Below, piece after piece: positions 1 to 64,000 of a stretch of DNA of 64,000 bases. This stretch comes from Chloroflexus sp. Y-396-1 (GTDB lineage Bacteria; Chloroflexota; Chloroflexia; Chloroflexales; Chloroflexaceae). Within the stretch, counting starts at the first letter, position 1; every line of letters begins with the position of its first letter. The DNA lies in contig NZ_KI911784.1 in the NCBI RefSeq assembly GCF_000516515.1, forward strand, positions 930,001 through 994,000. Reading direction: 5' to 3'. The position numbers were made by a program, and so were the translations under genes. The notes beneath the pieces were generated by a model, which made no database searches, was not told the origin of the DNA, and saw only the letters and a program-made list of their open reading frames with translations.

Positions 1-2
1 AC

Positions 3-1340
3 CTCGATCCGGTGACCCTCATCACGCAAAATAAACTCTCGCTGAACCGCCAGAATGATCCGTATTACCGTCAGTATCTGGTCACGTTGACCGATCCACT
101 CCCTCAGCGCGGATTTCCGGCTTCAACCAACACTATGCGAAAGGCATTTGAATGGTTTGAGCGTCGTCTCAATGAGTATACCAGCACACAACGCGATCAG
201 GGTCGGGCGTTAGCGCAGTTTATCGAGACGATGAGTGATAAGCTCTTCTTCACCGTTATCACCGTGTCTGATGAACTAAACGCCTACCGTGTCTTCGAGA
301 CGCTCAATGCCCGTGGAGTTCGTTTGTCGGCCACCGATCTGCTTAAGAACTATCTCTTTGCAGTCCTGGCTCGCCATTCACAATCGGAAGTGGAGCTAAA
401 AGAGCCGGAACGTCGGTGGGATACGCTGGTTAGCCGGTTAGGGAGCGAGAGTCTGCCGGATTTTCTTCGGATGCACTGGAATAGCCGACACAGTTTTGCC
501 CGCCAATCCGAGCTGTTCAAAGCGATTCGGAATCGAATCCAAAACCGTGAAGCCGTGTTCGGGCTGCTGCGTGAAATGAACGAGGATGTTGATACATATC
601 TAGCACTCAACCAACCCGAAGGTTCAAGTTGGCCATCAGATTGGAAGGTCTATGCTCAAGAACTACGGCTCTTTTCGGTTCGCCAGCCATACCCGATGCT
701 TATGGCAGCCAAACGCCGCTTAGCCGACGATGATTTTGCTAGACTGTTACGGGCAACCGTTGTTATATCGTTTCGTTACAATGTCATTGGTTCGCTCCAC
801 ACCGGTGAGTCCGAACGGCTATATCATGAAGTGGCGAAGAAGATACACGAGGGAATAATCAATAATTACACGCTCGCCGTGCAGACGCTACGCCCTATCT
901 ATCGAAGTGATGCCGCGTTTAAGGCCGATTTTAGTGAAAAGTCGATCAAAACGACCCAGAGCCGAAATGCACGAATTGTACGTTACATTCTCAGCAAACT
1001 CGAACAACAGGTAGGCGGCGTTGAGTTTGATTACGACTCTCCTGCCTATACCATTGAACATATCTTGCCTCAGTCGCCTGAAGCCGGATGGGAGGCCTTT
1101 AGTGACCGCGATCTAGAGGAATTTGTCTATCGTTTAGGGAACATGACGATTATTGAGAGCAGCCGGAATAGAGATGCAGGAAACAAATCATTCGCACAAA
1201 AGCGCGTGATCTATCAAGAAAGTCGCTTTCGCTTAACCCAACAACTGGCGCAGGAAGAGGAATGGACGCCAGAGCGACTGGCTGCCCGTCAACGCGAAAT
1301 GGCCAGGTTGGCGGCAGTGGTCTGGCGAATAGATATCTGA
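3..1340 (+). CDS. DUF262/DUF1524 (GmrSD-like) protein, 5' end cut by window
   Basis: The reading frame is open from the window edge, so the true start lies upstream; a GTG at 12 is unlikely to be the real start. The first third holds the late DUF262 signature FETLNARGVRLSATDLLKNY. The C-terminal part holds a DUF1524 HNH-like core: YTIEHILPQ (His-x-x-Pro), then RLGNMTIIESSRNRDAGNKS. Families with this pair include GmrS/GmrD, Type IV enzymes that cleave modified DNA, and other restriction-like defence proteins. In those families DUF262 is a ParB-like nucleotide-binding and nuclease domain and DUF1524 is the nuclease. Only the C-terminal half is visible, so the N-terminal catalytic residues cannot be judged. 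A defence role is inferred from family. It converges on the phosphofructokinase gene with about 370 bp of repeats between. Confidence 0.8.
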   Translation, partial: LDPVTLITQNKLSLNRQNDPYYRQYLVTLTDPLPQRGFPASTNTMRKAFEWFERRLNEYTSTQRDQGRALAQFIETMSDKLFFTVITVSDELNAYRVFETLNARGVRLSATDLLKNYLFAVLARHSQSEVELKEPERRWDTLVSRLGSESLPDFLRMHWNSRHSFARQSELFKAIRNRIQNREAVFGLLREMNEDVDTYLALNQPEGSSWPSDWKVYAQELRLFSVRQPYPMLMAAKRRLADDDFARLLRATVVISFRYNVIGSLHTGESERLYHEVAKKIHEGIINNYTLAVQTLRPIYRSDAAFKADFSEKSIKTTQSRNARIVRYILSKLEQQVGGVEFDYDSPAYTIEHILPQSPEAGWEAFSDRDLEEFVYRLGNMTIIESSRNRDAGNKSFAQKRVIYQESRFRLTQQLAQEEEWTPERLAARQREMARLAAVVWRIDI

Positions 1341-1710
1341 GGTTTTTAACAGGTTCAGGGCCTGTGCTGCAAAGCACGCCTGGTGCCCCCTTACCTTCCC
1401 CCTAGCCCCCTTCCTCTCCCCACGTGGAAGAGGAAGGGGGAACGTGAGGCGGGAGCGAAAGCATATTGGCAACCTCCTAAATGGTTGCACAGGTACGGTA
1501 CGTGCCCGATGAGAAATCCGGGTTTTTGATCGGTCTCTTAGCTATAGGCTAATAAGTTCATCCTGGACGTGACAGCATCTATGAAGCTATAGTCCCACTC
1601 CACATCTGACAAGCGAGGAAGCGGGCAAGCGAGACCACAAGCATCGGTCACACACTGAGCTAGGCTGTGCTTCGGATGCCGTCCTGTCTTATTTGTCAAC
1701 GAAACGCTCG
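1341..1710. repeat. Intergenic dispersed repeat between convergent genes
   Basis: No gene is seen. Positions 1395-1442 form a CT-rich/AG-rich hairpin (arm CTTCCCCCTAGCCCCCTTCC, returning as GGAAGAGGAAGGGGG). The tail GGCGGGAGCGAAAGC..TTGGCAACC and GGTACGGTACGTGCCC follows at about 1450-1510. The same ordered modules recur near 26520-26680 and 50584-50945. The stretch 1550-1700 matches nothing recognised here. Confidence 0.6.
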
Positions 1711-3990
1711 TCATGTTGGTGGGCCGGAGTCCCGCTGACCCAGCAGGATCACCGTACTCGATTCACCTTTGGAGGGTGGTGTAGTCAGCAAATCGGCCAT
1801 CTGACGCAATGCCAGCCACCACTGCTCACGTGGTCGGGCGTGGACGGGATCCATCAAGCGGGGCATATCGTCGAGCTGATGAAATTGAACTTTCCCGCCG
1901 CGATAACCAATAAACGCCCCAACCGGCTCACGGCGATCGGCGTGCTCGATCAGAAATTCGATACAGCGCACCGCTAACCGCGTTGCCTGAATACGGTCGA
2001 ACGGCGATGGATCACCACCTTGCTGCAAATGACCAAGGATCGCCTGCCGTACCTCGAACAACTTATTCCCCTCTTCTTCAAAGAGTGAACAGATGAACGA
2101 TGTCGTGTAGACGGGATTCGCCTTTTCGTTGCGCACGATCAGACTTAACCGTTTTCCGGCGCGGAACCAGGACATCATCTCTTCCAGATCGGCCTGTAGT
2201 TTGCGCAGACTAATCCCTTCTTCGGGAAGATAGACCTGCTCGGCGCCGGTTGCCAATCCGCTCATCAGAGCCAGATAGCCGCAATCACGACCCATGACCT
2301 CGACGATAAAACAGCGGCGTGACGCCACTGCCGATTGTTTGATGCGATCAATGGCCTGGACAATACTATTCAGTGCTGTATCAGCCCCTAAACTCAGTTC
2401 AGAACCGGGCAGGTTGTTGTCGATGGTTGCCGGCAGGCAGATGATCGGAATATGAAACGCTGGAAAGATCTGGCGCTCGCTGTAGAGTTTGTACGCTGCC
2501 TGATACCCACTCAAGCCACCGATCATGAGGATGCCATCTATCCCAAAACGCTCAATGTTACGCGCAATCTGGTACAGTTCGCTGCCCTGCGGAATCTTGC
2601 GATTAGTACCCAGTTCGGCCCCTCCCATCGTCGCCCAACCACTGACGCTCATCCAATCCATCTCAACGATGTCACCATCGATCAATCCCTGGAATCCATT
2701 GCGCACACCAAGCATCGTGTGACCACGGTCGATGCCAATACGTACTGCTGCCCGCACAGCCGTATTCATACCGGGTGCTGGCCCACCACTATGCACCACA
2801 GCAAAGCGATAACCACGCCGTAAGCGGTCGGGTGGCGAGGGCTGCGATTGAATGAGGGTGCCAAGCGTCCGGTACGCTTCCACAAAACTATTGCCCCGCA
2901 TCGCCAACGCTCGCTCATAATCGTGCTGCGCGATAGCTTCGGCAACTTGATGCGTATCCTTAACGCAGGTTAGCAGTGGCAAGCGCACCACCCGATTCTC
3001 ACGCAAACCGATCAATTTCGGTTCCGCATCGGGACTAGCAGTTAACAGCTCTTCGACTGCCGTTGCGCCCAACAATGAACTCATCCAGCGATCAAATGCA
3101 CTTGGTGCACCACCACGCTGAACGTGGCCGAGAATGGTGACTCTGGTATCTTCCCCTAGTCGCTCTTCCAGCACCTTCTTGATATACGATGCGGTAATGG
3201 GTTTACCATGCCGGTCGCGAGCACCCTCAGCGACCACAACAATGCTATCGCGTCGGCCTTGCTCACGCCCGATCCGCAGCACATCGCACATATGCTGCTC
3301 CCAATCGTCCATCTGGGGAGGCATTTCAGGAATAAACACCCAATCCGCACCACCAGCAATTGCCCCCATCAATGCCAGATACCCACAATTACGCCCCATC
3401 ACCTCGATGACGAAAGTGCGCTGATGGCTGGCAGCCGTTGAACTGATAGCATCAATCGCCTCGGTAATACGATGAAGTGCAGTATCGGCACCAATCGTCA
3501 TATCAGTGCCACAAAAGTCATTGTCGATACTGCCAACAATTCCGGCAATCAGCAGGTTAGGATGGGCTGCCGCCTGTTCAGCACTGATTTCACCTGCCGC
3601 AACCAATTCGGCCAGTAACTCCGGCCATTCACGGCGAAAGAGATCAGCTCCGGTCAGACTACCATCACCACCAATGACAACCAGGCGGTCAATGCCATGG
3701 GTAAGTAAATTAGCCGCCGCCCGCCGCCGACCTTCACGAGTGCGGAAGGCACTACTCCGTGCGGTACCGATGATCGTGCCACCGCGATGAATAATCCCCC
3801 CCACCGAACTCCAATCCATACGCCGGATGAACTTTCCCCCCTCAATCAGACCTTGATAGCCCTCATAGATCGCAAAGACTTCACAGCCACGACTGATGCC
3901 AGTACGCACTACAGCACGCACCGCAGCGTTCATCCCAGGCGCATCACCACCGCTCGTCAGTACTCCGATACGGATTGTTGGATGTGTCAT
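1711..3990 (-). CDS. Tandem-domain 6-phosphofructokinase (eukaryote-like)
   Basis: Phosphorylates fructose 6-phosphate to fructose 1,6-bisphosphate in glycolysis (cytoplasm). The 759-residue protein contains two PfkA-type domains in tandem, about twice the usual bacterial length of 320. The N-terminal half keeps catalytic features: GGDG of the ATP site at residues 107-110 and SIDND at 154-158 with the catalytic Asp. In the C-terminal half (from about residue 385) GGDG is replaced by GGLSG and the catalytic motif reads TIDNN, so it has probably become a regulatory or effector-binding half, as in fungal and animal enzymes. The ATG at 3990 was chosen over an upstream in-frame start because an AGGG lies about 7 bases before it and conserved sequence begins just after. 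It converges with the DUF1524 gene. Confidence 0.9.
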   Translation of the reverse strand: MTHPTIRIGVLTSGGDAPGMNAAVRAVVRTGISRGCEVFAIYEGYQGLIEGGKFIRRMDWSSVGGIIHRGGTIIGTARSSAFRTREGRRRAAANLLTHGIDRLVVIGGDGSLTGADLFRREWPELLAELVAAGEISAEQAAAHPNLLIAGIVGSIDNDFCGTDMTIGADTALHRITEAIDAISSTAASHQRTFVIEVMGRNCGYLALMGAIAGGADWVFIPEMPPQMDDWEQHMCDVLRIGREQGRRDSIVVVAEGARDRHGKPITASYIKKVLEERLGEDTRVTILGHVQRGGAPSAFDRWMSSLLGATAVEELLTASPDAEPKLIGLRENRVVRLPLLTCVKDTHQVAEAIAQHDYERALAMRGNSFVEAYRTLGTLIQSQPSPPDRLRRGYRFAVVHSGGPAPGMNTAVRAAVRIGIDRGHTMLGVRNGFQGLIDGDIVEMDWMSVSGWATMGGAELGTNRKIPQGSELYQIARNIERFGIDGILMIGGLSGYQAAYKLYSERQIFPAFHIPIICLPATIDNNLPGSELSLGADTALNSIVQAIDRIKQSAVASRRCFIVEVMGRDCGYLALMSGLATGAEQVYLPEEGISLRKLQADLEEMMSWFRAGKRLSLIVRNEKANPVYTTSFICSLFEEEGNKLFEVRQAILGHLQQGGDPSPFDRIQATRLAVRCIEFLIEHADRREPVGAFIGYRGGKVQFHQLDDMPRLMDPVHARPREQWWLALRQMADLLTTPPSKGESSTVILLGQRDSGPPT

Positions 3991-4372
3991 TGTATCCCTC
4001 GCCTCTTCTGGCGGATAGCAATAATGGTTGCACACGCAAGTATATCACAGAGTCACGAGTAATTAGTGAAGAGCACGCCCGCATCTTCCCTGTCCGGAAG
4101 AGATGGTGTTGAGTATGACTGTCACCGCATCGGTAGGGGTAGGTTGGGAACTCACCCCAGATGGTGTGTTGATGCAACGGGCAATAGTTTTCACCGCCCA
4201 TCGCAGGATGCAGGCCAACGAGCCGCCTCCCGACTCATAACAGCACACTCACCAGCGGAGGCGGGCCAGCGGCCCGCAATCCAGGTCTATTAAGATAGTG
4301 TCTCGGAATAAGATAGCATTTTCACTACTGAAAAATGCAAATAAGACATAGTTTCATTTTCAGGTAAACCTC
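3991..4372. repeat. Intergenic region with palindromic repeats
   Basis: No gene is seen. It holds one copy of the GGGG..GGTTGGGAACTC..CCCC palindrome (4136-4158) and one copy of the GCGGGCCAGCGGCCCGC palindrome (4261-4277, followed by AATCCAGG). Both families recur elsewhere in the window. The 4290-4372 part is AT-rich and leads into the P-ATPase promoter. Confidence 0.6.
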
Positions 4373-4400
4373 TTGACTTTATACTTGAATGGGGTAAAGT
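4373..4400 (+). promoter_or_regulatory. Promoter with dyad upstream of the metal ATPase
   Basis: TTGACT at 4373-4378 and TAAAGT at 4395-4400 fit a -35/-10 pair with a 16-base gap. Overlapping them is a dyad ACTTTA (4376-4381) and TAAAGT (4395-4400), separated by 13 bases. A dyad laid over the promoter of a metal-export gene is the usual place for an ArsR- or MerR-type metal sensor. No regulator gene is adjacent, so the identity of the binder is open. Confidence 0.4.
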
Positions 4401-4445
4401 GAGGGCATGAAACGCACATACTCATTCTGCTGAGGGAAGATCACG

Positions 4446-6641
4446 ATGAACAAACAGCAGTTTACAATTAGCGGGATGGATTGTCCTGATTGTGCACGTA
4501 CTATCGAACGGGGTGTAGCGCGGCTTCCGGGAGTGCAGACCTGTGAAGTGAATTTCACCACCGCTCAATTACACGTTACCGGTGATGCAGACCCGACAGC
4601 TATCGTCAACCGTGTACGAGATTTAGGCTACGAAATTCAGTCGGCAACGACAGTGGCTGACGAGAATCCACCAACCCTGTTCGGCTTTATACGCCGCCGT
4701 CGTCAACATCTGTTCGCGCTGGTTGGTCTTGTGCTCGTTCTACCTGGTATTATCCTGCATGAATTGCTTGGTTGGGATGCCTTCTGGATTGATGGACTAG
4801 CACTCGTTGCCCTTGGCCTCGTGGGGCCAAAGATTGCTCAAAACGCCTGGCGCACGTTCCGTACAAATCGTGAGCTGAATATCGATGCTTTGATGACTAT
4901 CGCCGCTATTGGCGCTGTCATTATCGGAACGTATGTTGAAGCCGGGCTGGTGATGGTGCTCTACGCGATTGGCGAGGCGTTAGAGGAATATACAGCCGAT
5001 CGTGCCCGTCATGCAATCCGCAGCCTGCTTGAATTGACTCCACCGACGGCAACACGTCTTGGGCCTGCCGGCGAAGAGACCGTACCGGTTGCCGAACTAC
5101 GGGTGGGTGATCGCATTCTCATCAAACCAGGAGAGCGAATACCGGTGGACGGTACAATTGTCGCCGGTCATTCGCTGGTGAATCAGGCCGCGATTACGGG
5201 TGAAAGTCGGTTCATTGAGCGTGGGGCCGGTGATCCACTCTTTGCGGGAACCATCAATGGTGACGGGAGTCTTGAGCTGATCGTTGACCGACCCGCTGCC
5301 GAGAGTATGGTGGCGCGGATGATACATCTCGTTCAGGAAGCGCAAGAGCGTCGTGCTCCGGTACAGCGCTTTGTTGATCGCTTTGCGCGTGTCTACACGC
5401 CTGCGGTAGTCATTCTGGCCGTTCTAGTTGCCAGTATTCCCCCGCTTTTGTTTGGTCAACCATTTTGGAACCCCGATCCCGAAACATTTGGCTGGCTCTA
5501 CCGCGGTCTAGCTCTCCTCGTTGTTGCATGCCCGTGTGCGCTGGTTATCAGTACACCGGTGAGTATTGTGAGCGCCTTAAGCACGGCTGCCCGCAACGGG
5601 GTGTTGATCAAAGGTGGAGCGTATCTCGAAACACTCGCTCGCGTTCGCACTGTTGCCATTGATAAGACCGGTACCTTGACCACCGGAAAACCATCGGTGG
5701 TGGGGCTGCGGGTATTGGGATGTATGGCCAATGATGCGGTACCGGTTGGTCACTGTCAGACCTGCGATGAGCTATTGACGTTGGCGGGAGCAGTTGAGCG
5801 CCGTTCGGAACACCCGCTGGCGCATGCCATTGTGCAGGCTGCGACTATGCGCGGCCTCGCTCTCCCAACTGCCGAAAACGTGCGGGCATTGACTGGCCAA
5901 GGGGTATTGGGGGTTGTGAATGGTAATGAGGTTTTGATCGGGAGTCATCGAGTATTTGATCAGACATTAACTCACGATGAACGGCATTGTCTGGCAGCGC
6001 AACGTGACAGCCAGTCCGGATATACACCACTCCTGGTTGGTGTTGATGGTACATACCGTGGCACAATAACCGTATCTGACACGATTCGTGAAGAGAGTCG
6101 GAACGCCGTGGCTGCTCTGCGCGCCCAAGGTTTGCGGGTCGTGATGCTCACCGGTGACGAACCGGCCACTGCGCGGCGCATTGCCGACGACATTGGAGTG
6201 GATGAGGTACGGGCTGGATTACTCCCTGAAGCCAAAGCTGCGGCAGTCAGTGCATTACGTCAACCTGACGGTGCAGTAGCGATGGTCGGTGATGGAATCA
6301 ATGATGCGCCAGCACTGGCGACTGCCGATGTAGGGATTGCTATTGGTAATCAGGCTGGTGGTACGACGCAAGCGATGGAGACTGCCGATATAACTCTACT
6401 CAGTGGTGATCTCCGTCAGTTACCGTTTGCCATTGAACTCAGCCGCCAGACAATGCGCACGATCGCCGTGAATGTTACATTCAGCATCGGCATTAAACTC
6501 CTCTTCATCGGTCTGGTTCTGGCCGGCCTTGGCACGATGTGGATGGCCGTGTTGGCAGACGTTGGCGCCTCGTTGTTGGTGACGCTGAATGGGATGCGGT
6601 TATTGGGCTTCCGTTCACGTCTGTCGGGTTATAGAGGATGA
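4446..6641 (+). CDS. zntA: P1B-type Zn/Cd/Pb-exporting ATPase
   Basis: An inner-membrane heavy-metal efflux pump driven by ATP. The 731-residue protein begins with a soluble HMA metal-binding domain (GMDCPDC, Cys13 and Cys16). Membrane helices, the A-domain TGES loop and the CPC transport motif (362-364) follow. The P-domain DKTGTLT has its phosphorylated Asp at 406, then come SEHPLA of the N-domain and GDGIND near 615. The last helix reads LADVGASLLVTLNGMRLL; its Asp-x-Gly and conserved Asn are typical of Zn/Cd/Pb pumps rather than copper pumps. An extra Cys-containing loop (GHCQTC) sits between DKTGTLT and SEHPLA. It stands alone behind a promoter with a dyad. The symbol reflects family assignment; exact metal preference is inferred. 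Confidence 0.9.
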   Translation: MNKQQFTISGMDCPDCARTIERGVARLPGVQTCEVNFTTAQLHVTGDADPTAIVNRVRDLGYEIQSATTVADENPPTLFGFIRRRRQHLFALVGLVLVLPGIILHELLGWDAFWIDGLALVALGLVGPKIAQNAWRTFRTNRELNIDALMTIAAIGAVIIGTYVEAGLVMVLYAIGEALEEYTADRARHAIRSLLELTPPTATRLGPAGEETVPVAELRVGDRILIKPGERIPVDGTIVAGHSLVNQAAITGESRFIERGAGDPLFAGTINGDGSLELIVDRPAAESMVARMIHLVQEAQERRAPVQRFVDRFARVYTPAVVILAVLVASIPPLLFGQPFWNPDPETFGWLYRGLALLVVACPCALVISTPVSIVSALSTAARNGVLIKGGAYLETLARVRTVAIDKTGTLTTGKPSVVGLRVLGCMANDAVPVGHCQTCDELLTLAGAVERRSEHPLAHAIVQAATMRGLALPTAENVRALTGQGVLGVVNGNEVLIGSHRVFDQTLTHDERHCLAAQRDSQSGYTPLLVGVDGTYRGTITVSDTIREESRNAVAALRAQGLRVVMLTGDEPATARRIADDIGVDEVRAGLLPEAKAAAVSALRQPDGAVAMVGDGINDAPALATADVGIAIGNQAGGTTQAMETADITLLSGDLRQLPFAIELSRQTMRTIAVNVTFSIGIKLLFIGLVLAGLGTMWMAVLADVGASLLVTLNGMRLLGFRSRLSGYRG

Positions 6642-7078
6642 GTACGGAACAGAGTTCAGGCGATCAGAACGATTACGCCTGGCAAGGGACGGAATATGCT
6701 CTTGCCACTGCTAGTATCCCTCTTCCTTGCTCGTGAAGATGGAGCCAGGGCTTTTCAACGTTCTTTACGTGCGTTTAGGAAAGCGGGAGGGGCGGGGTTC
6801 CAAACTCGCCCCAATAACGTGTTCTTGAGACGGATGCGAGTTCCGCGATTGCCAGCGCAGATGCGGGCCAGAGACCCGCGATCCTGGAAAAGGGAAGCAT
6901 TGTGCAGACACTTTCTGAGCGCGGTGAACGGCGCAAGCCTCACACTCTATCCACGCGACGACGCGAAAGTCGCCGAATGTCTTTGGAACAGCCCATTCCC
7001 TCGGCAAGGAGACGCAACGAACCCGCGACACCTATCATTCCTGGATTAACACCGGTAAAAACTGAAACACCTGCCGAA
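6642..7078. repeat. Intergenic region with palindromes, no gene
   Basis: Contains a GGGGCGGGGTTCCAAACTCGCCCC palindrome (6789-6812) that could terminate the ATPase transcript, and a GCGGGCCAGAGACCCGC copy (6863-6879, followed by ATCCTGG). Short open frames here lack ribosome sites and recognisable protein sequence. Confidence 0.55.
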
Positions 7079-7291
7079 CTATCGCAACTCAGGTAATTCA
7101 ATCGGGTCTTCACGCGGTTCACACAGGCCGCAAAAGAGCGCACGGGCAGTGACGATAGCTTTATGACCACCTTTGCGGTCTGCAAAGAGCGCCACAATAT
7201 GGGGCATCTCTTGCGCGTGATCGCGACAGATGGCCCGCCCACAGAAGATGCAGGCGCCGTGGGCAGGACGATTGCAATGCCAGCAGTTCAT
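7079..7291 (-). CDS. Small zinc-ribbon protein (DUF2180/B-box-like)
   Basis: A 70-residue protein with the cysteine/histidine pattern MNCWHC, then CIFCGRAICRDH, and a late CGLC. This CxxC...CxxCGxxxCxxH layout resembles B-box or DUF2180 zinc ribbons, which bind structural zinc. The start at 7291 was chosen because GGTGGAG lies just upstream; an in-frame ATG five codons earlier has weaker context. It stands alone between repeats and a broken surface-protein gene. Function is unknown. Confidence 0.6.
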   Translation of the reverse strand: MNCWHCNRPAHGACIFCGRAICRDHAQEMPHIVALFADRKGGHKAIVTARALFCGLCEPREDPIELPELR

Positions 7292-7342
7292 CGTTGACTC
7301 CACCATTGAGGGGATGCGTCTGACAACGCATCCCCGTCACGA

Positions 7343-7609
7343 TTAGCGTACAACCAGCGGTACCCACAATCGCGGTGCACTGATTGAAACTGGCGCTTCG
7401 AGTAATTGCGTTTCAATAGTGACCGAACTATTGACAATCTCGACCGTATTCGTCAGGCTGCCAGTCACCTGGTTCGGATTGACTGTCACTCGGAAGAGCA
7501 ATGTGCGTCGTCCGGGTGTATCGCCGCTTTGCGCAGATACGGTGAGATTATTCCATGTTAACACAGTACGACCACTGCTGCTACCGATTTGTGGTGCTGA
7601 TAGAGCCGT
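7343..7609 (-). pseudogene. C-terminal remnant of a surface/adhesin-like protein
   Basis: An open stretch of about 88 codons encodes a beta-rich segment (WNNLTV..., TLLFRVTVN..., LTNTVEIVN) like the last DUF11/cell-wall-type repeat of an exported protein. It ends in a hydrophobic tail, RLWVPLVVR, of the kind seen at the ends of Chloroflexota surface proteins. The frame meets a TGA at 7610-7612. Just beyond it the sequence becomes a dispersed repeat and an unassigned GC-rich block, so the rest of the gene has been lost. A GTG at 7564 could start a 73-residue product, but no signal peptide is present. Confidence 0.55.
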
Positions 7610-8038
7610 TCAACCTTCTCACCCGACCCGGCAGCAGTGAGGTGAGAAGCGTGGCGAGCTTCCGAGCCTATCCGCAGCTCGTGCAGCGGTGCGCAGCTTC
7701 CCGTGCCAACCTAGTGATCCACGGTCAACTCCCGTCCTCTCGCCAATGATGCCCATCGCCGTCTCTGGAGAGGTGGATCCTCAACCTCCGCACGGCATAC
7801 GCTTGAGACGGACACACATTCCATCACTACTCCCCAGGGTGCGGTCCGCTAGACGACACTTCCAGGGAAACCGCACGGATCGGGGATCACCGTTAGCACG
7901 TGTATAAGGTTTGTCAGTCCGCGCCATCCAGAGCCGAGAATGTTGAATACCTCCTAAGTATTCGCCCTACCTGTTCAAGTGCAAACCGAATCTATGCTAT
8001 GATACTTGACTTGTAAAGTATTGCTAGCCGGAGTGTTC
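7610..8038. other. Repeat junction and unassigned structured block
   Basis: The region begins with a 9-bp hairpin (CTTCTCACC paired with GGTGAGAAG, about 7614-7648) that belongs to the dispersed repeat also seen near 13822 and 61628. From about 7655 to 7905 lies GC-rich sequence with strong self-pairing, for example GTGCGGT at 7839-7845 with ACCGCAC at 7870-7876. It matches no RNA or protein I recognise: no RNase P, tmRNA or SRP core is seen. The last 130 bases should hold the promoter of the AEC gene; TATGAT at about 7996 is a possible -10. Confidence 0.45.
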
Positions 8039-8971
8039 ATGGTCACGGTTTTAATCGAAGTTCTCTTGCCGATTGCAGTGGTGGCAAGCGCAGGATTCGC
8101 ACTACGGCGCGCATTTCCGCTTGATCTGATGACACTCAACCGGCTGATGATTTACGGTCTTAGCCCGGCACTCATCTTTGTCACCCTGGTACGCGCCGAT
8201 TTGAGCGGCCCGGATGCCGGACGCATGCTCTTCTTCGCACTGGGAGTGTTAGGGTTGATGGCGTTAACCGTCTGGCTCAGTGCACTGGGGCTGGGATTAC
8301 GTGGGAAGGACGTAACAGCGTTGTTGCTGACCAGTATGTTTATGAATTCGGGCAATTATGGTCTACCAGCCTCACGTTTTGCCTTCGGTGAAACCGGTTT
8401 TACATTGGGGGTATTCTACTTTATCATGCAATCGATCATGGCTCAAACGTTAGGTGTGGGAGTGGCAGCAGCGGGTGCGGCCGGTGGCGGCCGACAGGCG
8501 TGGCAATCAATCGTCAAACGTCTAATCAGTATGCCACAAATCTATGCAGTGATTGGTGCACTGGCCTTACGGAGTATGGGGTTCCAGCCGGCAACAGCAA
8601 CAGGACTTGTTCGCAGTCTGTTTGAGGGTGTGGCACTCTTGAGTGAAGCGGCGTTGCCGGTTATGTTACTCATTCTGGGTGTACAATTGGGCGCCGGAGC
8701 ACCTCTTGTCCAACCAGGAATGGTGGCTATGGCCACGACGATTCGGCTGGTGGTATCACCGATCTTGGCCTTCGGCCTGGCCCGTTTACTCGGTATGGAG
8801 GGGGTCGCGTTAGGGGTTGGGGTGATGATGGCCGGTATGCCAACAGCGGTGAATACCACAATCTTGGCGATTGAGTTTGATACCCGACCGCAACTGGTAG
8901 TCAGTACCGTCGTGGTGTCGTCGTTTGCCAGTCTGATAACGCTGAGCATATTACTTAGCCTGGTACGATAG
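8039..8971 (+). CDS. AEC (auxin efflux carrier) family transporter
   Basis: A 310-residue inner-membrane protein of the Membrane Transport Protein (AEC) family, with about ten hydrophobic helices in two halves. The first half opens with MVTVLIEVLLPIAVVASAGF; a typical Asn-rich motif, MFMNSGNYGLPASRFAFG, lies in the fourth helix and MMAGMPTAVNT in the second half. Bacterial members export or import organic acids; the substrate here is not predictable. The ATG at 8039 is preferred because GGAG stands six bases upstream. Two bases separate it from the next gene, so the two are probably co-transcribed and the transporter may move a substrate or product of that amidohydrolase. Confidence 0.85.
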   Translation: MVTVLIEVLLPIAVVASAGFALRRAFPLDLMTLNRLMIYGLSPALIFVTLVRADLSGPDAGRMLFFALGVLGLMALTVWLSALGLGLRGKDVTALLLTSMFMNSGNYGLPASRFAFGETGFTLGVFYFIMQSIMAQTLGVGVAAAGAAGGGRQAWQSIVKRLISMPQIYAVIGALALRSMGFQPATATGLVRSLFEGVALLSEAALPVMLLILGVQLGAGAPLVQPGMVAMATTIRLVVSPILAFGLARLLGMEGVALGVGVMMAGMPTAVNTTILAIEFDTRPQLVVSTVVVSSFASLITLSILLSLVR

Positions 8972-8973
8972 GT

Positions 8974-10572
8974 ATGATTGTTCTACGCAACATTATGCTA
9001 CCCGGCCAGGGCAGTCCCCAGGCCCTGCTCATTCAGGGTGATCGTATTACCTGGATCGGTTCTGATCAGGATGCTTCACGATGGCAACCGCCGAACGCGC
9101 AGATAATCGATGGCGCCGGAATGCTGGCGCTTCCCGGATTCAACGACTGTCACTTTCATTTGCAGAACGGTGCTCGGGTTCTGAACGTTCTGCGTTTGGA
9201 GCAGGCCAACAGCATTGCTGATGTCCAGCACCTCCTGACCCGATATGCTGCTGCTAACCCGCATCTCCCGTGGTTGATCGGACGTGGCTGGCGCTATCGC
9301 CTGTTCGCTGCCGGTCAGTCACCGACCCGTCATATGCTCGATGCCGTCGTTGCCGACCGACCAGTGTTGCTGACGGCGTTTGATGGTCATACGGCCTGGG
9401 TCAATACCAGAGCATTGCAGATAGCCGGTATCCTGACCGGCGCAGACACCGGTAATTCCTGTAGTACGGTCGTGATCGGAGATGATGGTCTGGCCAGCGG
9501 TGAACTGCGTGAAGCACCGGCGATAGACCTGGTGCGACGCTGTATTCCACCACCAACTGAAGCCGAAATCCGCGCTGCGTTGCAGCGCGCGCTACCTGAA
9601 CTAGCTGCGCTCGGGTTAACTGGCGTGCACAACATGGACGGTGACGAAGAACAACGCACACGCTACCGCGAGTTGGCGGCGGATGGGCTATGGACGCTCC
9701 GTATTCGGTTACCACTGTCGATAACACCAGGAACCGATCCGCAACGGATTACCGAGTGGGCAATTGATGCCAGACAACATCAACATCCGTTGGTGCAGAC
9801 CGATGCGGTGAAGCTGTTCGTCGATGGGGTGGTAGAAGCGAAGACCGCTTTGATGCTGGCACCGTATGCCGATGGTAGTGGCGACTGTGGTGCTGCTCTC
9901 TACGATCCAAGCGAGTTCGCTAACCTGATAACCCACGCCGATGCTGCTGGTCTCCAGGTTTGTGTCCATGCGATTGGTGATGGCGGTGTGCGCCAGACAC
10001 TCGATGCCTTTGCGCACGCTCGTCACATCAACGGTCATCGCGATTCACGGCATCGGATTGAACATGCCGAAATTGTTGATCCGGCTGATCTCCCACGTTT
10101 TGCCCGACTGCGTGTCATTGCCTCTATGCAACCATTGCACGTCGAGTTCGGGATGGATCAGCACAACCCGTGGTGGCGCTTAGTCGGAACCCAGCGCCAT
10201 CGTTATGGCTTTCCCTGGCGTGATCTCTTGCAGGCCGGAGCCAAAATGGTGTTGGGCAGTGATTGGCCGGTTGCCGATCCAGATCCGCTACGAGGGATGC
10301 AGATCGCCTGCACCAGAGGAAAACTCGATTTCAGTCCGCCTGACAGTGAGTTTCCCGATCAACGTCTCACCATTGCTGAAGCGTTGGCCGGTTATACGAC
10401 CTGGGCAGCGTATGCCGGTTATCGTGAACACGAACTGGGCCGGCTGGCTCCCGGTTATCTCGCCGACCTAATCCTCCTGGATCGCGATATTACGACCTTA
10501 CCACCCGACCAGATCATCACGACAAGAGTTATGTTAACCATGGTGGGAGGACGAGTCGTTTTTACACGCTGA
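8974..10572 (+). CDS. YtcJ-like metal-dependent amidohydrolase
   Basis: A 532-residue member of the amidohydrolase superfamily (amidohydrolase_3/YtcJ group), enzymes that hydrolyse C-N bonds using one or two metals in a TIM barrel. The N-terminal beta-sandwich leads to the metal motif GFNDCHFHLQNG (HxH). Later come VDGVVEAKTALM (position of the bridging residue), VCVHAIGDGG (His), HRIEHAEI (His) and LGSDWPVADPDPLRG (catalytic Asp). A C-terminal ALAGYTTWAAY and GYLADLILLD segment completes the sandwich. No signal peptide. It follows the AEC transporter by two bases and has a weak ribosome site, consistent with translational coupling. Substrate unknown. Confidence 0.85.
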   Translation: MIVLRNIMLPGQGSPQALLIQGDRITWIGSDQDASRWQPPNAQIIDGAGMLALPGFNDCHFHLQNGARVLNVLRLEQANSIADVQHLLTRYAAANPHLPWLIGRGWRYRLFAAGQSPTRHMLDAVVADRPVLLTAFDGHTAWVNTRALQIAGILTGADTGNSCSTVVIGDDGLASGELREAPAIDLVRRCIPPPTEAEIRAALQRALPELAALGLTGVHNMDGDEEQRTRYRELAADGLWTLRIRLPLSITPGTDPQRITEWAIDARQHQHPLVQTDAVKLFVDGVVEAKTALMLAPYADGSGDCGAALYDPSEFANLITHADAAGLQVCVHAIGDGGVRQTLDAFAHARHINGHRDSRHRIEHAEIVDPADLPRFARLRVIASMQPLHVEFGMDQHNPWWRLVGTQRHRYGFPWRDLLQAGAKMVLGSDWPVADPDPLRGMQIACTRGKLDFSPPDSEFPDQRLTIAEALAGYTTWAAYAGYREHELGRLAPGYLADLILLDRDITTLPPDQIITTRVMLTMVGGRVVFTR

Positions 10573-10719
10573 TCGCCATCGCTCATTCCAAACAAGGCTC
10601 GATAAGAGACTGTTAAGATGCGGGCCAACGGCCCGCGCACCGAGGGAACGAGCAGATACCCTGCGTACAACTGACTTTCAGAGACCCTCTCTGCCCTCTG
10701 CGGCACACCTTGACTAACT
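10573..10719. repeat. Palindromic repeat between convergent genes
   Basis: GCGGGCCAACGGCCCGC at 10620-10636 followed by GCACCGAGG is a copy of the window's most frequent palindrome. Its position between two convergent stops suggests it may serve as a terminator, although it has no T-run. Confidence 0.5.
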
Positions 10720-12417
10720 TTATGTCAAAAACGTCAGCAACTCAACCTCATCATCACGCTCGATCACCGTATCATCCGATGGCAACCACTGAAAATGATC
10801 ACCACGTCGCAGGCTCAACGGTAACTGACCCGCAGCACGGAGTTCGGCAACTGTTTGCCCGACTCGCCGGTCGGTAATAACCTGACGGCGCACAACCAGT
10901 AACTGATCACCGACGTCAAAGGCCGCTTCAACATCAGGAAGCAGGGCGGCGGCAACCAGACTAGGAGCGGCCAGAGCTGAGGTACTGAAAGCAGTACGGA
11001 TGCCAAATAAATCGACCAGACGATCTGCCAGCACATCGCTAAACACGCGCAGTACCAGATGAACATCAGGATACATACTGCGCACGGCCAACCCGATCTG
11101 TAAATTGAGCAGATCATCACTGTAAAGAGCGGCTAATGCTGTTGCCTGTTCAATGCCTGCTTCGCGGAGGATAGTGGGATCGCGAGCATCACCACGTAAG
11201 ACCCGTATTCCCTGCGCCGTTAAGGCCTCAACATAGCGTGGCGGTGTCTCTACCGTGCAAATCACGGTCAGCGACGGTCGTGGCTGGTAGCGGTTGAGCA
11301 ACCGCACCACCTGCGTACCCACCTTTCCCAGACCACAAACTATTAGGTTGGCATCACTGCGCTTTGGTCGTGGTTGATTAGCCCACTGTACCGCCTCAAG
11401 TGCCGGTAAGGGGCCAACCAGCGCAATCTCTTCGCTGGGCAAGACAGGCAGGTTCGCATGAGGCCCAGGGATGCGACGCACACCAAAACGAGCCTCTAGA
11501 TCGGCGACCGATCCGATAAGTGGGCTATCATTACTTACGGTAACGAAGGCGATGCCCAATAATCCGGCAGGTAAATCAAGCACATAGCGTACCTGAGAAC
11601 TCAATAGCGCGGCAGCAAACGTTGGTGCGGCCAACGCTGCCGGACTGAATGCCGAATTACGACCAAAGGATCGCTCAATGCGAGCATCAAGGGCGCGACT
11701 AAAGATACGCTGGACGGTTGGTAATTCAGGACGGATACGGCGGGCTGCCAGAGCAATCTCCAGATTTTTCAAATCGTCGTCAATGGTCGCAATCAAACCC
11801 TGAGCACGACGCAAGCCCGCCCGAGTCAGAACAACCGGATCACGGGCGTCACCCTGCACAACCGGTACGCCCAACTGATACAGGGTTGGCAAAAACTCAC
11901 AGTTAGGATTAAGCTCAATCGCCACAACCTCGCGCCGACAATCGAGCAGTTGGAGCACGGCACGATAGCCAACTCGACCCAAACCACACACAATCATATG
12001 ACCACGGTACGTAGCGGCCAACGCCTCTTGCCACCGTTCGGGGCGCGACCGTTTATCGACCAGCAAGCGCCCTACATCAACGGCGCTCTGCAACAAAAAG
12101 AATAGTCCAAGCAAGGGTATCAGGAAGAAGAGGACACGGCCAATGCGATCGGGGGGTAACTCAAGATCGGTCTGAAAAATCAGCAGTTTCAGCGTTTCAA
12201 AGAGCGCAACTGCAATATCGGGACGACAGTTGCAGATAGGTGGTAAGTAAAACCATTGCAAATAGAGCGCACCACTGGTCAGGACGAGTAGTAACGCCGT
12301 CACCGGGAACCACGCTTCACGGAGAATGCGTAAGTCGTCGAGCAGGTTAGCGACAAGTAGACGCCAGAAAGCGAACCGTCGTCGCCGTAATCGAGAAAGA
12401 CGAATATCCTGGGCCAT
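10720..12417 (-). CDS. Two-RCK (TrkA-N/TrkA-C) membrane protein with degenerate pore
   Basis: A 565-residue protein laid out like a RCK-gated potassium channel: two N-terminal helices (about 38-58 and 92-113), then two TrkA-N Rossmann domains (nucleotide motifs VCGLGRVGYRAV near 138 and VCGLGKVGTQVV near 357), then a TrkA-C domain to the end. Between the helices, where a channel has its pore helix and TxGYG filter, the sequence reads ALFETLKLLIFQTDLELP, so no potassium filter is visible. It may be a channel of altered selectivity, a regulatory subunit or a CASTOR-like protein. It starts 9 bases after trpD, so the two are likely co-transcribed. Confidence 0.75.
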   Translation of the reverse strand: MAQDIRLSRLRRRRFAFWRLLVANLLDDLRILREAWFPVTALLLVLTSGALYLQWFYLPPICNCRPDIAVALFETLKLLIFQTDLELPPDRIGRVLFFLIPLLGLFFLLQSAVDVGRLLVDKRSRPERWQEALAATYRGHMIVCGLGRVGYRAVLQLLDCRREVVAIELNPNCEFLPTLYQLGVPVVQGDARDPVVLTRAGLRRAQGLIATIDDDLKNLEIALAARRIRPELPTVQRIFSRALDARIERSFGRNSAFSPAALAAPTFAAALLSSQVRYVLDLPAGLLGIAFVTVSNDSPLIGSVADLEARFGVRRIPGPHANLPVLPSEEIALVGPLPALEAVQWANQPRPKRSDANLIVCGLGKVGTQVVRLLNRYQPRPSLTVICTVETPPRYVEALTAQGIRVLRGDARDPTILREAGIEQATALAALYSDDLLNLQIGLAVRSMYPDVHLVLRVFSDVLADRLVDLFGIRTAFSTSALAAPSLVAAALLPDVEAAFDVGDQLLVVRRQVITDRRVGQTVAELRAAGQLPLSLRRGDHFQWLPSDDTVIERDDEVELLTFLT

Positions 12418-12426
12418 GCTTGCGTA

Positions 12427-13452
12427 TTACGCTACATTCCCGCGACTAACAGCGATCATTCGGTTGAGTCGCTCTAAGGCGCGCCCACTATCAATACTGT
12501 GACGGGCCATTGCCACACCGGTTTTCAAATCAGGAGCCAGATCGCCAGCTACCATCGCCGCAGCCGCGTTTAACAGCACCACGTCACGACGCGGCCCCTG
12601 TTCTTCACCGCTTAGGATAGCGCGGACAATGGCGACATTATAGGCGACATCACCACCGCGCAGTGCATCCTGCGGTGCACGGGCCAAACCAACATCTTCT
12701 GGAGTTACGATCATCTGACGCGGAGTTTGACCGGCCCGTACTTCAAAGATCAGGTTGGGGCCTGACAGCGTCAATTCATCAACTCCCCCATCACCGTGCA
12801 CAACCAGAGCGTGGATCGTCTCTAGCCGACTGAGTGCATACGCCAGTTTTTCGGCCAGGGCAGCGCTGGCAACACCCAACACCTGATAGCGAGCGCGAGC
12901 CGGATTGGTCAACGGACCGAGGATATTAAACACGGTACGAATCCCTATCTCACGGCGAACCGGCCCGGCAAAGCGCATTGCCGGATGAAACTTCGGAGCG
13001 AACATAAAGCCGATCCCAGCTTCGCGTAAACAGCGCGCCACCCCCTCGGCATCGAGTTCGATCTGCACTCCCAGACCCTCCAGCACATCGGCGCTGCCAC
13101 ATACGCTTGACATTGCCCGATTACCGTGCTTTGCCACGGTTAAGCCTGCACCAGCCGCAACAAACGCTGCTGTTGTACTGATATTGAACGTGTGCGCACC
13201 ATCGCCGCCGGTTCCACAGGTATCGATCACCGGACCATCGAAATAGACGTGAGTCGCTTTTTCGCGCATCACGGCAGCCATCCCGGCAATTTCGGCGTCT
13301 GTCTCACCCTTCATATGTAAGGCCGTCAGAAACGCACCGATCTGCGCCGGTGTTGCTGCCCCGCTCATAATCTCTTCCATCACACTGGCCGCTTCCGCCT
13401 GCGTTAAATCGCGTCGTGCGACTACGGCGGCTATCGCCTCGCGAATGTTCAT
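12427..13452 (-). CDS. trpD: Anthranilate phosphoribosyltransferase
   Basis: Transfers phosphoribose from PRPP to anthranilate in tryptophan synthesis (cytoplasm). The 341-residue protein has the normal length. It shows the N-terminal helical domain, the PRPP-binding loop GTGGDG (residues 80-85), NISTT, and KHGNR with SSVCGSADVLE; the later GPLTNP and HGDGGVDE motifs are intact. The ATG at 13452 is preferred over a TTG six bases upstream because AAGGAG stands six bases before it. No other trp gene lies nearby; its downstream partner is the TrkA-N membrane protein, so the gene sits outside a classical trp operon. Confidence 0.95.
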   Translation of the reverse strand: MNIREAIAAVVARRDLTQAEAASVMEEIMSGAATPAQIGAFLTALHMKGETDAEIAGMAAVMREKATHVYFDGPVIDTCGTGGDGAHTFNISTTAAFVAAGAGLTVAKHGNRAMSSVCGSADVLEGLGVQIELDAEGVARCLREAGIGFMFAPKFHPAMRFAGPVRREIGIRTVFNILGPLTNPARARYQVLGVASAALAEKLAYALSRLETIHALVVHGDGGVDELTLSGPNLIFEVRAGQTPRQMIVTPEDVGLARAPQDALRGGDVAYNVAIVRAILSGEEQGPRRDVVLLNAAAAMVAGDLAPDLKTGVAMARHSIDSGRALERLNRMIAVSRGNVA

Positions 13453-14369
13453 GCTCAACTCCTTAAACGCTCCTCTTACACTGCGGTTGTATTGTAGCGA
13501 TCTGGAGGGTTGTGGTCAATCGGTACGCTTATCACTCAGAGGCTTTCGGTGTTTTCAGCTTCTGGTTGCAGGCGATAACCATAATGGTTCAACAACGAAA
13601 CGATACCGACGAATATCACACACCTCCTGCCGATGTCTCCCAACCTACGCGGTCACCTGGGAACGTGGGCTTTAGGCCTACGTCGTGCAGGGCGCGGCTG
13701 GAAACCATCGATTGGCGCATCGGCCCCTACTGCTGCGGTGACGAGATCGGCGAGATAACCGGAGGTTAGGTCGAGTACCGTCGGAATAAAGAGCTGCGAA
13801 TGGGCTGCGAACCAACCTCTTCTCTCTCCTCACTTCACCACTACCGGATAGGGTGAAAATGTTGAAAACCCCAATTGCAGGGAAGAAGGTATTGCAGGGT
13901 TGGCTCTGTTGTGTAATAATGCCGGTGGGTATTCCCAACAATTTAATGATGTCAAATATGCCAGCTCTGGATTACTTCGATGACGTGTTCAGTCTTTCGA
14001 CGGCATGCAAAATATTCATTTTTAGAACTAGCATGAGGTCAAAGCATTTGCTATAATGCAATCGGATGTGAATGACGGTGAATCTGTTCAGGGTACCATG
14101 CTCCAGAAATACTGTGCCTCCACTCCCGATGAGCGTCTTTCTGGCAATAGGGCGTTCAAAGGCAATTCGTGCATGGATATCCTCACGCAATCATTAACGA
14201 GTGCCTTATCGAGCATGGCATGGTCAGCTCTTCACTTCCGGTGTGGGGCTGTGCAATCGGCATAACAGAGAGGAACCGCTTACAGCACTGATCGGTGTGC
14301 CGTAAGCTGCTTGCTGCAGATGACCCGAAAAGAAGGGACTGTCATCACAGCAGGAAAGAGGAGTGTCCT
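13453..14369. repeat. Gene-poor region with dispersed repeats
   Basis: About 900 bases without a convincing gene. 13545-13680 carries modules (GTTTTCAGCTTC.GGTTGCA, GGTTCAACAACG, GGTCACCTGGGAACGTGGGC) that recur at 61375-61510. 13822-13870 matches the GAAAATGTTGAAA-ending module also present at 7614-7655 (inverted) and 61628-61690. The extended -10 TGCTATAAT at 14049-14057 is a possible promoter for the recombinase, leaving a leader of about 300 bases. A 69-codon open frame at 14056 has no ribosome site or family signal and is not called. Confidence 0.5.
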
Positions 14370-15323
14370 ATGCCAGATGAAAACGGATTTGATCGCCAGT
14401 ATGCGCGGACCATCAACAGCGAGTTAGAACAATTTCTGCGCGATCTCAAGCACGAGGATGGCCTGAGTGACAATACCATTACCTCGTACCGCTGTGATTT
14501 ACGAACTGCCGGTGCTGCCTTATGCCAGGAGTTGTCTGCTATTACCACCGCCGACATCCAGCAGTTTCTTGCCAGTCGTCAGGAGCAACCGGGAACAACG
14601 AATCGGCGGATCGCCAGTTTAGGCCGTTTTTTCCGCTGGGCCCAGGCGCGCGGTTATGTAACGCACAATCCGGTCGATCAGATTAGTGGTCGGTTCCCAA
14701 CCGAACATCGACCGCAACCAATTACCAATGAGACCGATCTACGGGCATTGGATCAGGCAATTGCTGCCGCACCACAACCGTACCGTCTGATCTTTACCTT
14801 GTTGCGCGAAATCGGTATTCGTGCAGATGAGGTGCTGAATTTAAATCTTGGTGATGTGATCCTCGAACCTGGACGTGAGATGTTGTTGGTCCGTGATAGT
14901 AAGAGTGGGAAGAAACGGATGATTGTCTTGACCCCCGATGCGATGCCACGCTCGCTGCGGGGCTTACGGTATTGGGTGCGCGACATGGAGCATTTACCCC
15001 CCGAGACACCACTGTTTCGCTCATCACGGGGAACGCGGACATCCTACGACACGCTCCACCGTCGTTGGGTGGCAGTCTGCAAGGCGGCCCGTTTGATCGA
15101 TGTCGTTGATGGACGCGAGCAACCACGCTATACGCTGCACCACCTGCGTCATACAGCGGCCGCCGCTCTGATTACGTTTTATCCCGAACAGGTCGTACGC
15201 CGTATTCTCGGTCATCGTGATCCACGTTCGACCCGTCGCTATAGTGAATTTGCGCGTAACCAGAATCGTACTGCCGAACAACCGACTGGCCTCCAGGCGC
15301 CATCACGGCGAGAGGCGATGTAG
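14370..15323 (+). CDS. Tyrosine recombinase (XerC/D-like)
   Basis: A 317-residue site-specific DNA recombinase. The N-terminal SAM-like core-binding domain spans about 15-95. The catalytic domain has Arg151 (GIRADEVL), Lys178 (DSKSGKKR), the HxxR box His257/Arg260 (HHLRHTAA), His282 (LGHRD) and the nucleophile Tyr291 (STRRYSEF), so all six catalytic residues are present. The start at 14370 has GAGGAG eight bases upstream. No excisionase, phage gene or att site is seen next to it. It could be a housekeeping Xer protein acting at dif or a domesticated integrase; the sequence alone does not decide. Confidence 0.88.
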   Translation: MPDENGFDRQYARTINSELEQFLRDLKHEDGLSDNTITSYRCDLRTAGAALCQELSAITTADIQQFLASRQEQPGTTNRRIASLGRFFRWAQARGYVTHNPVDQISGRFPTEHRPQPITNETDLRALDQAIAAAPQPYRLIFTLLREIGIRADEVLNLNLGDVILEPGREMLLVRDSKSGKKRMIVLTPDAMPRSLRGLRYWVRDMEHLPPETPLFRSSRGTRTSYDTLHRRWVAVCKAARLIDVVDGREQPRYTLHHLRHTAAAALITFYPEQVVRRILGHRDPRSTRRYSEFARNQNRTAEQPTGLQAPSRREAM

Positions 15324-15357
15324 CGCCCTGTCCGCGCCGGTTTTGTTCGGGTTGATG

Positions 15358-15384
15358 GTGGCGGCTTATCACCGCCACTATTTT
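15358..15384. terminator. Bidirectional hairpin terminator
   Basis: GTGGCGG (15358-15364) pairs with CCGCCAC (15372-15378), followed by TATTTTG. It lies between the convergent recombinase and hydrolase genes. Confidence 0.6.
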
Positions 15385-15386
15385 GT

Positions 15387-16211
15387 CTATCCCAGAAACT
15401 GGCGGAGCGCCTGGTATGTTGGCTTATACCCTGGCCCACGGAGCATGTTGTGCGTTGTGCCAGAGATGACCTGAATCTGAACTCGTTCTGGTGGCGCGGT
15501 AGCACGAAGCTCGGCCTCAAGTGCTGGTGGAATGATAGTGTATGCCGGATCGGCCAACAAGACGAGTAGTGGCACTTGCACCTGCGCCAGACGCGGGATC
15601 AGTGTCCAATCCTCTGGCATAAGGAACAGACCGGCTACCTGTTCATAACGACACTCGGCCAACGCCTGAGCTTTCCAGTAATGATCGCAGGGGTGCCAGT
15701 CGGGATTCAGCTCGCGTAATCGCGGAAGTGTCTCTGTTGGCGGTTGCCCAACACCGGCTGCAAATTGGGGTAACAACCCCGGTGCGACAGCCGCTTCTTG
15801 CCTAAGCAACGGATCAAGTAAGACAGCGCGCCGTATCTGCGTGCGTACAGGATGCGTCCCGGTTAGCAGAGCCAGAGTTGTGGCACCACCCCAGGAATGA
15901 CCAACCAGGGCCAGATCGGTCAGGCCGAGCACCTGGATTAAGTCACCAACGATCCCGGCAATGGTGTCTATGTCATGAGCCGGGCTGAGATCGCTCTGGC
16001 CGTGGCCAGGTAAGTCAACGGCGATGACTCGCCAGCCATCGGCTGCCAGATCGGCACCTAATCGCCAGAGGGTGGCGGCGCTGCTGGTAATGCCATGACA
16101 GAGCAAGACAGCAGGTCCATCGTTCGACCATTCGAGAACACTGACATTTCCATGGGCCAACGCTATCGTGTTGCGTTGGGCTGTAATCTGGCAATCCTCA
16201 TGCGTGTGCAC
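15387..16211 (-). CDS. Alpha/beta-fold hydrolase
   Basis: A 274-residue cytoplasmic alpha/beta hydrolase. The oxyanion region is LLCHGITSS, the nucleophile elbow GHSWGG has Ser106, the acid is probably Asp221 (LLADPAY) and the base His254 (GTTHNM). The lid region is about 140-200. The start codon is GTG at 16211, with AAAGGTG six bases upstream overlapping the end of the S10 peptidase gene; only three bases separate the two genes. It is the last gene of the obg-S10-hydrolase unit. Substrate is not predictable (esterase, lipase or C-C hydrolase). Confidence 0.85.
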   Translation of the reverse strand: MHTHEDCQITAQRNTIALAHGNVSVLEWSNDGPAVLLCHGITSSAATLWRLGADLAADGWRVIAVDLPGHGQSDLSPAHDIDTIAGIVGDLIQVLGLTDLALVGHSWGGATTLALLTGTHPVRTQIRRAVLLDPLLRQEAAVAPGLLPQFAAGVGQPPTETLPRLRELNPDWHPCDHYWKAQALAECRYEQVAGLFLMPEDWTLIPRLAQVQVPLLVLLADPAYTIIPPALEAELRATAPPERVQIQVISGTTHNMLRGPGYKPTYQALRQFLG

Positions 16212-16214
16212 TGT

Positions 16215-17699
16215 TCACCTTTCGGCAGCGGTAACAAAATCGGCCAACACGGTTTTGAGTTCGGCTAATGATGGTTCGTGAATGTACATCATATGACCGG
16301 CGGGGTAAAAGCTCTCGCTAATCTGGCTGCGCAGAGCCGGATCGAGGGCAAGATGGTTGAGTGTGTAGCGAGTGGCGAAATAAGGCGTTGCCAGATCGTA
16401 GTAACCACTCGCGACATGAACCCGAAGGGCCGGATTCCGATGCATGGCCCGCCGGAGTGTCTCAGCGACATCAACATAACGGTTCTGATGATCGGTGAAG
16501 CTCCAGGGCCAGACTCGTTCAGTGAGGATTTCATAGGAAAGATCGCTGCTAAACCCTAATTGACGACGCACGTAGTCGTTCAGGGCAGCGGTGTAAGGGC
16601 CAATGATGGCACTGAGACTTGGATCAAACTCAACCGTCTCGCCAACTGCATCACGATCACTACCGGTAAAGCGACTATCGAGTCGGCCAACTGTTCGTTG
16701 TTGGTCGCGCAGCAATTCTTTGACGAACCGGTCATCACGGATGCGCAATCGTGACCACCGAATGTAATCACGGCTGAGACCGGTGTAGCGGGCGAGTTGG
16801 GTGATAATGTTCTCGCTGGTAGCTGGATCAAGTTGATCGCCTTGCAACAACGCCAGTGCGTAATCGCCGAGAGCAAAGGCCTCTACCGCACGCAACGTTG
16901 TTGCCAGGTCACGTTGCAGCTCCGGTTCGAGCCGTTGGTGATAGAATGCGGTAGCCGTGTATGCTGGCAGGAAGAGCAGGTACGGCAAGTCATTACCATG
17001 ATCGAAGGAGAGGGTTTGGAAGTGGAGCACAGCCGAGATGAGGATGAGACCATTCAGATAGAGGCCATGGCGCTCTTGCAAATATCCGGCCAGACCAGAC
17101 GCCCGCGTGGTGCCGTAGCTTTCCCCGGCCAGATATTTTGGCGATAGCCAGCGCCCATAGCGGCTCACGTAGAGTCGGATAAAGTCACCCACTGACTCAA
17201 TGTCTTTGCGAAAATCGTGAAATTGCTTCGCCGATTCACCGGTCACCGGGCGACTATAGCCGGTACTAACCGGGTCAACAAAGACCAGATCACTAACATC
17301 GAGCAACGAATACTGGTTGGGGGTCAGTTGTCCTGGTGGCGGAAGCGGCCAACCATCTGCTTGCATCAGCACGCGGTGCGGCCCAAGTAGGCCGAGATGC
17401 AGCCACACCGACGATGAGCCAGGGCCACCGTTGAAGGCAAATGTGATCGGACGCCGACTCAAGTCGGTAACATCATCACGAGTATACGCAACAAAGAAGA
17501 TTCCGGCCCGTGCCTGTTCACCAGTGCTTACACCGTCTTTTTCAACCTCTTCCTTCAAGATCATGATCCCGGTTGTTGCCGTATAGTTCACGGCAACACC
17601 GTTGATCATCACGGTATGATGGGTTTGCACGATCTGATCGGTCGGCGGTGGAGGTGGTGTTGGAGGCGGAGAAGCTGATGAATTATGCGTTGTTGTCAT
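16215..17699 (-). CDS. S10-family serine carboxypeptidase-like protein
   Basis: A 494-residue peptidase of the S10 serine carboxypeptidase family. Motifs include NGGPGSSS at about 90-97 (oxyanion), GESYGT with Ser194, the probable Asp in SGYYDLATP near 430, and the His in PAGHMMYIH near 470. The N-terminus is a Pro/Ser/Thr-rich low-complexity stretch (residues 8-20) with no clear signal peptide, so location is uncertain. The start overlaps the obg stop by ATGA (four bases), indicating translational coupling. S10 enzymes usually work at acidic pH in the vacuole or outside the cell; its coupling to a GTPase gene is odd. Confidence 0.88.
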
Positions 17700-19015
17700 A
17701 GTGCATGCCGTCCACTATCATCCCAAACCAGCTCAGCACGTCCGATTCGGACAATATCACCATCCTGAACACCTGCCGCGATCAGCGCTTCGTTGATGCC
17801 ACTGGCTTCAAGGACACGTTGAATCCGGTCAATGGCTTCATCCTGATCCAGATTACTCATCGCGATAAGGCGTTCGATCTTGATGCCACGCACCCGAAAG
17901 CCATCGCCTTCACGTTCGATAGTAAAGGCATTCTCGTCAACCGGCGGCAACGGCCACTGAAGCGGTGGTTCATCAGGATCGACCGGATCGCGTTGTGGTG
18001 GGGGATCGGTGCGAAGTAGTTCGGCCACCCGCTGCAACAGTGGTTCGATACCACTGCCGGTCGCTGCCGAAATAACGAAGATGTCTTCCGGGGCGACCGG
18101 TAAACGCGCCCGGAGAATTGGCAAGTTCTCTTGCGCGGCGGGCAAGTCGGCTTTGTTAAGCGCCACCACTTGCTTACGTTGAGCGAGTTCGGGCTGATAG
18201 AGGCGCAGCTCAGTGTTGATCTGCTCGTAGTCTTCCCACGGTTTGCGACCATCGACTCCCGCAGCATCGATGATGTGGATCAGCAGGCGGGTCCGCTCAA
18301 CGTGACGTAAAAAGTCGTGGCCGAGGCCAACGCCCGCATGAGCACCTTCGATCAGACCGGGAATATCGGCGACAACGAAGCGTTGGAGACCAACTTCTAC
18401 GATACCAAGATTGGGTGTGAGGGTCGTGAAGGGATAGGCAGCAATTTTGGGACGGGCAGCACTGATCACTGAGAGCAGGGTTGATTTTCCGGCATTTGGA
18501 AAACCGATCAACCCCACATCAGCTAGCATTTTCAGTTCAAGCTCAAGGGTCAGCTCCTGGCCCGGTTCACCCAATTCGGCAAGGCGCGGCGCCTGCCGGG
18601 TCGATGTGGCAAAGTGAATATTCCCCAGTCCGCCACGTCCGCCGCGCGCAGCAAGCAACCGCTGACCAGGGCGGGCCAGATCAACACTGTAGGTCACACC
18701 GTCGATAGTTGTCCGTACTACGGTACCTGGCGGAACCGGCACGTACACATCAGCACCGTTTCGCCCGTGCATCGCATTCTTGCCGCCGTGACCACCATTT
18801 TCGGCGACGAATTTGCGCTGATAGCGGAAGTGGAGCAGCGTATTGTATTCGGGATCGGCAATTAAGTAAACGTGCCCGCCCCGACCACCGTCGCCGCCGT
18901 TAGGGCCACCACGCGGGACATACTTTTCGCGCCGAAATGTGGCGGCGCCGTTTCCACCGTTACCGGCACGGACAATAATGGTTGCCTGATCGAAAAAATC
19001 AGTTTCGGATTTCAT
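17696..19015 (-). CDS. obg: Obg-family GTPase
   Basis: Essential GTPase that binds the 50S ribosomal subunit and links GTP level to ribosome assembly and stress. The 439-residue protein has the glycine-rich Obg fold (about 1-160, [17 protein letters not shown]), then the G domain with GFPNAGKST (P-loop), the switch region [21 protein letters not shown] (G3), NKADL (G4) and SAATGSG (G5). A C-terminal OCT domain extends from about 355. It leads the obg-S10-hydrolase unit with a four-base overlap to S10. No strong Shine-Dalgarno is seen at its start. Confidence 0.96.
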
Positions 19016-19038
19016 ATTGCACTATCGTAGGGTCAATA

Positions 19039-19061
19039 GGGGCAGGTCGCTGACCTGCCCC
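19039..19061. repeat. Palindrome upstream of obg
   Basis: GGGGCAGGTC (19039-19048) and GACCTGCCCC (19052-19061) form a perfect 10-bp stem with a 3-base loop. The rest of the 19016-19259 gap holds no gene. Confidence 0.55.
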
Positions 19062-19259
19062 GCAACCAGATCATGCACGTCTACACTACAGAAACGGCGT
19101 GCTGTCAGATGCCAGCAGCACCATTCCTGTCACGTCATAAGTACTTTACCGATCTGGGTCAATACGCACCGACACAGCAATTTCTGCTGAGGTGGCAATG
19201 AGAAGGCTCATCCAGAGAGGAATACTCCGATAATAACGGAAACACCCATCCGCTGTCAT

Positions 19260-19448
19260 TTAAGCCTTCGTTTCACCCTCAGTCTTCGTATCGTTCCGTG
19301 GCTCGTCATCACCTCTGACCGCCTTGCGGAACTCGCGAATGCTGCTGCCGAGTGCACCACCCAAACCGGCTAACTTTCCAGCACCAAAAATCGCAATCAC
19401 GATAATAAGGATGATTAAAAGCTCGCCCCAACCCAGACCACCGATCAT
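19260..19448 (-). CDS. tatA: Twin-arginine translocase TatA/TatE subunit
   Basis: A 62-residue pore-forming subunit of the Tat system, which exports folded proteins across the membrane. It has a short N-terminal helix ([19 protein letters not shown]), the FGAGKL hinge, an amphipathic helix ([14 protein letters not shown]) and a charged tail. AAGGAG stands seven bases before the ATG. No tatC is in the window. It is followed by a glycosyltransferase and signal peptidase gene region on the same strand, so a loose secretion-related grouping exists. Confidence 0.93.
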
Positions 19449-19502
19449 AGCTGTGCTCCTTCCCTGTGCGATCTCGCTGCGGGTATTACATATCTCAATT
19501 CA

Positions 19503-20651
19503 TTATATCCCATCAGAGGGGTGTGTCAACGCAGCGTGATACGCCGCTAACGTCGCAGCCGCCGTTTTGGCCCAGGAAAAGTGTTTGGAACGCGCCAGGC
19601 CGCGCGTACGTAACTCGTTCCGCAAATCAGGGTCGGTCAGGAGCTGATAGATTGCCTCAGCCAGTGCCTGCGTATCGGTTGGCGCTACCATCAGACCGGC
19701 ATCACCGACAACTTCAGGTAGACTTGAGGTATTAGAGGTGATGACGGGTGTACCACACGCCATGGCCTCCAGAGGAGGCATACCGAACCCTTCGTAGATA
19801 GAAGGAAAGACAAAGATCGTTGCCGCTGCATACCAGAGTGGCAATTCTTCTTCAGGAATATACCCGACGAATTTCACCCGATCACGCAACTGTAACTGGT
19901 CGAGCCGGGCAAAGATCGGCTCATACATCCAACCCTTACCACCCCCGATCAGCAGAGGGATCGACGGTATACGGCGTTGAAGCACCGCAAACGCTTCGAG
20001 CAACGTCGTCAGATTTTTGCGTGGTTCGAGCGTGCCGACATAGAGAATGAACTGATCGGGTAGTTGATGACGAATACGGAATTGAGCCAGCACTGCCGCA
20101 TCTGGTGGGCGAAAGTGGCTACGTGCAGCATTGGGAGTCACAATCACGCGGTTTGGATCAACACCGAGCAACCCAACAACCTCACGTTTGGTATGTTCAG
20201 ATACCGCAAGAATCCGGCTGGCCCGGCGGGCACTAAGCCGGGTCGCAAGATCGAGGTAGATACGGTTGTAGGCGCGAAAGGTCTGCGGGAAGCGAATGAA
20301 GGCCAGATCATGGATGGTAATGACCGTCGGTACCGGACTCAACAACGGAGCTACATTGAGGCATCCGTGGTAGAGATCGGCGTTGCCGCGCAATATCAGC
20401 GGTGCAATTCCCTGTTCCCAAGGGATGCGAATCCGTGGATTAATGGTTGGCAATCGTGAGGGTTTCACGACAAAGTTTGCCGGTAGGCCAAGGGCTGCCT
20501 GATCGAGACCTCGTGTTGTATACACCGTATAGCGGTTCACATGATCGATCTGCGCCAGATGAAGCAGCACTTGTTCGATATAGTGCGAGACACCGGCCCG
20601 ACGAAATGAATGCGTATGAGCAAGCAAGTGAGCATTGATTGCAATGTGCAT
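19503..20651 (-). CDS. GT4-family glycosyltransferase
   Basis: A 382-residue GT-B retaining glycosyltransferase (family GT4). The N-terminal domain begins [10 protein letters not shown], with GVSHYIEQ and HDLAFIRFP. The C-terminal donor-binding domain begins near [12 protein letters not shown] and has [19 protein letters not shown], carrying the E-x7-E catalytic and ribose-binding pattern. It probably adds a sugar from a nucleotide donor to a cell-surface lipid or polysaccharide on the inner face of the membrane. Acceptor unknown. It lies 8 bases downstream of lepB on the same strand and is likely co-transcribed with it. Confidence 0.88.
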
Positions 20652-20659
20652 AAATAACT

Positions 20660-21370
20660 CTAGCGTGTTGCTACTGTGTCGGTATCGTAGCGATGGTGCG
20701 GCACTAATCCCCAGTCACTAAATGGAAAATAGATGAGCCAGGCCTGCCCAACGACCCGATCGAGTGGTAATGCATCCCATTCACGTGAATCTGAACTGTT
20801 ACCACGATTGTCACCCATCACAAAAATACTTCCGGGTGGCACCACTACCGGTCCTTGAGCACAGCGATAGCCGCTGAGGCAGTAGGTTGAAGCACCGCGC
20901 AGGTACGGTTCATCGAGAAGTTCGCCATTGATGTAAACCCTTCCTTCTCGTATCTCGATTACATCGCCTGGTAAACCGATGACCCGTTTGATATAATCTT
21001 TTCGCACATCGCGGGGATACTCAAAGACAACAATATCGCCGCGCTGCGGTGGACGAAAGGGATATACGATCCGTGGCGGTAAATCAGCTTGGCCGGGGAG
21101 CAAGCGCAGGGGTGCGTTCAGGTCGAAATGAAAGTAGATGAGCTTGTTCACTAAAATATACTGACCGGTGTGCAGCGTTGGCTCCATACTTGAGCCTTCA
21201 ATTTTGAAATTTTGTACGACACCGCGCACGATCAAAAAAACGAGCAAAATAAAAACGGCGGTCTCTAGAAGTTCACGTACTACGTAACGAATGGGAGTAC
21301 GGGGCTGACGTACCGACACTGCTTCCAGGTCGGTCGTTAGCGGTTCTGAGGATGGAGGACTATCGTTCAT
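20660..21370 (-). CDS. lepB: Signal peptidase I
   Basis: Membrane serine protease that removes signal peptides from exported proteins. The 236-residue protein has one N-terminal membrane helix (about 35-52, TAVFILLVFLIVRGVV), then box B with catalytic Ser61 (GSSMEPTL), box D with Lys128 (DYIKRVIGLPGD) and box E (MGDNRGNSSDSR). It is the short, single-helix form common in Gram-positives and Chloroflexota. It is divergent from the radical-SAM-like gene, with about 165 bases between. Confidence 0.95.
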   Translation of the reverse strand: MNDSPPSSEPLTTDLEAVSVRQPRTPIRYVVRELLETAVFILLVFLIVRGVVQNFKIEGSSMEPTLHTGQYILVNKLIYFHFDLNAPLRLLPGQADLPPRIVYPFRPPQRGDIVVFEYPRDVRKDYIKRVIGLPGDVIEIREGRVYINGELLDEPYLRGASTYCLSGYRCAQGPVVVPPGSIFVMGDNRGNSSDSREWDALPLDRVVGQAWLIYFPFSDWGLVPHHRYDTDTVATR

Positions 21371-21535
21371 AGCACCATATTGCGCGCTCTATGTTACACT
21401 AAGACATAGCGCACGATAAGAGATAGTACACGGAGGGAATCTTTCCCTCCGCCACTTCTGGCATTATACTCGAAGATATGGCAAATTGCCAGTAGGAAGA
21501 CGTGACGGCAGAGCAGTAAGAGGGGCAAAGAGGAT

Positions 21536-22537
21536 ATGTCATCGCTGGCTACATTAGCACAGCCACTTGCCGACAATACGTATCAGTGTCTTGCTTGCCA
21601 GTGGCGTTGTACGTTGGCGCCAGGTGAGACTGGCCGCTGTCAGATGCGGATCGGTCGGGCCGAAGGGATCGAGCTGCTGAATCACGGGCTGATTAGCGGC
21701 GCTGCTATTGGCCCGATTGAAGATTATCGGCTCTGGCATTTTTTTCCTGATACGACTGTGCTGGCAATCGGGGGTTGGGGGTATGCACTGCCACTCGATC
21801 AGCAGCGGGGACCTTACGGTGCACTACCAACCGATCCATCGAAGCAGCGGCGGCTTGACCCGCAGCGGGCTGCTGATTTCGCACTTGAGCGACTTTGTCG
21901 AGGGGTGGTATGGGCATTTGCTGAGCCGGCGGTGAACTTTGAATACCTGTTGGCCCTGCTTCAATTGAGCCGCGCCGCCAGCCGCTATACAGCCATTGTT
22001 ACGAGTGGCATGCTCAGTTTAGAAGCATTGAGTGAACTCGGCCCATATCTGAATGGCATTAGTCTCGATCTGCGAGGCTTCTCAGATCACGCTTATCACC
22101 GATTAGGAGGTATCAGCGAGTGGCGCCAGATTTTACGTTTCGCGGAAGAGGCGCAGCATCGCTGGAAGTGTCACGTTGAGATTACCACTCGTATTCATCA
22201 TGGGGTCAACGATCATCCCGATGAACTGCGCGATCTGGTCGAGTGGATTAAGTCGACTCTCGGTGAAGCGACGCCGTGGCACGTGTTACCAGGTGATGCC
22301 GGTAGCGAAACAGCCGCCGCGACGATGCGAGCGCGTCGGATTGGGCACGAGGGTGGATTGCAGTTTATTTATGGTCACGAGGCTAATCAGGCCACTCGTT
22401 GCCCAATGTGCCATGCGACTCTTATAGAGCGTCAGCACGGGGGGAGCCGGAAAGTTGGGCTTGATGGTAGTCGCTGCCGTCATTGTGGCTATGCCACAAA
22501 TATGTATCTGTCGATTTTCAAAGTGCACCGCACCTGA
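21536..22537 (+). CDS. AmrS-like radical-SAM relative lacking the cluster cysteines
   Basis: A 333-residue protein aligned by eye to the AmrS/PflA-like radical SAM enzymes of the AmmeMemoRadiSam group. It keeps the N-terminal cysteine set (Cys18, 21, 25, 35 in CLACQWRCTLAPGETGRC), the middle signatures AFAEPAVNFEY, TSGMLSLEALSELGPYLNG and ISLDLRGFSDHAYHRLGG, and a C-terminal CPMC...CRHCG ribbon. Where active relatives have GCNxRCxxC, this protein reads GYALPLDQQ, so the three cluster cysteines are Tyr83, Leu87 and Gln90. It therefore should not bind the SAM-activating 4Fe-4S cluster. Function unknown; it leads a unit with a U32 gene and an M29-like gene. Family call is firm, role open. Confidence 0.8.
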   Translation: MSSLATLAQPLADNTYQCLACQWRCTLAPGETGRCQMRIGRAEGIELLNHGLISGAAIGPIEDYRLWHFFPDTTVLAIGGWGYALPLDQQRGPYGALPTDPSKQRRLDPQRAADFALERLCRGVVWAFAEPAVNFEYLLALLQLSRAASRYTAIVTSGMLSLEALSELGPYLNGISLDLRGFSDHAYHRLGGISEWRQILRFAEEAQHRWKCHVEITTRIHHGVNDHPDELRDLVEWIKSTLGEATPWHVLPGDAGSETAAATMRARRIGHEGGLQFIYGHEANQATRCPMCHATLIERQHGGSRKVGLDGSRCRHCGYATNMYLSIFKVHRT

Positions 22538-22646
22538 AATCTGATGGCTACCTTTGGTGTGGAAAGCAACGATTATGCACAATCGTTTCGTCGGCGACGG
22601 TTTGCAGGTGCTTGAACAAAAACAGCCTACAGAAGTGAGCAGGAAT

Positions 22647-25148
22647 ATGCGCAAACCCGAAATTATGAGCCCTGCCGGTTATTGGCCGCAACTGCACGCC
22701 GCCATCGAAGCCGGAGCAGATGCAGTCTATTTTGGGCTTACCCATTTTACGGCACGGGCTAAGGTGGGGTTTAGCCTGAGTGAGCTGCCAGAGGTGATGA
22801 AGACGCTCCATCGGCGGGGAGTGAAGGGGTATGTGACGTTCAACACGCTGGTGTTTGATCATGAACTACGAGCAGCGGCCACGGCACTGGCCGAGATTGC
22901 CGCCGCTGGCGCCGATGCGATTATTGTGCAAGACCTTGGCGTAGCAGCGCTGGCTCACCGCATCGTGCCTGATCTCCCGATCCACGGCAGTACGCAGATG
23001 AGTATTACCAGCGCCGAGGGCGTCATCCTTGCCGCACGCTACGGGGTTGCGCGTGTGGTTTTGGCCCGCGAGCTGTCTCTGGCGGACGTGGCGGCTATTC
23101 GAGCACGGAGTCCGATTGAGCTAGAGATGTTTGTGCACGGCGCACTCTGTGTGTCGTATTCCGGCCAGTGCTTTTCTTCGGAGGCATGGGGTGGGCGAAG
23201 TGCGAATCGCGGTCAGTGTGCGCAGGCTTGCCGGCTGCCTTACGACTTAATCGTTGATGGACGGCATCGTCCATTAGGTGCTGCCCGCTATCTCCTTTCG
23301 CCGGGTGATCTGGCGGCTATTGACGACATGGCGACAATTGCTCGCCTCGGTGTTAGCGCACTTAAAATCGAAGGGCGCTACAAAGATGCTGAGTATGTGG
23401 CGATTACGACCCACATGTACCGGCGTGCGCTCGATGCAGCCTGGGCTGGTTTGTCGCCCGATCTGACTATCTCCGACCGTCTGCACCTCGAACAAGTCTA
23501 TTCACGTGGGTTAGGACCACACTTCCTTCACGGGACGAATCATCAGGCAGTCGTTGCCGGCCGGGCGCCTCGCCATCGTGGATTACTGATGGGGCGCGTC
23601 GCTCGAGTACGTCCTGATGTTATCATTATTGAGCCTGAACCAGGTCGTGAGGCAGCGCCGCTTAAACCTGGCGATGGGGTTGTGTTTGATGCAGCCGACT
23701 GGCGTAGCCCCGAAGAACCAGAAGAAGGTGGACGAATCGCGGCCGTTGAAACGGTAGGCGACGGTTTGCTGGCTATCCGATTTGTCAAAGGTGCGATCAA
23801 TCCACGTCGTATTCGGGTTGGGGATCTGCTCTGGCGTACTTCCGATCCGAACACAGAGCGTATGGCCCGCCCTTTCGTGCAACCAGCCGCACCGGTACGT
23901 CGTCAGCCGGTGCGCGTCGACGTACAAGCGCGTGTTGGGAGCGCCCTTGAACTACGTTGGACGCTGATCGAACGGCCGGTGTTGAGCGTGACCGTGCGCA
24001 GCGAGTCGCCTTTAACGCCAGCCCAACATCGCCCACTCAACGAGCCAATGCTTCGTGAACAGTTGGGTCGGTTAGGTGATACTCCCTACTTGCTGGCTGA
24101 ATTGACTGCCCAGATTGAGGGGAATCCCTTTGTACCGGTATCGCTGCTTAATCAATTACGACGTCAGGCGACAACAGCGCTGGCAGAATTACAGGGGCAA
24201 CAACCAACATACACGATCCGTGAACCAGGGCAGGTGTTAGACGAACTGCTTACGGCTGTCACCCCGACAGCACCCGCTGATGTTCTTCATTTGCACCTCT
24301 TAGTTCGCTCTCCTGAACAACTGGCGGCAGCGATTGCACTGCGTCCGGCCAGTATTACGCTCGATTATCTTGATCTTGAAGGATTGAAGCCAGCACTGGC
24401 CCAGATTCGTGATGCTGGTATTCCGGCCCGAATTGCAGCACCACGCATTCTCAAGCCGGAAGATGAGCGGGTAGTACGGTTTCTGCGCAAACTAAACGCT
24501 CCCCTGCTGGTACGTTCAACCGGTCTGCTCGAGCTGCTGCGTGATGATCCTGCGCTCGAACTCACCGGTGATTTCAGTCTGAATGCGGCTAACGTCCTCA
24601 CGGCCGATCTGTTACTGGGCCTGGGATTAAAACGCTTGACCCCAACCCACGACCTCAACGCTGAACAGATTGCTCATCTGGCCGAGCGGATTGGCGGCAG
24701 TCGTATTGAAGTCATTGCCTACCACCATCTGCCGGTCTTTCATACAGAACACTGTGTGTTCTGTCGTTTTCTGTCGACCGGCACCAGCTACAAGGATTGT
24801 GGGCGTCCGTGTGAACGGCATCGTGTGGCACTCCGTGATACGGTGGGACGTGTCCATCCGGTGATTGCCGATGTCGGTTGTCGCAATACGGTGTTTGGTG
24901 CTGAAGCCCAGGAAGCGAGTAAGTATATTGATCGTTGGCGTGCTGTCGGTATTACCCATTACCGGCTAGAATTTGTACACGAATCGGCTGAGGACGTGAT
25001 GGCGGTGAGTGAAGCATTTCTTGCCTATCTTCACAACGACATCAGTGCTACTGAGTTAGGGCGCCGCTTGCGTCAGTGTGCGCCGCAGGGGGTAACCGAA
25101 GGGAGCTTCTTCGTGCCACCAAACTATCAGTACATTCCACTACTGTAA
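22647..25148 (+). CDS. Large U32-family protein (RlhA-like, Fe-S)
   Basis: An 833-residue U32 family member. Family members once called peptidases are now known in several cases (RlhA, TrhP, UbiU/UbiV) to be Fe-S proteins that hydroxylate rRNA, tRNA or a quinone precursor. The N-terminal barrel begins MRKPEIMSPAGYWPQL; the U32 signature is EMFVHGALCVSYSGQCFSS, with Cys168, Cys175, Cys191 and Cys195 as candidate cluster ligands. The second half is a long DUF3656-like region ending with CVFCRF, DCGRPCERH and DVGCRN. The ATG at 22647 precedes conserved sequence and has AGGA upstream. Length and layout fit RlhA (23S rRNA hydroxylation) best; the substrate is inferred only. It ends 10 bases before the M29-like gene. 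Confidence 0.85.
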   Translation: MRKPEIMSPAGYWPQLHAAIEAGADAVYFGLTHFTARAKVGFSLSELPEVMKTLHRRGVKGYVTFNTLVFDHELRAAATALAEIAAAGADAIIVQDLGVAALAHRIVPDLPIHGSTQMSITSAEGVILAARYGVARVVLARELSLADVAAIRARSPIELEMFVHGALCVSYSGQCFSSEAWGGRSANRGQCAQACRLPYDLIVDGRHRPLGAARYLLSPGDLAAIDDMATIARLGVSALKIEGRYKDAEYVAITTHMYRRALDAAWAGLSPDLTISDRLHLEQVYSRGLGPHFLHGTNHQAVVAGRAPRHRGLLMGRVARVRPDVIIIEPEPGREAAPLKPGDGVVFDAADWRSPEEPEEGGRIAAVETVGDGLLAIRFVKGAINPRRIRVGDLLWRTSDPNTERMARPFVQPAAPVRRQPVRVDVQARVGSALELRWTLIERPVLSVTVRSESPLTPAQHRPLNEPMLREQLGRLGDTPYLLAELTAQIEGNPFVPVSLLNQLRRQATTALAELQGQQPTYTIREPGQVLDELLTAVTPTAPADVLHLHLLVRSPEQLAAAIALRPASITLDYLDLEGLKPALAQIRDAGIPARIAAPRILKPEDERVVRFLRKLNAPLLVRSTGLLELLRDDPALELTGDFSLNAANVLTADLLLGLGLKRLTPTHDLNAEQIAHLAERIGGSRIEVIAYHHLPVFHTEHCVFCRFLSTGTSYKDCGRPCERHRVALRDTVGRVHPVIADVGCRNTVFGAEAQEASKYIDRWRAVGITHYRLEFVHESAEDVMAVSEAFLAYLHNDISATELGRRLRQCAPQGVTEGSFFVPPNYQYIPLL

Positions 25149-25158
25149 GGGACAGGCC

Positions 25159-26256
25159 ATGATCAAGAGTCTTTGGGATCAACTGGCGCGACGACTGGTT
25201 GATGCACTGGGCGCCCAGCGCGGCGAATTGATCGAGGTACGTGATGAGGCAGGTAATCAACGATTGCTCCATGCCGTCTTGTTGGCGCTTGAAAGCGTTG
25301 GGGCTGAACCGCTCGTCTCTATTCTGCCGGCTCAGCAGGTTGAACGGTTGCTGGTAACGGCATCGCCAGATACACTCGCCTCCCGTGGCCGGCGATACGC
25401 TGAATGGTTACATCAGGTTGATCGTTCGCTGCTCCTGGTCGGTGCTTATCCGAATCTGTCGCAGATGACGGATGAGGCGTTGCACGCTTTTGGCTCTGCG
25501 TATAACCGTCTGGAGAAGATTCGCGAAGATCGATGTATCCCACAGGTCATTGCGGCCATTCCAACGATTGGCAAAGCAGCCCAATTGGGATTGAGCCACG
25601 AGGAGCTAGAATTGCGCATGATGCCCACATTGTTGGTTGAACCGAATGAACTACGGGCAATTACCGAACAGCTCATGCCTGTACTGAACAGCGCTGCAAC
25701 TATTACTATTAGCAGTGGGCCAGGGTACGAATTACATCTTCACCGTGACCATCAGCCATGGCTATACGATATGGGCCGTCTGACGGCACCCGTTGGCGCA
25801 AGAGATGCAATAATCAGTTACCTGCCTTCTGGATCAGTGTATACCACCGTCATTGCAGATCGCGCTGAAGGTGATCTCTTTTTGCCGGTCGCAGGTCCGG
25901 CTCGCGCCGTGCATCTCCACGTAAGTAGTGGGCGGGTAACACAGATCAAAGCGGTGAGCGGTGCTGATCGTCTGATTGAACTCTTCGACCGTCACGATGG
26001 TTCTGCCCGTCAGATCACGCATGTCGGGATCGGTCTTAATCCGCGTTTACTCCAGCCCCTTGGCTGGACAATGGCCGACCAGCACGTTCAAGGAGCACTA
26101 TGTATTGCCTTCGGTAAGGACCGGTATCTAAGAGGTGCGAGTATCTCATCGCTCAATCTTGATTTCGTGATCAATGGCGCCAGTCTACGTGTCGATGGGC
26201 AGTTGATCGTTGACCAAGGTCGCCTAGTTGCGAACTCATTACCAACAATCGTTTAG
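25159..26256 (+). CDS. M29 aminopeptidase-like protein missing metal ligands
   Basis: A 365-residue protein that follows the COG2309/M29 aminopeptidase fold throughout its C-terminal half. Metal-site motifs are altered. LPTGEV of active enzymes is LPSGSV (Ser226 for Glu), LGEFGIG is ITHVGIG (His288 for Glu), GTVHIALG is GALCIAFG (Cys315 for His) and SSxHWDxV is SSLNLDFV (Asn333 for His, Asp335 kept). M29 enzymes need these side chains for their metals, so peptidase activity is doubtful. It follows the U32 gene by 10 bases and probably shares its mRNA. It may be a binding or scaffold subunit; no function is known. Confidence 0.78.
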   Translation: MIKSLWDQLARRLVDALGAQRGELIEVRDEAGNQRLLHAVLLALESVGAEPLVSILPAQQVERLLVTASPDTLASRGRRYAEWLHQVDRSLLLVGAYPNLSQMTDEALHAFGSAYNRLEKIREDRCIPQVIAAIPTIGKAAQLGLSHEELELRMMPTLLVEPNELRAITEQLMPVLNSAATITISSGPGYELHLHRDHQPWLYDMGRLTAPVGARDAIISYLPSGSVYTTVIADRAEGDLFLPVAGPARAVHLHVSSGRVTQIKAVSGADRLIELFDRHDGSARQITHVGIGLNPRLLQPLGWTMADQHVQGALCIAFGKDRYLRGASISSLNLDFVINGASLRVDGQLIVDQGRLVANSLPTIV

Positions 26257-26863
26257 AGCCTATCAGAACACCTATCATCACGTGACGATAGACGCCTAAC
26301 TTGATGTCGGCGGAATCACCTGGAGGGACACAGCGGCGCCGTGCCCCTACAGATGGGTTGTGCCCCAGTGTCGCTTGCCGATGACTCCCAACCGATGTAA
26401 TCACCTGAGAGCGTGATCAAAAACCTGGGCTTTTGATGCGGCTTGACAATGGCATCTCCATAATGGTCAGGGAAACGTTGGCGGACAGCACATGCGTCTT
26501 CGCGACGGTTTAACGCCGGTGCTGCGGAGCACGCCTGGTGGCCCACCCCTTCCTCTCCTCGTGGAGGAGAGGAAGGGGGAACGTGGAGCTGAGAGAAAGA
26601 ACGCTGGAAACCCCTCACGCGATAGTCGCACGAGAACGGTACGTGCCTAATGAAACGTTTTTGATCAGACTCTTAGTGGTTGAGCACAAAGCATGACCGT
26701 CTGCGGAATGGCAACCCGACGAATCGCTATTGGACAATGGTTAGAGGCGACGTATGCGTCGCCTCTACGCGATGTTCCTCCTGCATACGGAAGAAGCCAG
26801 ATCAGAAACCCGAGTTTCTGATCTGGCTCTCAGCAGGGTCGTTCGCTAAGGTAAAGAGAGAAG
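26257..26863. repeat. Intergenic repeats between convergent genes
   Basis: CTATC..TCACGTGA..GATAG at 26272-26291 is a near-perfect stem just past the M29-like stop and may be its terminator. 26400-26680 carries the composite repeat also present at 1355-1550 and 50584-50945, with a CCTTCCTCTCC/GGAGAGGAAGG hairpin at about 26547-26581 and the shared tail GGTACGTGCC, GTTTTTGATC. No gene is seen. Confidence 0.55.
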
Positions 26864-27904
26864 CTAATTCAAGACTGGCAAGTCTACGACCTCGATATTA
26901 TCCAAACCGCCGTAGATCGTCCACCATGGCTTGGCACCCTTCGCAAGGGTTTCATTTAGCGCAGTAATGTTGGCGACACCACGATCTTCTAGCCATGATT
27001 CGAGTGCACTAAGGCCCTGCTGCGCGTAGACCGGAATACCGTCTTGCCAAGTTGCGCGTCCGCACAGGACACCGGCGAATGGTGTCCCGGCCTCGGCGGC
27101 CAGTTCAAGCGTCTCACGGAACACCTCATCGGAAACACCGGCGCTCAGATAGATAAAGGGTTTACGAGCGGCATCGGCTGCCTGGCGGAAGTACTCTTTG
27201 GCCTCTTCGCGGCTATACGCTTTCTGGCCGCAAAAAACTCGCATACCCTCAACAAACTTTACATTCACCGGCACTTCCACCTTCAGCACATCAACACCGT
27301 ACTGCGGCTTGGAGAACTCGGCCATGTACGCAGTCACGTACTTTGGTTTGACCAGTGCGAATTCAAAGCTCTTCTCATCACCAACTGTATCGTCATAAGC
27401 AATAGGCTCGAGGAAGAACGGAATATCGTGTGCCGCACACTCCGCGCCGACCCGTTCGATAAAAGCGTGCTTTATATCATTGATAGCAGCATCATCGAAG
27501 GGATTGTAGTAAAGAAGAATCTTGATCGCATCCGCACCAGCCTCCTTCAGGCGTCGCACGCTCCAGGTATCGAGTAGATCGGGCAGACGTCCGCGTACCG
27601 AGGCGTCGTAGCCGGTCTTTTCATAAGCCAGTAACACACCGGTACCCGACGCACGTTGCGCAATGGCCGGTAACCCGTATTCCGGATCCATCAAAATGGC
27701 ACTGGCATAGCGGGTCAAAATACGGGTAACGGCTGTTTTGAACGCGGTCAAGTCCTCGCTAGTTGCCTCGGCGCCACGGGCTTTGGCAATCGCCTTCTTC
27801 AATGAACCGCGCTGATCCATTGCCGCTGCGGCAATAATGCCGTTAGCATCCGCACAAGCCTGAATCCCGTTAAATTTGCCTCGCGTCATCTTTACTTTGG
27901 CCAT
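26864..27904 (-). CDS. lacD: Class I tagatose-1,6-bisphosphate/fructose-bisphosphate aldolase (LacD family)
   Basis: A 346-residue LacD-type aldolase, which cleaves tagatose 1,6-bisphosphate (and other ketohexose bisphosphates) to glyceraldehyde 3-phosphate and dihydroxyacetone phosphate. A Schiff-base lysine is expected at Lys208 in DVLKVEVP; the active site also includes Lys128 (DAIKILLYY), AMDQRGSL near 28 and CGRATWQ. AAGGAG precedes the ATG by seven bases. No tagatose pathway gene is nearby; with a phosphofructokinase in the same window, a role in ordinary glycolysis or gluconeogenesis is plausible. The symbol names the family, not a proven lactose role. Confidence 0.85.
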   Translation of the reverse strand: MAKVKMTRGKFNGIQACADANGIIAAAAMDQRGSLKKAIAKARGAEATSEDLTAFKTAVTRILTRYASAILMDPEYGLPAIAQRASGTGVLLAYEKTGYDASVRGRLPDLLDTWSVRRLKEAGADAIKILLYYNPFDDAAINDIKHAFIERVGAECAAHDIPFFLEPIAYDDTVGDEKSFEFALVKPKYVTAYMAEFSKPQYGVDVLKVEVPVNVKFVEGMRVFCGQKAYSREEAKEYFRQAADAARKPFIYLSAGVSDEVFRETLELAAEAGTPFAGVLCGRATWQDGIPVYAQQGLSALESWLEDRGVANITALNETLAKGAKPWWTIYGGLDNIEVVDLPVLN

Positions 27905-28068
27905 GGGTCAACTCCTTAAACTCAGTCATCATTCGTCAGCAATCGATAGGTAGGCCTTGATGGGAACGTTCTTCGCGATCAGAGAACTGTGATAATGTAG
28001 TATGTTGAAAATGAGCAACATCGTGATAGCCTTATTATAACCGATCCACTTCCAACGACGTTAAAATG

Positions 28069-28077
28069 TGGTACAAT
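28069..28077 (+). promoter_or_regulatory. Extended -10 promoter for the 56-residue protein
   Basis: TGGTACAAT is an extended -10 element 49 bases before the ATG at 28126. A convincing -35 is not seen. Confidence 0.4.
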
Positions 28078-28125
28078 CGAAGTGTATTTCCCCAATCAGC
28101 ATGGGAATAGACACGGGGAGGTTCT

Positions 28126-28296
28126 ATGAAACAGGTATTTGGTGCCTTTACCTTCATCCTGGGGCTCATTATCGGGTTAATTGGTGGGGCAGCACTTTTG
28201 GCCTATGCGTATCAGGCTGCTGGTCTGTATCCACCAGACGATGCTACGATCAAGTTTATCGCTCGCGAGCGAGGCTGGCTGCGCGACGATGTGTAG
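28126..28296 (+). CDS. Small single-pass membrane protein, 56 residues
   Basis: A short gene with a clear ribosome site (GGGGAGG, five bases before the ATG). The protein starts MKQVFGAFTFILGLIIGLIG, with one hydrophobic helix at about residues 5-29 rich in Gly and Leu. A short soluble tail follows (YPPDDATIKFIARERGWLRDDV) that is charged and would face outside or inside depending on topology. A promoter-like element precedes it and an 11-bp hairpin follows at once. It resembles no family I know by sight. It may be an accessory subunit of a membrane complex; that is a guess. Confidence 0.6.
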   Translation: MKQVFGAFTFILGLIIGLIGGAALLAYAYQAAGLYPPDDATIKFIARERGWLRDDV

Positions 28297-28302
28297 GCGG
28301 AA

Positions 28303-28345
28303 CCATCCCCCTTACGCTGCTCTCTTGAGCGCAAAAGGGGGATGG
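28303..28345 (+). terminator. Hairpin terminator after the 56-residue protein
   Basis: CCATCCCCCTT (28303-28313) pairs perfectly with AAGGGGGATGG (28335-28345), with a small inner GCTC/GAGC stem. No T-run follows, so it may also be a repeat element. Confidence 0.5.
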
Positions 28346-28452
28346 GAAGGGTTGCCAATCTAGTTCTACGATAAACGTTGTCTTCTTCATCGTAAAGGTA
28401 TGCGGTAAATCGCTGATCGCTACCCGATCTGGAAAGCACAAGGAGGTGCCAC

Positions 28453-30186
28453 TTGGAAAAGATTTGGTTGTCGTACTATGAACCGGGCGTGCCAAAGACG
28501 CTGACCTATCCTGACATAACGCTCAATGACATGTTGAGCAATAGCGCCAAGACCTACGCCGATCACACTGCAACAAATTTCGTTTTACGCTATCTGCTAG
28601 GCGGGCGCTTTACCGTTGGTGGCAAGCTCACCTATCGGCAGTTGAACGAAAAAGTTGACCGGATGGCAACGGCGCTCTATCAGCTTGGGGTGCGCAAGGG
28701 AGATCGGGTGGCGGTAATGTTGCCTAATTCGCCGCATTATGTCATCACCTTCTTCGCCTGTATGCGGTTGGGGGCAATTGTCGTCAATACGAACCCGACC
28801 TACACTGGGCGCGAATTGCAACATCAGTTGCACGACTCAGGAGCTGAGACGATCGTCTTGCTCAATATCTTCTGGCCGCGTTTGCGAGAAGTACGCGCCG
28901 AGACGCCGGTGAAACGGGTCATTGTGGCGCATATCTTCGATACGCTGGGCTTCCCCTCAAACCTGCTGGTGAAGAGCGCCCAAAAGAAGACCCCAGAGTG
29001 GGTTGATGTCATGCCTGAACAAGACATCTTCTTCTTCCAGCACTTGCTCGAAAAGTATGGTCCTACTCCGCCAAAGGTAAATCTGTCACCAGACGATGTG
29101 GCACTCTTCCAGTACACTGGTGGTACAACCGGTTTGCCCAAGGCTGCCATGTTAACTCATCGCAACCTGATCGCCAACACGTTGCAGATCGCGGCCTGGC
29201 TTCCACGTGGCGAGCCTGGCGCCGAGAAGATGATGGCGGCTATCCCCTTCTTCCACGTCTACGGAATGACTGTGGCAATGCTGTATAGCATCCATCTTGG
29301 CGCTGAGATTGTGATAGTGCCCAGTCCACGGCCAATCGACAACGTGATGAATGTGATCCAGCATGAGCGTTGTACACTCTTCCCTGGTGTGCCGGCAATG
29401 TATATCGGTATCATCAACCATCCGAAGGTCAGCGAGTACAACTTGCGCAGTGTGAAGGCATGTCTCAGTGGGTCGGCGCCATTACCAATGGAGGTACAGG
29501 AGAAGTTTGGTCAACTTACCGGTGGTCGGTTGGTTGAGGGTTTCGGGATGACTGAGGCCAGCCCGGTTACCCACTGTAACCCAGTGTTCGGTGAACGCCG
29601 CGCCGGAAGTATTGGGATTCCACTGCCGGATACCGAGGCAAAAGTGGTTGATCTTGATACCGGTCAGGAGATTCCGCCAGGGAGCGATGCAACCGGTGAG
29701 CTGTGCGTGCGCGGGCCGCAGGTGATGAAGGGGTATTGGCAACGCCCCGAAGAAACGGCACAAACCATCGATGCCGATGGTTGGCTGCATACCGGCGATA
29801 TTGCCCGTGTTGATAAGGATGGCTACTTCTACATCGTTGATCGCAAGAAGGATATGATCAACGTGGGCGGGCTGAAGGTGTTGCCACGCGATGTCGAGGA
29901 AGTGCTCTTTATGCACCCGAAGGTGATGGAGGCGGTTGTGGTCGGGATTCCGCATCCGCAGCGCGGAGATGATACGGTGAAGGCATTTATCGTGCCTAAG
30001 CCGGGCGAGAATCCAACCGCTGAAGAGATTAAAGAATTCTGCAAGTTGCACCTTGCGCCGTACAAAGTGCCGCGTGAGGTTGAGTTCCGTAGCGAGCTAC
30101 CGAAGACGTTGGTTGGCAAGGTGCTCCGCCGGGTGCTGGTTGAAGAAGAGAAGGCCAAGCAAAAGGCGGCAATGGCAACTGCCTGA
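28453..30186 (+). CDS. fadD: Long-chain acyl-CoA synthetase (AMP-forming)
   Basis: A 577-residue member of the adenylate-forming enzyme family that activates fatty acids to acyl-CoA with ATP. Motifs: P-loop YTGGTTGLPKAAMLTHRN near 217, FGMTEASP near 360, GELCVRGPQVMKGYW, WLHTGDIARVDKDGYFYI and the hinge DRKKDMINVGG; the C-terminal catalytic Lys region PKTLVGKVLRR is present. The start codon is TTG at 28453, supported by AGGAGG seven bases upstream. It is a single gene flanked by hairpins. Substrate chain length cannot be fixed from sequence. Confidence 0.9.
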   Translation: MEKIWLSYYEPGVPKTLTYPDITLNDMLSNSAKTYADHTATNFVLRYLLGGRFTVGGKLTYRQLNEKVDRMATALYQLGVRKGDRVAVMLPNSPHYVITFFACMRLGAIVVNTNPTYTGRELQHQLHDSGAETIVLLNIFWPRLREVRAETPVKRVIVAHIFDTLGFPSNLLVKSAQKKTPEWVDVMPEQDIFFFQHLLEKYGPTPPKVNLSPDDVALFQYTGGTTGLPKAAMLTHRNLIANTLQIAAWLPRGEPGAEKMMAAIPFFHVYGMTVAMLYSIHLGAEIVIVPSPRPIDNVMNVIQHERCTLFPGVPAMYIGIINHPKVSEYNLRSVKACLSGSAPLPMEVQEKFGQLTGGRLVEGFGMTEASPVTHCNPVFGERRAGSIGIPLPDTEAKVVDLDTGQEIPPGSDATGELCVRGPQVMKGYWQRPEETAQTIDADGWLHTGDIARVDKDGYFYIVDRKKDMINVGGLKVLPRDVEEVLFMHPKVMEAVVVGIPHPQRGDDTVKAFIVPKPGENPTAEEIKEFCKLHLAPYKVPREVEFRSELPKTLVGKVLRRVLVEEEKAKQKAAMATA

Positions 30187-30227
30187 ACAACGACGAGCAA
30201 CCAGTACGCATCACGTCTCATCATTAC

Positions 30228-30262
30228 GGCAGGGGCGAGTTTGGAACTCGCCCCTGCCTTTC
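30228..30262. terminator. Strong hairpin between convergent genes
   Basis: A perfect 14-bp stem (30228-30241 with 30245-30258, loop TGG) followed by TTTC. Its core GGGGCGAGTT..AACTCGCCCC is shared with other palindromes in the window, so this terminator is probably a copy of a repeat family. Confidence 0.7.
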
Positions 30263-30362
30263 ACTTCTAACCTCTATCTTCCCCGGTACTACGGTTGGGT
30301 AGGGAAAGAACGGGGTAAGACCCTCTTAACTCTACCTGCGCTATCGCTGTACCGGTGGTTGT

Positions 30363-32816
30363 TCAGGCTTCCCCTGCTACCAGTTGAAATGTTGCACTCA
30401 ACCGAATATCGGTAGCCGACCGTCCGACCAATACGGTGAACGCACCTGGCTCGGCGACCCAACCAGGTATAGCCGGATCGTAGTAACTCAGTGCCTCCCG
30501 ATCAATGGTAAATGTTACGGTAGTGGTCGATCCGGGTTGCAACTCGATCTTGGCAAACCCTTTTAACTCCTTGTCGGGGCGGGTCAGCCGGGCTACGTTA
30601 TCGTGGATATACAGTTGTACTACTTCCGTTCCAGTGCGCGCACCAATGTTGGTAATATCAACGCTTACAGTCAGTGTTTCATCGGTACGAATGATGTCTG
30701 TGGAAAGACGGATATTCTCATAAGCGAATTCGGTATAACTGAGACCAAACCCAAATGGGAAGAGTGGGTCTACCCCTTTGCGGTCGTAATAGCGATAGCC
30801 GACAAACAACCCTTCGCCGTAAAGCACATGCCCGTTTTCACCAGGATAATTGATGTAGGCTGGATTATCAGCAAGTCGTTTGGGGAAAGTGGTTGGTAAC
30901 CGCCCACCTGGATCGGCAAGCCCAAACAGCACATCGGCAATGGCATTGCCAGCCTCTTGCCCGCCATACCAGGCCTGTACAACTGCGGCTACCTCGCTTA
31001 GCCAGGGCATACTGAGCGGTGAGCCGGCGTTGAGAACCACGATTGTGTTCGGATTGGCAGTGGCAACGCGGTGGATCAGCTCATTCTGACGGCCAGGTAG
31101 CTCCATATCGCTGCGATCAAACCCTTCGCTTTCCCATTCTTTGGTCAGACCGGCAAACACAATTGCTACATCCGAGCGGGCTGCCAGCCTAACCGCCTCT
31201 TCAATCGGATCGTGCTCGCTCTCGGCCAACAGGCCAACCTGCCAGCCGCGCCAGTTACCAGCTTCAGGCCAACGGAACTCTACTGTAAGCCGATAACGCC
31301 GACCAGCCTCTAGGCTCACAGTATGGCGTTTATCACTACCGTCCATCAGGGCCTTGTTCCACAGATCGATCAACAGTTCACCGTTCAGCCAGAGCCGGGC
31401 CTGACCAACACAAGCCAGCCCAAGCCGGTAGCTTCCACTATGAGGCGGTATCAGATCGCAGCTCAGGCGGGTCGAGAAGGTTGGGTTTGGCAGTTCCTCA
31501 ACCTGATCGCCAAACCAGCTCGCCTCCGTGGTGCGCAGATATTCACGGTACACCGGTGTACCTTTGAGATCAGGAAGAGCGAAATATTCGAGCAGGGCGC
31601 CATACTGATCACTATCGGGAACTCGTAGCCAGGTTGTTTCGATGTTTGGAAGCCGACGAAAGATTGGACAACCCATTGCATATTCGACCACACTCTGCGT
31701 ACCAGCACGTGCCCGAATACCCTGTAACGGTGTCACGACATAATGGGGAGCTACTTCTGAACTACCGCCACCCATAATTGCCGCCCAGTGCGCATTAGCA
31801 CCGATAACGGCAATGGTTTGCGGCTGTGTGGCGTTAAGAGGCAACACACGGCGATCATTCTTCAACAGGACAATTGATTCGACGCCAGCCCGTCGGATAA
31901 GCTCCCGATGTGCCGGTCGGTCATTTGCCTGTTCAGAAGCTAGTGTTGGGTGCGTAAATCCGCCCACCCGTTCAATCGTGCGCAAGAGACGCCGTACCTT
32001 ATCGTCGAGTTCGTCTTCACTCAGAATACCACGTTCTAATGCTGACAGGACCCGCTCACGACCGAGCCAACGGGCCGGGCCGGGCATTTCCAGATCGAGA
32101 CCGTTGTTCACGGCGTGCTCGCTGTAGGTGCCGTACCAGTCAGACATAACCAGGCCGTCGAATTGCCATTCACCCTTCAAAATGTCAACCAGCAGACGAC
32201 GATTCTCACTGGCCCAGACACCGTTGATCCGATTGTAAGCCGACATAATCGTCCATGGGCGGGCACGCTGCATTGCCATCTCAAATGGACGCAGGTAGAT
32301 TTCGCGGAGTGCCCGTTCGCCGACATCTGAACTCATGCTAAACCGCTCGAATTCCGAATCGTTGCAGACAAAGTGTTTGATACACGCACCGACACCACGG
32401 CTTTGCAGACCGTTAATGTAGGCCGAAGCCATTACACCGGTCAGGTAGGGATCTTCGGAAAAGCACTCGAAATTGCGTCCGGCCAGTGGTGAACGATGAA
32501 TATTGACGGTTGGCGCCAGTAAGATATGTGCCCCTTTATCCCTGGTCTCTTCGGCGAGAGCTTCACCAATCTGACGCACCAATTCCGGATTCCATGTCGC
32601 ACCCATTGCGACCCCTACCGGAAAACATGCTGAGGTGTGAATGCCATTCCGACTTTTGCCCCGTGCACCGTTTGGGCCATCGGTAACCTTGATGGTGGGA
32701 ATCCCAAGCCGCGGAATAGCAACCGTGTGCCAGGCATCGGAACCGGCCAACAGCGCAATCTTCTCGTCAAGTGTGAGTTGAGCAAGCAATGTCTCAGTGT
32801 CAAGGTGAGTCGTCAT
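30363..32816 (-). CDS. Cytoplasmic GH3 beta-glucosidase with PA14 insert
   Basis: An 817-residue glycoside hydrolase family 3 enzyme that removes terminal glucose from beta-glucosides. It lacks a signal peptide (starts MTTHLDTETLLAQL), so it acts inside the cell. The (beta/alpha)8 domain carries KVTDGPNGARG, KHFVCNDSE and the nucleophile Asp in VMSDWYGTY. The second domain is interrupted by a PA14-like module (about 395-530), then has the GLTKEWESEGFDR segment with a likely acid/base Glu. A fibronectin-III-like domain ends it. GAGG seven bases before the ATG at 32816 supports the start over one 30 bases upstream. It is the last gene of the beta-glucan locus and would finish imported oligosaccharides. 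Confidence 0.92.
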   Translation of the reverse strand: MTTHLDTETLLAQLTLDEKIALLAGSDAWHTVAIPRLGIPTIKVTDGPNGARGKSRNGIHTSACFPVGVAMGATWNPELVRQIGEALAEETRDKGAHILLAPTVNIHRSPLAGRNFECFSEDPYLTGVMASAYINGLQSRGVGACIKHFVCNDSEFERFSMSSDVGERALREIYLRPFEMAMQRARPWTIMSAYNRINGVWASENRRLLVDILKGEWQFDGLVMSDWYGTYSEHAVNNGLDLEMPGPARWLGRERVLSALERGILSEDELDDKVRRLLRTIERVGGFTHPTLASEQANDRPAHRELIRRAGVESIVLLKNDRRVLPLNATQPQTIAVIGANAHWAAIMGGGSSEVAPHYVVTPLQGIRARAGTQSVVEYAMGCPIFRRLPNIETTWLRVPDSDQYGALLEYFALPDLKGTPVYREYLRTTEASWFGDQVEELPNPTFSTRLSCDLIPPHSGSYRLGLACVGQARLWLNGELLIDLWNKALMDGSDKRHTVSLEAGRRYRLTVEFRWPEAGNWRGWQVGLLAESEHDPIEEAVRLAARSDVAIVFAGLTKEWESEGFDRSDMELPGRQNELIHRVATANPNTIVVLNAGSPLSMPWLSEVAAVVQAWYGGQEAGNAIADVLFGLADPGGRLPTTFPKRLADNPAYINYPGENGHVLYGEGLFVGYRYYDRKGVDPLFPFGFGLSYTEFAYENIRLSTDIIRTDETLTVSVDITNIGARTGTEVVQLYIHDNVARLTRPDKELKGFAKIELQPGSTTTVTFTIDREALSYYDPAIPGWVAEPGAFTVLVGRSATDIRLSATFQLVAGEA

Positions 32817-32842
32817 AATTTTCCTCGTGCTAGGCCGGCTAA

Positions 32843-33685
32843 TCACGAACCGGCTTGATAGACCCGAATATAATCAACCTGGAGCTGCTGGGGAAAGATA
32901 GTCGTTTCGTCGGGATACCCCGGCCAGTTACCACCCACGGCCAGATTGAGAATAATGAAGAAGGGATGGTCAAATACCCATTCACCCGGCACTTGATCGC
33001 GCCGTACCGTGTGGTAGCGCTGATCGTCTACGTACCAACGAATCTCGTCTGCTTCCCATTCTACGGCGTAAATATGGAAATCAGCAGATAGATCAACTGG
33101 GCTGACAAAAGCCTTCGAGATCGCATTGCTACCAGCATAGCCAGGGCCATGCACCGTACCATACACTGTGGTAGGATTACCAATATTCTCCATAATGTCG
33201 ATCTCGCCGCATGTTGGCCAGCGGGCGGTAGCAATGTTTTCACCCAGCATCCAGAAAGCAGGCCAGATACCTTTGCCGCCAACCGGTAATTTTATCCGGG
33301 CCTCTATGCGGCCATACGTCCAGCTCTGGAGATAATGGGTTTTAATGCGGGCAGAGGTGTACTTCCATGCCAAATACTCTTCGTTGCGGGCTTCGATGAT
33401 GAGAACTCCGTTCTCGATTCGTACATTTTCTGGCCGGTCGGTGTAGTATTGCCACTCGTTATTTCCCCAACCGCCAGCCCCCTTATCGAACAACCAGTTA
33501 CGGGTGTTCAGTGTCTCGCCATCAAATTCATCACTCCAGACCAGCGTCCACGGTGATGCGGTCGGTGTCGGTTCCGCAGGCACCGAAGCGGACGGAGTAG
33601 AGGTCGAACAACCCATCAGGAGCAGAGTGATGACCCCTGAGCAGATCACCCATTGAGTTGCGATGCGTAATAATGTCTGTTGCAC
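32843..33685 (-). CDS. GH16 endo-beta-glucanase (laminarinase/lichenase-like) lipoprotein
   Basis: A 280-residue glycoside hydrolase family 16 enzyme cutting beta-1,3 or mixed beta-1,3-1,4 glucans from within. The N-terminus has a membrane-spanning signal ending in the lipobox LLMGC (Cys26), then a short Pro/Thr/Ser linker. The catalytic motif is GEIDIMENIG with nucleophile Glu161, Asp163 and acid/base Glu166, of the ExDxxE form typical of laminarinases. The start is GTG at 33685. It is tethered outside the membrane and sits between two GH3 genes in the beta-glucan locus. Confidence 0.92.
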   Translation of the reverse strand: MQQTLLRIATQWVICSGVITLLLMGCSTSTPSASVPAEPTPTASPWTLVWSDEFDGETLNTRNWLFDKGAGGWGNNEWQYYTDRPENVRIENGVLIIEARNEEYLAWKYTSARIKTHYLQSWTYGRIEARIKLPVGGKGIWPAFWMLGENIATARWPTCGEIDIMENIGNPTTVYGTVHGPGYAGSNAISKAFVSPVDLSADFHIYAVEWEADEIRWYVDDQRYHTVRRDQVPGEWVFDHPFFIILNLAVGGNWPGYPDETTIFPQQLQVDYIRVYQAGS

Positions 33686-33741
33686 AGTCTTCTACCTAGT
33701 CTGTTTCCAATCTGCCGGTTGCGCACGACTCCAGAATACCA

Positions 33742-35601
33742 TTATGGTGTTAGCCCGAAACCATAAGGAAATAGCGGCTGACTATCACTGTTCCCTACCG
33801 GTAGCTGATCGAGGCTGCGAGGCCAGGTTACAGGCAAGCGACCTTGGAACGGTTGATCGCCAAAGAGCACCTCGGCAACACCGCCCCCTTCACTACCGGG
33901 CAACCATGCCGCGACCAACGCATCCCATTTTGGCAGATCGTCGGTTACAATGAGAGGTCGTCCAGATACCAACACAACGAGTAAGCTGTTACACGTTTCT
34001 TCCATGCGTCGCAACACCCGACTCTCGGCAGGTGGTGAACTCAGGCTGGCGCTATCGCCACGCCCCTCGGCATACGGCAATTCACCAACAACAGCAATGC
34101 AGACGGCATCGGCAGCCCCTGAATCACCGGTAAAACGACCGTGAGGATTGTATTCGATCACGGTTTGTGGTGAGACGACTGCCTGAATCCCACCCAGAAT
34201 CGTTGTGCCAGGTATAATTGCGCCGGTGCGTCCCTGCCATTCTATCGTCCACCCCCCAGCCTGAATGCCGAGATCGTCAGCGGCCTGCCCACCGATGTAC
34301 AGATGACCGATATCTTTTGGGAGGGGAAGCAGATTGCCGTCGTTTTTTAGAAGTACTAGTGATTTTGCCACCGCAGTCCGTGCCAACTGACGATGTTGGG
34401 TACTCCCAATCTGATCAAACAACTCTGTATGGGCAAACGGTTGTTCAAATAGCCCCATCGTCAACTTGACCGTCAGAATTCGTCGTACCGCATCGTCGAT
34501 CCGCTCCCTGCTGACCGCACCGGATTCAACTGCTCTTGTTAGAGCGGTAATAAACCGTTGCGCATCATACGGTACCATGTTCATATCGATGCCGGCATTG
34601 ATCGCAGTGATAACAGCCTGATCGTAGTCGGCGCTAATCTGATCGATGGCAGCCCAATCAGAGACCACAAAACCGGTGAAGCCCAATTCCTGCTTGAGCA
34701 CCTCGGTGATCCAGTAGGAGCTAGCGTGCATCTTCTGCCCATTCCAGCTCGAATACGAAGCCATAATGACCTGGGCGCCAGCCGCGATGACTGCCTGGTA
34801 CGGCGGAAGATGCACTGCCCGCAAGAAGGCCTCGTCGCCAAACGTCTCCCCTTGATCGAGTTGATAATTCTCGGTCGTTGATGATCCCCATCGTGTTCCA
34901 CCGTCACCAAGATAGTGTTTTGGGGTACCAATGACACGGTTTGGGGCAACAAGGTCAGGAGCCTGTAAACCACGGAGAAAGGCACTAGCTAGACTGGCAA
35001 CGTGATCAGGACGCTCGGCATACCCTTCGAAGGTGCGCCCCCAACGCACGTCCTGGGGTACCATGACGCCCGGCGCATAATTCCAGAACACACCGGTAGC
35101 TGCCATCTCAAGCGCAGTAGCTCGCCCGATTTGTTCCATAAGGAGCGGATCATTGGCAGCACCTAGACCGATATTGTGTGGAAAGATGACAGCACCGTAA
35201 AGATTATTATGACCATGGACACCATCTGCGCCATAGATCAGCGGAATGCCGAGGCGAGTGCTGAGGGCTGCATGTTGAAATTCGTTGACCATCGCTGCCC
35301 AGGCTGCCGGTGAATTTTCATCCTGCGGGTAGCCACCACCACCACTCAGCACCCCGCCAATTGCCAAGTCACAAACCTGGTCGGGCGTTAGACTGTTCTT
35401 TTCGATCAGGGTCATCTGCCCAATCTTCTCGGCCAGTGTCATGCGCCGGAGCAAATCATCGACGCGTGCTACAATCGGTGCTGCCGGATCGCGGTAGGTC
35501 TCGATAGTCGGCGTTGGCGAGAGGGAGATCGCCAATTCTCCCCCGCATGCACTGATGATGAACGAAAGCAGGACGAGATAGATGTAACGCTGTATTCGCA
35601 T
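33742..35601 (-). CDS. Exported GH3 beta-glucosidase lipoprotein
   Basis: A 619-residue GH3 enzyme with a lipoprotein signal (SFIISAC, Cys19), so it is anchored outside the membrane. Catalytic-domain motifs: YGADGVHGHNN, TPKHYLGDGG and the nucleophile Asp in GFVVSDWAAID; the second domain follows with LVLLKNDGNLLPLP. It resembles exo-acting beta-glucosidases/glucan glucohydrolases and lacks the PA14 and FnIII modules of the cytoplasmic GH3 next to it. The ATG at 35601 is preferred to an upstream TTG overlapping the permease stop. It starts 7 bases after the permease gene and shares its operon. Confidence 0.92.
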   Translation of the reverse strand: MRIQRYIYLVLLSFIISACGGELAISLSPTPTIETYRDPAAPIVARVDDLLRRMTLAEKIGQMTLIEKNSLTPDQVCDLAIGGVLSGGGGYPQDENSPAAWAAMVNEFQHAALSTRLGIPLIYGADGVHGHNNLYGAVIFPHNIGLGAANDPLLMEQIGRATALEMAATGVFWNYAPGVMVPQDVRWGRTFEGYAERPDHVASLASAFLRGLQAPDLVAPNRVIGTPKHYLGDGGTRWGSSTTENYQLDQGETFGDEAFLRAVHLPPYQAVIAAGAQVIMASYSSWNGQKMHASSYWITEVLKQELGFTGFVVSDWAAIDQISADYDQAVITAINAGIDMNMVPYDAQRFITALTRAVESGAVSRERIDDAVRRILTVKLTMGLFEQPFAHTELFDQIGSTQHRQLARTAVAKSLVLLKNDGNLLPLPKDIGHLYIGGQAADDLGIQAGGWTIEWQGRTGAIIPGTTILGGIQAVVSPQTVIEYNPHGRFTGDSGAADAVCIAVVGELPYAEGRGDSASLSSPPAESRVLRRMEETCNSLLVVLVSGRPLIVTDDLPKWDALVAAWLPGSEGGGVAEVLFGDQPFQGRLPVTWPRSLDQLPVGNSDSQPLFPYGFGLTP

Positions 35602-35608
35602 AGTTCGC

Positions 35609-36676
35609 CTACTTCTCAAGATTACTGATCACGACCCCTTCAAGGAAAATACGCTGGGCAAAGAAGAAGACAATAATTGGGATTACTGCCGAGATCAGTG
35701 AGGCAGCCTGGATGAGATTGGTTGACTGTGAATACAGATTGTTAAACGCGGTGAGGCCAACTGTGATTGGGAACTTATCGGGATGACCAGCCAGATAAAT
35801 TAACGGTCCAAAGAAGTCATTCCAGGCCCAGAAGAAATGGAAGAGAGCAACTGCCGTGAGCGCCGGTCGTGACATTGGCAGAATGATCGAGTAGAAAATA
35901 CGCAACGGACTGGCACCATCGATCATGGCCGCTTCTTCGAGATCTCGTGGGATCGAGAGGAAGAATTGACGGAGCAAGAAGACATTCGTACCCCACGAGA
36001 AGAAGGCCGGTACAATCAGCGGTAGCCAGGTCCCTACCCATCCGATCTGGAGGAAGACGAAATAGGTAGGAATAAGAGTGACTGCACCGGGCAAGATAAC
36101 GGTTGAGAGCATAATCATAAAGAGGATTTGCTTCCCCGGAATACGAAAGCGAGCAAACCCGTAGGCAACCAGGGCTGCCGATAATACAGCGCCAAAGGTT
36201 GTGATCCCGGCATAGGTGATTGTATTGCGGAGCAGATTAGGAAAATTGATCGTATTCCAGGCCCGCTCGAAGTTGCTCCACTGAATATCAAGGATCCAGG
36301 TTCGTTCTAATTGACGCCACTGGCCCTGCCACTCAATCGGGCTGGCTGCCGGATTTTCAGGGTCGAGAAAGAGACTGCTCTGTCGCCCAGGACGGTACAG
36401 GGCTAGTTCGCGCAGCTCGCCATCGATCGGCACGAGGTATACATCGTAGCGTTTCCCCTCGTACTCAAAGGTCTTTTTAGTGGCCGGCCACCACGGTGCA
36501 CCGGTTTCAGCGATCTGATTATCAGTCTTCACCGCAGTCGTGATCCCGTACACCATCGGAATAAGGAAGAGACCAAGCACGAACAGGGTGAGTCCGGTAA
36601 GAACGATCCGGGTAATCATCGTGCGAGCACTCTTTGACAAGGTGCGCATCGGAGCGCGTTGGGCGTGTACCATCAT
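35609..36676 (-). CDS. ABC sugar permease, MalG-type
   Basis: A 355-residue inner-membrane permease of a carbohydrate ABC importer. About six helices are visible; the EAA loop reads EEAAMIDGASPLRIFYSIILPMSRP, where it docks the ATPase. A roughly 70-residue extracytoplasmic insert follows the first helix (EYEGKRYDVYLVPIDGELRE). The start at 36676 is chosen because GGAGG lies seven bases before it and it overlaps the preceding permease stop by one base (TGATG). A longer in-frame extension upstream reads through the neighbouring gene in another frame and is not real. Confidence 0.92.
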   Translation of the reverse strand: MMVHAQRAPMRTLSKSARTMITRIVLTGLTLFVLGLFLIPMVYGITTAVKTDNQIAETGAPWWPATKKTFEYEGKRYDVYLVPIDGELRELALYRPGRQSSLFLDPENPAASPIEWQGQWRQLERTWILDIQWSNFERAWNTINFPNLLRNTITYAGITTFGAVLSAALVAYGFARFRIPGKQILFMIMLSTVILPGAVTLIPTYFVFLQIGWVGTWLPLIVPAFFSWGTNVFLLRQFFLSIPRDLEEAAMIDGASPLRIFYSIILPMSRPALTAVALFHFFWAWNDFFGPLIYLAGHPDKFPITVGLTAFNNLYSQSTNLIQAASLISAVIPIIVFFFAQRIFLEGVVISNLEK

Positions 36677-37665
36677 CACCGTTCCTCCGTCGTATAAAAG
36701 ACCCAATAACGTGCAGTGCCGAAAAGCACGATGGTAATGATCATGGCAATGATCAGCATTAACCAGGCCAGTGTCGCTCCGTACCCCATGCTGAAGAAGG
36801 TGAACGATTGCTTGTAGAAATAGACCATGAAGAAGCGAGTCATGCCTTCGGGGAAGCCGGTACCGTTGTTGAGTACAAAAGGAGCAAGGAAATATTGCAA
36901 CGAGCCAATGACACCTAGCACCAATTGGTAGAAGATGACAGGAGTCAGAAGTGGAATCGTAATGAAGATCAGCCGCTGCAACCAATTGGCGCCATCAATT
37001 TCGGCGGCTTCATACAACTCTTTCGGTATCCCCTGAAGTCCGGCCAGGAAAATAATCATCGCATTCCCAACCCCCCACAGCCCGAACATGGTGTACGCAT
37101 AGTAGACCAGATTGGGGTCGGCCAGCCAGCGTAGCCCTTGGGTACCTGTAGCACGGATCCCGGTTAATCGTTCGATGAGGACGTTAATCCAACCGGTTTG
37201 TTCGTTTAGAACACCATTCCAGATCAGGACGGTCGCGACCAGTGGGATCATCGTCGGCATATAGAAGAGAGTACGGTAGATGCTGCGGCCAAGGACATTT
37301 TCAGAATTGAGCAGAATTGCCAGAAAGAGTGCAAAAAGGAGTGAGATCGGCAGTGAAATAGCGGCAAAGTGGATGGTACGGCGCAATGAAAGCCATACTT
37401 CTGCATCTTGAAACAGTGCGCGTTGCCAGTTCGCAAAACCTATGAATCGTGCCTGATCAGGCACCGCCGGGTTAAAATCGTAGAGCGAAAAGCCGAATGA
37501 TGCGATCATCGGCAGCAGATAGAAGGCCAGAAATCCGATAATCCATGGACTGATGAACATCAACCCCCAGCGCATCTCCTTCTTTTCGAGTTGGCTTAGT
37601 TTGCGACGCTTTGTTTTGCTGATACCACTGCGGAGTGCGCCACTCAGATCGGGAATGATTGCCAT
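36676..37665 (-). CDS. ABC sugar permease, MalF-type
   Basis: A 329-residue inner-membrane permease partner of the MalG-type protein. Six helices are visible, starting near WGLMFISPWIIGFLAFYLLP. The EAA loop is YEAAEIDGANWLQRLIFITIPLL. AGGAGG precedes the ATG at 37665 by about eight bases, giving a better start than the ATG 39 bases upstream. It is translationally coupled to the MalG-type gene and lies 74 bases downstream of the solute-binding protein gene. Confidence 0.92.
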   Translation of the reverse strand: MAIIPDLSGALRSGISKTKRRKLSQLEKKEMRWGLMFISPWIIGFLAFYLLPMIASFGFSLYDFNPAVPDQARFIGFANWQRALFQDAEVWLSLRRTIHFAAISLPISLLFALFLAILLNSENVLGRSIYRTLFYMPTMIPLVATVLIWNGVLNEQTGWINVLIERLTGIRATGTQGLRWLADPNLVYYAYTMFGLWGVGNAMIIFLAGLQGIPKELYEAAEIDGANWLQRLIFITIPLLTPVIFYQLVLGVIGSLQYFLAPFVLNNGTGFPEGMTRFFMVYFYKQSFTFFSMGYGATLAWLMLIIAMIITIVLFGTARYWVFYTTEER

Positions 37666-37739
37666 AATAACCCCTCCTGAACAAACCATCGGTCCTGTCA
37701 TCATTGCAGGACCGATGATGCTGCTGGTGATCGTGCTAC

Positions 37740-39224
<1,485 letters not shown>

Positions 39225-39408
39225 TTGGTTTCCTCCTGTGGAAGTTGTTACGCCGTTGTGCTTTTGATAGAGTTGAAGCTGCAAATCCGAACTGCTGCCT
39301 TAACCTGCTTGCTTTCGCCGTCGTGAAATTGGTATAAAGTAGGCAAAAGGCGAGGAAGGTGTCTTTATTCAGAAACCTGCTTAGCGTATAATGGCTCTGC
39401 ACCTCCTT

Positions 39409-40428
39409 TCAAGGTTGCTTATGGCAACTCTCACGAATAACCAGCTCGGTGGGTAGAATCACGCGCTGAACCGACGGTTCAGCAGGAGGGTTAAGCAAGT
39501 GGTCAAGTAACAGACAAGCCGCTATCTGTCCCAGTTTCGCGATCGGCTGCCGCACCGTCGTAAGGGCTGGCGTCATCGCTGCCGCGAGTGGAATATCGTC
39601 AAATCCGGCCAGGGCAACGTCATCCGGTACCTCCAAGCCGGACGCTCGTAAAGCCTTGAGAGCGCCAAGCGCCATCATATCGCTAGCCGCAAAGACAGCG
39701 TCGGGACGTGGATCAAGCCGCAAGAGCATATTCATCGCGATATATCCACTCTCCTCACTAAAATTCCCCTCGATCACCAGTTCGGGCTGAACTGAGATAC
39801 CAGCAGCCGTTAAAGCATCGCAATAGCCCACATAGCGTTCACGGCCAGCGATGATATTCATCGGTCCAGTAATAGTGGCAATCCGATGATGCCCACAATG
39901 AATGAGATGTTCAACAATCATCCGTGCCCCATGGCGATTATCAACATCGACGTAGGGAATACCCGGATGCGATATGATCCGACCAATCGAGACTACCGGA
40001 ATTGTTTCTTGCTGGAGCCACTGCAAAAGGAATTGATCTTCGACGGCTGAGGCAATAATCGCACCATCGAGAAAACCGCGCCGACCGATATGCAGATAGG
40101 GATGATTACCGGTGCTCGTTGCCAGTTCCAGCATCATCGCAAATTGTCGCTCGTTACAGGTATGAGCGATTCCCTCAATCAAGAGCGGAAAGTAGGGATC
40201 GGCGAAGAGGGTGTGAATTGGCTGCGGAATAATGATCCCTATCACCTGCGAGCGACGAATGGCCAGTGAGCGTGCCGTATGGTTGGGTTGATAGTTGGTT
40301 TCGCGAATAGCCTGCCAGACTCGCTCACGCACTGCCGGGTTGACGTGCGGATGATGGTTGAGTACGCGCGATGCGGTGGATCGCGATACTCCTGCCCGAC
40401 GGGCAATTTCATCAAGGGTGATATTCAT
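39409..40428 (-). CDS. LacI-family transcriptional regulator
   Basis: A 339-residue repressor. The N-terminal helix-turn-helix reads ITLDEIARRAGVSRSTASRVLNHHPHVNP, with the hinge helix QPNHTARSLAIRRS after it, then a periplasmic-binding-protein-like sensor domain (IGIIIPQP, GRISHP, ASDMMALGALKAL, VALAGFDDIPL). It should sense a sugar released from beta-glucan and control the adjacent operon. Position 40428 is chosen as start, though no clear ribosome site is seen and an upstream GTG is possible. Palindromic LacI-type sites lie just upstream, suggesting self-repression. Confidence 0.92.
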   Translation of the reverse strand: MNITLDEIARRAGVSRSTASRVLNHHPHVNPAVRERVWQAIRETNYQPNHTARSLAIRRSQVIGIIIPQPIHTLFADPYFPLLIEGIAHTCNERQFAMMLELATSTGNHPYLHIGRRGFLDGAIIASAVEDQFLLQWLQQETIPVVSIGRIISHPGIPYVDVDNRHGARMIVEHLIHCGHHRIATITGPMNIIAGRERYVGYCDALTAAGISVQPELVIEGNFSEESGYIAMNMLLRLDPRPDAVFAASDMMALGALKALRASGLEVPDDVALAGFDDIPLAAAMTPALTTVRQPIAKLGQIAACLLLDHLLNPPAEPSVQRVILPTELVIRESCHKQP

Positions 40429-40444
40429 AGGAACCATCACTTAC

Positions 40445-40542
40445 TGGGAACGCTTCCAACTACGTCTATAGTACAAAAGAGCAAGGTTGCTGTCTTTCAA
40501 AAAAGCGCGAAACGCTTGTACAAAACCGTGAAAGCGCTTTCA
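40445..40542. promoter_or_regulatory. Cluster of LacI-type operators
   Basis: TGAAAGCGCTTTCA at 40529-40542 is a perfect 14-bp palindrome with the CG centre typical of LacI-family sites. AAGCGCGAAACGCTT at about 40504-40518 has matching AAGCG/CGCTT arms. TGGGAACGCTTCCAA at 40445-40459 approximates TTGGAAGCGCTTCCAA. A -10 candidate for the regulator (TACTAT, minus strand, 40473-40468) lies between the last two. Operator assignment is by pattern only. Confidence 0.55.
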
Positions 40543-40581
40543 GTCATTGATGAGCACGAGGGGATTATTGTTGTTGCATAG

Positions 40582-41078
40582 CTTGAGTATTGACCCACGA
40601 TGCTGGGATGTATCGTGCATTTGAGGCTTTCCGGCCATCATCCCTACCACTGCACCAGCCTGACGAATGCCTCGTTGAAGAGCGTGTCTAAATATTGCCT
40701 TTTCGAGGGCTGCTTGCTGCCACTCTCATTCATCGCTGGCAGTTCACACTGCTGCCAGGGAAATGATGCTGCGCATTGATTATCATTGCATTGGACATGC
40801 GCCAGCCTGCTCGGATGCTGTGCTGATACGACAAACCATCATTTTCGGCTATGCACCTCCGGATGCGGGCCAGAGGCCCGCGCACCCAGGAAACATAGTG
40901 ATTTTTCGCCGATGAACGGATACGCCGTGTCGGGACATGACACGGCGTACGTTGATTCTACTCGTTCACTTCAAGAGGTAGGATTTATAGGGGGACAATC
41001 CAGGATAAACCGATATGGTTAGCCATGCTCACACAGAGGATGGTATCCCCATCTGCGGCCCTGAACTCACGTCACCGT
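40582..41078. repeat. Intergenic palindromes, no gene
   Basis: GCGGGCCAGAGGCCCGC at 40865-40881 followed by GCACCCAGG is the consensus copy of the main palindrome family. TACGCCGTGTC (40921-40931) and GACACGGCGTA (40939-40949) form a perfect 11-bp stem with a 7-base loop. Short open frames here show no protein signal. Confidence 0.55.
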
Positions 41079-42212
41079 TCAATCTCTGGTCTTACGCCGA
41101 TTGCTGCGACGGCACACCTGAGCGTAATATCCCATCAGTTCGTTCATCACCCGCGGCCACGAACGCTGCTCGGCGATGACCCGACCAGCCATACCCTGGG
41201 CCAGCCGCAGATCATCGTTCGCCAGCAATTCACGGAGCCGAGCGCGTAGATCGGTTGCAACACCAGGGGCGAAGAGGTAGCCGTTCTGTCCGTGGTGTAC
41301 CAGATCAATCGCCCCACCGGCACGGGCAGCGATTACCGGCAACGCCGACGCCATTGCTTCCTGAATAACCTGCCCGAACGTGTCGGTGTCAGAGGGAAAC
41401 AGAAATACATCGGCACTTGCATACGCTGTTGCCAGATCATCGCCTTTGAGATAGCCGGTAAAGTGAACCGGTAGACCGGTACAACGACGTTGTAGCTCGG
41501 CGCGAAACGGTCCATCACCAACAAAAACCAATTGGACATCTGGTATGCCACGGATCGCCTCCGGCAAAAGATCGATCCGCTTTTCAGCCGCCAGCCGACC
41601 TACGTAGAGCAGGATGCGCTCACCAGGTCGGGCGCCAACCGCTGCCCGCCACGCTTCGCTCCGATACCGTGGGTGGAACCGTTCAGTATCAACACCGCGT
41701 CCCCAGATGCGTAAACGCCGGAAACCGGCTGAACGCAGGACCCGCAGCGTAAAACTGGAAGGACACAAGTTGATCCGGCAGCGATTGTGAATCCAACGTA
41801 GCCAGGCGTTGACGCCATGTTGGAGAAAGCCAAAACCGTAATGCCGGCTATAGGCACCGAAATCGGTGTGATAGGAAGCAATCAGCGGTAGACCGAGTCG
41901 GCGGACAATGCCTGGCACAATTGCACCTAACACCACTGGGCCGACCAGATGAACCAGTTCGGGTTGGAACTGACGAAGCCGGGACGTTAACCCTGGCTGG
42001 GGTGGGGTTACTTTTACTTCAGGGTAGAGCGGTAATGGCATCCCGCTAAGCGGGATAATCTCGGCCCCGGCATAGTTCGTTGGAGCACCCTGAGGGGCAA
42101 ACAAGAGTGCTTCATGACCCTGCTGCTGCAAATACTCCAGCAGACGACAGAGAGTGGTCGTTACCCCGTTGACATCAGGGAGAAAGGTCTCGCATACCAA
42201 TGCCACACGCAT
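41079..42212 (-). CDS. GT4 glycosyltransferase, SqdX/MgtA-like
   Basis: A 377-residue GT-B glycosyltransferase starting MRVALVCETFLPDVNGV. The segment SGMPLPLYPEVKV and the later GRLAAEKRIDLL, FPSDTDTFGQVIQEAMAS resemble plant and cyanobacterial SqdX (sulfoquinovosyl-diacylglycerol synthase) and the actinobacterial MgtA mannosyltransferases, which transfer sugar to diacylglycerol. SQDG is known in Chloroflexus, so a lipid acceptor at the inner face of the membrane is likely, but the sugar donor is not decided by sequence. No sqdB partner is in the window. Confidence 0.8.
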   Translation of the reverse strand: MRVALVCETFLPDVNGVTTTLCRLLEYLQQQGHEALLFAPQGAPTNYAGAEIIPLSGMPLPLYPEVKVTPPQPGLTSRLRQFQPELVHLVGPVVLGAIVPGIVRRLGLPLIASYHTDFGAYSRHYGFGFLQHGVNAWLRWIHNRCRINLCPSSFTLRVLRSAGFRRLRIWGRGVDTERFHPRYRSEAWRAAVGARPGERILLYVGRLAAEKRIDLLPEAIRGIPDVQLVFVGDGPFRAELQRRCTGLPVHFTGYLKGDDLATAYASADVFLFPSDTDTFGQVIQEAMASALPVIAARAGGAIDLVHHGQNGYLFAPGVATDLRARLRELLANDDLRLAQGMAGRVIAEQRSWPRVMNELMGYYAQVCRRSNRRKTRD

Positions 42213-42328
42213 TGTTCCCGACTCCTGACGAGATACACCTGTTCTACATCACCTCTCAGGATAGACCATTGATATTAAGCGGCTATGCATAGAACATTAA
42301 GTGTTGTCTAACGTTTGGTTGTGTGATG

Positions 42329-42356
42329 TTGTATTGAGCGGGTATGCGGGTATAAT
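42329..42356 (+). promoter_or_regulatory. Promoter of the ccdA cluster
   Basis: TTGTAT (42329-42334) and TATAAT (42351-42356) with a 16-base gap. The leader downstream forms a nested stem: AGTAAGCGA (42446-42454) with TCGCTTACT (42481-42489), enclosing AGAAC/GTTCT. The 42213-42328 part shows nothing else. Confidence 0.5.
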
Positions 42357-42520
42357 GGTATAGTGATGAAAAGCATAGCAGTACAGCGATGTGGAATTGA
42401 CCAATCGGTACGATGACAGGACACATCTATTCCAAATGTGGTAGGAGTAAGCGACGAGGAAGAACCTAACGTTCTCACTATCGCTTACTTCGCGAAGATA
42501 TGTGCGAGAGGTGTGCAGGT

Positions 42521-42826
42521 ATGATCGACACCGCAACGTCTAGCCGCGATGCCTGCTATCAGCGGTTGCGAAACCTCTTTTCATCAGGAGAACTGGTTTG
42601 GATCGAGTCGGAAGAGTATAACAACGAAGGCATGTTCTGGCGGGTAACCTTACTGTGCCGGAATACATCTGGAAGATGGGAGCGACGGCGCTATCGGTAT
42701 GACGTGCTTAGCGCAGCCCTATTCTTCATGGGAGCAACGCCGGTCAGCGATGAGGAAGCAGCGCGCATTCGGCGCACTGCTCCTCGTCTGGCAACAGGCC
42801 ATTCACAACCAGCGAGGATTGTATGA
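42521..42826 (+). CDS. Conserved-looking small protein of unknown function upstream of ccdA
   Basis: A 101-residue soluble protein with no recognised domain. It has an acidic and aromatic core (ELVWIESEEYNNEGMFWRVTLLC) and an Arg-rich patch (GRWERRRYRYDVL). Its stop overlaps the ccdA start as ATGA, which supports it as a real translated gene. ATG at 42521 is chosen (GAGAGG upstream); an in-frame ATG seven codons earlier is possible and would add two Cys. Context suggests a link to cytochrome maturation or thiol redox; that is inference. Confidence 0.6.
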   Translation: MIDTATSSRDACYQRLRNLFSSGELVWIESEEYNNEGMFWRVTLLCRNTSGRWERRRYRYDVLSAALFFMGATPVSDEEAARIRRTAPRLATGHSQPARIV

Positions 42827-43743
42827 CCCTTCACCCAATTGACCCACCACGCCGTTTTGGGAAGCGCAGCCTGATCACCTTTGCAGTGATTGGTGTGCTG
42901 GCGATCCTGGTCTTGCTCGCCTTGAGCTTAGATGCCGGTGAGCAGACCCGCTTTCTCACCGGTAGCGGCAGCGTTGTTGTTCTGGCACTACCGGCATTCC
43001 TGGCCGGTGTGCTCAGTTTTCTGTCGCCGTGTACCCTGCCCATTCTGCCAGCCTACTTCGCGTTCACCTTTCAGGCCAGCAGTCAGAAACGAGCGCGGAT
43101 CGCGATGATGGGTATTGCCTTTTTCCTTGGCCTGGCGACAACGATGACCCTCCTCGGCGCCAGTGCGACTGCTCTGAGCGGCCTGCTCTTTGCCAACCGG
43201 AGTACTCTTACCTTTTGGGGCGGCTTGATCATTATCGGCTTTGGCATTATGGGAATGCTGGGTAAAGGTTTCGCCGGGCCACAACTGCAAGAGCGTCCGG
43301 CTGCTACGTTTGCCGGTTCGTACCTCTTCGGCGCCACCTTCGCCCTGGGCTGGACGGCCTGCGTCGGCCCGATTTTAGGTGCGCTGCTGACCCTACTTGC
43401 CGCAACCAGCGATGTTGCCATTCTTCAGGGTGCTGTTCTAGCCTTCATCTACTCGCTAGGATTGGGGCTACCTCTGATTGTCATTGCCACCTTCTTCCAT
43501 CGCCTGGGAACCGGCTCGCGATTCTGGCGCTTTCTGCGCGGACGCGGCTTTACTGTGAAGGTCTTTGGGCATGAATTGTTTCTTCACACGACCAGCCTGG
43601 CTAGTGGTGCACTGATGGTTGCAATGGGAGTACTGCTGGCAAGTGGGCGCTTAGAGTGGATTTCGCAGCAGGCAAACGCTACACCGATGGCTCAATGGTG
43701 GGTGGAGATTGAAGCAGCCATTGGCCGTCTCTTCGGACTATGA
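42823..43743 (+). CDS. ccdA: CcdA/DsbD-type membrane thiol transporter
   Basis: A 306-residue inner-membrane protein that moves electrons from cytoplasmic thioredoxin to the outer side for cytochrome c maturation or disulfide repair. It has about seven helices in the DsbD-TM fold. The paired redox cysteines are Cys70 in FLSPCTLPILP and Cys180 in GWTACVGPILG. A short loop differs from E. coli DsbD in lacking the two periplasmic domains. GAGG is five bases before the ATG. Its start overlaps the 101-residue gene and it is followed after six bases by a Nudix gene. Confidence 0.9.
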   Translation: MTLHPIDPPRRFGKRSLITFAVIGVLAILVLLALSLDAGEQTRFLTGSGSVVVLALPAFLAGVLSFLSPCTLPILPAYFAFTFQASSQKRARIAMMGIAFFLGLATTMTLLGASATALSGLLFANRSTLTFWGGLIIIGFGIMGMLGKGFAGPQLQERPAATFAGSYLFGATFALGWTACVGPILGALLTLLAATSDVAILQGAVLAFIYSLGLGLPLIVIATFFHRLGTGSRFWRFLRGRGFTVKVFGHELFLHTTSLASGALMVAMGVLLASGRLEWISQQANATPMAQWWVEIEAAIGRLFGL

Positions 43744-43749
43744 GGGAGT

Positions 43750-44190
43750 ATGACCGACACACCAATCCGCGCCGCCGGTTGCATTGTACTGTCCCGCGAT
43801 CCGACCGGACAACCTCTGGTGTTATTAATTCAAGATCAGCAAGGCGTATGGACGTTGCCGAAAGGTCACGTTGATGCAGGTGAAGCCGATGAACAGGCAG
43901 CCGTCAGAGAGGTCAGCGAAGAGACCGGTATTCATTGTACGATTGCCGAACGGCTCGATCAGATCACATATCCAATCTACCGCCGCGGGCGCTGGCGTGA
44001 CAAACAGGTAACCTTTTTCCTCGCTAGCGCAGCGCCCGAACCACCAACCCCGGCTCTGGCTGAAGGCATTCGAGCCGCAGCTTGGGTGCCACTCGACGAA
44101 GCGAGCAGGAAGGTGGGGTACCGTCAAATTCGTACCCTTATTCAACAAGTAGCGCGCCGATTAGGTCTCGACCGATATAACGCACCGTGA
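43750..44190 (+). CDS. Nudix hydrolase
   Basis: A 146-residue Nudix pyrophosphohydrolase with a complete Nudix box at residues 39-61 (GHVDAGEADEQ...REVSEETGI, catalytic Glu pair). Such enzymes cleave nucleoside diphosphates linked to another group: dinucleoside polyphosphates, NDP-sugars or oxidised nucleotides. The overall look (WTLPKGHVDAGE) is close to Ap4A-type or MutT-like hydrolases. It lies six bases after ccdA and is probably co-transcribed. Substrate unknown. Confidence 0.88.
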   Translation: MTDTPIRAAGCIVLSRDPTGQPLVLLIQDQQGVWTLPKGHVDAGEADEQAAVREVSEETGIHCTIAERLDQITYPIYRRGRWRDKQVTFFLASAAPEPPTPALAEGIRAAAWVPLDEASRKVGYRQIRTLIQQVARRLGLDRYNAP

Positions 44191-44583
44191 GCGCATACAA
44201 TCTAACCATTCTCGCAGTGCGCGCCGAGGCGCGCAGCTTCCTATTCTGACAGCGGTCTAGCCACGCCAATCTTCCCTTCTCGTCAATCATGTCGTCAGCG
44301 TATCGTAGCGGTGGGTTCCCAACCCACCCAGAGCACTGCCGTCTCCTCAATTACCTGCCCGTCACCCCATTGTAGGGGCGGTTTCCCAACTCTCCTCTAC
44401 AAGCAGTGGAAGGTGGGAAATTGAGACCTAGCGGGTGATGATGTGCTGATGCGCCAACCGCTAGGATCCCCTCCGTACACTGCCCATGCGGGCCGGAGGC
44501 CCGCGTACCTAGGCGATCGTCCGGTCATCGAAGATGACCCGAAGCTGAGAACTCTGAAAACGCCTACAAACTCCTGACATCCC
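44191..44583. repeat. Intergenic palindromes
   Basis: GGTGGGTT CCC AACCCACC at 44310-44328, TGTAG..CTACA around 44371-44401, and GCGGGCCGGAGGCCCGC at 44488-44504 (followed by GTACCTAGG) are copies of the two palindrome families. GCGCGCCGAGGCGCGC at about 44220 forms another stem and may end the Nudix transcript. No gene is seen. Confidence 0.55.
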
Positions 44584-44613
44584 TTCGCATCTCTTAGATA
44601 GACGTGCTATAAT
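44584..44613 (+). promoter_or_regulatory. Candidate tig promoter
   Basis: TATAAT at 44608-44613 with a weak -35 TTCGCA at 44584-44589 (18-base gap), about 95 bases before the tig start. Confidence 0.45.
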
Positions 44614-44707
44614 GCAACATACGGCGCACCAGTATATGCGCACGTCTTTGGAGAGGCAAGCAGGTACTCCTTGTTGCCCGAAGTAGCATTGTGTTAAGGA
44701 TACTACC

Positions 44708-46276
44708 GTGAAAGTTACTACTGAGAAATTACCAAAAAGTCTGATCTCATTGAAGATTGAAATCGACCGGGATCAGTTCGAACGAGGGCTTGATCAGGCG
44801 GCACGCCGCTTGTCGCAGAAGTTTCCCATTCATGGCTTTCGTCCCGGTAAAGCGCCCCGTTTTATTATTGAACGCACCTTCGGGCGAGAAGCGCTGATCG
44901 AAGAAGCCACAGAGCATCTGATCAACAGTGCCTACAAGAAGGCTATTCAACAAGAAAAGATTGAGGTAGTTGGCCCGCCGACCCTCGAGCGGATCGACTC
45001 CATCGAGCCATTTATCTTTACCGTTAACGTACCGGTACCGCCAACCGTTACCCTCGGCGATTACCACAAGATTCGCATACCGCTTGTGGTAGAACCGGTG
45101 AGTGACAAGATGGTCGAGAATGCGTTGGAAGATACGTTCGATGAGCATACGACGCTCCAGGAACTTGATGAACCGCGACCGGCTCAGCATGGCGACCAGG
45201 TAGAAATACGGTTACGCACGAGAGTGGTAGAAGACACCGATACCGAAACATCTGCCGAAGCCGCGGACGTTTCTGCTTCTGCTACTGAAACATCTGCTGA
45301 AACGGCTGAAGTGGCAAGCGAAGCGGACCAGGATAACAACGCCGACGATAGAAAATCGCAGTGGAGTGAAGAGGTTGTGGTCCTCGAACCCCATCGCCTG
45401 GCCAAGGGTCTTTACGAGGGCCTGGTGGGGATGAACATTGGCGAGAAGAAGACAATCGTCTCGGTAGTGCCTGATGATCATCCTGACGAGTCAGCGCGCG
45501 GGAAGAAGATCATCTTTGATGTTGAGCTGCTCGGCATTAAGCGTCGGATTGTGCCATCGCCGGAAGAATTACTCGCGCTTGAGAACTTTAATGGCACTTT
45601 CGACGAGTTTCGGGAGTTCGTCAGATCAGAGCTTGCGGAACTCGAACAGCGCCGTGCTGAGCAAGAACAGCTTAATGCCTTCATTGAACGCTTGATCGAG
45701 CAAGTGACGTTCGACATACCCGATGTGATGATCCGTAATGCCGCCGAATCGATGCTCCAGGAGCAAGGTCAACAATTTGCTCGCTACGGCATCACACTCG
45801 ACCAGGTCTTACAATATCGAGGTGTTACCCGTGATCAGGCTATTGAAGAACTGCTACCGGAAGCGGAAAAGCAGGTTAAGGTGACCCTTGCTTTATCTGA
45901 AGTGATTAAGCAAGAAGGGATTACGGTTAGCCCTGAAGAGATCGAAGCTGAGATCAAGAATCTTCTGGAACGTTACGAAGAGCAACAACGACCACAAGTC
46001 GAGCAGACGCTGCGTGGGCAGCTACTCTCGTCGGTCGCGAATATTGTACTTGATAAGAAGCTGCGCGCACGCATAAAGGCAATTGCGAGCGGTGAATTAG
46101 ATGAACAGTCTACGTCACCTACCGCTACTGACGGTGCACCGGAAACACATGCCGTCAGTACCAACCACGACGAATCGGCGGTAGGTGCAGACTCATCTGC
46201 CGCTGCCGTCGAAGCTGTGCCGGCAGCAGAAGCGATTGTTACCGACGAACAAGCCGGTCGTTCAACAACCGAATGA
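44708..46276 (+). CDS. tig: Trigger factor chaperone with acidic insertion
   Basis: Ribosome-bound chaperone and prolyl isomerase that meets nascent chains. At 522 residues it is about 90 longer than usual. Domains: ribosome-binding N-domain with GFRPGKAP near 43-50, FKBP-type PPIase, and helical C-domain. Within the first FKBP strands a Ser/Thr/Ala/Glu/Asp-rich insertion (about 173-215) replaces the usual short loop, and the C-terminus adds an acidic tail of about 45 residues. The start is GTG at 44708 with AAGGA upstream. It is followed by clpP after ten bases. Confidence 0.94.
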
Positions 46277-46286
46277 GGAGTTTGCT

Positions 46287-46952
46287 ATGAATTGGTCAAC
46301 ACGCTATCATCATGAATGGCGTAGTATGCCGAGTCCGGAATGGCTCTCACAACGACCGGAATTATTGATTCCTATGGTCATTGAGAGTACCAGCCGTGGT
46401 GAACGGGCTTTCGATATCTATTCGCGCCTGTTGAAAGAGCGGATTGTCATTCTGGGAACACCTATTGACGATCAGATTGCTAATTTGATCGTCGCTCAAT
46501 TGCTCTTCCTTGAGAGTGAAGACCCGGATCGTGACATCTGGCTCTACATCAACAGCCCCGGTGGATCGGTTACGGCCGGTCTCGGTATCTACGATACCAT
46601 GCACCATATTCGACCTGACGTCGCAACAGTTTGTGTCGGGATGGCCGGTAGTATGGCAACACCGATCTTGGCCGGTGGCGCGAAGGGGAAACGATACAGC
46701 CTTCCCCACTCAACGATCCACATGCACCCGGCAGGCGGTGGCGCACGTGGCTACGCACCCGATGTGGAAATCATGGCCCGTGAGCTGCTCCGCCTCCAAC
46801 AACTGGTGCGTGAGCTGCTTGCCAAAGACACCGGCCAGCCTATCGAACGGATCGCAAAGGACTTCGACCGCGATCTGTTTATGACGCCTGAACAGGCGAA
46901 AGAGTACGGTATTATTGACGAAATCCTCATCCGCGAGGATGGAAAGAAGTAA
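46287..46952 (+). CDS. clpP: ATP-dependent Clp protease proteolytic subunit
   Basis: The serine peptidase core that degrades proteins fed by ClpX. The 221-residue protein has catalytic Ser122 (GMAGSMA), His145 (STIHMHP) and Asp196 (DFDRDLFM), with [11 protein letters not shown] and the GG-rich handle HPAGGGARG. The handle differs from the common HQPLGGAQG. GAGGAG precedes the ATG at 46287, which is preferred to an ATG 102 bases upstream inside tig. The gene lies between tig and clpX. Confidence 0.95.
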
Positions 46953-46961
46953 TGACGTATC

Positions 46962-46988
46962 GGGTGAGAGCGGTTTCTGCTCTCACCC
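46962..46988 (+). promoter_or_regulatory. Hairpin in the clpP-clpX spacer
   Basis: GGGTGAGAGC (46962-46971) pairs perfectly with GCTCTCACCC (46979-46988), loop GGTTTCT. No T-run follows, so it fits better as an mRNA processing or stability element, or a partial attenuator, than as a plain terminator. Confidence 0.5.
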
Positions 46989-47008
46989 GCCCGTCTGGAG
47001 AATTTCCC

Positions 47009-48298
47009 ATGAGCCGAACCCGCAATCCTGGTCGTGATCCGTATGCCTGCTCGTTCTGCGGGCGTGGGCAGGATGAAGTGCAACGGCTGATCGCTGGCCC
47101 CGGCAATGTATTCATTTGTGATGAATGCGTTGCCCTGTGCAGCGCTATCATTGCCGAAGAAAGCGATCAGAAGACATCAAATGCCAGGCGTACCCCACCC
47201 CCCGGCCCGTCTCGTCTGCCGACGCCGCGAAAATTGCGCGAAAAGCTCGATCAATATGTGATCGGGCAGGATCGGGCTAAAATAGCTTTATCCGTTGCCG
47301 TCTATAATCATTACAAACGTGTGCGGTCTGGTGCCCGAATCGACGATGTTGAGATTAGCAAAAGTAACATTCTGTTGATCGGGCCAACCGGTAGTGGGAA
47401 GACGCTGCTGGCGCAGACGATGGCGCGCATCCTCGATGTCCCATTTGCCATTGCCGATGCTACCGCCCTCACCGAAGCCGGGTATGTGGGTGAAGACGTA
47501 GAAAATATTCTGTTACGCCTGATCCAGGCCGCCGACGGTGATGTTGAACGGGCGCAGACAGGGATTATCTATATCGATGAGATTGATAAGATTGCCCGCA
47601 AGTCTGATAATCCTTCGATTACCCGCGATGTCTCTGGTGAAGGTGTTCAGCAGGCTCTGCTGAAAATCCTTGAAGGTGGCGTTGCCCATGTGCCTCCCTT
47701 GCCCGGTCGTAAGCACCCTCAACAGGAGTACATTCCGTTTGATACTACAAATGTGCTCTTCATCTGCGGTGGTGCCTTTGAGGGTATTACCAACATTATT
47801 GCCAAACGGCTACGTGGCAAGCAATTGATGGGCTTTGGGAGTAATCCGATCAATCCGGTTGAGGATGAGGGTGCACTGCTGGCGCAGATCACACCAGATG
47901 ATCTCATGCGCTTTGGGTTTATCCCTGAGTTTGTTGGGCGCTTGCCGGTGATCGTGGCGCTTGATCCGCTAAACCGCGAAGCGATGCTGCGTATTCTGAC
48001 CGAACCACGAAACGCGATTATCAAGCAGTATCAGAAGTTGTTTGCCCTCGATCACTGCGAGTTGGAGTTTACTCCCGATAGTCTGGAAGCAATTGTGGAT
48101 CGGGCGATGTCAGCTCGTACCGGTGCACGTGCCCTCCGTAGCATTGTGGAAGAAATACTGCTGGAGGTGATGTACGAGTTGCCATCGCAAGAGCACATCG
48201 GGCGCTGTATCATCAATGCTGAAGTTGTACAGGGACGCGGACGACCCATTCTGGTGCCACGAGCCGAATATCGTCGTCGACTCGATGAAGCAGTGTGA
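47009..48298 (+). CDS. clpX: Clp protease ATP-binding subunit ClpX
   Basis: AAA+ unfoldase that feeds ClpP. The 429-residue protein has an N-terminal C4 zinc-binding domain (CSFCG...CDEC..LC, about 14-44), Walker A GPTGSGKT (near 125), the pore loop GYVG, Walker [10 protein letters not shown], the RKH-region, GAFEGI, sensor motifs and a C-terminal SSD domain (TGARALRS). GGAG eight bases before the ATG at 47009 supports this start over an in-frame ATG directly at the clpP stop. The spacer to clpP holds a hairpin. Confidence 0.96.
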
Positions 48299-48400
48299 AA
48301 TGCTGTTCGATCCGGCAATCGTAGTTATGCTCGATTGCCACTTCAGTTTGTGATGTGCAAGTGACCGGAACATCGGTTTTACATGCAGTATTGAAAGCCT

Positions 48401-49138
48401 ATGCCACTTTTTCATCGCACATCTCAACGTGCTGCCGATCAACCACCGCCGAAGCGTCGGATACTGGTTGCCGATGATGATCCTGCTATCGGGCGCCTGA
48501 TCCAGACCGCGCTTCCGACCCAACAGTACGAGACAAAGGTGGTGGCGAATGGTTTGGAAGCGCTTGAAGCCTTTGAACGCGAATCCTTCGACCTGATCTT
48601 CCTCGATGTGATGATGCCATTCGTCGATGGTTTTGAAGCCTGTGAACGGATTCGAGCCAAGAGTGATGTACCAATCGTGATTATTACCGCACGGGATGGT
48701 ACTGACGATATTGTGCATGGTTTTCGCCGTGGGGCCGATGAGTATATTACCAAACCGTTCAAAGTAGCCGAATTTGTGGCTCGCGTTGAAGCTATCTTGC
48801 GCCGCGTCGATATGCAAAAGGCGCGGACAGCACCTACATTTGTGCAGGTAGGTGAGTTGACCATTGACGTTGTCGCTCATAAGGTTACGATTCGCGGGAA
48901 GGACGTCAAGCTAACACCGATGGAGTTTGAACTTCTCTATTTTCTGGCTGCTAATGCCGGTCAGGTGTTTACCCGCGAAGTGCTCTTCCGTGAAGTCTGG
49001 GGCTACGAGTACGTTGGTGAAACGAATCTGGTCGATGTCTGTGTCCGTCGTCTGCGCGAAAAAGTGGAAATTGAACCGTCGAAACCAAAAATCATCATGA
49101 CGGTGCGTGGGGTGGGGTATAAGCTTGAACGGGTGTAA
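48401..49138 (+). CDS. OmpR/PhoB-family response regulator
   Basis: A 245-residue two-component regulator. The receiver domain starts near KRRILVADDDP, with the phosphorylated Asp69 (IFLDVMMPF), Thr near 96 and Lys118 (YITKPF). The C-terminal winged helix has LTPMEFELLYFL, VFTREVLFREVWGYE and TVRGVGYKLERV. No histidine kinase is adjacent, so it is an orphan in this window. Ribosome site is weak; the first 18 residues are Arg/Pro-rich and may be an extension. It lies 103 bases after clpX. Confidence 0.9.
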   Translation: MPLFHRTSQRAADQPPPKRRILVADDDPAIGRLIQTALPTQQYETKVVANGLEALEAFERESFDLIFLDVMMPFVDGFEACERIRAKSDVPIVIITARDGTDDIVHGFRRGADEYITKPFKVAEFVARVEAILRRVDMQKARTAPTFVQVGELTIDVVAHKVTIRGKDVKLTPMEFELLYFLAANAGQVFTREVLFREVWGYEYVGETNLVDVCVRRLREKVEIEPSKPKIIMTVRGVGYKLERV

Positions 49139-49665
<527 letters not shown>

Positions 49666-50295
49666 ATGTCATCACAAGTATTTGTATCACGCCATCCACT
49701 CATCCAGCATAAGCTGGCCCTCTTGCGGAGCAAATGGACTGAACCAAAGAAGTTTCGCGAATTGGTGCGCGAAATTGCGCAACTGTTGTTCTACGAAGCT
49801 ACTCAGGATTTGGCGCTAGCCCCATTAACAGTTGAGACCCCGCTGGCAACCTGTGCTGGCTACGAAGTTGCCGAGCGGATCGGCATCATTCCTATTTTAC
49901 GCGCCGGTTTGGGAATGGCAGAAGCGATCGTAGACATCTTGCCGACCGTACACGTCTGGCATCTTGGTCTATATCGCGACCACGAGACATTACAACCGGT
50001 CACGTACTACAACAAATTACCGAGTAAGCCAGACATCGATCTAACAATTATCGTTGATCCAATGCTGGCAACCGGTGGTTCAGCGGTGGCGGCAGTCGAT
50101 ATTCTGAAGCAGTGGGGAGCACAACGAATCAAGTTTCTGGGGTTGATCGCTGCCCCAGAGGGGGTACGGGCTCTTACCAAAGCACACCCCGATGTAGCAA
50201 TTCACCTGGCAGCCATCGACAGCCATCTCAACGAGCGTGGGTACATTGTGCCCGGTCTAGGCGATGCCGGTGATCGCCAGTTTGGAACAGGATAA
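49666..50295 (+). CDS. upp: Uracil phosphoribosyltransferase
   Basis: Salvages uracil with PRPP to make UMP (cytoplasm). The 209-residue protein has the normal length, with [13 protein letters not shown] (PRPP region), TYYNKLP, the PRPP-binding loop [13 protein letters not shown] and the C-terminal DAGDRQFGT uracil loop. Its start is preceded by AGGA at a longer than usual spacing. A 33-bp palindrome lies downstream. Confidence 0.95.
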
Positions 50296-51150
50296 GGGTG
50301 TGGCTGAACCATGCTGTTCTGTTAGGAGCGGGTGCACCTGACTTGAGCGGTTGTCCAACCGTATCCATCAGCACGTGTCGGCTCGCGGATCGCCGGATGC
50401 ACTACACCGCTACGTGATGTATAGCATAGGTAGACAAATCTTATCTCAGGTGGAATAAATATTCCGTTCAGTGCGTGGGGTAGGTGGAATATGGACTGCT
50501 GAAGCAATGCTTCAGCAGTCCATAGAGTCTTGCAGTCCATCCCAACATAGCTCAGGCAAGGAGATCATTTGACCAACTCTGGTAAGGCGCACGCCTGGCG
50601 GCCCTCACCTTCCCCCCTAGCCCCCTTCCGCTCCCGCGCTGCGGGAGAGGAAGGGGGAGAGAGCATCCTCACCTTCCCCGCCGCCCCTTTCCGCTCCCTC
50701 ACGGCGGCAGTGGAAGGGGGAGGATCAGCGGAGCAGGGGCGATCCTAGCCAGATCACCCCTCTCCCGCAGCGCGGGAGAGGGGCCGGGGGTGAGGGCGGC
50801 CCGCACCTTCCCCGCAGCCCCTTCCGCTCCCTCACAACGGGAGCGGAAGGGGAAGGTTGGAGGCGGGAGCGAAAGCGTATTGGCAACCTTCTACGCAATG
50901 GTTGCACAGGCACGGTACGTGCCCAATCAAACGTTTTTGGCTTTAAGCGCCTATCCGAAAAATCCTGATACGGCAGATGAAGGTCACAGCCTCCTATTTC
51001 CTCTGCTCTCGCTCAGCAAGGCTCGCTGATACACCGATTTTCCCCAAATCTGATATGATTTCCTGCACATAACGAGGTCAGCTTACGAACTAACCCGTAT
51101 AGCGATACTAACGGTCTTCTCTTTCGAGCACAGCTCGCAAGCAACTCAGG
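50296..51150. repeat. Long intergenic repeat array
   Basis: Four copies of a CT-rich/AG-rich hairpin module lie close together: 50608-50660, 50669-50724, 50757-50805 (inverted) and 50806-50857. Each has a CTTCC..CCGCTCCC arm and a GGGAG..GGAAGGGG arm. The composite tail (GGCGGGAGCGAAAGC, TTGGCAACC, GGTACGTGCCC) follows to 50945. No gene is seen. ATATGAT near 51052 is a possible -10 for the next gene. Confidence 0.6.
50491..50523. terminator. 33-bp near-perfect palindrome after upp
   Basis: ATGGACTGCTGAAGCA (50491-50506) is followed, after a single A, by its exact complement ending at 50523. It can form a long hairpin and may end the upp transcript, though it lies about 195 bases past the stop and has no T-run. 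Confidence 0.5.
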
Positions 51151-52272
51151 ATGATCATGTTGACAATCTTTGCCATTGCCGGTATTCCACTGGTTGCCTT
51201 TACGATCACCACCATCCTCGTTCCGCCGCTGATTCGTTTAGCGCGCCAGGAGGGATGGGTGGCACACCCCGGCCCACGCCATGTCCATCGTGAGCCAACG
51301 CCAGTTGTTGGCGGGCTGGCTATAATCGCTGGCCTGGTAGGCGCACTCGTAATGAGTATTGGCGTTGAAACCCTCGATCCCGTACTGCGCCGTTCGCCAT
51401 TTGAACATCTGCGGATCGGATTGCTGCTTCTGGGGATTGCGCTCGTTGCACTAATCAGTTTTCTTGACGATCTCTACGATCTGCCCGCCTTACCGCGCCT
51501 GGGTGTACATATTGTGGCTGCTCTGATCGCCGTCGGCCCTTATGCGTGGGATCACACACTCTACTCTGACGCACTGGGGCATCCTACCGAAGCGCGTGGG
51601 ATTATTCTGACCGCATTTAATTTCCCCTTCGTCAACCAGATTCATCTGCACAACCTCAGTCCATGGCTAGCGATTGCCGCCACAGTATTCTGGATTGTCG
51701 GCATTCAAAATATGGTGAATTGGATCGATGGTCTTGACGGTTTGGCCGCCGGGGTAACCTGTATTGCAGGAATGGCGCTTGCCATTCACACATTAACGCT
51801 TGATCCACCACAATTGACGGTTTCCCTCTTGCCGCTGGCCCTGAGCGGCGCTTGTGCAGCGTTTCTGCTCTACAATACGCATCCGGCCCGTATTTTTATG
51901 GGTGATGTTGGCGCAATGACAATTGGCTATACCCTGGGTATCTGCGCAATTATTGGGGGCGCCAAATTGGCTACTGCGCTCCTGGTAATGGGTGTACCGC
52001 TGGTTGATATGGCGTGGTTGATCCTCTCGCGCACCTTACACGGTCGGTCGGCTGCCCAAGCCGGACGTGACCATCTGCACCACCGTCTGCTCGATCTGGG
52101 GTTGAGTCAACGTCAGGTTGTCGGCTGTTACTATGGGCTAAGCATTACATTCGGGGCGATTGGCCTCTTTGATTTCTTCACCCCCTTGTTCAAATTGATC
52201 GCCTTGCTCGTCCTGGCTGGATCGATCTTTACCGTTCTCTTGCTCTTACAACCTGACCGCAAACGCAGTTAG
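51151..52272 (+). CDS. Undecaprenyl-phosphate sugar-1-phosphate transferase (WecA/TagO/MraY family)
   Basis: A 373-residue polytopic membrane enzyme that transfers a sugar phosphate from a UDP-sugar to undecaprenyl phosphate, starting cell-wall polymer or surface polysaccharide synthesis. Motifs: FLDDLYDLPALPRL with Asp106/Asp107, NMVNWIDGLDGLAAG, FMGDVGAMTIGY and the cytosolic His cluster GRDHLHHRLLDLGLS. It is closer to WecA/TagO than to MraY by these motifs. An ATG two codons later is an alternative start. It stands alone and converges with the cNMP-ferredoxin gene, 11 bases apart. Confidence 0.9.
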   Translation: MIMLTIFAIAGIPLVAFTITTILVPPLIRLARQEGWVAHPGPRHVHREPTPVVGGLAIIAGLVGALVMSIGVETLDPVLRRSPFEHLRIGLLLLGIALVALISFLDDLYDLPALPRLGVHIVAALIAVGPYAWDHTLYSDALGHPTEARGIILTAFNFPFVNQIHLHNLSPWLAIAATVFWIVGIQNMVNWIDGLDGLAAGVTCIAGMALAIHTLTLDPPQLTVSLLPLALSGACAAFLLYNTHPARIFMGDVGAMTIGYTLGICAIIGGAKLATALLVMGVPLVDMAWLILSRTLHGRSAAQAGRDHLHHRLLDLGLSQRQVVGCYYGLSITFGAIGLFDFFTPLFKLIALLVLAGSIFTVLLLLQPDRKRS

Positions 52273-52283
52273 ATTGGTCTTCT

Positions 52284-53717
52284 TCACAGGGGGACAATGT
52301 CTTCGACCGACATCAGACGCAGGTTTCCGATAGGGCAGGCCTGCACGCAGGCTAGATCAGAGTAACCAAAGCACAGATCGCATTTATCGGCACGATGCGT
52401 CATCCCTGTAGGTGTCAGCGGAATAGACGGACGTAGCCGTTGCTGCAAGCGGTGAAAGAGTTGCCACAACGGGCCGGCGGCGTGGGGATGGCGGGGAACC
52501 GACTGCACAGCATCGTATGGACATGCGCTTACACATTCACCACAGCCGGTACAACGGGTAGTAATGCGCAACACGCCGGTATCTACCCGTTCGATAGCGT
52601 CTTCTGGGCAGGCTTCAACACACTCGGCGCCGACGCTACATTGCCGACAGTGATCGAGGACATCAAAGCGATCAATGGGTGTACCGTTCAGATGAAGTCG
52701 GGTATGACCATGGCGGGAAGCACAACCAGTTTCACATAACCGACAACCGGGTGGACAGCGGGCCGGATCACGAACCAGCACGTGAGTTGCGCGCAGTACC
52801 CCCCGATTCACGGCGCGTTCAATGTCACGAGCACGCGCTGCGTCGCTCCTTATTGCAGCTAAATGCTTCAAACGACGTTCGGCAATTGTTCGTAAATCAG
52901 CTTCAAGGGTTGGATACTGCTGAATCAGACGATAAAAATCCGTGCCCGGCAAGACCAACAAATCAGTCGTTGTGAGGGTACGGGCAGTCGCCCGATGGGT
53001 GCTGCCGGTCAGTAATGAAATCTCACCAAAGAGATCGCCTTCACTCAGGCTGGCAATTGTCTGCCCACTCTGTTCAATAATCACCTGACCGCTCTCAATG
53101 AGGTAAAGCGCATCGGCAGGTTCACCTTGTTTGACCACCAGCGTACCACGTGGCACGTGGCGTGGTTGCAACCGGGAAGCAATTGCTATACGTTCAAGCG
53201 GGAGCAACTGACTCAGCACGGGAATACGGGCCAGCGTTGCATCGATCATGCGGCGCCGATACACCTGACGGAGGGCTGTGGTGAGCAGAGGTAATGTTGC
53301 CAGCTCGTCACGCAGGGCGGCAATCTCGATTTGTAAAAGATAGCAGACCGACTGGGTAAGGGCACTCATATGGCGAAAGAACTTCCCAAAGAGCGGCCCT
53401 TCGCCAAAGCAATCACCCTGCCCCAACACTCCCATTAGCACTTCGTGCCCATCTTTGTCACGCAATCGCAACTGCAACGAGCCACGCAACAAAAAAAAGA
53501 GGTAGCGGAAGCCACGCCGCTGACCGATAACTGTTGCTCCGGAGGGAAAGGCACGAAAGACGCCTCGTTCGTACAAGACAGCCAGCTCGGTGGGCGAAAC
53601 GCCGCGCAGACAGTCGAGCGCGGCTAATGCGGCGATTGCAGCTTGCCGACGTTCTTGCAGATGTGCAGTACGCGCCTGATCCAGATGATTGCGCCTAGGG
53701 CGTTTTAATGACGACAT
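52284..53717 (-). CDS. Double cNMP-binding-domain ferredoxin protein
   Basis: A 477-residue soluble fusion. Two tandem cyclic-nucleotide-binding domains (about 35-150 and 165-285) are followed by a cysteine-rich ferredoxin region. The second cNMP domain has a plausible phosphate-binding cassette, FGEISLLTGSTHRATART; the first is degenerate. The C-terminal half carries CPPGCRLCETGC, CRQCSVGAECVEACP, CTGCGECVSACPYDA and CDLCFGYSDLACVQACP, enough for about three 4Fe-4S clusters. It lacks a DNA-binding domain. It is divergent from an aldehyde ferredoxin oxidoreductase gene, so it may pass electrons to or from that enzyme under second-messenger control; this is inference. Confidence 0.85.
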   Translation of the reverse strand: MSSLKRPRRNHLDQARTAHLQERRQAAIAALAALDCLRGVSPTELAVLYERGVFRAFPSGATVIGQRRGFRYLFFLLRGSLQLRLRDKDGHEVLMGVLGQGDCFGEGPLFGKFFRHMSALTQSVCYLLQIEIAALRDELATLPLLTTALRQVYRRRMIDATLARIPVLSQLLPLERIAIASRLQPRHVPRGTLVVKQGEPADALYLIESGQVIIEQSGQTIASLSEGDLFGEISLLTGSTHRATARTLTTTDLLVLPGTDFYRLIQQYPTLEADLRTIAERRLKHLAAIRSDAARARDIERAVNRGVLRATHVLVRDPARCPPGCRLCETGCASRHGHTRLHLNGTPIDRFDVLDHCRQCSVGAECVEACPEDAIERVDTGVLRITTRCTGCGECVSACPYDAVQSVPRHPHAAGPLWQLFHRLQQRLRPSIPLTPTGMTHRADKCDLCFGYSDLACVQACPIGNLRLMSVEDIVPL

Positions 53718-53729
53718 AGGCAGCTCTGC

Positions 53730-53796
53730 GGTACAATACAGAGTGAGGGTAAAGCATCTCTATTGTACCATACAGATCGCCTAAGAGCAGTATAAT
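53730..53796. promoter_or_regulatory. Shared divergent control region of the AOR pair
   Basis: GGTACAAT (53730-53737) and ATTGTACC (53762-53769) are exact complements flanking 24 bases, and the arms extend as GAG/CTC. TATAAT at 53791-53796 is the probable -10 for the oxidoreductase. A TACAAT reading on the minus strand (53767-53762) is a candidate -10 for the ferredoxin protein. Confidence 0.5.
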
Positions 53797-53832
53797 AGAA
53801 CGGCGAAAATCGCACCCATACAGGATAATCGC

Positions 53833-55620
53833 ATGCCGTTGCGTAGTCTTACTATTGATCTTGCTCGTGGCCATGCACGCCAGACCTTACCCAACGAAGT
53901 CGAACGTGACTATTTGGGTGGGCGAGGGGTTATTGCGTGGTTACTCTGGTATCAGCTTGAACCGGATACACCGCCACTTTCGTCGGATAATCTGCTCATC
54001 TTTGCTGCCGGTCCTCTGGCCGGTAGCAGTGCCTTTGCCACCGGAGGTTTTACGGTGGGTACACGTTCGCCGTTAACCGGCGGGATTGGGTACGGCTGGG
54101 CGCCGGGGCACTGGGGGGCGGCACTGCGCCGGAATGGAATTGATGTTTTGATTATCCGCGGCGAAGCACCCGACTGGTGTTACCTGTTCATCGATGGTGA
54201 CACCGTGCGTCTGCGTTCGGCCCGTCATCTGATTGGCCGCGACACCGTTGTGACGACAGCCACACTCAGCAACGAATTAGGTGGCGATGTACGGGTATTG
54301 GCGCTCGGCCCTGCTGGTGAGGCCGGGGTAGCGTATGCCAGTATTGTCGCCGAAGGGCAGTATCTGGTTGAACCAGCAGGAACCGGTGCGGTGATGGCTG
54401 ACAAAAAGCTTAAGGCTATTGTCGTGCGGGATCGAGCACCTCTGCCAGCCGTTGATACTGCGCGGATGCAAAGTGTCCTTCAATCGATCCAGCAGCGTGG
54501 TGAACAACATTCGACCGCGAATGCTATTCGTGCAATCGGCAGTGCCGGTCTGTTGCCGGCAGCTATCAAATTAGGGGCGCTTACCAGTCGCGATGCGCGC
54601 GCACCGGCTGATGGGGTAGCAATTGCCCGTATGTTCAGCGAGATCGCACGCCGTGGTGGTAGACTCGAACGGGGTTGTGCGCATTGTCCGCTGCCCTGCT
54701 ATATCGATCTACGGACCAGAAGTGGAGAAACCCATCCACTCCCAAGTCTTGAACTGATTGCCGGCTTTGCTGCCCGTGTCGGTATTACCGATGCTGATGC
54801 GATGCTAGCTATTGCTGATCGTTGTCTCCGACTAGGTATTGACCCAGCGTCTGCTGCAGCGGCAATAACCTTTATGACCGAGGCTCAAGACGAAGGTCTC
54901 GTGCGCCAACGCACACTGAACTGGGGTGATAGTGCAGCGGTGATTGCCGCTCTCGACCGAATGAGTCAGCGACAAGAGAAGCGTGATATTCTCTCACTCG
55001 GTGTAGGTGAGATGCAACAGGCGGTGTGGGGGTCATCAGCGTTTGCGCCGCAGGTGAAGGGGCTAGCAATGCCGGCGCTCGATCCACGGGCGCTAACAGA
55101 AATCGGGCTGGCAATGGCAACCAGTCCGATAGGAGGTGACTATCGCTATGCGATGACGTTTGAAGAGCTGGTCACCGAACCTCCAGCCTGGCTCCCACCA
55201 CCAGCCAGTGGGCCGCGCGAGAGTGAAGGAAAAGCATTACGGTTAATCTGGCACGAACGGTTTGCCGCTGCACTTGATGCCAGTGGTTTCTGTCGGCGGA
55301 TGGGCCTGATGGCCTACCAGATTACGCCCGGTGAACTCATTGCCTTACTCGGTGCGGTGAGTGGGCGTACCGTCTCGGGTGCCGATCTTGTTCGTATCGG
55401 CGAGCGGATTGTCACACTCGACCGTCTGTTTACTCGCCGTTACGCCAGTAATAGTCAGGATACTCTTCCTGAGCGTTATCTGCGTGAACCGCTGAACAGT
55501 GGCCCAACTGCCGGCCATACACCTCCGCTCGAATCACTTCTGGCCGAGTACTATGCACGCCACGGCTGGGATTCGGCTGGTGATCCAACATCGGCGCGAC
55601 TGGCTGAGTTGGGGATATAG
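53833..55620 (+). CDS. Aldehyde ferredoxin oxidoreductase (tungsten pterin)
   Basis: A 595-residue AOR-family enzyme that oxidises aldehydes to acids, or runs in reverse, passing electrons to ferredoxin through a tungsten (or molybdenum) bis-pterin and one 4Fe-4S cluster. The N-domain has YLGGRGVIAWLLW and GFTVGTRSPLTGG. The cluster cysteines are Cys282, Cys285 and Cys289 (GCAHCPLPC) and Cys487 (ASGFCRRMG), matching the CxxCxxxC...C set. AGGA is eight bases before the ATG. Its divergent neighbour carries ferredoxin clusters. Which aldehyde is used is unknown. Confidence 0.92.
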   Translation: MPLRSLTIDLARGHARQTLPNEVERDYLGGRGVIAWLLWYQLEPDTPPLSSDNLLIFAAGPLAGSSAFATGGFTVGTRSPLTGGIGYGWAPGHWGAALRRNGIDVLIIRGEAPDWCYLFIDGDTVRLRSARHLIGRDTVVTTATLSNELGGDVRVLALGPAGEAGVAYASIVAEGQYLVEPAGTGAVMADKKLKAIVVRDRAPLPAVDTARMQSVLQSIQQRGEQHSTANAIRAIGSAGLLPAAIKLGALTSRDARAPADGVAIARMFSEIARRGGRLERGCAHCPLPCYIDLRTRSGETHPLPSLELIAGFAARVGITDADAMLAIADRCLRLGIDPASAAAAITFMTEAQDEGLVRQRTLNWGDSAAVIAALDRMSQRQEKRDILSLGVGEMQQAVWGSSAFAPQVKGLAMPALDPRALTEIGLAMATSPIGGDYRYAMTFEELVTEPPAWLPPPASGPRESEGKALRLIWHERFAAALDASGFCRRMGLMAYQITPGELIALLGAVSGRTVSGADLVRIGERIVTLDRLFTRRYASNSQDTLPERYLREPLNSGPTAGHTPPLESLLAEYYARHGWDSAGDPTSARLAELGI

Positions 55621-55713
55621 GAGAACCCTCCCTACATCCCATTCTGCTGGGAGAGATAAAAATTACCGCTCTCCTACGAGGGAGGTCAGGGGAAACATAC
55701 CATCTGGTGTTAT

Positions 55714-56820
55714 ATGAGCAGATTCGTGGTTAAACTGGGAACCAGTGTACTGACAGCCGGAACCGATCGACTTCATCGACCATATTTTATCGAACTGGCC
55801 AGGCAGATTGCCCGTCTGAAAGAGATCGGTCATGAAGTAGTACTTGTCTCTTCTGGGGCAGTTGCTGCCGGTAAAGAGCGACTCGGTGTCAGTCCGCAGC
55901 AGCGCAGCACTATTCCAATGAAGCAGGTGTTTGCCGCAGTTGGTCAGAGCCGTCTGATGCATCTTTACGAACAGATTTTTGAATTGTACGGGTTGCAGGT
56001 GGCACAGGCGTTACTTACCCGTGATGATCTCCGCGACCGGCGCCGCTACCTCAATGCCCGTAATACGCTTACCCTTTGCCTCGCGCAGGGAATCGTCCCG
56101 ATCATCAATGAAAATGATGCGGTAGCGACGGCTGAAATTCGGGTTGGCGACAATGACAATCTCTCGGCGCTCGTCGCCGGTTTGATAGACGCCGATCTGC
56201 TCTTAATCCTGACCGATATTGCTGGCTTATACAGTGCCGATCCGCGGAGCGATCCGCATGCCGAGTTGCTACGTGAAGTCCCGGTGATCGATGAGCGAAT
56301 CTGGGCGATGGCAGGCGGAAGTGGCACGCACCGGGGCACAGGAGGAATGCAGACCAAGATTCAGGCTGCTGATCTGGCAACTCGCTCTGGTGTAGCGGTG
56401 GTCATTGCGGCCGGGCATGAACCGGATGTTATCGTGCGCGTCGCCAGCGGTGAGCGGATTGGTACCTTCTTTCCGGCTACAACCTCTCACCCCGATGCCA
56501 GACAACGCTGGATTTTAGCCGAAACCGTTCGCCACTCACGGATCGTCGTTGATGAAGGAGCGGCCACAGCTCTCATTCAGTATGGGAAAAGTCTGCTTGC
56601 CGCCGGTATTCGCGATGTCAGCGGCGAATTTGAACGCGGTCAGACGGTACGTATCTTTACTCAGGATGGCCGCGAGATCGCACGTGGTCTCACCCAATAC
56701 CGATCAAGCGATCTTCATTTGATCGCCGGTCTTCGCTCATCACAAATCGCCGGCGTTTTGGGGTATGATTACGAGCCAGAGGTCGTTCATCGCGACGATA
56801 TGGTCGTGTTGACCGGATAA
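55714..56820 (+). CDS. proB: Glutamate 5-kinase with PUA domain
   Basis: First step of proline synthesis: ATP plus glutamate to glutamyl 5-phosphate (cytoplasm). The 368-residue protein has the amino-acid-kinase domain (VVKLGTSVLT, VSSGAVAAG, NENDAVAT, GDNDNLSALVA, TDIAGLYSADP, GTGGMQTKIQAA) and a C-terminal PUA domain from about 275. It has the normal length. The ribosome site is weak. The usual partner proA is not in the window. Confidence 0.95.
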   Translation: MSRFVVKLGTSVLTAGTDRLHRPYFIELARQIARLKEIGHEVVLVSSGAVAAGKERLGVSPQQRSTIPMKQVFAAVGQSRLMHLYEQIFELYGLQVAQALLTRDDLRDRRRYLNARNTLTLCLAQGIVPIINENDAVATAEIRVGDNDNLSALVAGLIDADLLLILTDIAGLYSADPRSDPHAELLREVPVIDERIWAMAGGSGTHRGTGGMQTKIQAADLATRSGVAVVIAAGHEPDVIVRVASGERIGTFFPATTSHPDARQRWILAETVRHSRIVVDEGAATALIQYGKSLLAAGIRDVSGEFERGQTVRIFTQDGREIARGLTQYRSSDLHLIAGLRSSQIAGVLGYDYEPEVVHRDDMVVLTG

Positions 56821-56915
56821 CAACTGAGCTACCCCACGATGGGAAGCAGTCATCGGCGTGATGTCTGCAAGCGAGACAATGCAATACAACGTGCAAACAG
56901 TTTAAGGAGCGTTTT

Positions 56916-58427
56916 ATGAGTTCAATCGCAGGGCCGGTGCGGGTACGGTTCGCCCCCAGCCCCACCGGTAGTTTACACATTGGCGGTGTACGTACCGCCC
57001 TCTTCAACTGGCTCTGCGCCCGCCACTACGGTGGTCAGTTTATTTTGCGCATTGAGGACACCGATGAGAAGCGTTTTGTGCCGGGTGCAGCCGATGACAT
57101 CAGTGCATCACTGCGCTGGGTCGGGATCGATTGGGATGAAGGCCCCGATATTGGCGGACCGTATGGTCCTTACGTCCAATCAGAGCGATTTGAGCAGGGT
57201 ATCTACCAACCTTTCATTGAGCAATTGCTAGAGGCCGGACTCGCTTACATGTCATTTACCACTGAAGAGGAGTTGGCTCAGATGCGAGCGGCTGCTGAAG
57301 CTGCCGGTATTAAGGCCTTTCGTTTCCGTGGCCCCGAACGCGATTGGCCCCTGGCGAAACAGCGCGAAGTAGCTGCCACCGGTAAACCATACACCATTCG
57401 CCTCAAGACACCACTAGAGGGCGAAACCCGCTTTCGCGATCTGATACGTGGTGGTGATGAGATTGTCGTGCAGAACAATCAACTGCAAGATATTGTATTG
57501 ATTAAATCAACCGGGATGCCGGTATATCACTTTGCCCATCTCGTCGACGATCATCTGATGAAGATCACGCATGTCATGCGGGGCGAGGAGTGGGTACCGA
57601 GCACGCCGTACCATGTCTTACTGTATGACTTCTTCGGTTGGCCGCGACCAGTGTTTGCTCATCTCCCGGCGATTTTACGGCAAGACGGACGAGGAAAGTT
57701 GTCGAAGCGGAAAGACGATGTTGCGACCTACCGCTTCCGTGAACGTGGCTACCTGCCGGAAACCATCTTCAACTATCTCGCTTTACAGGGCTGGAGCTAC
57801 GATGGCGTTACCGAAATCATGACTCGTGATGAACTGATTGCGCGTTTCACGCTCGAACGCATCCAACCATCACCCGCACGCTGGAATCCTGAGAAGTTGC
57901 GGGATATGAATGGTATCTACATCCGTAAACTTACTACTGAGCAGTTGGCCGAGCGCGTGTTACCGTTTATGCAACGGGCCGGTCTTATCGGTGAACCACC
58001 AAGTGAGGATGAGCGGGCATATCTGATCACGTTAATTCCGCTGATTCACGAACGGCTGGAAGAACTGCAAGAAGCGCCCGAATTGCTGCTGTTCTTTTAC
58101 CAGGATGTGATACCTGGTGAGACCTACAATCCCGCTGACCTTATTCCGAAGAAACACGATGCTGGGCAGACCAGCGCCTTATTGCGGGCAGCACACGAGG
58201 CATTGAGTCAGCTCACAGATTGGACGCCGCCTGCCCTTGAGACAACCCTGCGTGCCCTTTGCGAGCAACTCCAGGTTAAACCTGGCCCACTGTTCGGTGC
58301 AATTCGGGTTGCAGTGACCGGACGGAGCGTTGCGCCACCGTTGTTCGACACCCTGGCCGGGATCGGACGTGAACGTAGCCTGTCGCGGTTGAACGCTGCC
58401 ATTGCTGCATTGGAACAAATGCTATGA
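56916..58427 (+). CDS. gltX: Glutamyl-tRNA synthetase
   Basis: Charges tRNA-Glu. The 503-residue class I synthetase has HIGH as SPTGSLHIGGVRTALFNW, the KMSKS form GKLSKRKDD near 257, and a C-terminal anticodon-binding domain. AAGGAG is six bases before the ATG. Its stop overlaps the start of the GH13 gene by ATGA (four bases), so the two are translated from one mRNA. Confidence 0.96.
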   Translation: MSSIAGPVRVRFAPSPTGSLHIGGVRTALFNWLCARHYGGQFILRIEDTDEKRFVPGAADDISASLRWVGIDWDEGPDIGGPYGPYVQSERFEQGIYQPFIEQLLEAGLAYMSFTTEEELAQMRAAAEAAGIKAFRFRGPERDWPLAKQREVAATGKPYTIRLKTPLEGETRFRDLIRGGDEIVVQNNQLQDIVLIKSTGMPVYHFAHLVDDHLMKITHVMRGEEWVPSTPYHVLLYDFFGWPRPVFAHLPAILRQDGRGKLSKRKDDVATYRFRERGYLPETIFNYLALQGWSYDGVTEIMTRDELIARFTLERIQPSPARWNPEKLRDMNGIYIRKLTTEQLAERVLPFMQRAGLIGEPPSEDERAYLITLIPLIHERLEELQEAPELLLFFYQDVIPGETYNPADLIPKKHDAGQTSALLRAAHEALSQLTDWTPPALETTLRALCEQLQVKPGPLFGAIRVAVTGRSVAPPLFDTLAGIGRERSLSRLNAAIAALEQML

Positions 58428-60286
58428 AGATACTAACCTGGGAAGCCAGTGTACATCACGACGGCTCACCGCTCTATCTACGCTTCAGTGGACGGCTGGG
58501 TGATACAGCAGTCTTTCGGCTGCGTATGGCTGCCGATGCGCCGGTGCGTGGTGTCTTTCTCCGCACCTGTCCAGATGGTGAACAACAGATCACGCCACTC
58601 CAAGATCAAGGGATACGGGGAGTATGTCGGTGGTGGGAAGGTACACTTCCCATTCGGATGTTGCGTACCAACTATCGTTTTCTGATCCGGGCCGATGACG
58701 GCACACGTTGGTATAGTGCGGGTGGTATGACACGCTATTACCCGACTGACGCCAATGATTTTGTGGTACTGGCCAACTACCATGCACTAGCATGGGTTCG
58801 TGATACTGTCTTCTACCAAATCTTTCCTGATCGCTTTGCCGATGGTGATCCGACCAACAATGTTCGGAGTGGCGCCTATTTGTACCATGGACACCCGGTC
58901 ATTGCCCGACGTTGGCACGAACAACCCAACCGCGAAACTGGCCCGTTTGAGTTTTACGGGGGTGATCTGCAGGGTATCGCCCAACGAATTGACTACTTGA
59001 CCGATTTAGGGGTCTCGGCAATTTATCTCAACCCTATCTTTCGCGCACCGTCAAACCACAAATACGATGTGGAAGACTACACGAGCATTGATCCGCATCT
59101 TGGCGGCGAGGCCGGTTTGCTGATGTTACGACAAGCCCTTGACGAGCATCAGATGCAGTTGGTACTCGATATTGTGCCAAACCATTGCGGAGTGACCCAC
59201 CCCTGGTTTGTAGCCGCCCAACGCGATCCGCACGCACCGACATCCGAGTTTTTCATCTTCCGCCGACATCCGCACGAATACGAGAGTTGGCTGGGAGTAA
59301 AAACTTTGCCCAAGCTCAACTATCGCAGTGTGCGACTCCGCGAAATAATGTACGCCGGTCACGATGCTATTATGAGGCACTGGCTACGTCCACCCTACCG
59401 GATTGATGGATGGCGGATTGATGTCGCCAATATGCTGGGACGTCTAGGGCCAGATAACCTGGGACATAAAATCGGGCGAGGTATTCGCCGGGCCGTAAAA
59501 GCTGAACAACCCGACGCTTACCTTCTTGGAGAACACTTCTTTGATGGTACGCCGCATCTGCAAGGTGAAGAGCTTGATGCGACGATGAATTACCAGGGTT
59601 TCACCTTTCCTATCTGGCGTTGGCTAGGCGGATTTGAATTCAACCCCCAGCGGCCCGAAGCCGATCCACGCCCGATAGCTACTGAAACAGTCGCCGACCA
59701 GTGGACTGCATTTCGGGCGGCGATTCCCTGGCAAATAGCAAGCCAGCAATTCAACCTGCTTGGTAGTCACGATACACCACGCATACGCACCATCGTTGGT
59801 AATGATCTGGCACGAGTACGAGTTGCAATGGTCCTCCTGTTCTGCTATCCGGGGGTGCCATGCGTCTACTATGGTGATGAGATCGGTTTAACCGGTGGGG
59901 GCGATCCAGATTGTCGGCGCCCGATGCCGTGGGACGAATCGACGTGGGATCACGACCTGCGCACCTTTGTGCAACGACTGGTACGGTTACGACGCAGTGC
60001 GCCAGCACTACGCTGGGGGGGATTTCAGCAACTCTATGCTCATGGCGAGACCATTGCGTTTCAACGCGAAGCGCCAGAGCAGCGTCTGGTCATTGTGGCT
60101 CGCCGTAGCAATGATGGACAACGGTCATTGCCGGTTAGACATGCTGGTCTGGCCGACGGTACACGGATGCGAGAAATCCTAACTGGAGCCGAGGCAGTTG
60201 TTTTCGACGGAAGATTAGACATTAGCAGTCTTCCAGCAACCGGTGCGCAGGTATGGCAGGAAGTACATCGTGATACTGCACGTTAA
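58424..60286 (+). CDS. GH13 alpha-glucosidase/neopullulanase (MalZ-like)
   Basis: A 620-residue alpha-amylase family enzyme acting on maltodextrins. After an N-terminal beta domain (about 1-120), the barrel has FEFYGGDLQGI, LYLNP-type AIYLNPIFRAPSNHKYDVEDY, DIVPNHCG, the nucleophile Asp333 (GWRIDVANM), acid/base Glu370 (LGEHF) and Asp450 (GSHDTPRI). The layout matches E. coli MalZ and cyclomaltodextrinases. No signal peptide, so it acts in the cytoplasm. Its start overlaps gltX by four bases; why a glucosidase is coupled to a tRNA synthetase is unclear. Confidence 0.9.
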   Translation: MKILTWEASVHHDGSPLYLRFSGRLGDTAVFRLRMAADAPVRGVFLRTCPDGEQQITPLQDQGIRGVCRWWEGTLPIRMLRTNYRFLIRADDGTRWYSAGGMTRYYPTDANDFVVLANYHALAWVRDTVFYQIFPDRFADGDPTNNVRSGAYLYHGHPVIARRWHEQPNRETGPFEFYGGDLQGIAQRIDYLTDLGVSAIYLNPIFRAPSNHKYDVEDYTSIDPHLGGEAGLLMLRQALDEHQMQLVLDIVPNHCGVTHPWFVAAQRDPHAPTSEFFIFRRHPHEYESWLGVKTLPKLNYRSVRLREIMYAGHDAIMRHWLRPPYRIDGWRIDVANMLGRLGPDNLGHKIGRGIRRAVKAEQPDAYLLGEHFFDGTPHLQGEELDATMNYQGFTFPIWRWLGGFEFNPQRPEADPRPIATETVADQWTAFRAAIPWQIASQQFNLLGSHDTPRIRTIVGNDLARVRVAMVLLFCYPGVPCVYYGDEIGLTGGGDPDCRRPMPWDESTWDHDLRTFVQRLVRLRRSAPALRWGGFQQLYAHGETIAFQREAPEQRLVIVARRSNDGQRSLPVRHAGLADGTRMREILTGAEAVVFDGRLDISSLPATGAQVWQEVHRDTAR

Positions 60287-60760
60287 GCGAAACCGACAAT
60301 CCCAATTGTTGTTAGCCTAGGGGGCATTTCAACGTTTTCGGATGCCTGTTGCCTGGGAACGTAGGCCTCTGACCTGCATTCTATAATAGAAACATCGCAC
60401 ACCACCTCCCCTCGTTTTTCCTCATCCCCTTCTTCTCCCCATGCAGGAGAGGAAGGGGATACTAAGGCAGGTTGGCAACCCACTCTTCCCGCTCACCACC
60501 TTTGCCCGTTGTGGATTGCCGAAACCCAGGCTTCAAGTGGTCTAGGGTTCAGCCTCTACGACCGTGGTGTCGATGATCAATCGCTCCGGAACTGACATTG
60601 CGCGTTCCAGCGCGCTGTTGGGAACCTGCCCTAGCCGCTCACGTCTTTCTCCTCTATCACCTACCAGGGAGAGAGTACTGAAAACCTTGATCATCAACAA
60701 GGGCAGGATGGGAAGCCTCATCTGCTGCGGGTAAGATATTGAAGTGATACTACCCCTTCG
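60287..60760. repeat. Intergenic repeat modules
   Basis: 60340-60490 carries modules of the composite repeat (GCCTGGGAACGTAGGCC, then CCCTTCTTCTCCCC..GGAGAGGAAGGGG, then GGTTGGCAACCC). The rest, 60490-60760, shows nothing recognisable. Confidence 0.5.
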
Positions 60761-61261
60761 CTAAAACGGCGGTGGCTGATACTGATGCGGTGGCAGAGGT
60801 TGTCCATTTCGGTAGGCGAAATAGGCTTGAACCTTTGGTTGGTTATATAGCACCAGACTAACAATCCCAAATATCAGCGAAAAGACATTGCCAGTAATGA
60901 TGTTGACAATCTGCAAGATTGCCAGGGTCTTATTTGGCTGTACTGGTTGCGGGGGATTGCTCAAGAGCTTGTAAGCATACATCCCTGCCATGACCGCCAC
61001 GACTATCGAATAGATTCCAAATGGAATGCCGCAGATCGTTATGATCCAGAACAAACTAGACAATCCACTGATAACCGCATCAGCAATGGCCATAATACCA
61101 ATTATCAAGACCTCGCTGGGTTTCGTATCAGCGGCCTGATACCCTGATGCCTGCTGATATTGAATCTGGTAGGGTTGATATGGGGACTGATACGGAGGTT
61201 GATACGGCTGCTGATCGGGTTGATAACCACCATAATGTTCCGGGCGGTGAGGATCGCTCAT
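60761..61261 (-). CDS. Small Gln/Pro/Tyr-rich membrane protein
   Basis: A 166-residue protein whose first 60 residues are low-complexity (YQPDQQPYQPPYQSPYQPYQ), followed by about three hydrophobic helices (VLIIGIMAIADAVISGLSS, IICGIPFGIYSIVVAVMAG and ILQIVNIITGNVFSLIFGIV). Such proteins (DUF4190-like layout) are often annotated as conserved membrane proteins. The ATG at 61261 is chosen because AAAGGG lies six bases upstream; longer in-frame extensions run into a repeat and are not real. Function unknown. Confidence 0.65.
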   Translation of the reverse strand: MSDPHRPEHYGGYQPDQQPYQPPYQSPYQPYQIQYQQASGYQAADTKPSEVLIIGIMAIADAVISGLSSLFWIITICGIPFGIYSIVVAVMAGMYAYKLLSNPPQPVQPNKTLAILQIVNIITGNVFSLIFGIVSLVLYNQPKVQAYFAYRNGQPLPPHQYQPPPF

Positions 61262-61705
61262 GGGGTTCCCTTTCTGTAGAATATCCTCCGAACACCAGGC
61301 AAGATGGTCTGTAGGATACATACCCATAATAACAAAGCATAATATGTCGTGCAATACCATGTTTGGCGCGATAGGGGTTTTCAGCGTTCTCAGCTTCGAG
61401 TTGCATCCGGTGACCGAACGGTTCAACAACGGAGCGAAACCGATGAACGTCATACACTCGCTGACGAAGACTTCCAATCCGCACGGTTACCCGGGGACGC
61501 GGGTCGCCGGTCCATGTTCTGATAAGTGGAAGTCATCGCGTGCCTAACCTTCTCACCTTCCCTCAAGCCTCTTTCCGCTCCCCAAGGGTTAGAGAGGGAG
61601 AATCTTAGGAGAGATAGACCCACCTGCCCACTGCTCTCTTCTCGCGCTCCCATCACCGCTGCCGGGTAGAAAAAGAACGTTGAAACGCGCTTGTTTACAT
61701 ACCCC
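61262..61705. repeat. Repeat-filled intergenic region
   Basis: 61375-61510 repeats the module group of 13545-13680. 61545-61690 carries the CT-rich hairpin and the CTGCCGGGTAGAAAAAGAACGTTGAAA tail group seen at 13822-13870 and, inverted, at 7614-7655. No gene is seen. Confidence 0.55.
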
Positions 61706-62021
61706 TTGACAAAGAATCAAGCATTCATTATAATTAATGATAACGATATTATAAAAATACTTTGTTTTCATACAAGATAATGTCTACCAACACACTTTCA
61801 CGAACCGTGCATCACTCTGGGAAGACACGGCGCCTATTGTCTTCTCATCGCGTGTGAATATCTGCTGCTCTACCAGGCAACGACTTGAAAGGGGGTAATG
61901 TCGAACAATTCAAACACAAACGGTATTTGGAGCTAGGATGTCTGTCCTTATGCTTGGACTGTAGGGATTGTCCGTCTGAACACATTATGAGATTCGTTGC
62001 TTATCACAAAGGAGATATGCA
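61706..62021 (+). promoter_or_regulatory. Consensus promoter with long leader before the S9 peptidase
   Basis: TTGACA (61706-61711) and TATAAT (61729-61734) lie exactly 17 bases apart, a full consensus match. The ATG is at 62022, so the mRNA leader would be about 280 bases. Overlapping AT-rich sequence after the -10 (TAATGATAACGATATTA) could bind a regulator. No leader gene or known riboswitch is recognised. Confidence 0.6.
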
Positions 62022-64000
62022 ATGTCACCTCTTCGATCTATAGCCTGGATTGGGTTATTGATTGTAGTGGTTGGCCTGGTAGCGCCAGCAACTGCTGCAC
62101 CAATACGAAACAACATAGTGAACGTTGATCAGTTTGCTGACGAAGCAGACCTTCCCCCCAACTTGCTCAGCGATGATGAAATTGAGCGAATCAACCGCTT
62201 ACAAAATGGGGCAATAGGAGTCAATATCATCAGTGACATCAGCCCGGACGACGGCGCAGTGTTGATCGGCACGAGCAATGGCCTGGCCTTTCTCGAGATC
62301 AAAACCGGCGATACCGTTCCGGTTGACACCTCTGCCTTTGCATTTCTGATACCGCTTCCTGCACTAGGGTTAGGTGAATTTAGCTGGCAGGACGAGCGTA
62401 CGATTGGTACGTTAGCCTTAAACGCTTTCGCTACCAGCAACGAAGACATTTTTGCTGTGCTGGCGATAGATCGGTACAGCGGCGAGATCGCCGCATCCAT
62501 CATTGGCGTTCCCGATGCGAGTATTGCAGACGGAATTATCTCGATTGCCCCAAACTTAACCACTTGGTTGATCCTGCGCGCAGGTAATGGTACATCTGGA
62601 GAATTTAAACCTCTCACCACCCGCCACACTATCAGCTTCCCGTTACCAGTAGGTGAACGTCTCAACGATTGGCACCGATGGTCAGCTCACATCCAACGAG
62701 GTGTAGATCGGCTGCGCCAGCAGCGACCTGATCTACTCAACCGTCTGCTCTGGCGGCAGAATGACACAAACATCCTGGAAGTCACTAATACTACTACTGA
62801 CCTGTTCCTCTACGACGCAATCACTGGGGATGAACAGTACATTACCACCATCCCATCCGCTTCGAGTCTTCTTAGGGCGACTTGGACGGATGACTCGGCT
62901 CGCGTGGCGGTATCATTTTTCGGTACAGCCGATGGTAGAGAGCGACCTACGTTTTCAGGTTCACTCTTTTCGGAAGAGATATACCGCGATGCGACCGGTA
63001 ATCTGCCACCATCCCAAAATCCGTTCATCCAGAACAACAACACCTATGTCGTTGATGCTGTTAGCGGTCGCACCCAGGTGATCCGACCTGATCCTGCACT
63101 TGGTGCGCCAATTCTAGAGGCATACGATTGGGCGCCTGGTGGCCGATCGCTCCTCATCCGAGCACATCACCCGGCTTATCTGAAAGGGCGCACCCATCCT
63201 CTCTACTATCCTCAATTCTCTTCCAGAACAAGCCTTCGGTTCTACGATCAGGGGAATGACGGTCAACTGCGTCATACTAGTACGTTCTCACACCCGATGT
63301 TTTCTGGTAGCGCTGCTGCATCTCAAGATGCCAAGTTCGTCAGCCCTGATGAGGTGATCGTTCGCGGTATGGTCGGTAGTAATCATCATCCATACTATTA
63401 CAACCGTGTGTCTGGGGAATTGCGTAGCCTCGCCGACCGTGCTGGCAGCTACTATAATTTGGTAGCGACCAGTAGTCGGACCCGTCAAATCGTCTTCGTG
63501 TATACCTCCTATACAGCCCCGCCGGACATCTATCGTCTCCGCTGGGATGGCACGGCGTTGGCCCGGCTGAGCTGGTTTAATGAAGAGTTGCGTCGGGAAG
63601 CCAATTTACGGCAGGACCCGGTCACCTTTACGCTGCGGAATGGTCAGGTACGTGTCGGTACATTGATCCAGGCCGCGAATGCACCCTTTCCACCGCGTGA
63701 TGTGCGTCTGATCGTCTGGCAAGAGGGTGGGCCAGGTGGATCGATGGATAACCGCTGGGCAGCAAATGTCGAGAATCCGTATGCACTGCTGCCTTCGTTC
63801 GGATTTGCGTTACTGATTACACCGCTGGCCGGTCGCAGTGGTTATACACCGGAAGCCTTTAACTCTCTGTACGATAGCAATAACTTCGGCCAGATCGATA
63901 TTGACGAGCAGGCTGAGATTGTGCAGCAGATGATTGCCCGCGGTTGGACTTCGCAGGGTAAGGTTGGGATTACCGGATGCTCGTATGGTGGTTACTTTGC
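62022..64000 (+). CDS. Exported S9-family (prolyl oligopeptidase-type) peptidase, 3' end cut by window
   Basis: An open frame of 659 codons that leaves the window before its stop. The N-terminus has a signal peptide (SIAWIGLLIVVVGLVAPATAA), then about 600 residues of beta-propeller-like sequence with repeated Trp/Asp motifs. The catalytic domain starts near EEGGPGGS and holds the nucleophile elbow GCSYGGYF, with Ser654. The His and Asp of the triad lie beyond the window. AAAGGAG stands seven bases before the ATG. It is an extracellular serine peptidase; substrate unknown. Confidence 0.88.
   Translation, partial: MSPLRSIAWIGLLIVVVGLVAPATAAPIRNNIVNVDQFADEADLPPNLLSDDEIERINRLQNGAIGVNIISDISPDDGAVLIGTSNGLAFLEIKTGDTVPVDTSAFAFLIPLPALGLGEFSWQDERTIGTLALNAFATSNEDIFAVLAIDRYSGEIAASIIGVPDASIADGIISIAPNLTTWLILRAGNGTSGEFKPLTTRHTISFPLPVGERLNDWHRWSAHIQRGVDRLRQQRPDLLNRLLWRQNDTNILEVTNTTTDLFLYDAITGDEQYITTIPSASSLLRATWTDDSARVAVSFFGTADGRERPTFSGSLFSEEIYRDATGNLPPSQNPFIQNNNTYVVDAVSGRTQVIRPDPALGAPILEAYDWAPGGRSLLIRAHHPAYLKGRTHPLYYPQFSSRTSLRFYDQGNDGQLRHTSTFSHPMFSGSAAASQDAKFVSPDEVIVRGMVGSNHHPYYYNRVSGELRSLADRAGSYYNLVATSSRTRQIVFVYTSYTAPPDIYRLRWDGTALARLSWFNEELRREANLRQDPVTFTLRNGQVRVGTLIQAANAPFPPRDVRLIVWQEGGPGGSMDNRWAANVENPYALLPSFGFALLITPLAGRSGYTPEAFNSLYDSNNFGQIDIDEQAEIVQQMIARGWTSQGKVGITGCSYGGYF

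Follow-up and report, generated by a model that had tools for sequence, protein, structure and literature searches.

What work is left for a radical-SAM protein whose cluster cysteines have gone? The question is raised by a 64,000-nucleotide stretch of the Chloroflexus sp. Y-396-1 genome (here called the window), in which an unbroken open reading frame on the plus strand, positions 21536–22537, encodes a protein of 333 amino acids. An earlier note on this DNA had claimed that the protein keeps an AmrS-type backbone and both outer cysteine ribbons, that its Fe-S cysteines are lost, and that this suggests a new, non-radical role rather than decay. The first of these claims is borne out by a match to TIGR04337 (AmmeMemoRadiSam radical SAM enzyme) covering residues 10–321 (E 6.2e-40) and by alignment of all eight outer cysteines. 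The match scores 137.1 bits, below the curated cut-off of 220, and by score alone the protein falls outside AmrS. To judge from these comparisons it is a diverged AmrS homologue; together with the predicted structure described below, they would make it an AmrS-derived pseudo-radical-SAM protein.

The CxxxCxxC motif is the mark of the radical SAM superfamily, and the window protein lacks it. Its loop reads GGWGYALPLDQQRG, with Y83, L87 and Q90, the very residues named in the earlier note, at the three cluster-cysteine positions. Alignment and the AlphaFold2 model place the former cluster loop at residues 79–98 (GGWGYALPLDQQRGPYGALP; 21770–21829, plus strand), and the Pfam Radical_SAM match (E 3.1e-8) is restricted to residues 102–234, starting past this loop. 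We aligned 117 homologues, 58 with an intact CxxxCxxC and 59 without it (hereafter Cys-less); two of the latter were assigned by hand, L044 for a single cysteine immediately ahead of the loop and L194 for one at column 87. Most homologues were found with the window protein or with profile A1, a bias toward Cys-less relatives. L061 was omitted because its aligned part is too short, and loci L067–L149 stand outside the alignment, the tree and the neighbour and residue counts (L073–L102 repeat included places and L103–L149 are named contigs). The three cluster columns are cysteine in 58/58 intact homologues, whereas among the Cys-less proteins cysteine occurs at column 83 in 0/59, at column 87 in 1/59 (L194) and at column 90 in 0/59. 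The loop is strongly unlike that of AmrS, as it would be if an alignment artefact had hidden cluster cysteines lying elsewhere. The chance of this is virtually nil: C-x(2,3)-C is absent from residues 40–285 in all 59 Cys-less homologues, and among the basal Cys-less loops (GGYGLNFP, GGYGANFP, GGYGQNFP, GGWGNNLAC and GSSGGNAHS) the first, third and fourth still align with GxWGCNFHC.

The outer cysteines have had the opposite fate. Those of the N-terminal ribbon (C18, C21, C25 and C35; residues 18–35, 21587–21640, plus strand) are kept in 59/59 Cys-less and 58/58 intact homologues, and those of the C-terminal ribbon-like region (C289, C292, C314 and C317; residues 289–317, 22400–22486, plus strand) in 58/59 Cys-less homologues, the exception, L028, being cut short. 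Both regions were delimited from the family alignment, and the window protein thus carries the N- and C-terminal cysteine ribbons of AmrS. The claim of lost Fe-S cysteines therefore holds for the radical-SAM cluster; for the N-terminal C-x2-C-x3-C-x9-C ribbon the sequence is silent on zinc versus another Fe-S cluster. Parts of the C-terminal ribbon weakly resemble zinc-ribbon profiles (E about 0.04–0.6, below cut-offs).

The loss extends past the cluster, since other residues conserved in intact AmrS are gone too. K64 and P65 are each kept in 1/59 Cys-less homologues and K180 and F253 in 0/59, against 58/58, 58/58, 58/58 and 56/58 of the intact set, and the intact-type residues Q91, N92 and P255 remain in just 4, 2 and 6 of the 59. 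Residues 127–132 (AFAEPA; 21914–21931, plus strand) are a remnant of the strand that carries the GEP-type motif of radical-SAM enzymes, a motif with a role in SAM binding. Residue 130 is E in 41/59 and D in 18/59 Cys-less homologues and P131 is found in 58/59, so that binding of SAM or of a nucleotide is still conceivable. One might then suppose that redox or radical chemistry persists through an Fe-S cluster which the outer cysteines would hold, SAM being bound by other means, and the conservation of all eight of these cysteines as well as of E/D130 and P131 is in keeping with this idea. We consider it quite improbable, however, given the loss of K180 and K64 and the weak resemblance of parts of the C-terminal ribbon to zinc ribbons; moreover, the same eight cysteines accompany CxxxCxxC in intact homologues, which argues that they are no replacement for it.

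The loss is real, but it is a trait of a whole clade rather than a peculiarity of the window gene. In a tree built without the loop columns from 86 of the 117 rows (rows at least 78% identical to a kept row were removed), 35 non-redundant Cys-less rows are split from 51 intact rows at 100/100, and the intact CxxxCxxC homologues in the tree lie beyond this branch. Orthologues across the clade share the same loss, and none of its members examined has an intact CxxxCxxC or another cysteine triad. One change explains the loss, as it does in 200/200 bootstrap trees examined; the Cys-less proteins are a clade of single origin. Branching among the basal groups has weak support (93/74, 91/22) and the root is a midpoint root; long branches (L058, L059) and odd composition (L158, L170, L175, L178, L186) were flagged. 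In this tree the point at which the clade attaches to the intact homologues is provisional, and we take the loss as the derived state because CxxxCxxC marks the superfamily.

The Cys-less form spans seven family-level groups of one class: 52 of the 59 homologues belong to families f1–f4 of the window genome's order and seven to f8, f91 and f93 of the same class. The window protein finds matches in 54 of 61 genomes (G052 and G060 through an intact homologue only), and 13 of the 61 hold both a Cys-less gene and an intact AmrS. At class level 70/158 genomes match at E 1e-20, intact homologues counted, and of 40 places examined among phylum-wide matches outside the order, 39 are intact and one is Cys-less. 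A scan of 84,980 species, one genome each, with two family peptide patterns yielded 47 confirmed loci, whose records bear the name of Chloroflexota or of one of its members, L147 alone being titled only 'bacterium'; these patterns are blind to the basal groups and to independent losses elsewhere. The gene is absent from 11/11 listed genomes (1.7–3.6 Mb, some incomplete) of genus g21 in family f4.

Such absences bear on whether the gene is simply decaying or a pseudogene. Besides the lost catalytic residues and the several genomes without the gene, two irregular copies could be read that way: the G013 copy (contig C54, L028) runs across two frames, owing either to a frameshift or to an error in the assembly, and in G029 (contig C528, L061) a second copy stands beside a full one and has an N-terminal part that cannot be aligned with the family. 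Decay is nonetheless highly improbable, being largely refuted by dN/dS values of 0.025–0.061 within the window's genus (17 of 21 pairs; four pairs gave no dS), rough values given that most dS exceed 1. The gene is under strong purifying selection in this genus. Identity of the window protein to four congeners, 83–89%, is comparable with 87–89% for lepB and 84–90% for the U32 gene, its neighbours, and an internal stop in three more matches proved to be their own C-terminal stop.

Pooled pN/pS is 0.054/0.719 in the former cluster loop and 0.073/0.656 in the rest of the gene; ranked among windows of 20 residues, the loop is only above average in conservation (rank 92 of 309). Across 43 sequences of f1 and f4 there is no variation at G79, W81, G82, Y83, R91 and P98, while D88 and Y94 each reach 98%. 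Three of these are not new, since W81, G79 and G82 also occur in 22, 47 and 57 of the 58 intact relatives, whereas Y83, R91 and Y94 occur in 0/58 and D88 in 3/58. The former cluster loop thus bears a new conserved motif in two families, f1 and f4. The new loop residues are not common to f2, f3 and the basal groups, which argues against a single new pocket throughout the clade. Elsewhere in the protein, S149 and R150 are found in 52/59 Cys-less and 0/58 intact homologues, R105 and R122 in 59/59 Cys-less and also in 15/58 and 22/58 intact homologues, and H68 in 59/59 Cys-less homologues.

The predicted structure of the window protein retains the radical-SAM barrel fold. The AlphaFold2 model has a pLDDT of 94.7, with block means of 94 and 92 over residues 81–100, and the former loop forms a helix at 86–91. 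In an intact relative modelled likewise the loop block means are 63 and 63, a weak contrast because that model is cluster-free and was built on a shallower alignment (25 versus 34 rows). The solved structure closest to either model is that of PflA; for the window protein the superposition gives Z 19.8 over 216 aligned residues with an rmsd of 2.8 and 16% identity. A sequence search of solved structures with the window protein gave one match, at chance level (E 0.57).

The main rival to a binding or scaffold role is a new non-radical enzyme, a remodelled barrel performing acid-base or nucleotide chemistry through D88, Y83, H68, E215 and conserved arginines. The new conserved polar residues in the former active-site loop of f1 and f4, the purifying selection in the genus and the universal H68 all fit such an enzyme. 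Even so we hold it to be unlikely: Pfam and NCBIfam profile searches of the window protein returned no non-radical enzyme family over cut-off, the nearest being an enolase C-terminal profile at E 0.063, and f2, f3 and the basal groups carry few of the new loop residues, which leaves no evident catalytic set common to the clade.

The explanation we prefer, with a probability of roughly 0.6, is that the gene encodes a radical-SAM pseudoenzyme of single origin that now serves as a non-radical scaffold or ligand-binding protein. Strong selection on a gene whose cluster cysteines are gone and whose other cysteines are kept probably signifies a new non-radical job, perhaps that of a binding or regulatory protein. 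The earlier proposal of a new role rather than decay thus gains support from the single origin, the retention in seven groups, the purifying selection, the further residue losses and the new motif of f1 and f4. The pseudoenzyme would have arisen in a setting of Memo, AMMECR1 and AmrS, and we infer that a Cys-less protein could not cleave SAM reductively. Families f1 and f4 would have rebuilt the loop that once held the cluster around Y83, D88, R91 and Y94, and S149 and R150 would have been gained by the whole order; the remodelled pocket may hold a small anionic ligand or a stretch of another protein, with the cysteine ribbons serving folding or partner contacts. In other lineages the gene stands beside AMMECR1, Memo or a Ser/Thr kinase; in the window's genus, where no such partner was found, the protein would act alone.

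Among known systems, AmrS of the Memo–AMMECR1 system (TIGR04337) is like the window protein in its homology over residues 10–321, in both ribbons and, for some relatives, in adjoining AMMECR1 or Memo genes; it is unlike it in having the cluster cysteines, K64, P65, K180 and F253, and in scoring above the family cut-off. PflA and other glycyl-radical activases offer the closest solved fold, but the identity in the structural alignment is low, the window protein lacks their CxxxCxxC, and NCBIfam profiles of these activases match it from residue 121 on, far below cut-offs. Pfam searches of six neighbouring genes in the window revealed no glycyl-radical enzyme. Among kinases and proteases, pseudoenzymes shared by a whole lineage are familiar, and in eukaryotic Dph1–Dph2 a radical-SAM-type subunit has kept its fold and given up part of its catalytic role; that pair belongs to a different family, however, and a partner relation of the Cys-less protein is putative. 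The parts of the open-access literature covered by our search hold no report of a pseudoenzyme in the AmrS family.

The immediate neighbours of the gene are signal peptidase I (LepB; Peptidase_S26 by Pfam), divergently transcribed upstream (20660–21370, minus strand), and a downstream gene of the U32 peptidase family with DUF3656 (22554–25148, plus strand; by Pfam, run on the part from 22674 on). Promoter-like and terminator-like sites in 21300–22700 are near chance in number (2 vs 1.0 and 1 vs 0.8). A divergent upstream LepB is found at 50/59 Cys-less loci and at 0/58 intact loci, three of which have fewer than 500 bases upstream; by family the counts are 32/34 in f1, 3/3 in f2, 3/6 in f3, 9/9 in f4, 1/5 in f8, 1/1 in f91 and 1/1 in f93. 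We did not adopt this pairing as a functional link, since head-to-head pairs can persist without shared function, and a link to the U32 gene was dropped because that gene lies downstream in only 4/47 named loci, those with proteins 83–86% identical to the window protein.

Links to the Memo–AMMECR1 system appear in other lineages. In the 26 closest intact loci Memo and/or AMMECR1 lies downstream in 24, fused in L152. AMMECR1 directly follows the Cys-less gene in 9/9 genomes of f3 (Herpetosiphonaceae), with gaps of 4–132 bases in the six loci measured, and our search did not find Memo in eight of these nine. Memo follows the Cys-less gene in L194, a basal genome that also holds intact homologues. 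Overall Memo is present in 9 and AMMECR1 in 10 of the 61 genomes. Searches of the genome to which the window belongs turned up neither Memo nor AMMECR1 nor a second AmrS, so that no sign was seen there of the co-encoded Memo and AMMECR1 that characterise AmrS, and contact with these two proteins cannot be the present role there. A Ser/Thr kinase gene lies downstream of the Cys-less gene in 5/5 f8 loci and in the single loci of f91 and f93 (1/1 each). As a side observation, this kinase carries a beta-propeller in all three families (PQQ-type in f8: L170, L190–L193), and the gene after it falls into one similarity group in 4/5 f8 loci, one member being a PP2C phosphatase by Pfam.

A more specific form of the scaffold reading is possible and we put it forward tentatively: the emptied cluster pocket would bind a ligand, and the protein, as a sensor or scaffold acting with AMMECR1, Memo or the kinase, would form a non-radical Memo–AMMECR1 branch. 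We know of no established reaction for AmrS, nor of a radical partner for the Memo and AMMECR1 proteins that animals keep. A natural variant that would be free of radical chemistry, and that in some genomes still stands beside AMMECR1 or Memo, offers a direct means of telling which functions depend on such chemistry, and if the sensor or scaffold reading is true, proteins of the Memo–AMMECR1 pathway can work without it. The primary molecular function of MEMO1 remains unknown according to a 2024 paper (PMC11081632).

Two minor observations concern other genes downstream. Counting loci with at least 2500 downstream bases, LplA and/or gcv genes (gcvT, H, P) follow the Cys-less gene in 3/3 f2 loci (L044–L046), 5/5 f3 loci (L038, L039, L040, L042, L043), 3/8 f4 loci (L034, L199, L200) and 0/3 f1 loci. 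We rejected a link to glycine cleavage or lipoate as an explanation and retain it as a side observation. In f3, AMMECR1 reads LRGSV in two of six loci (L038:5974–6501 and L041:1602–2216), a Cys-to-Ser change, and LRGCV or LRGCI in the other four.
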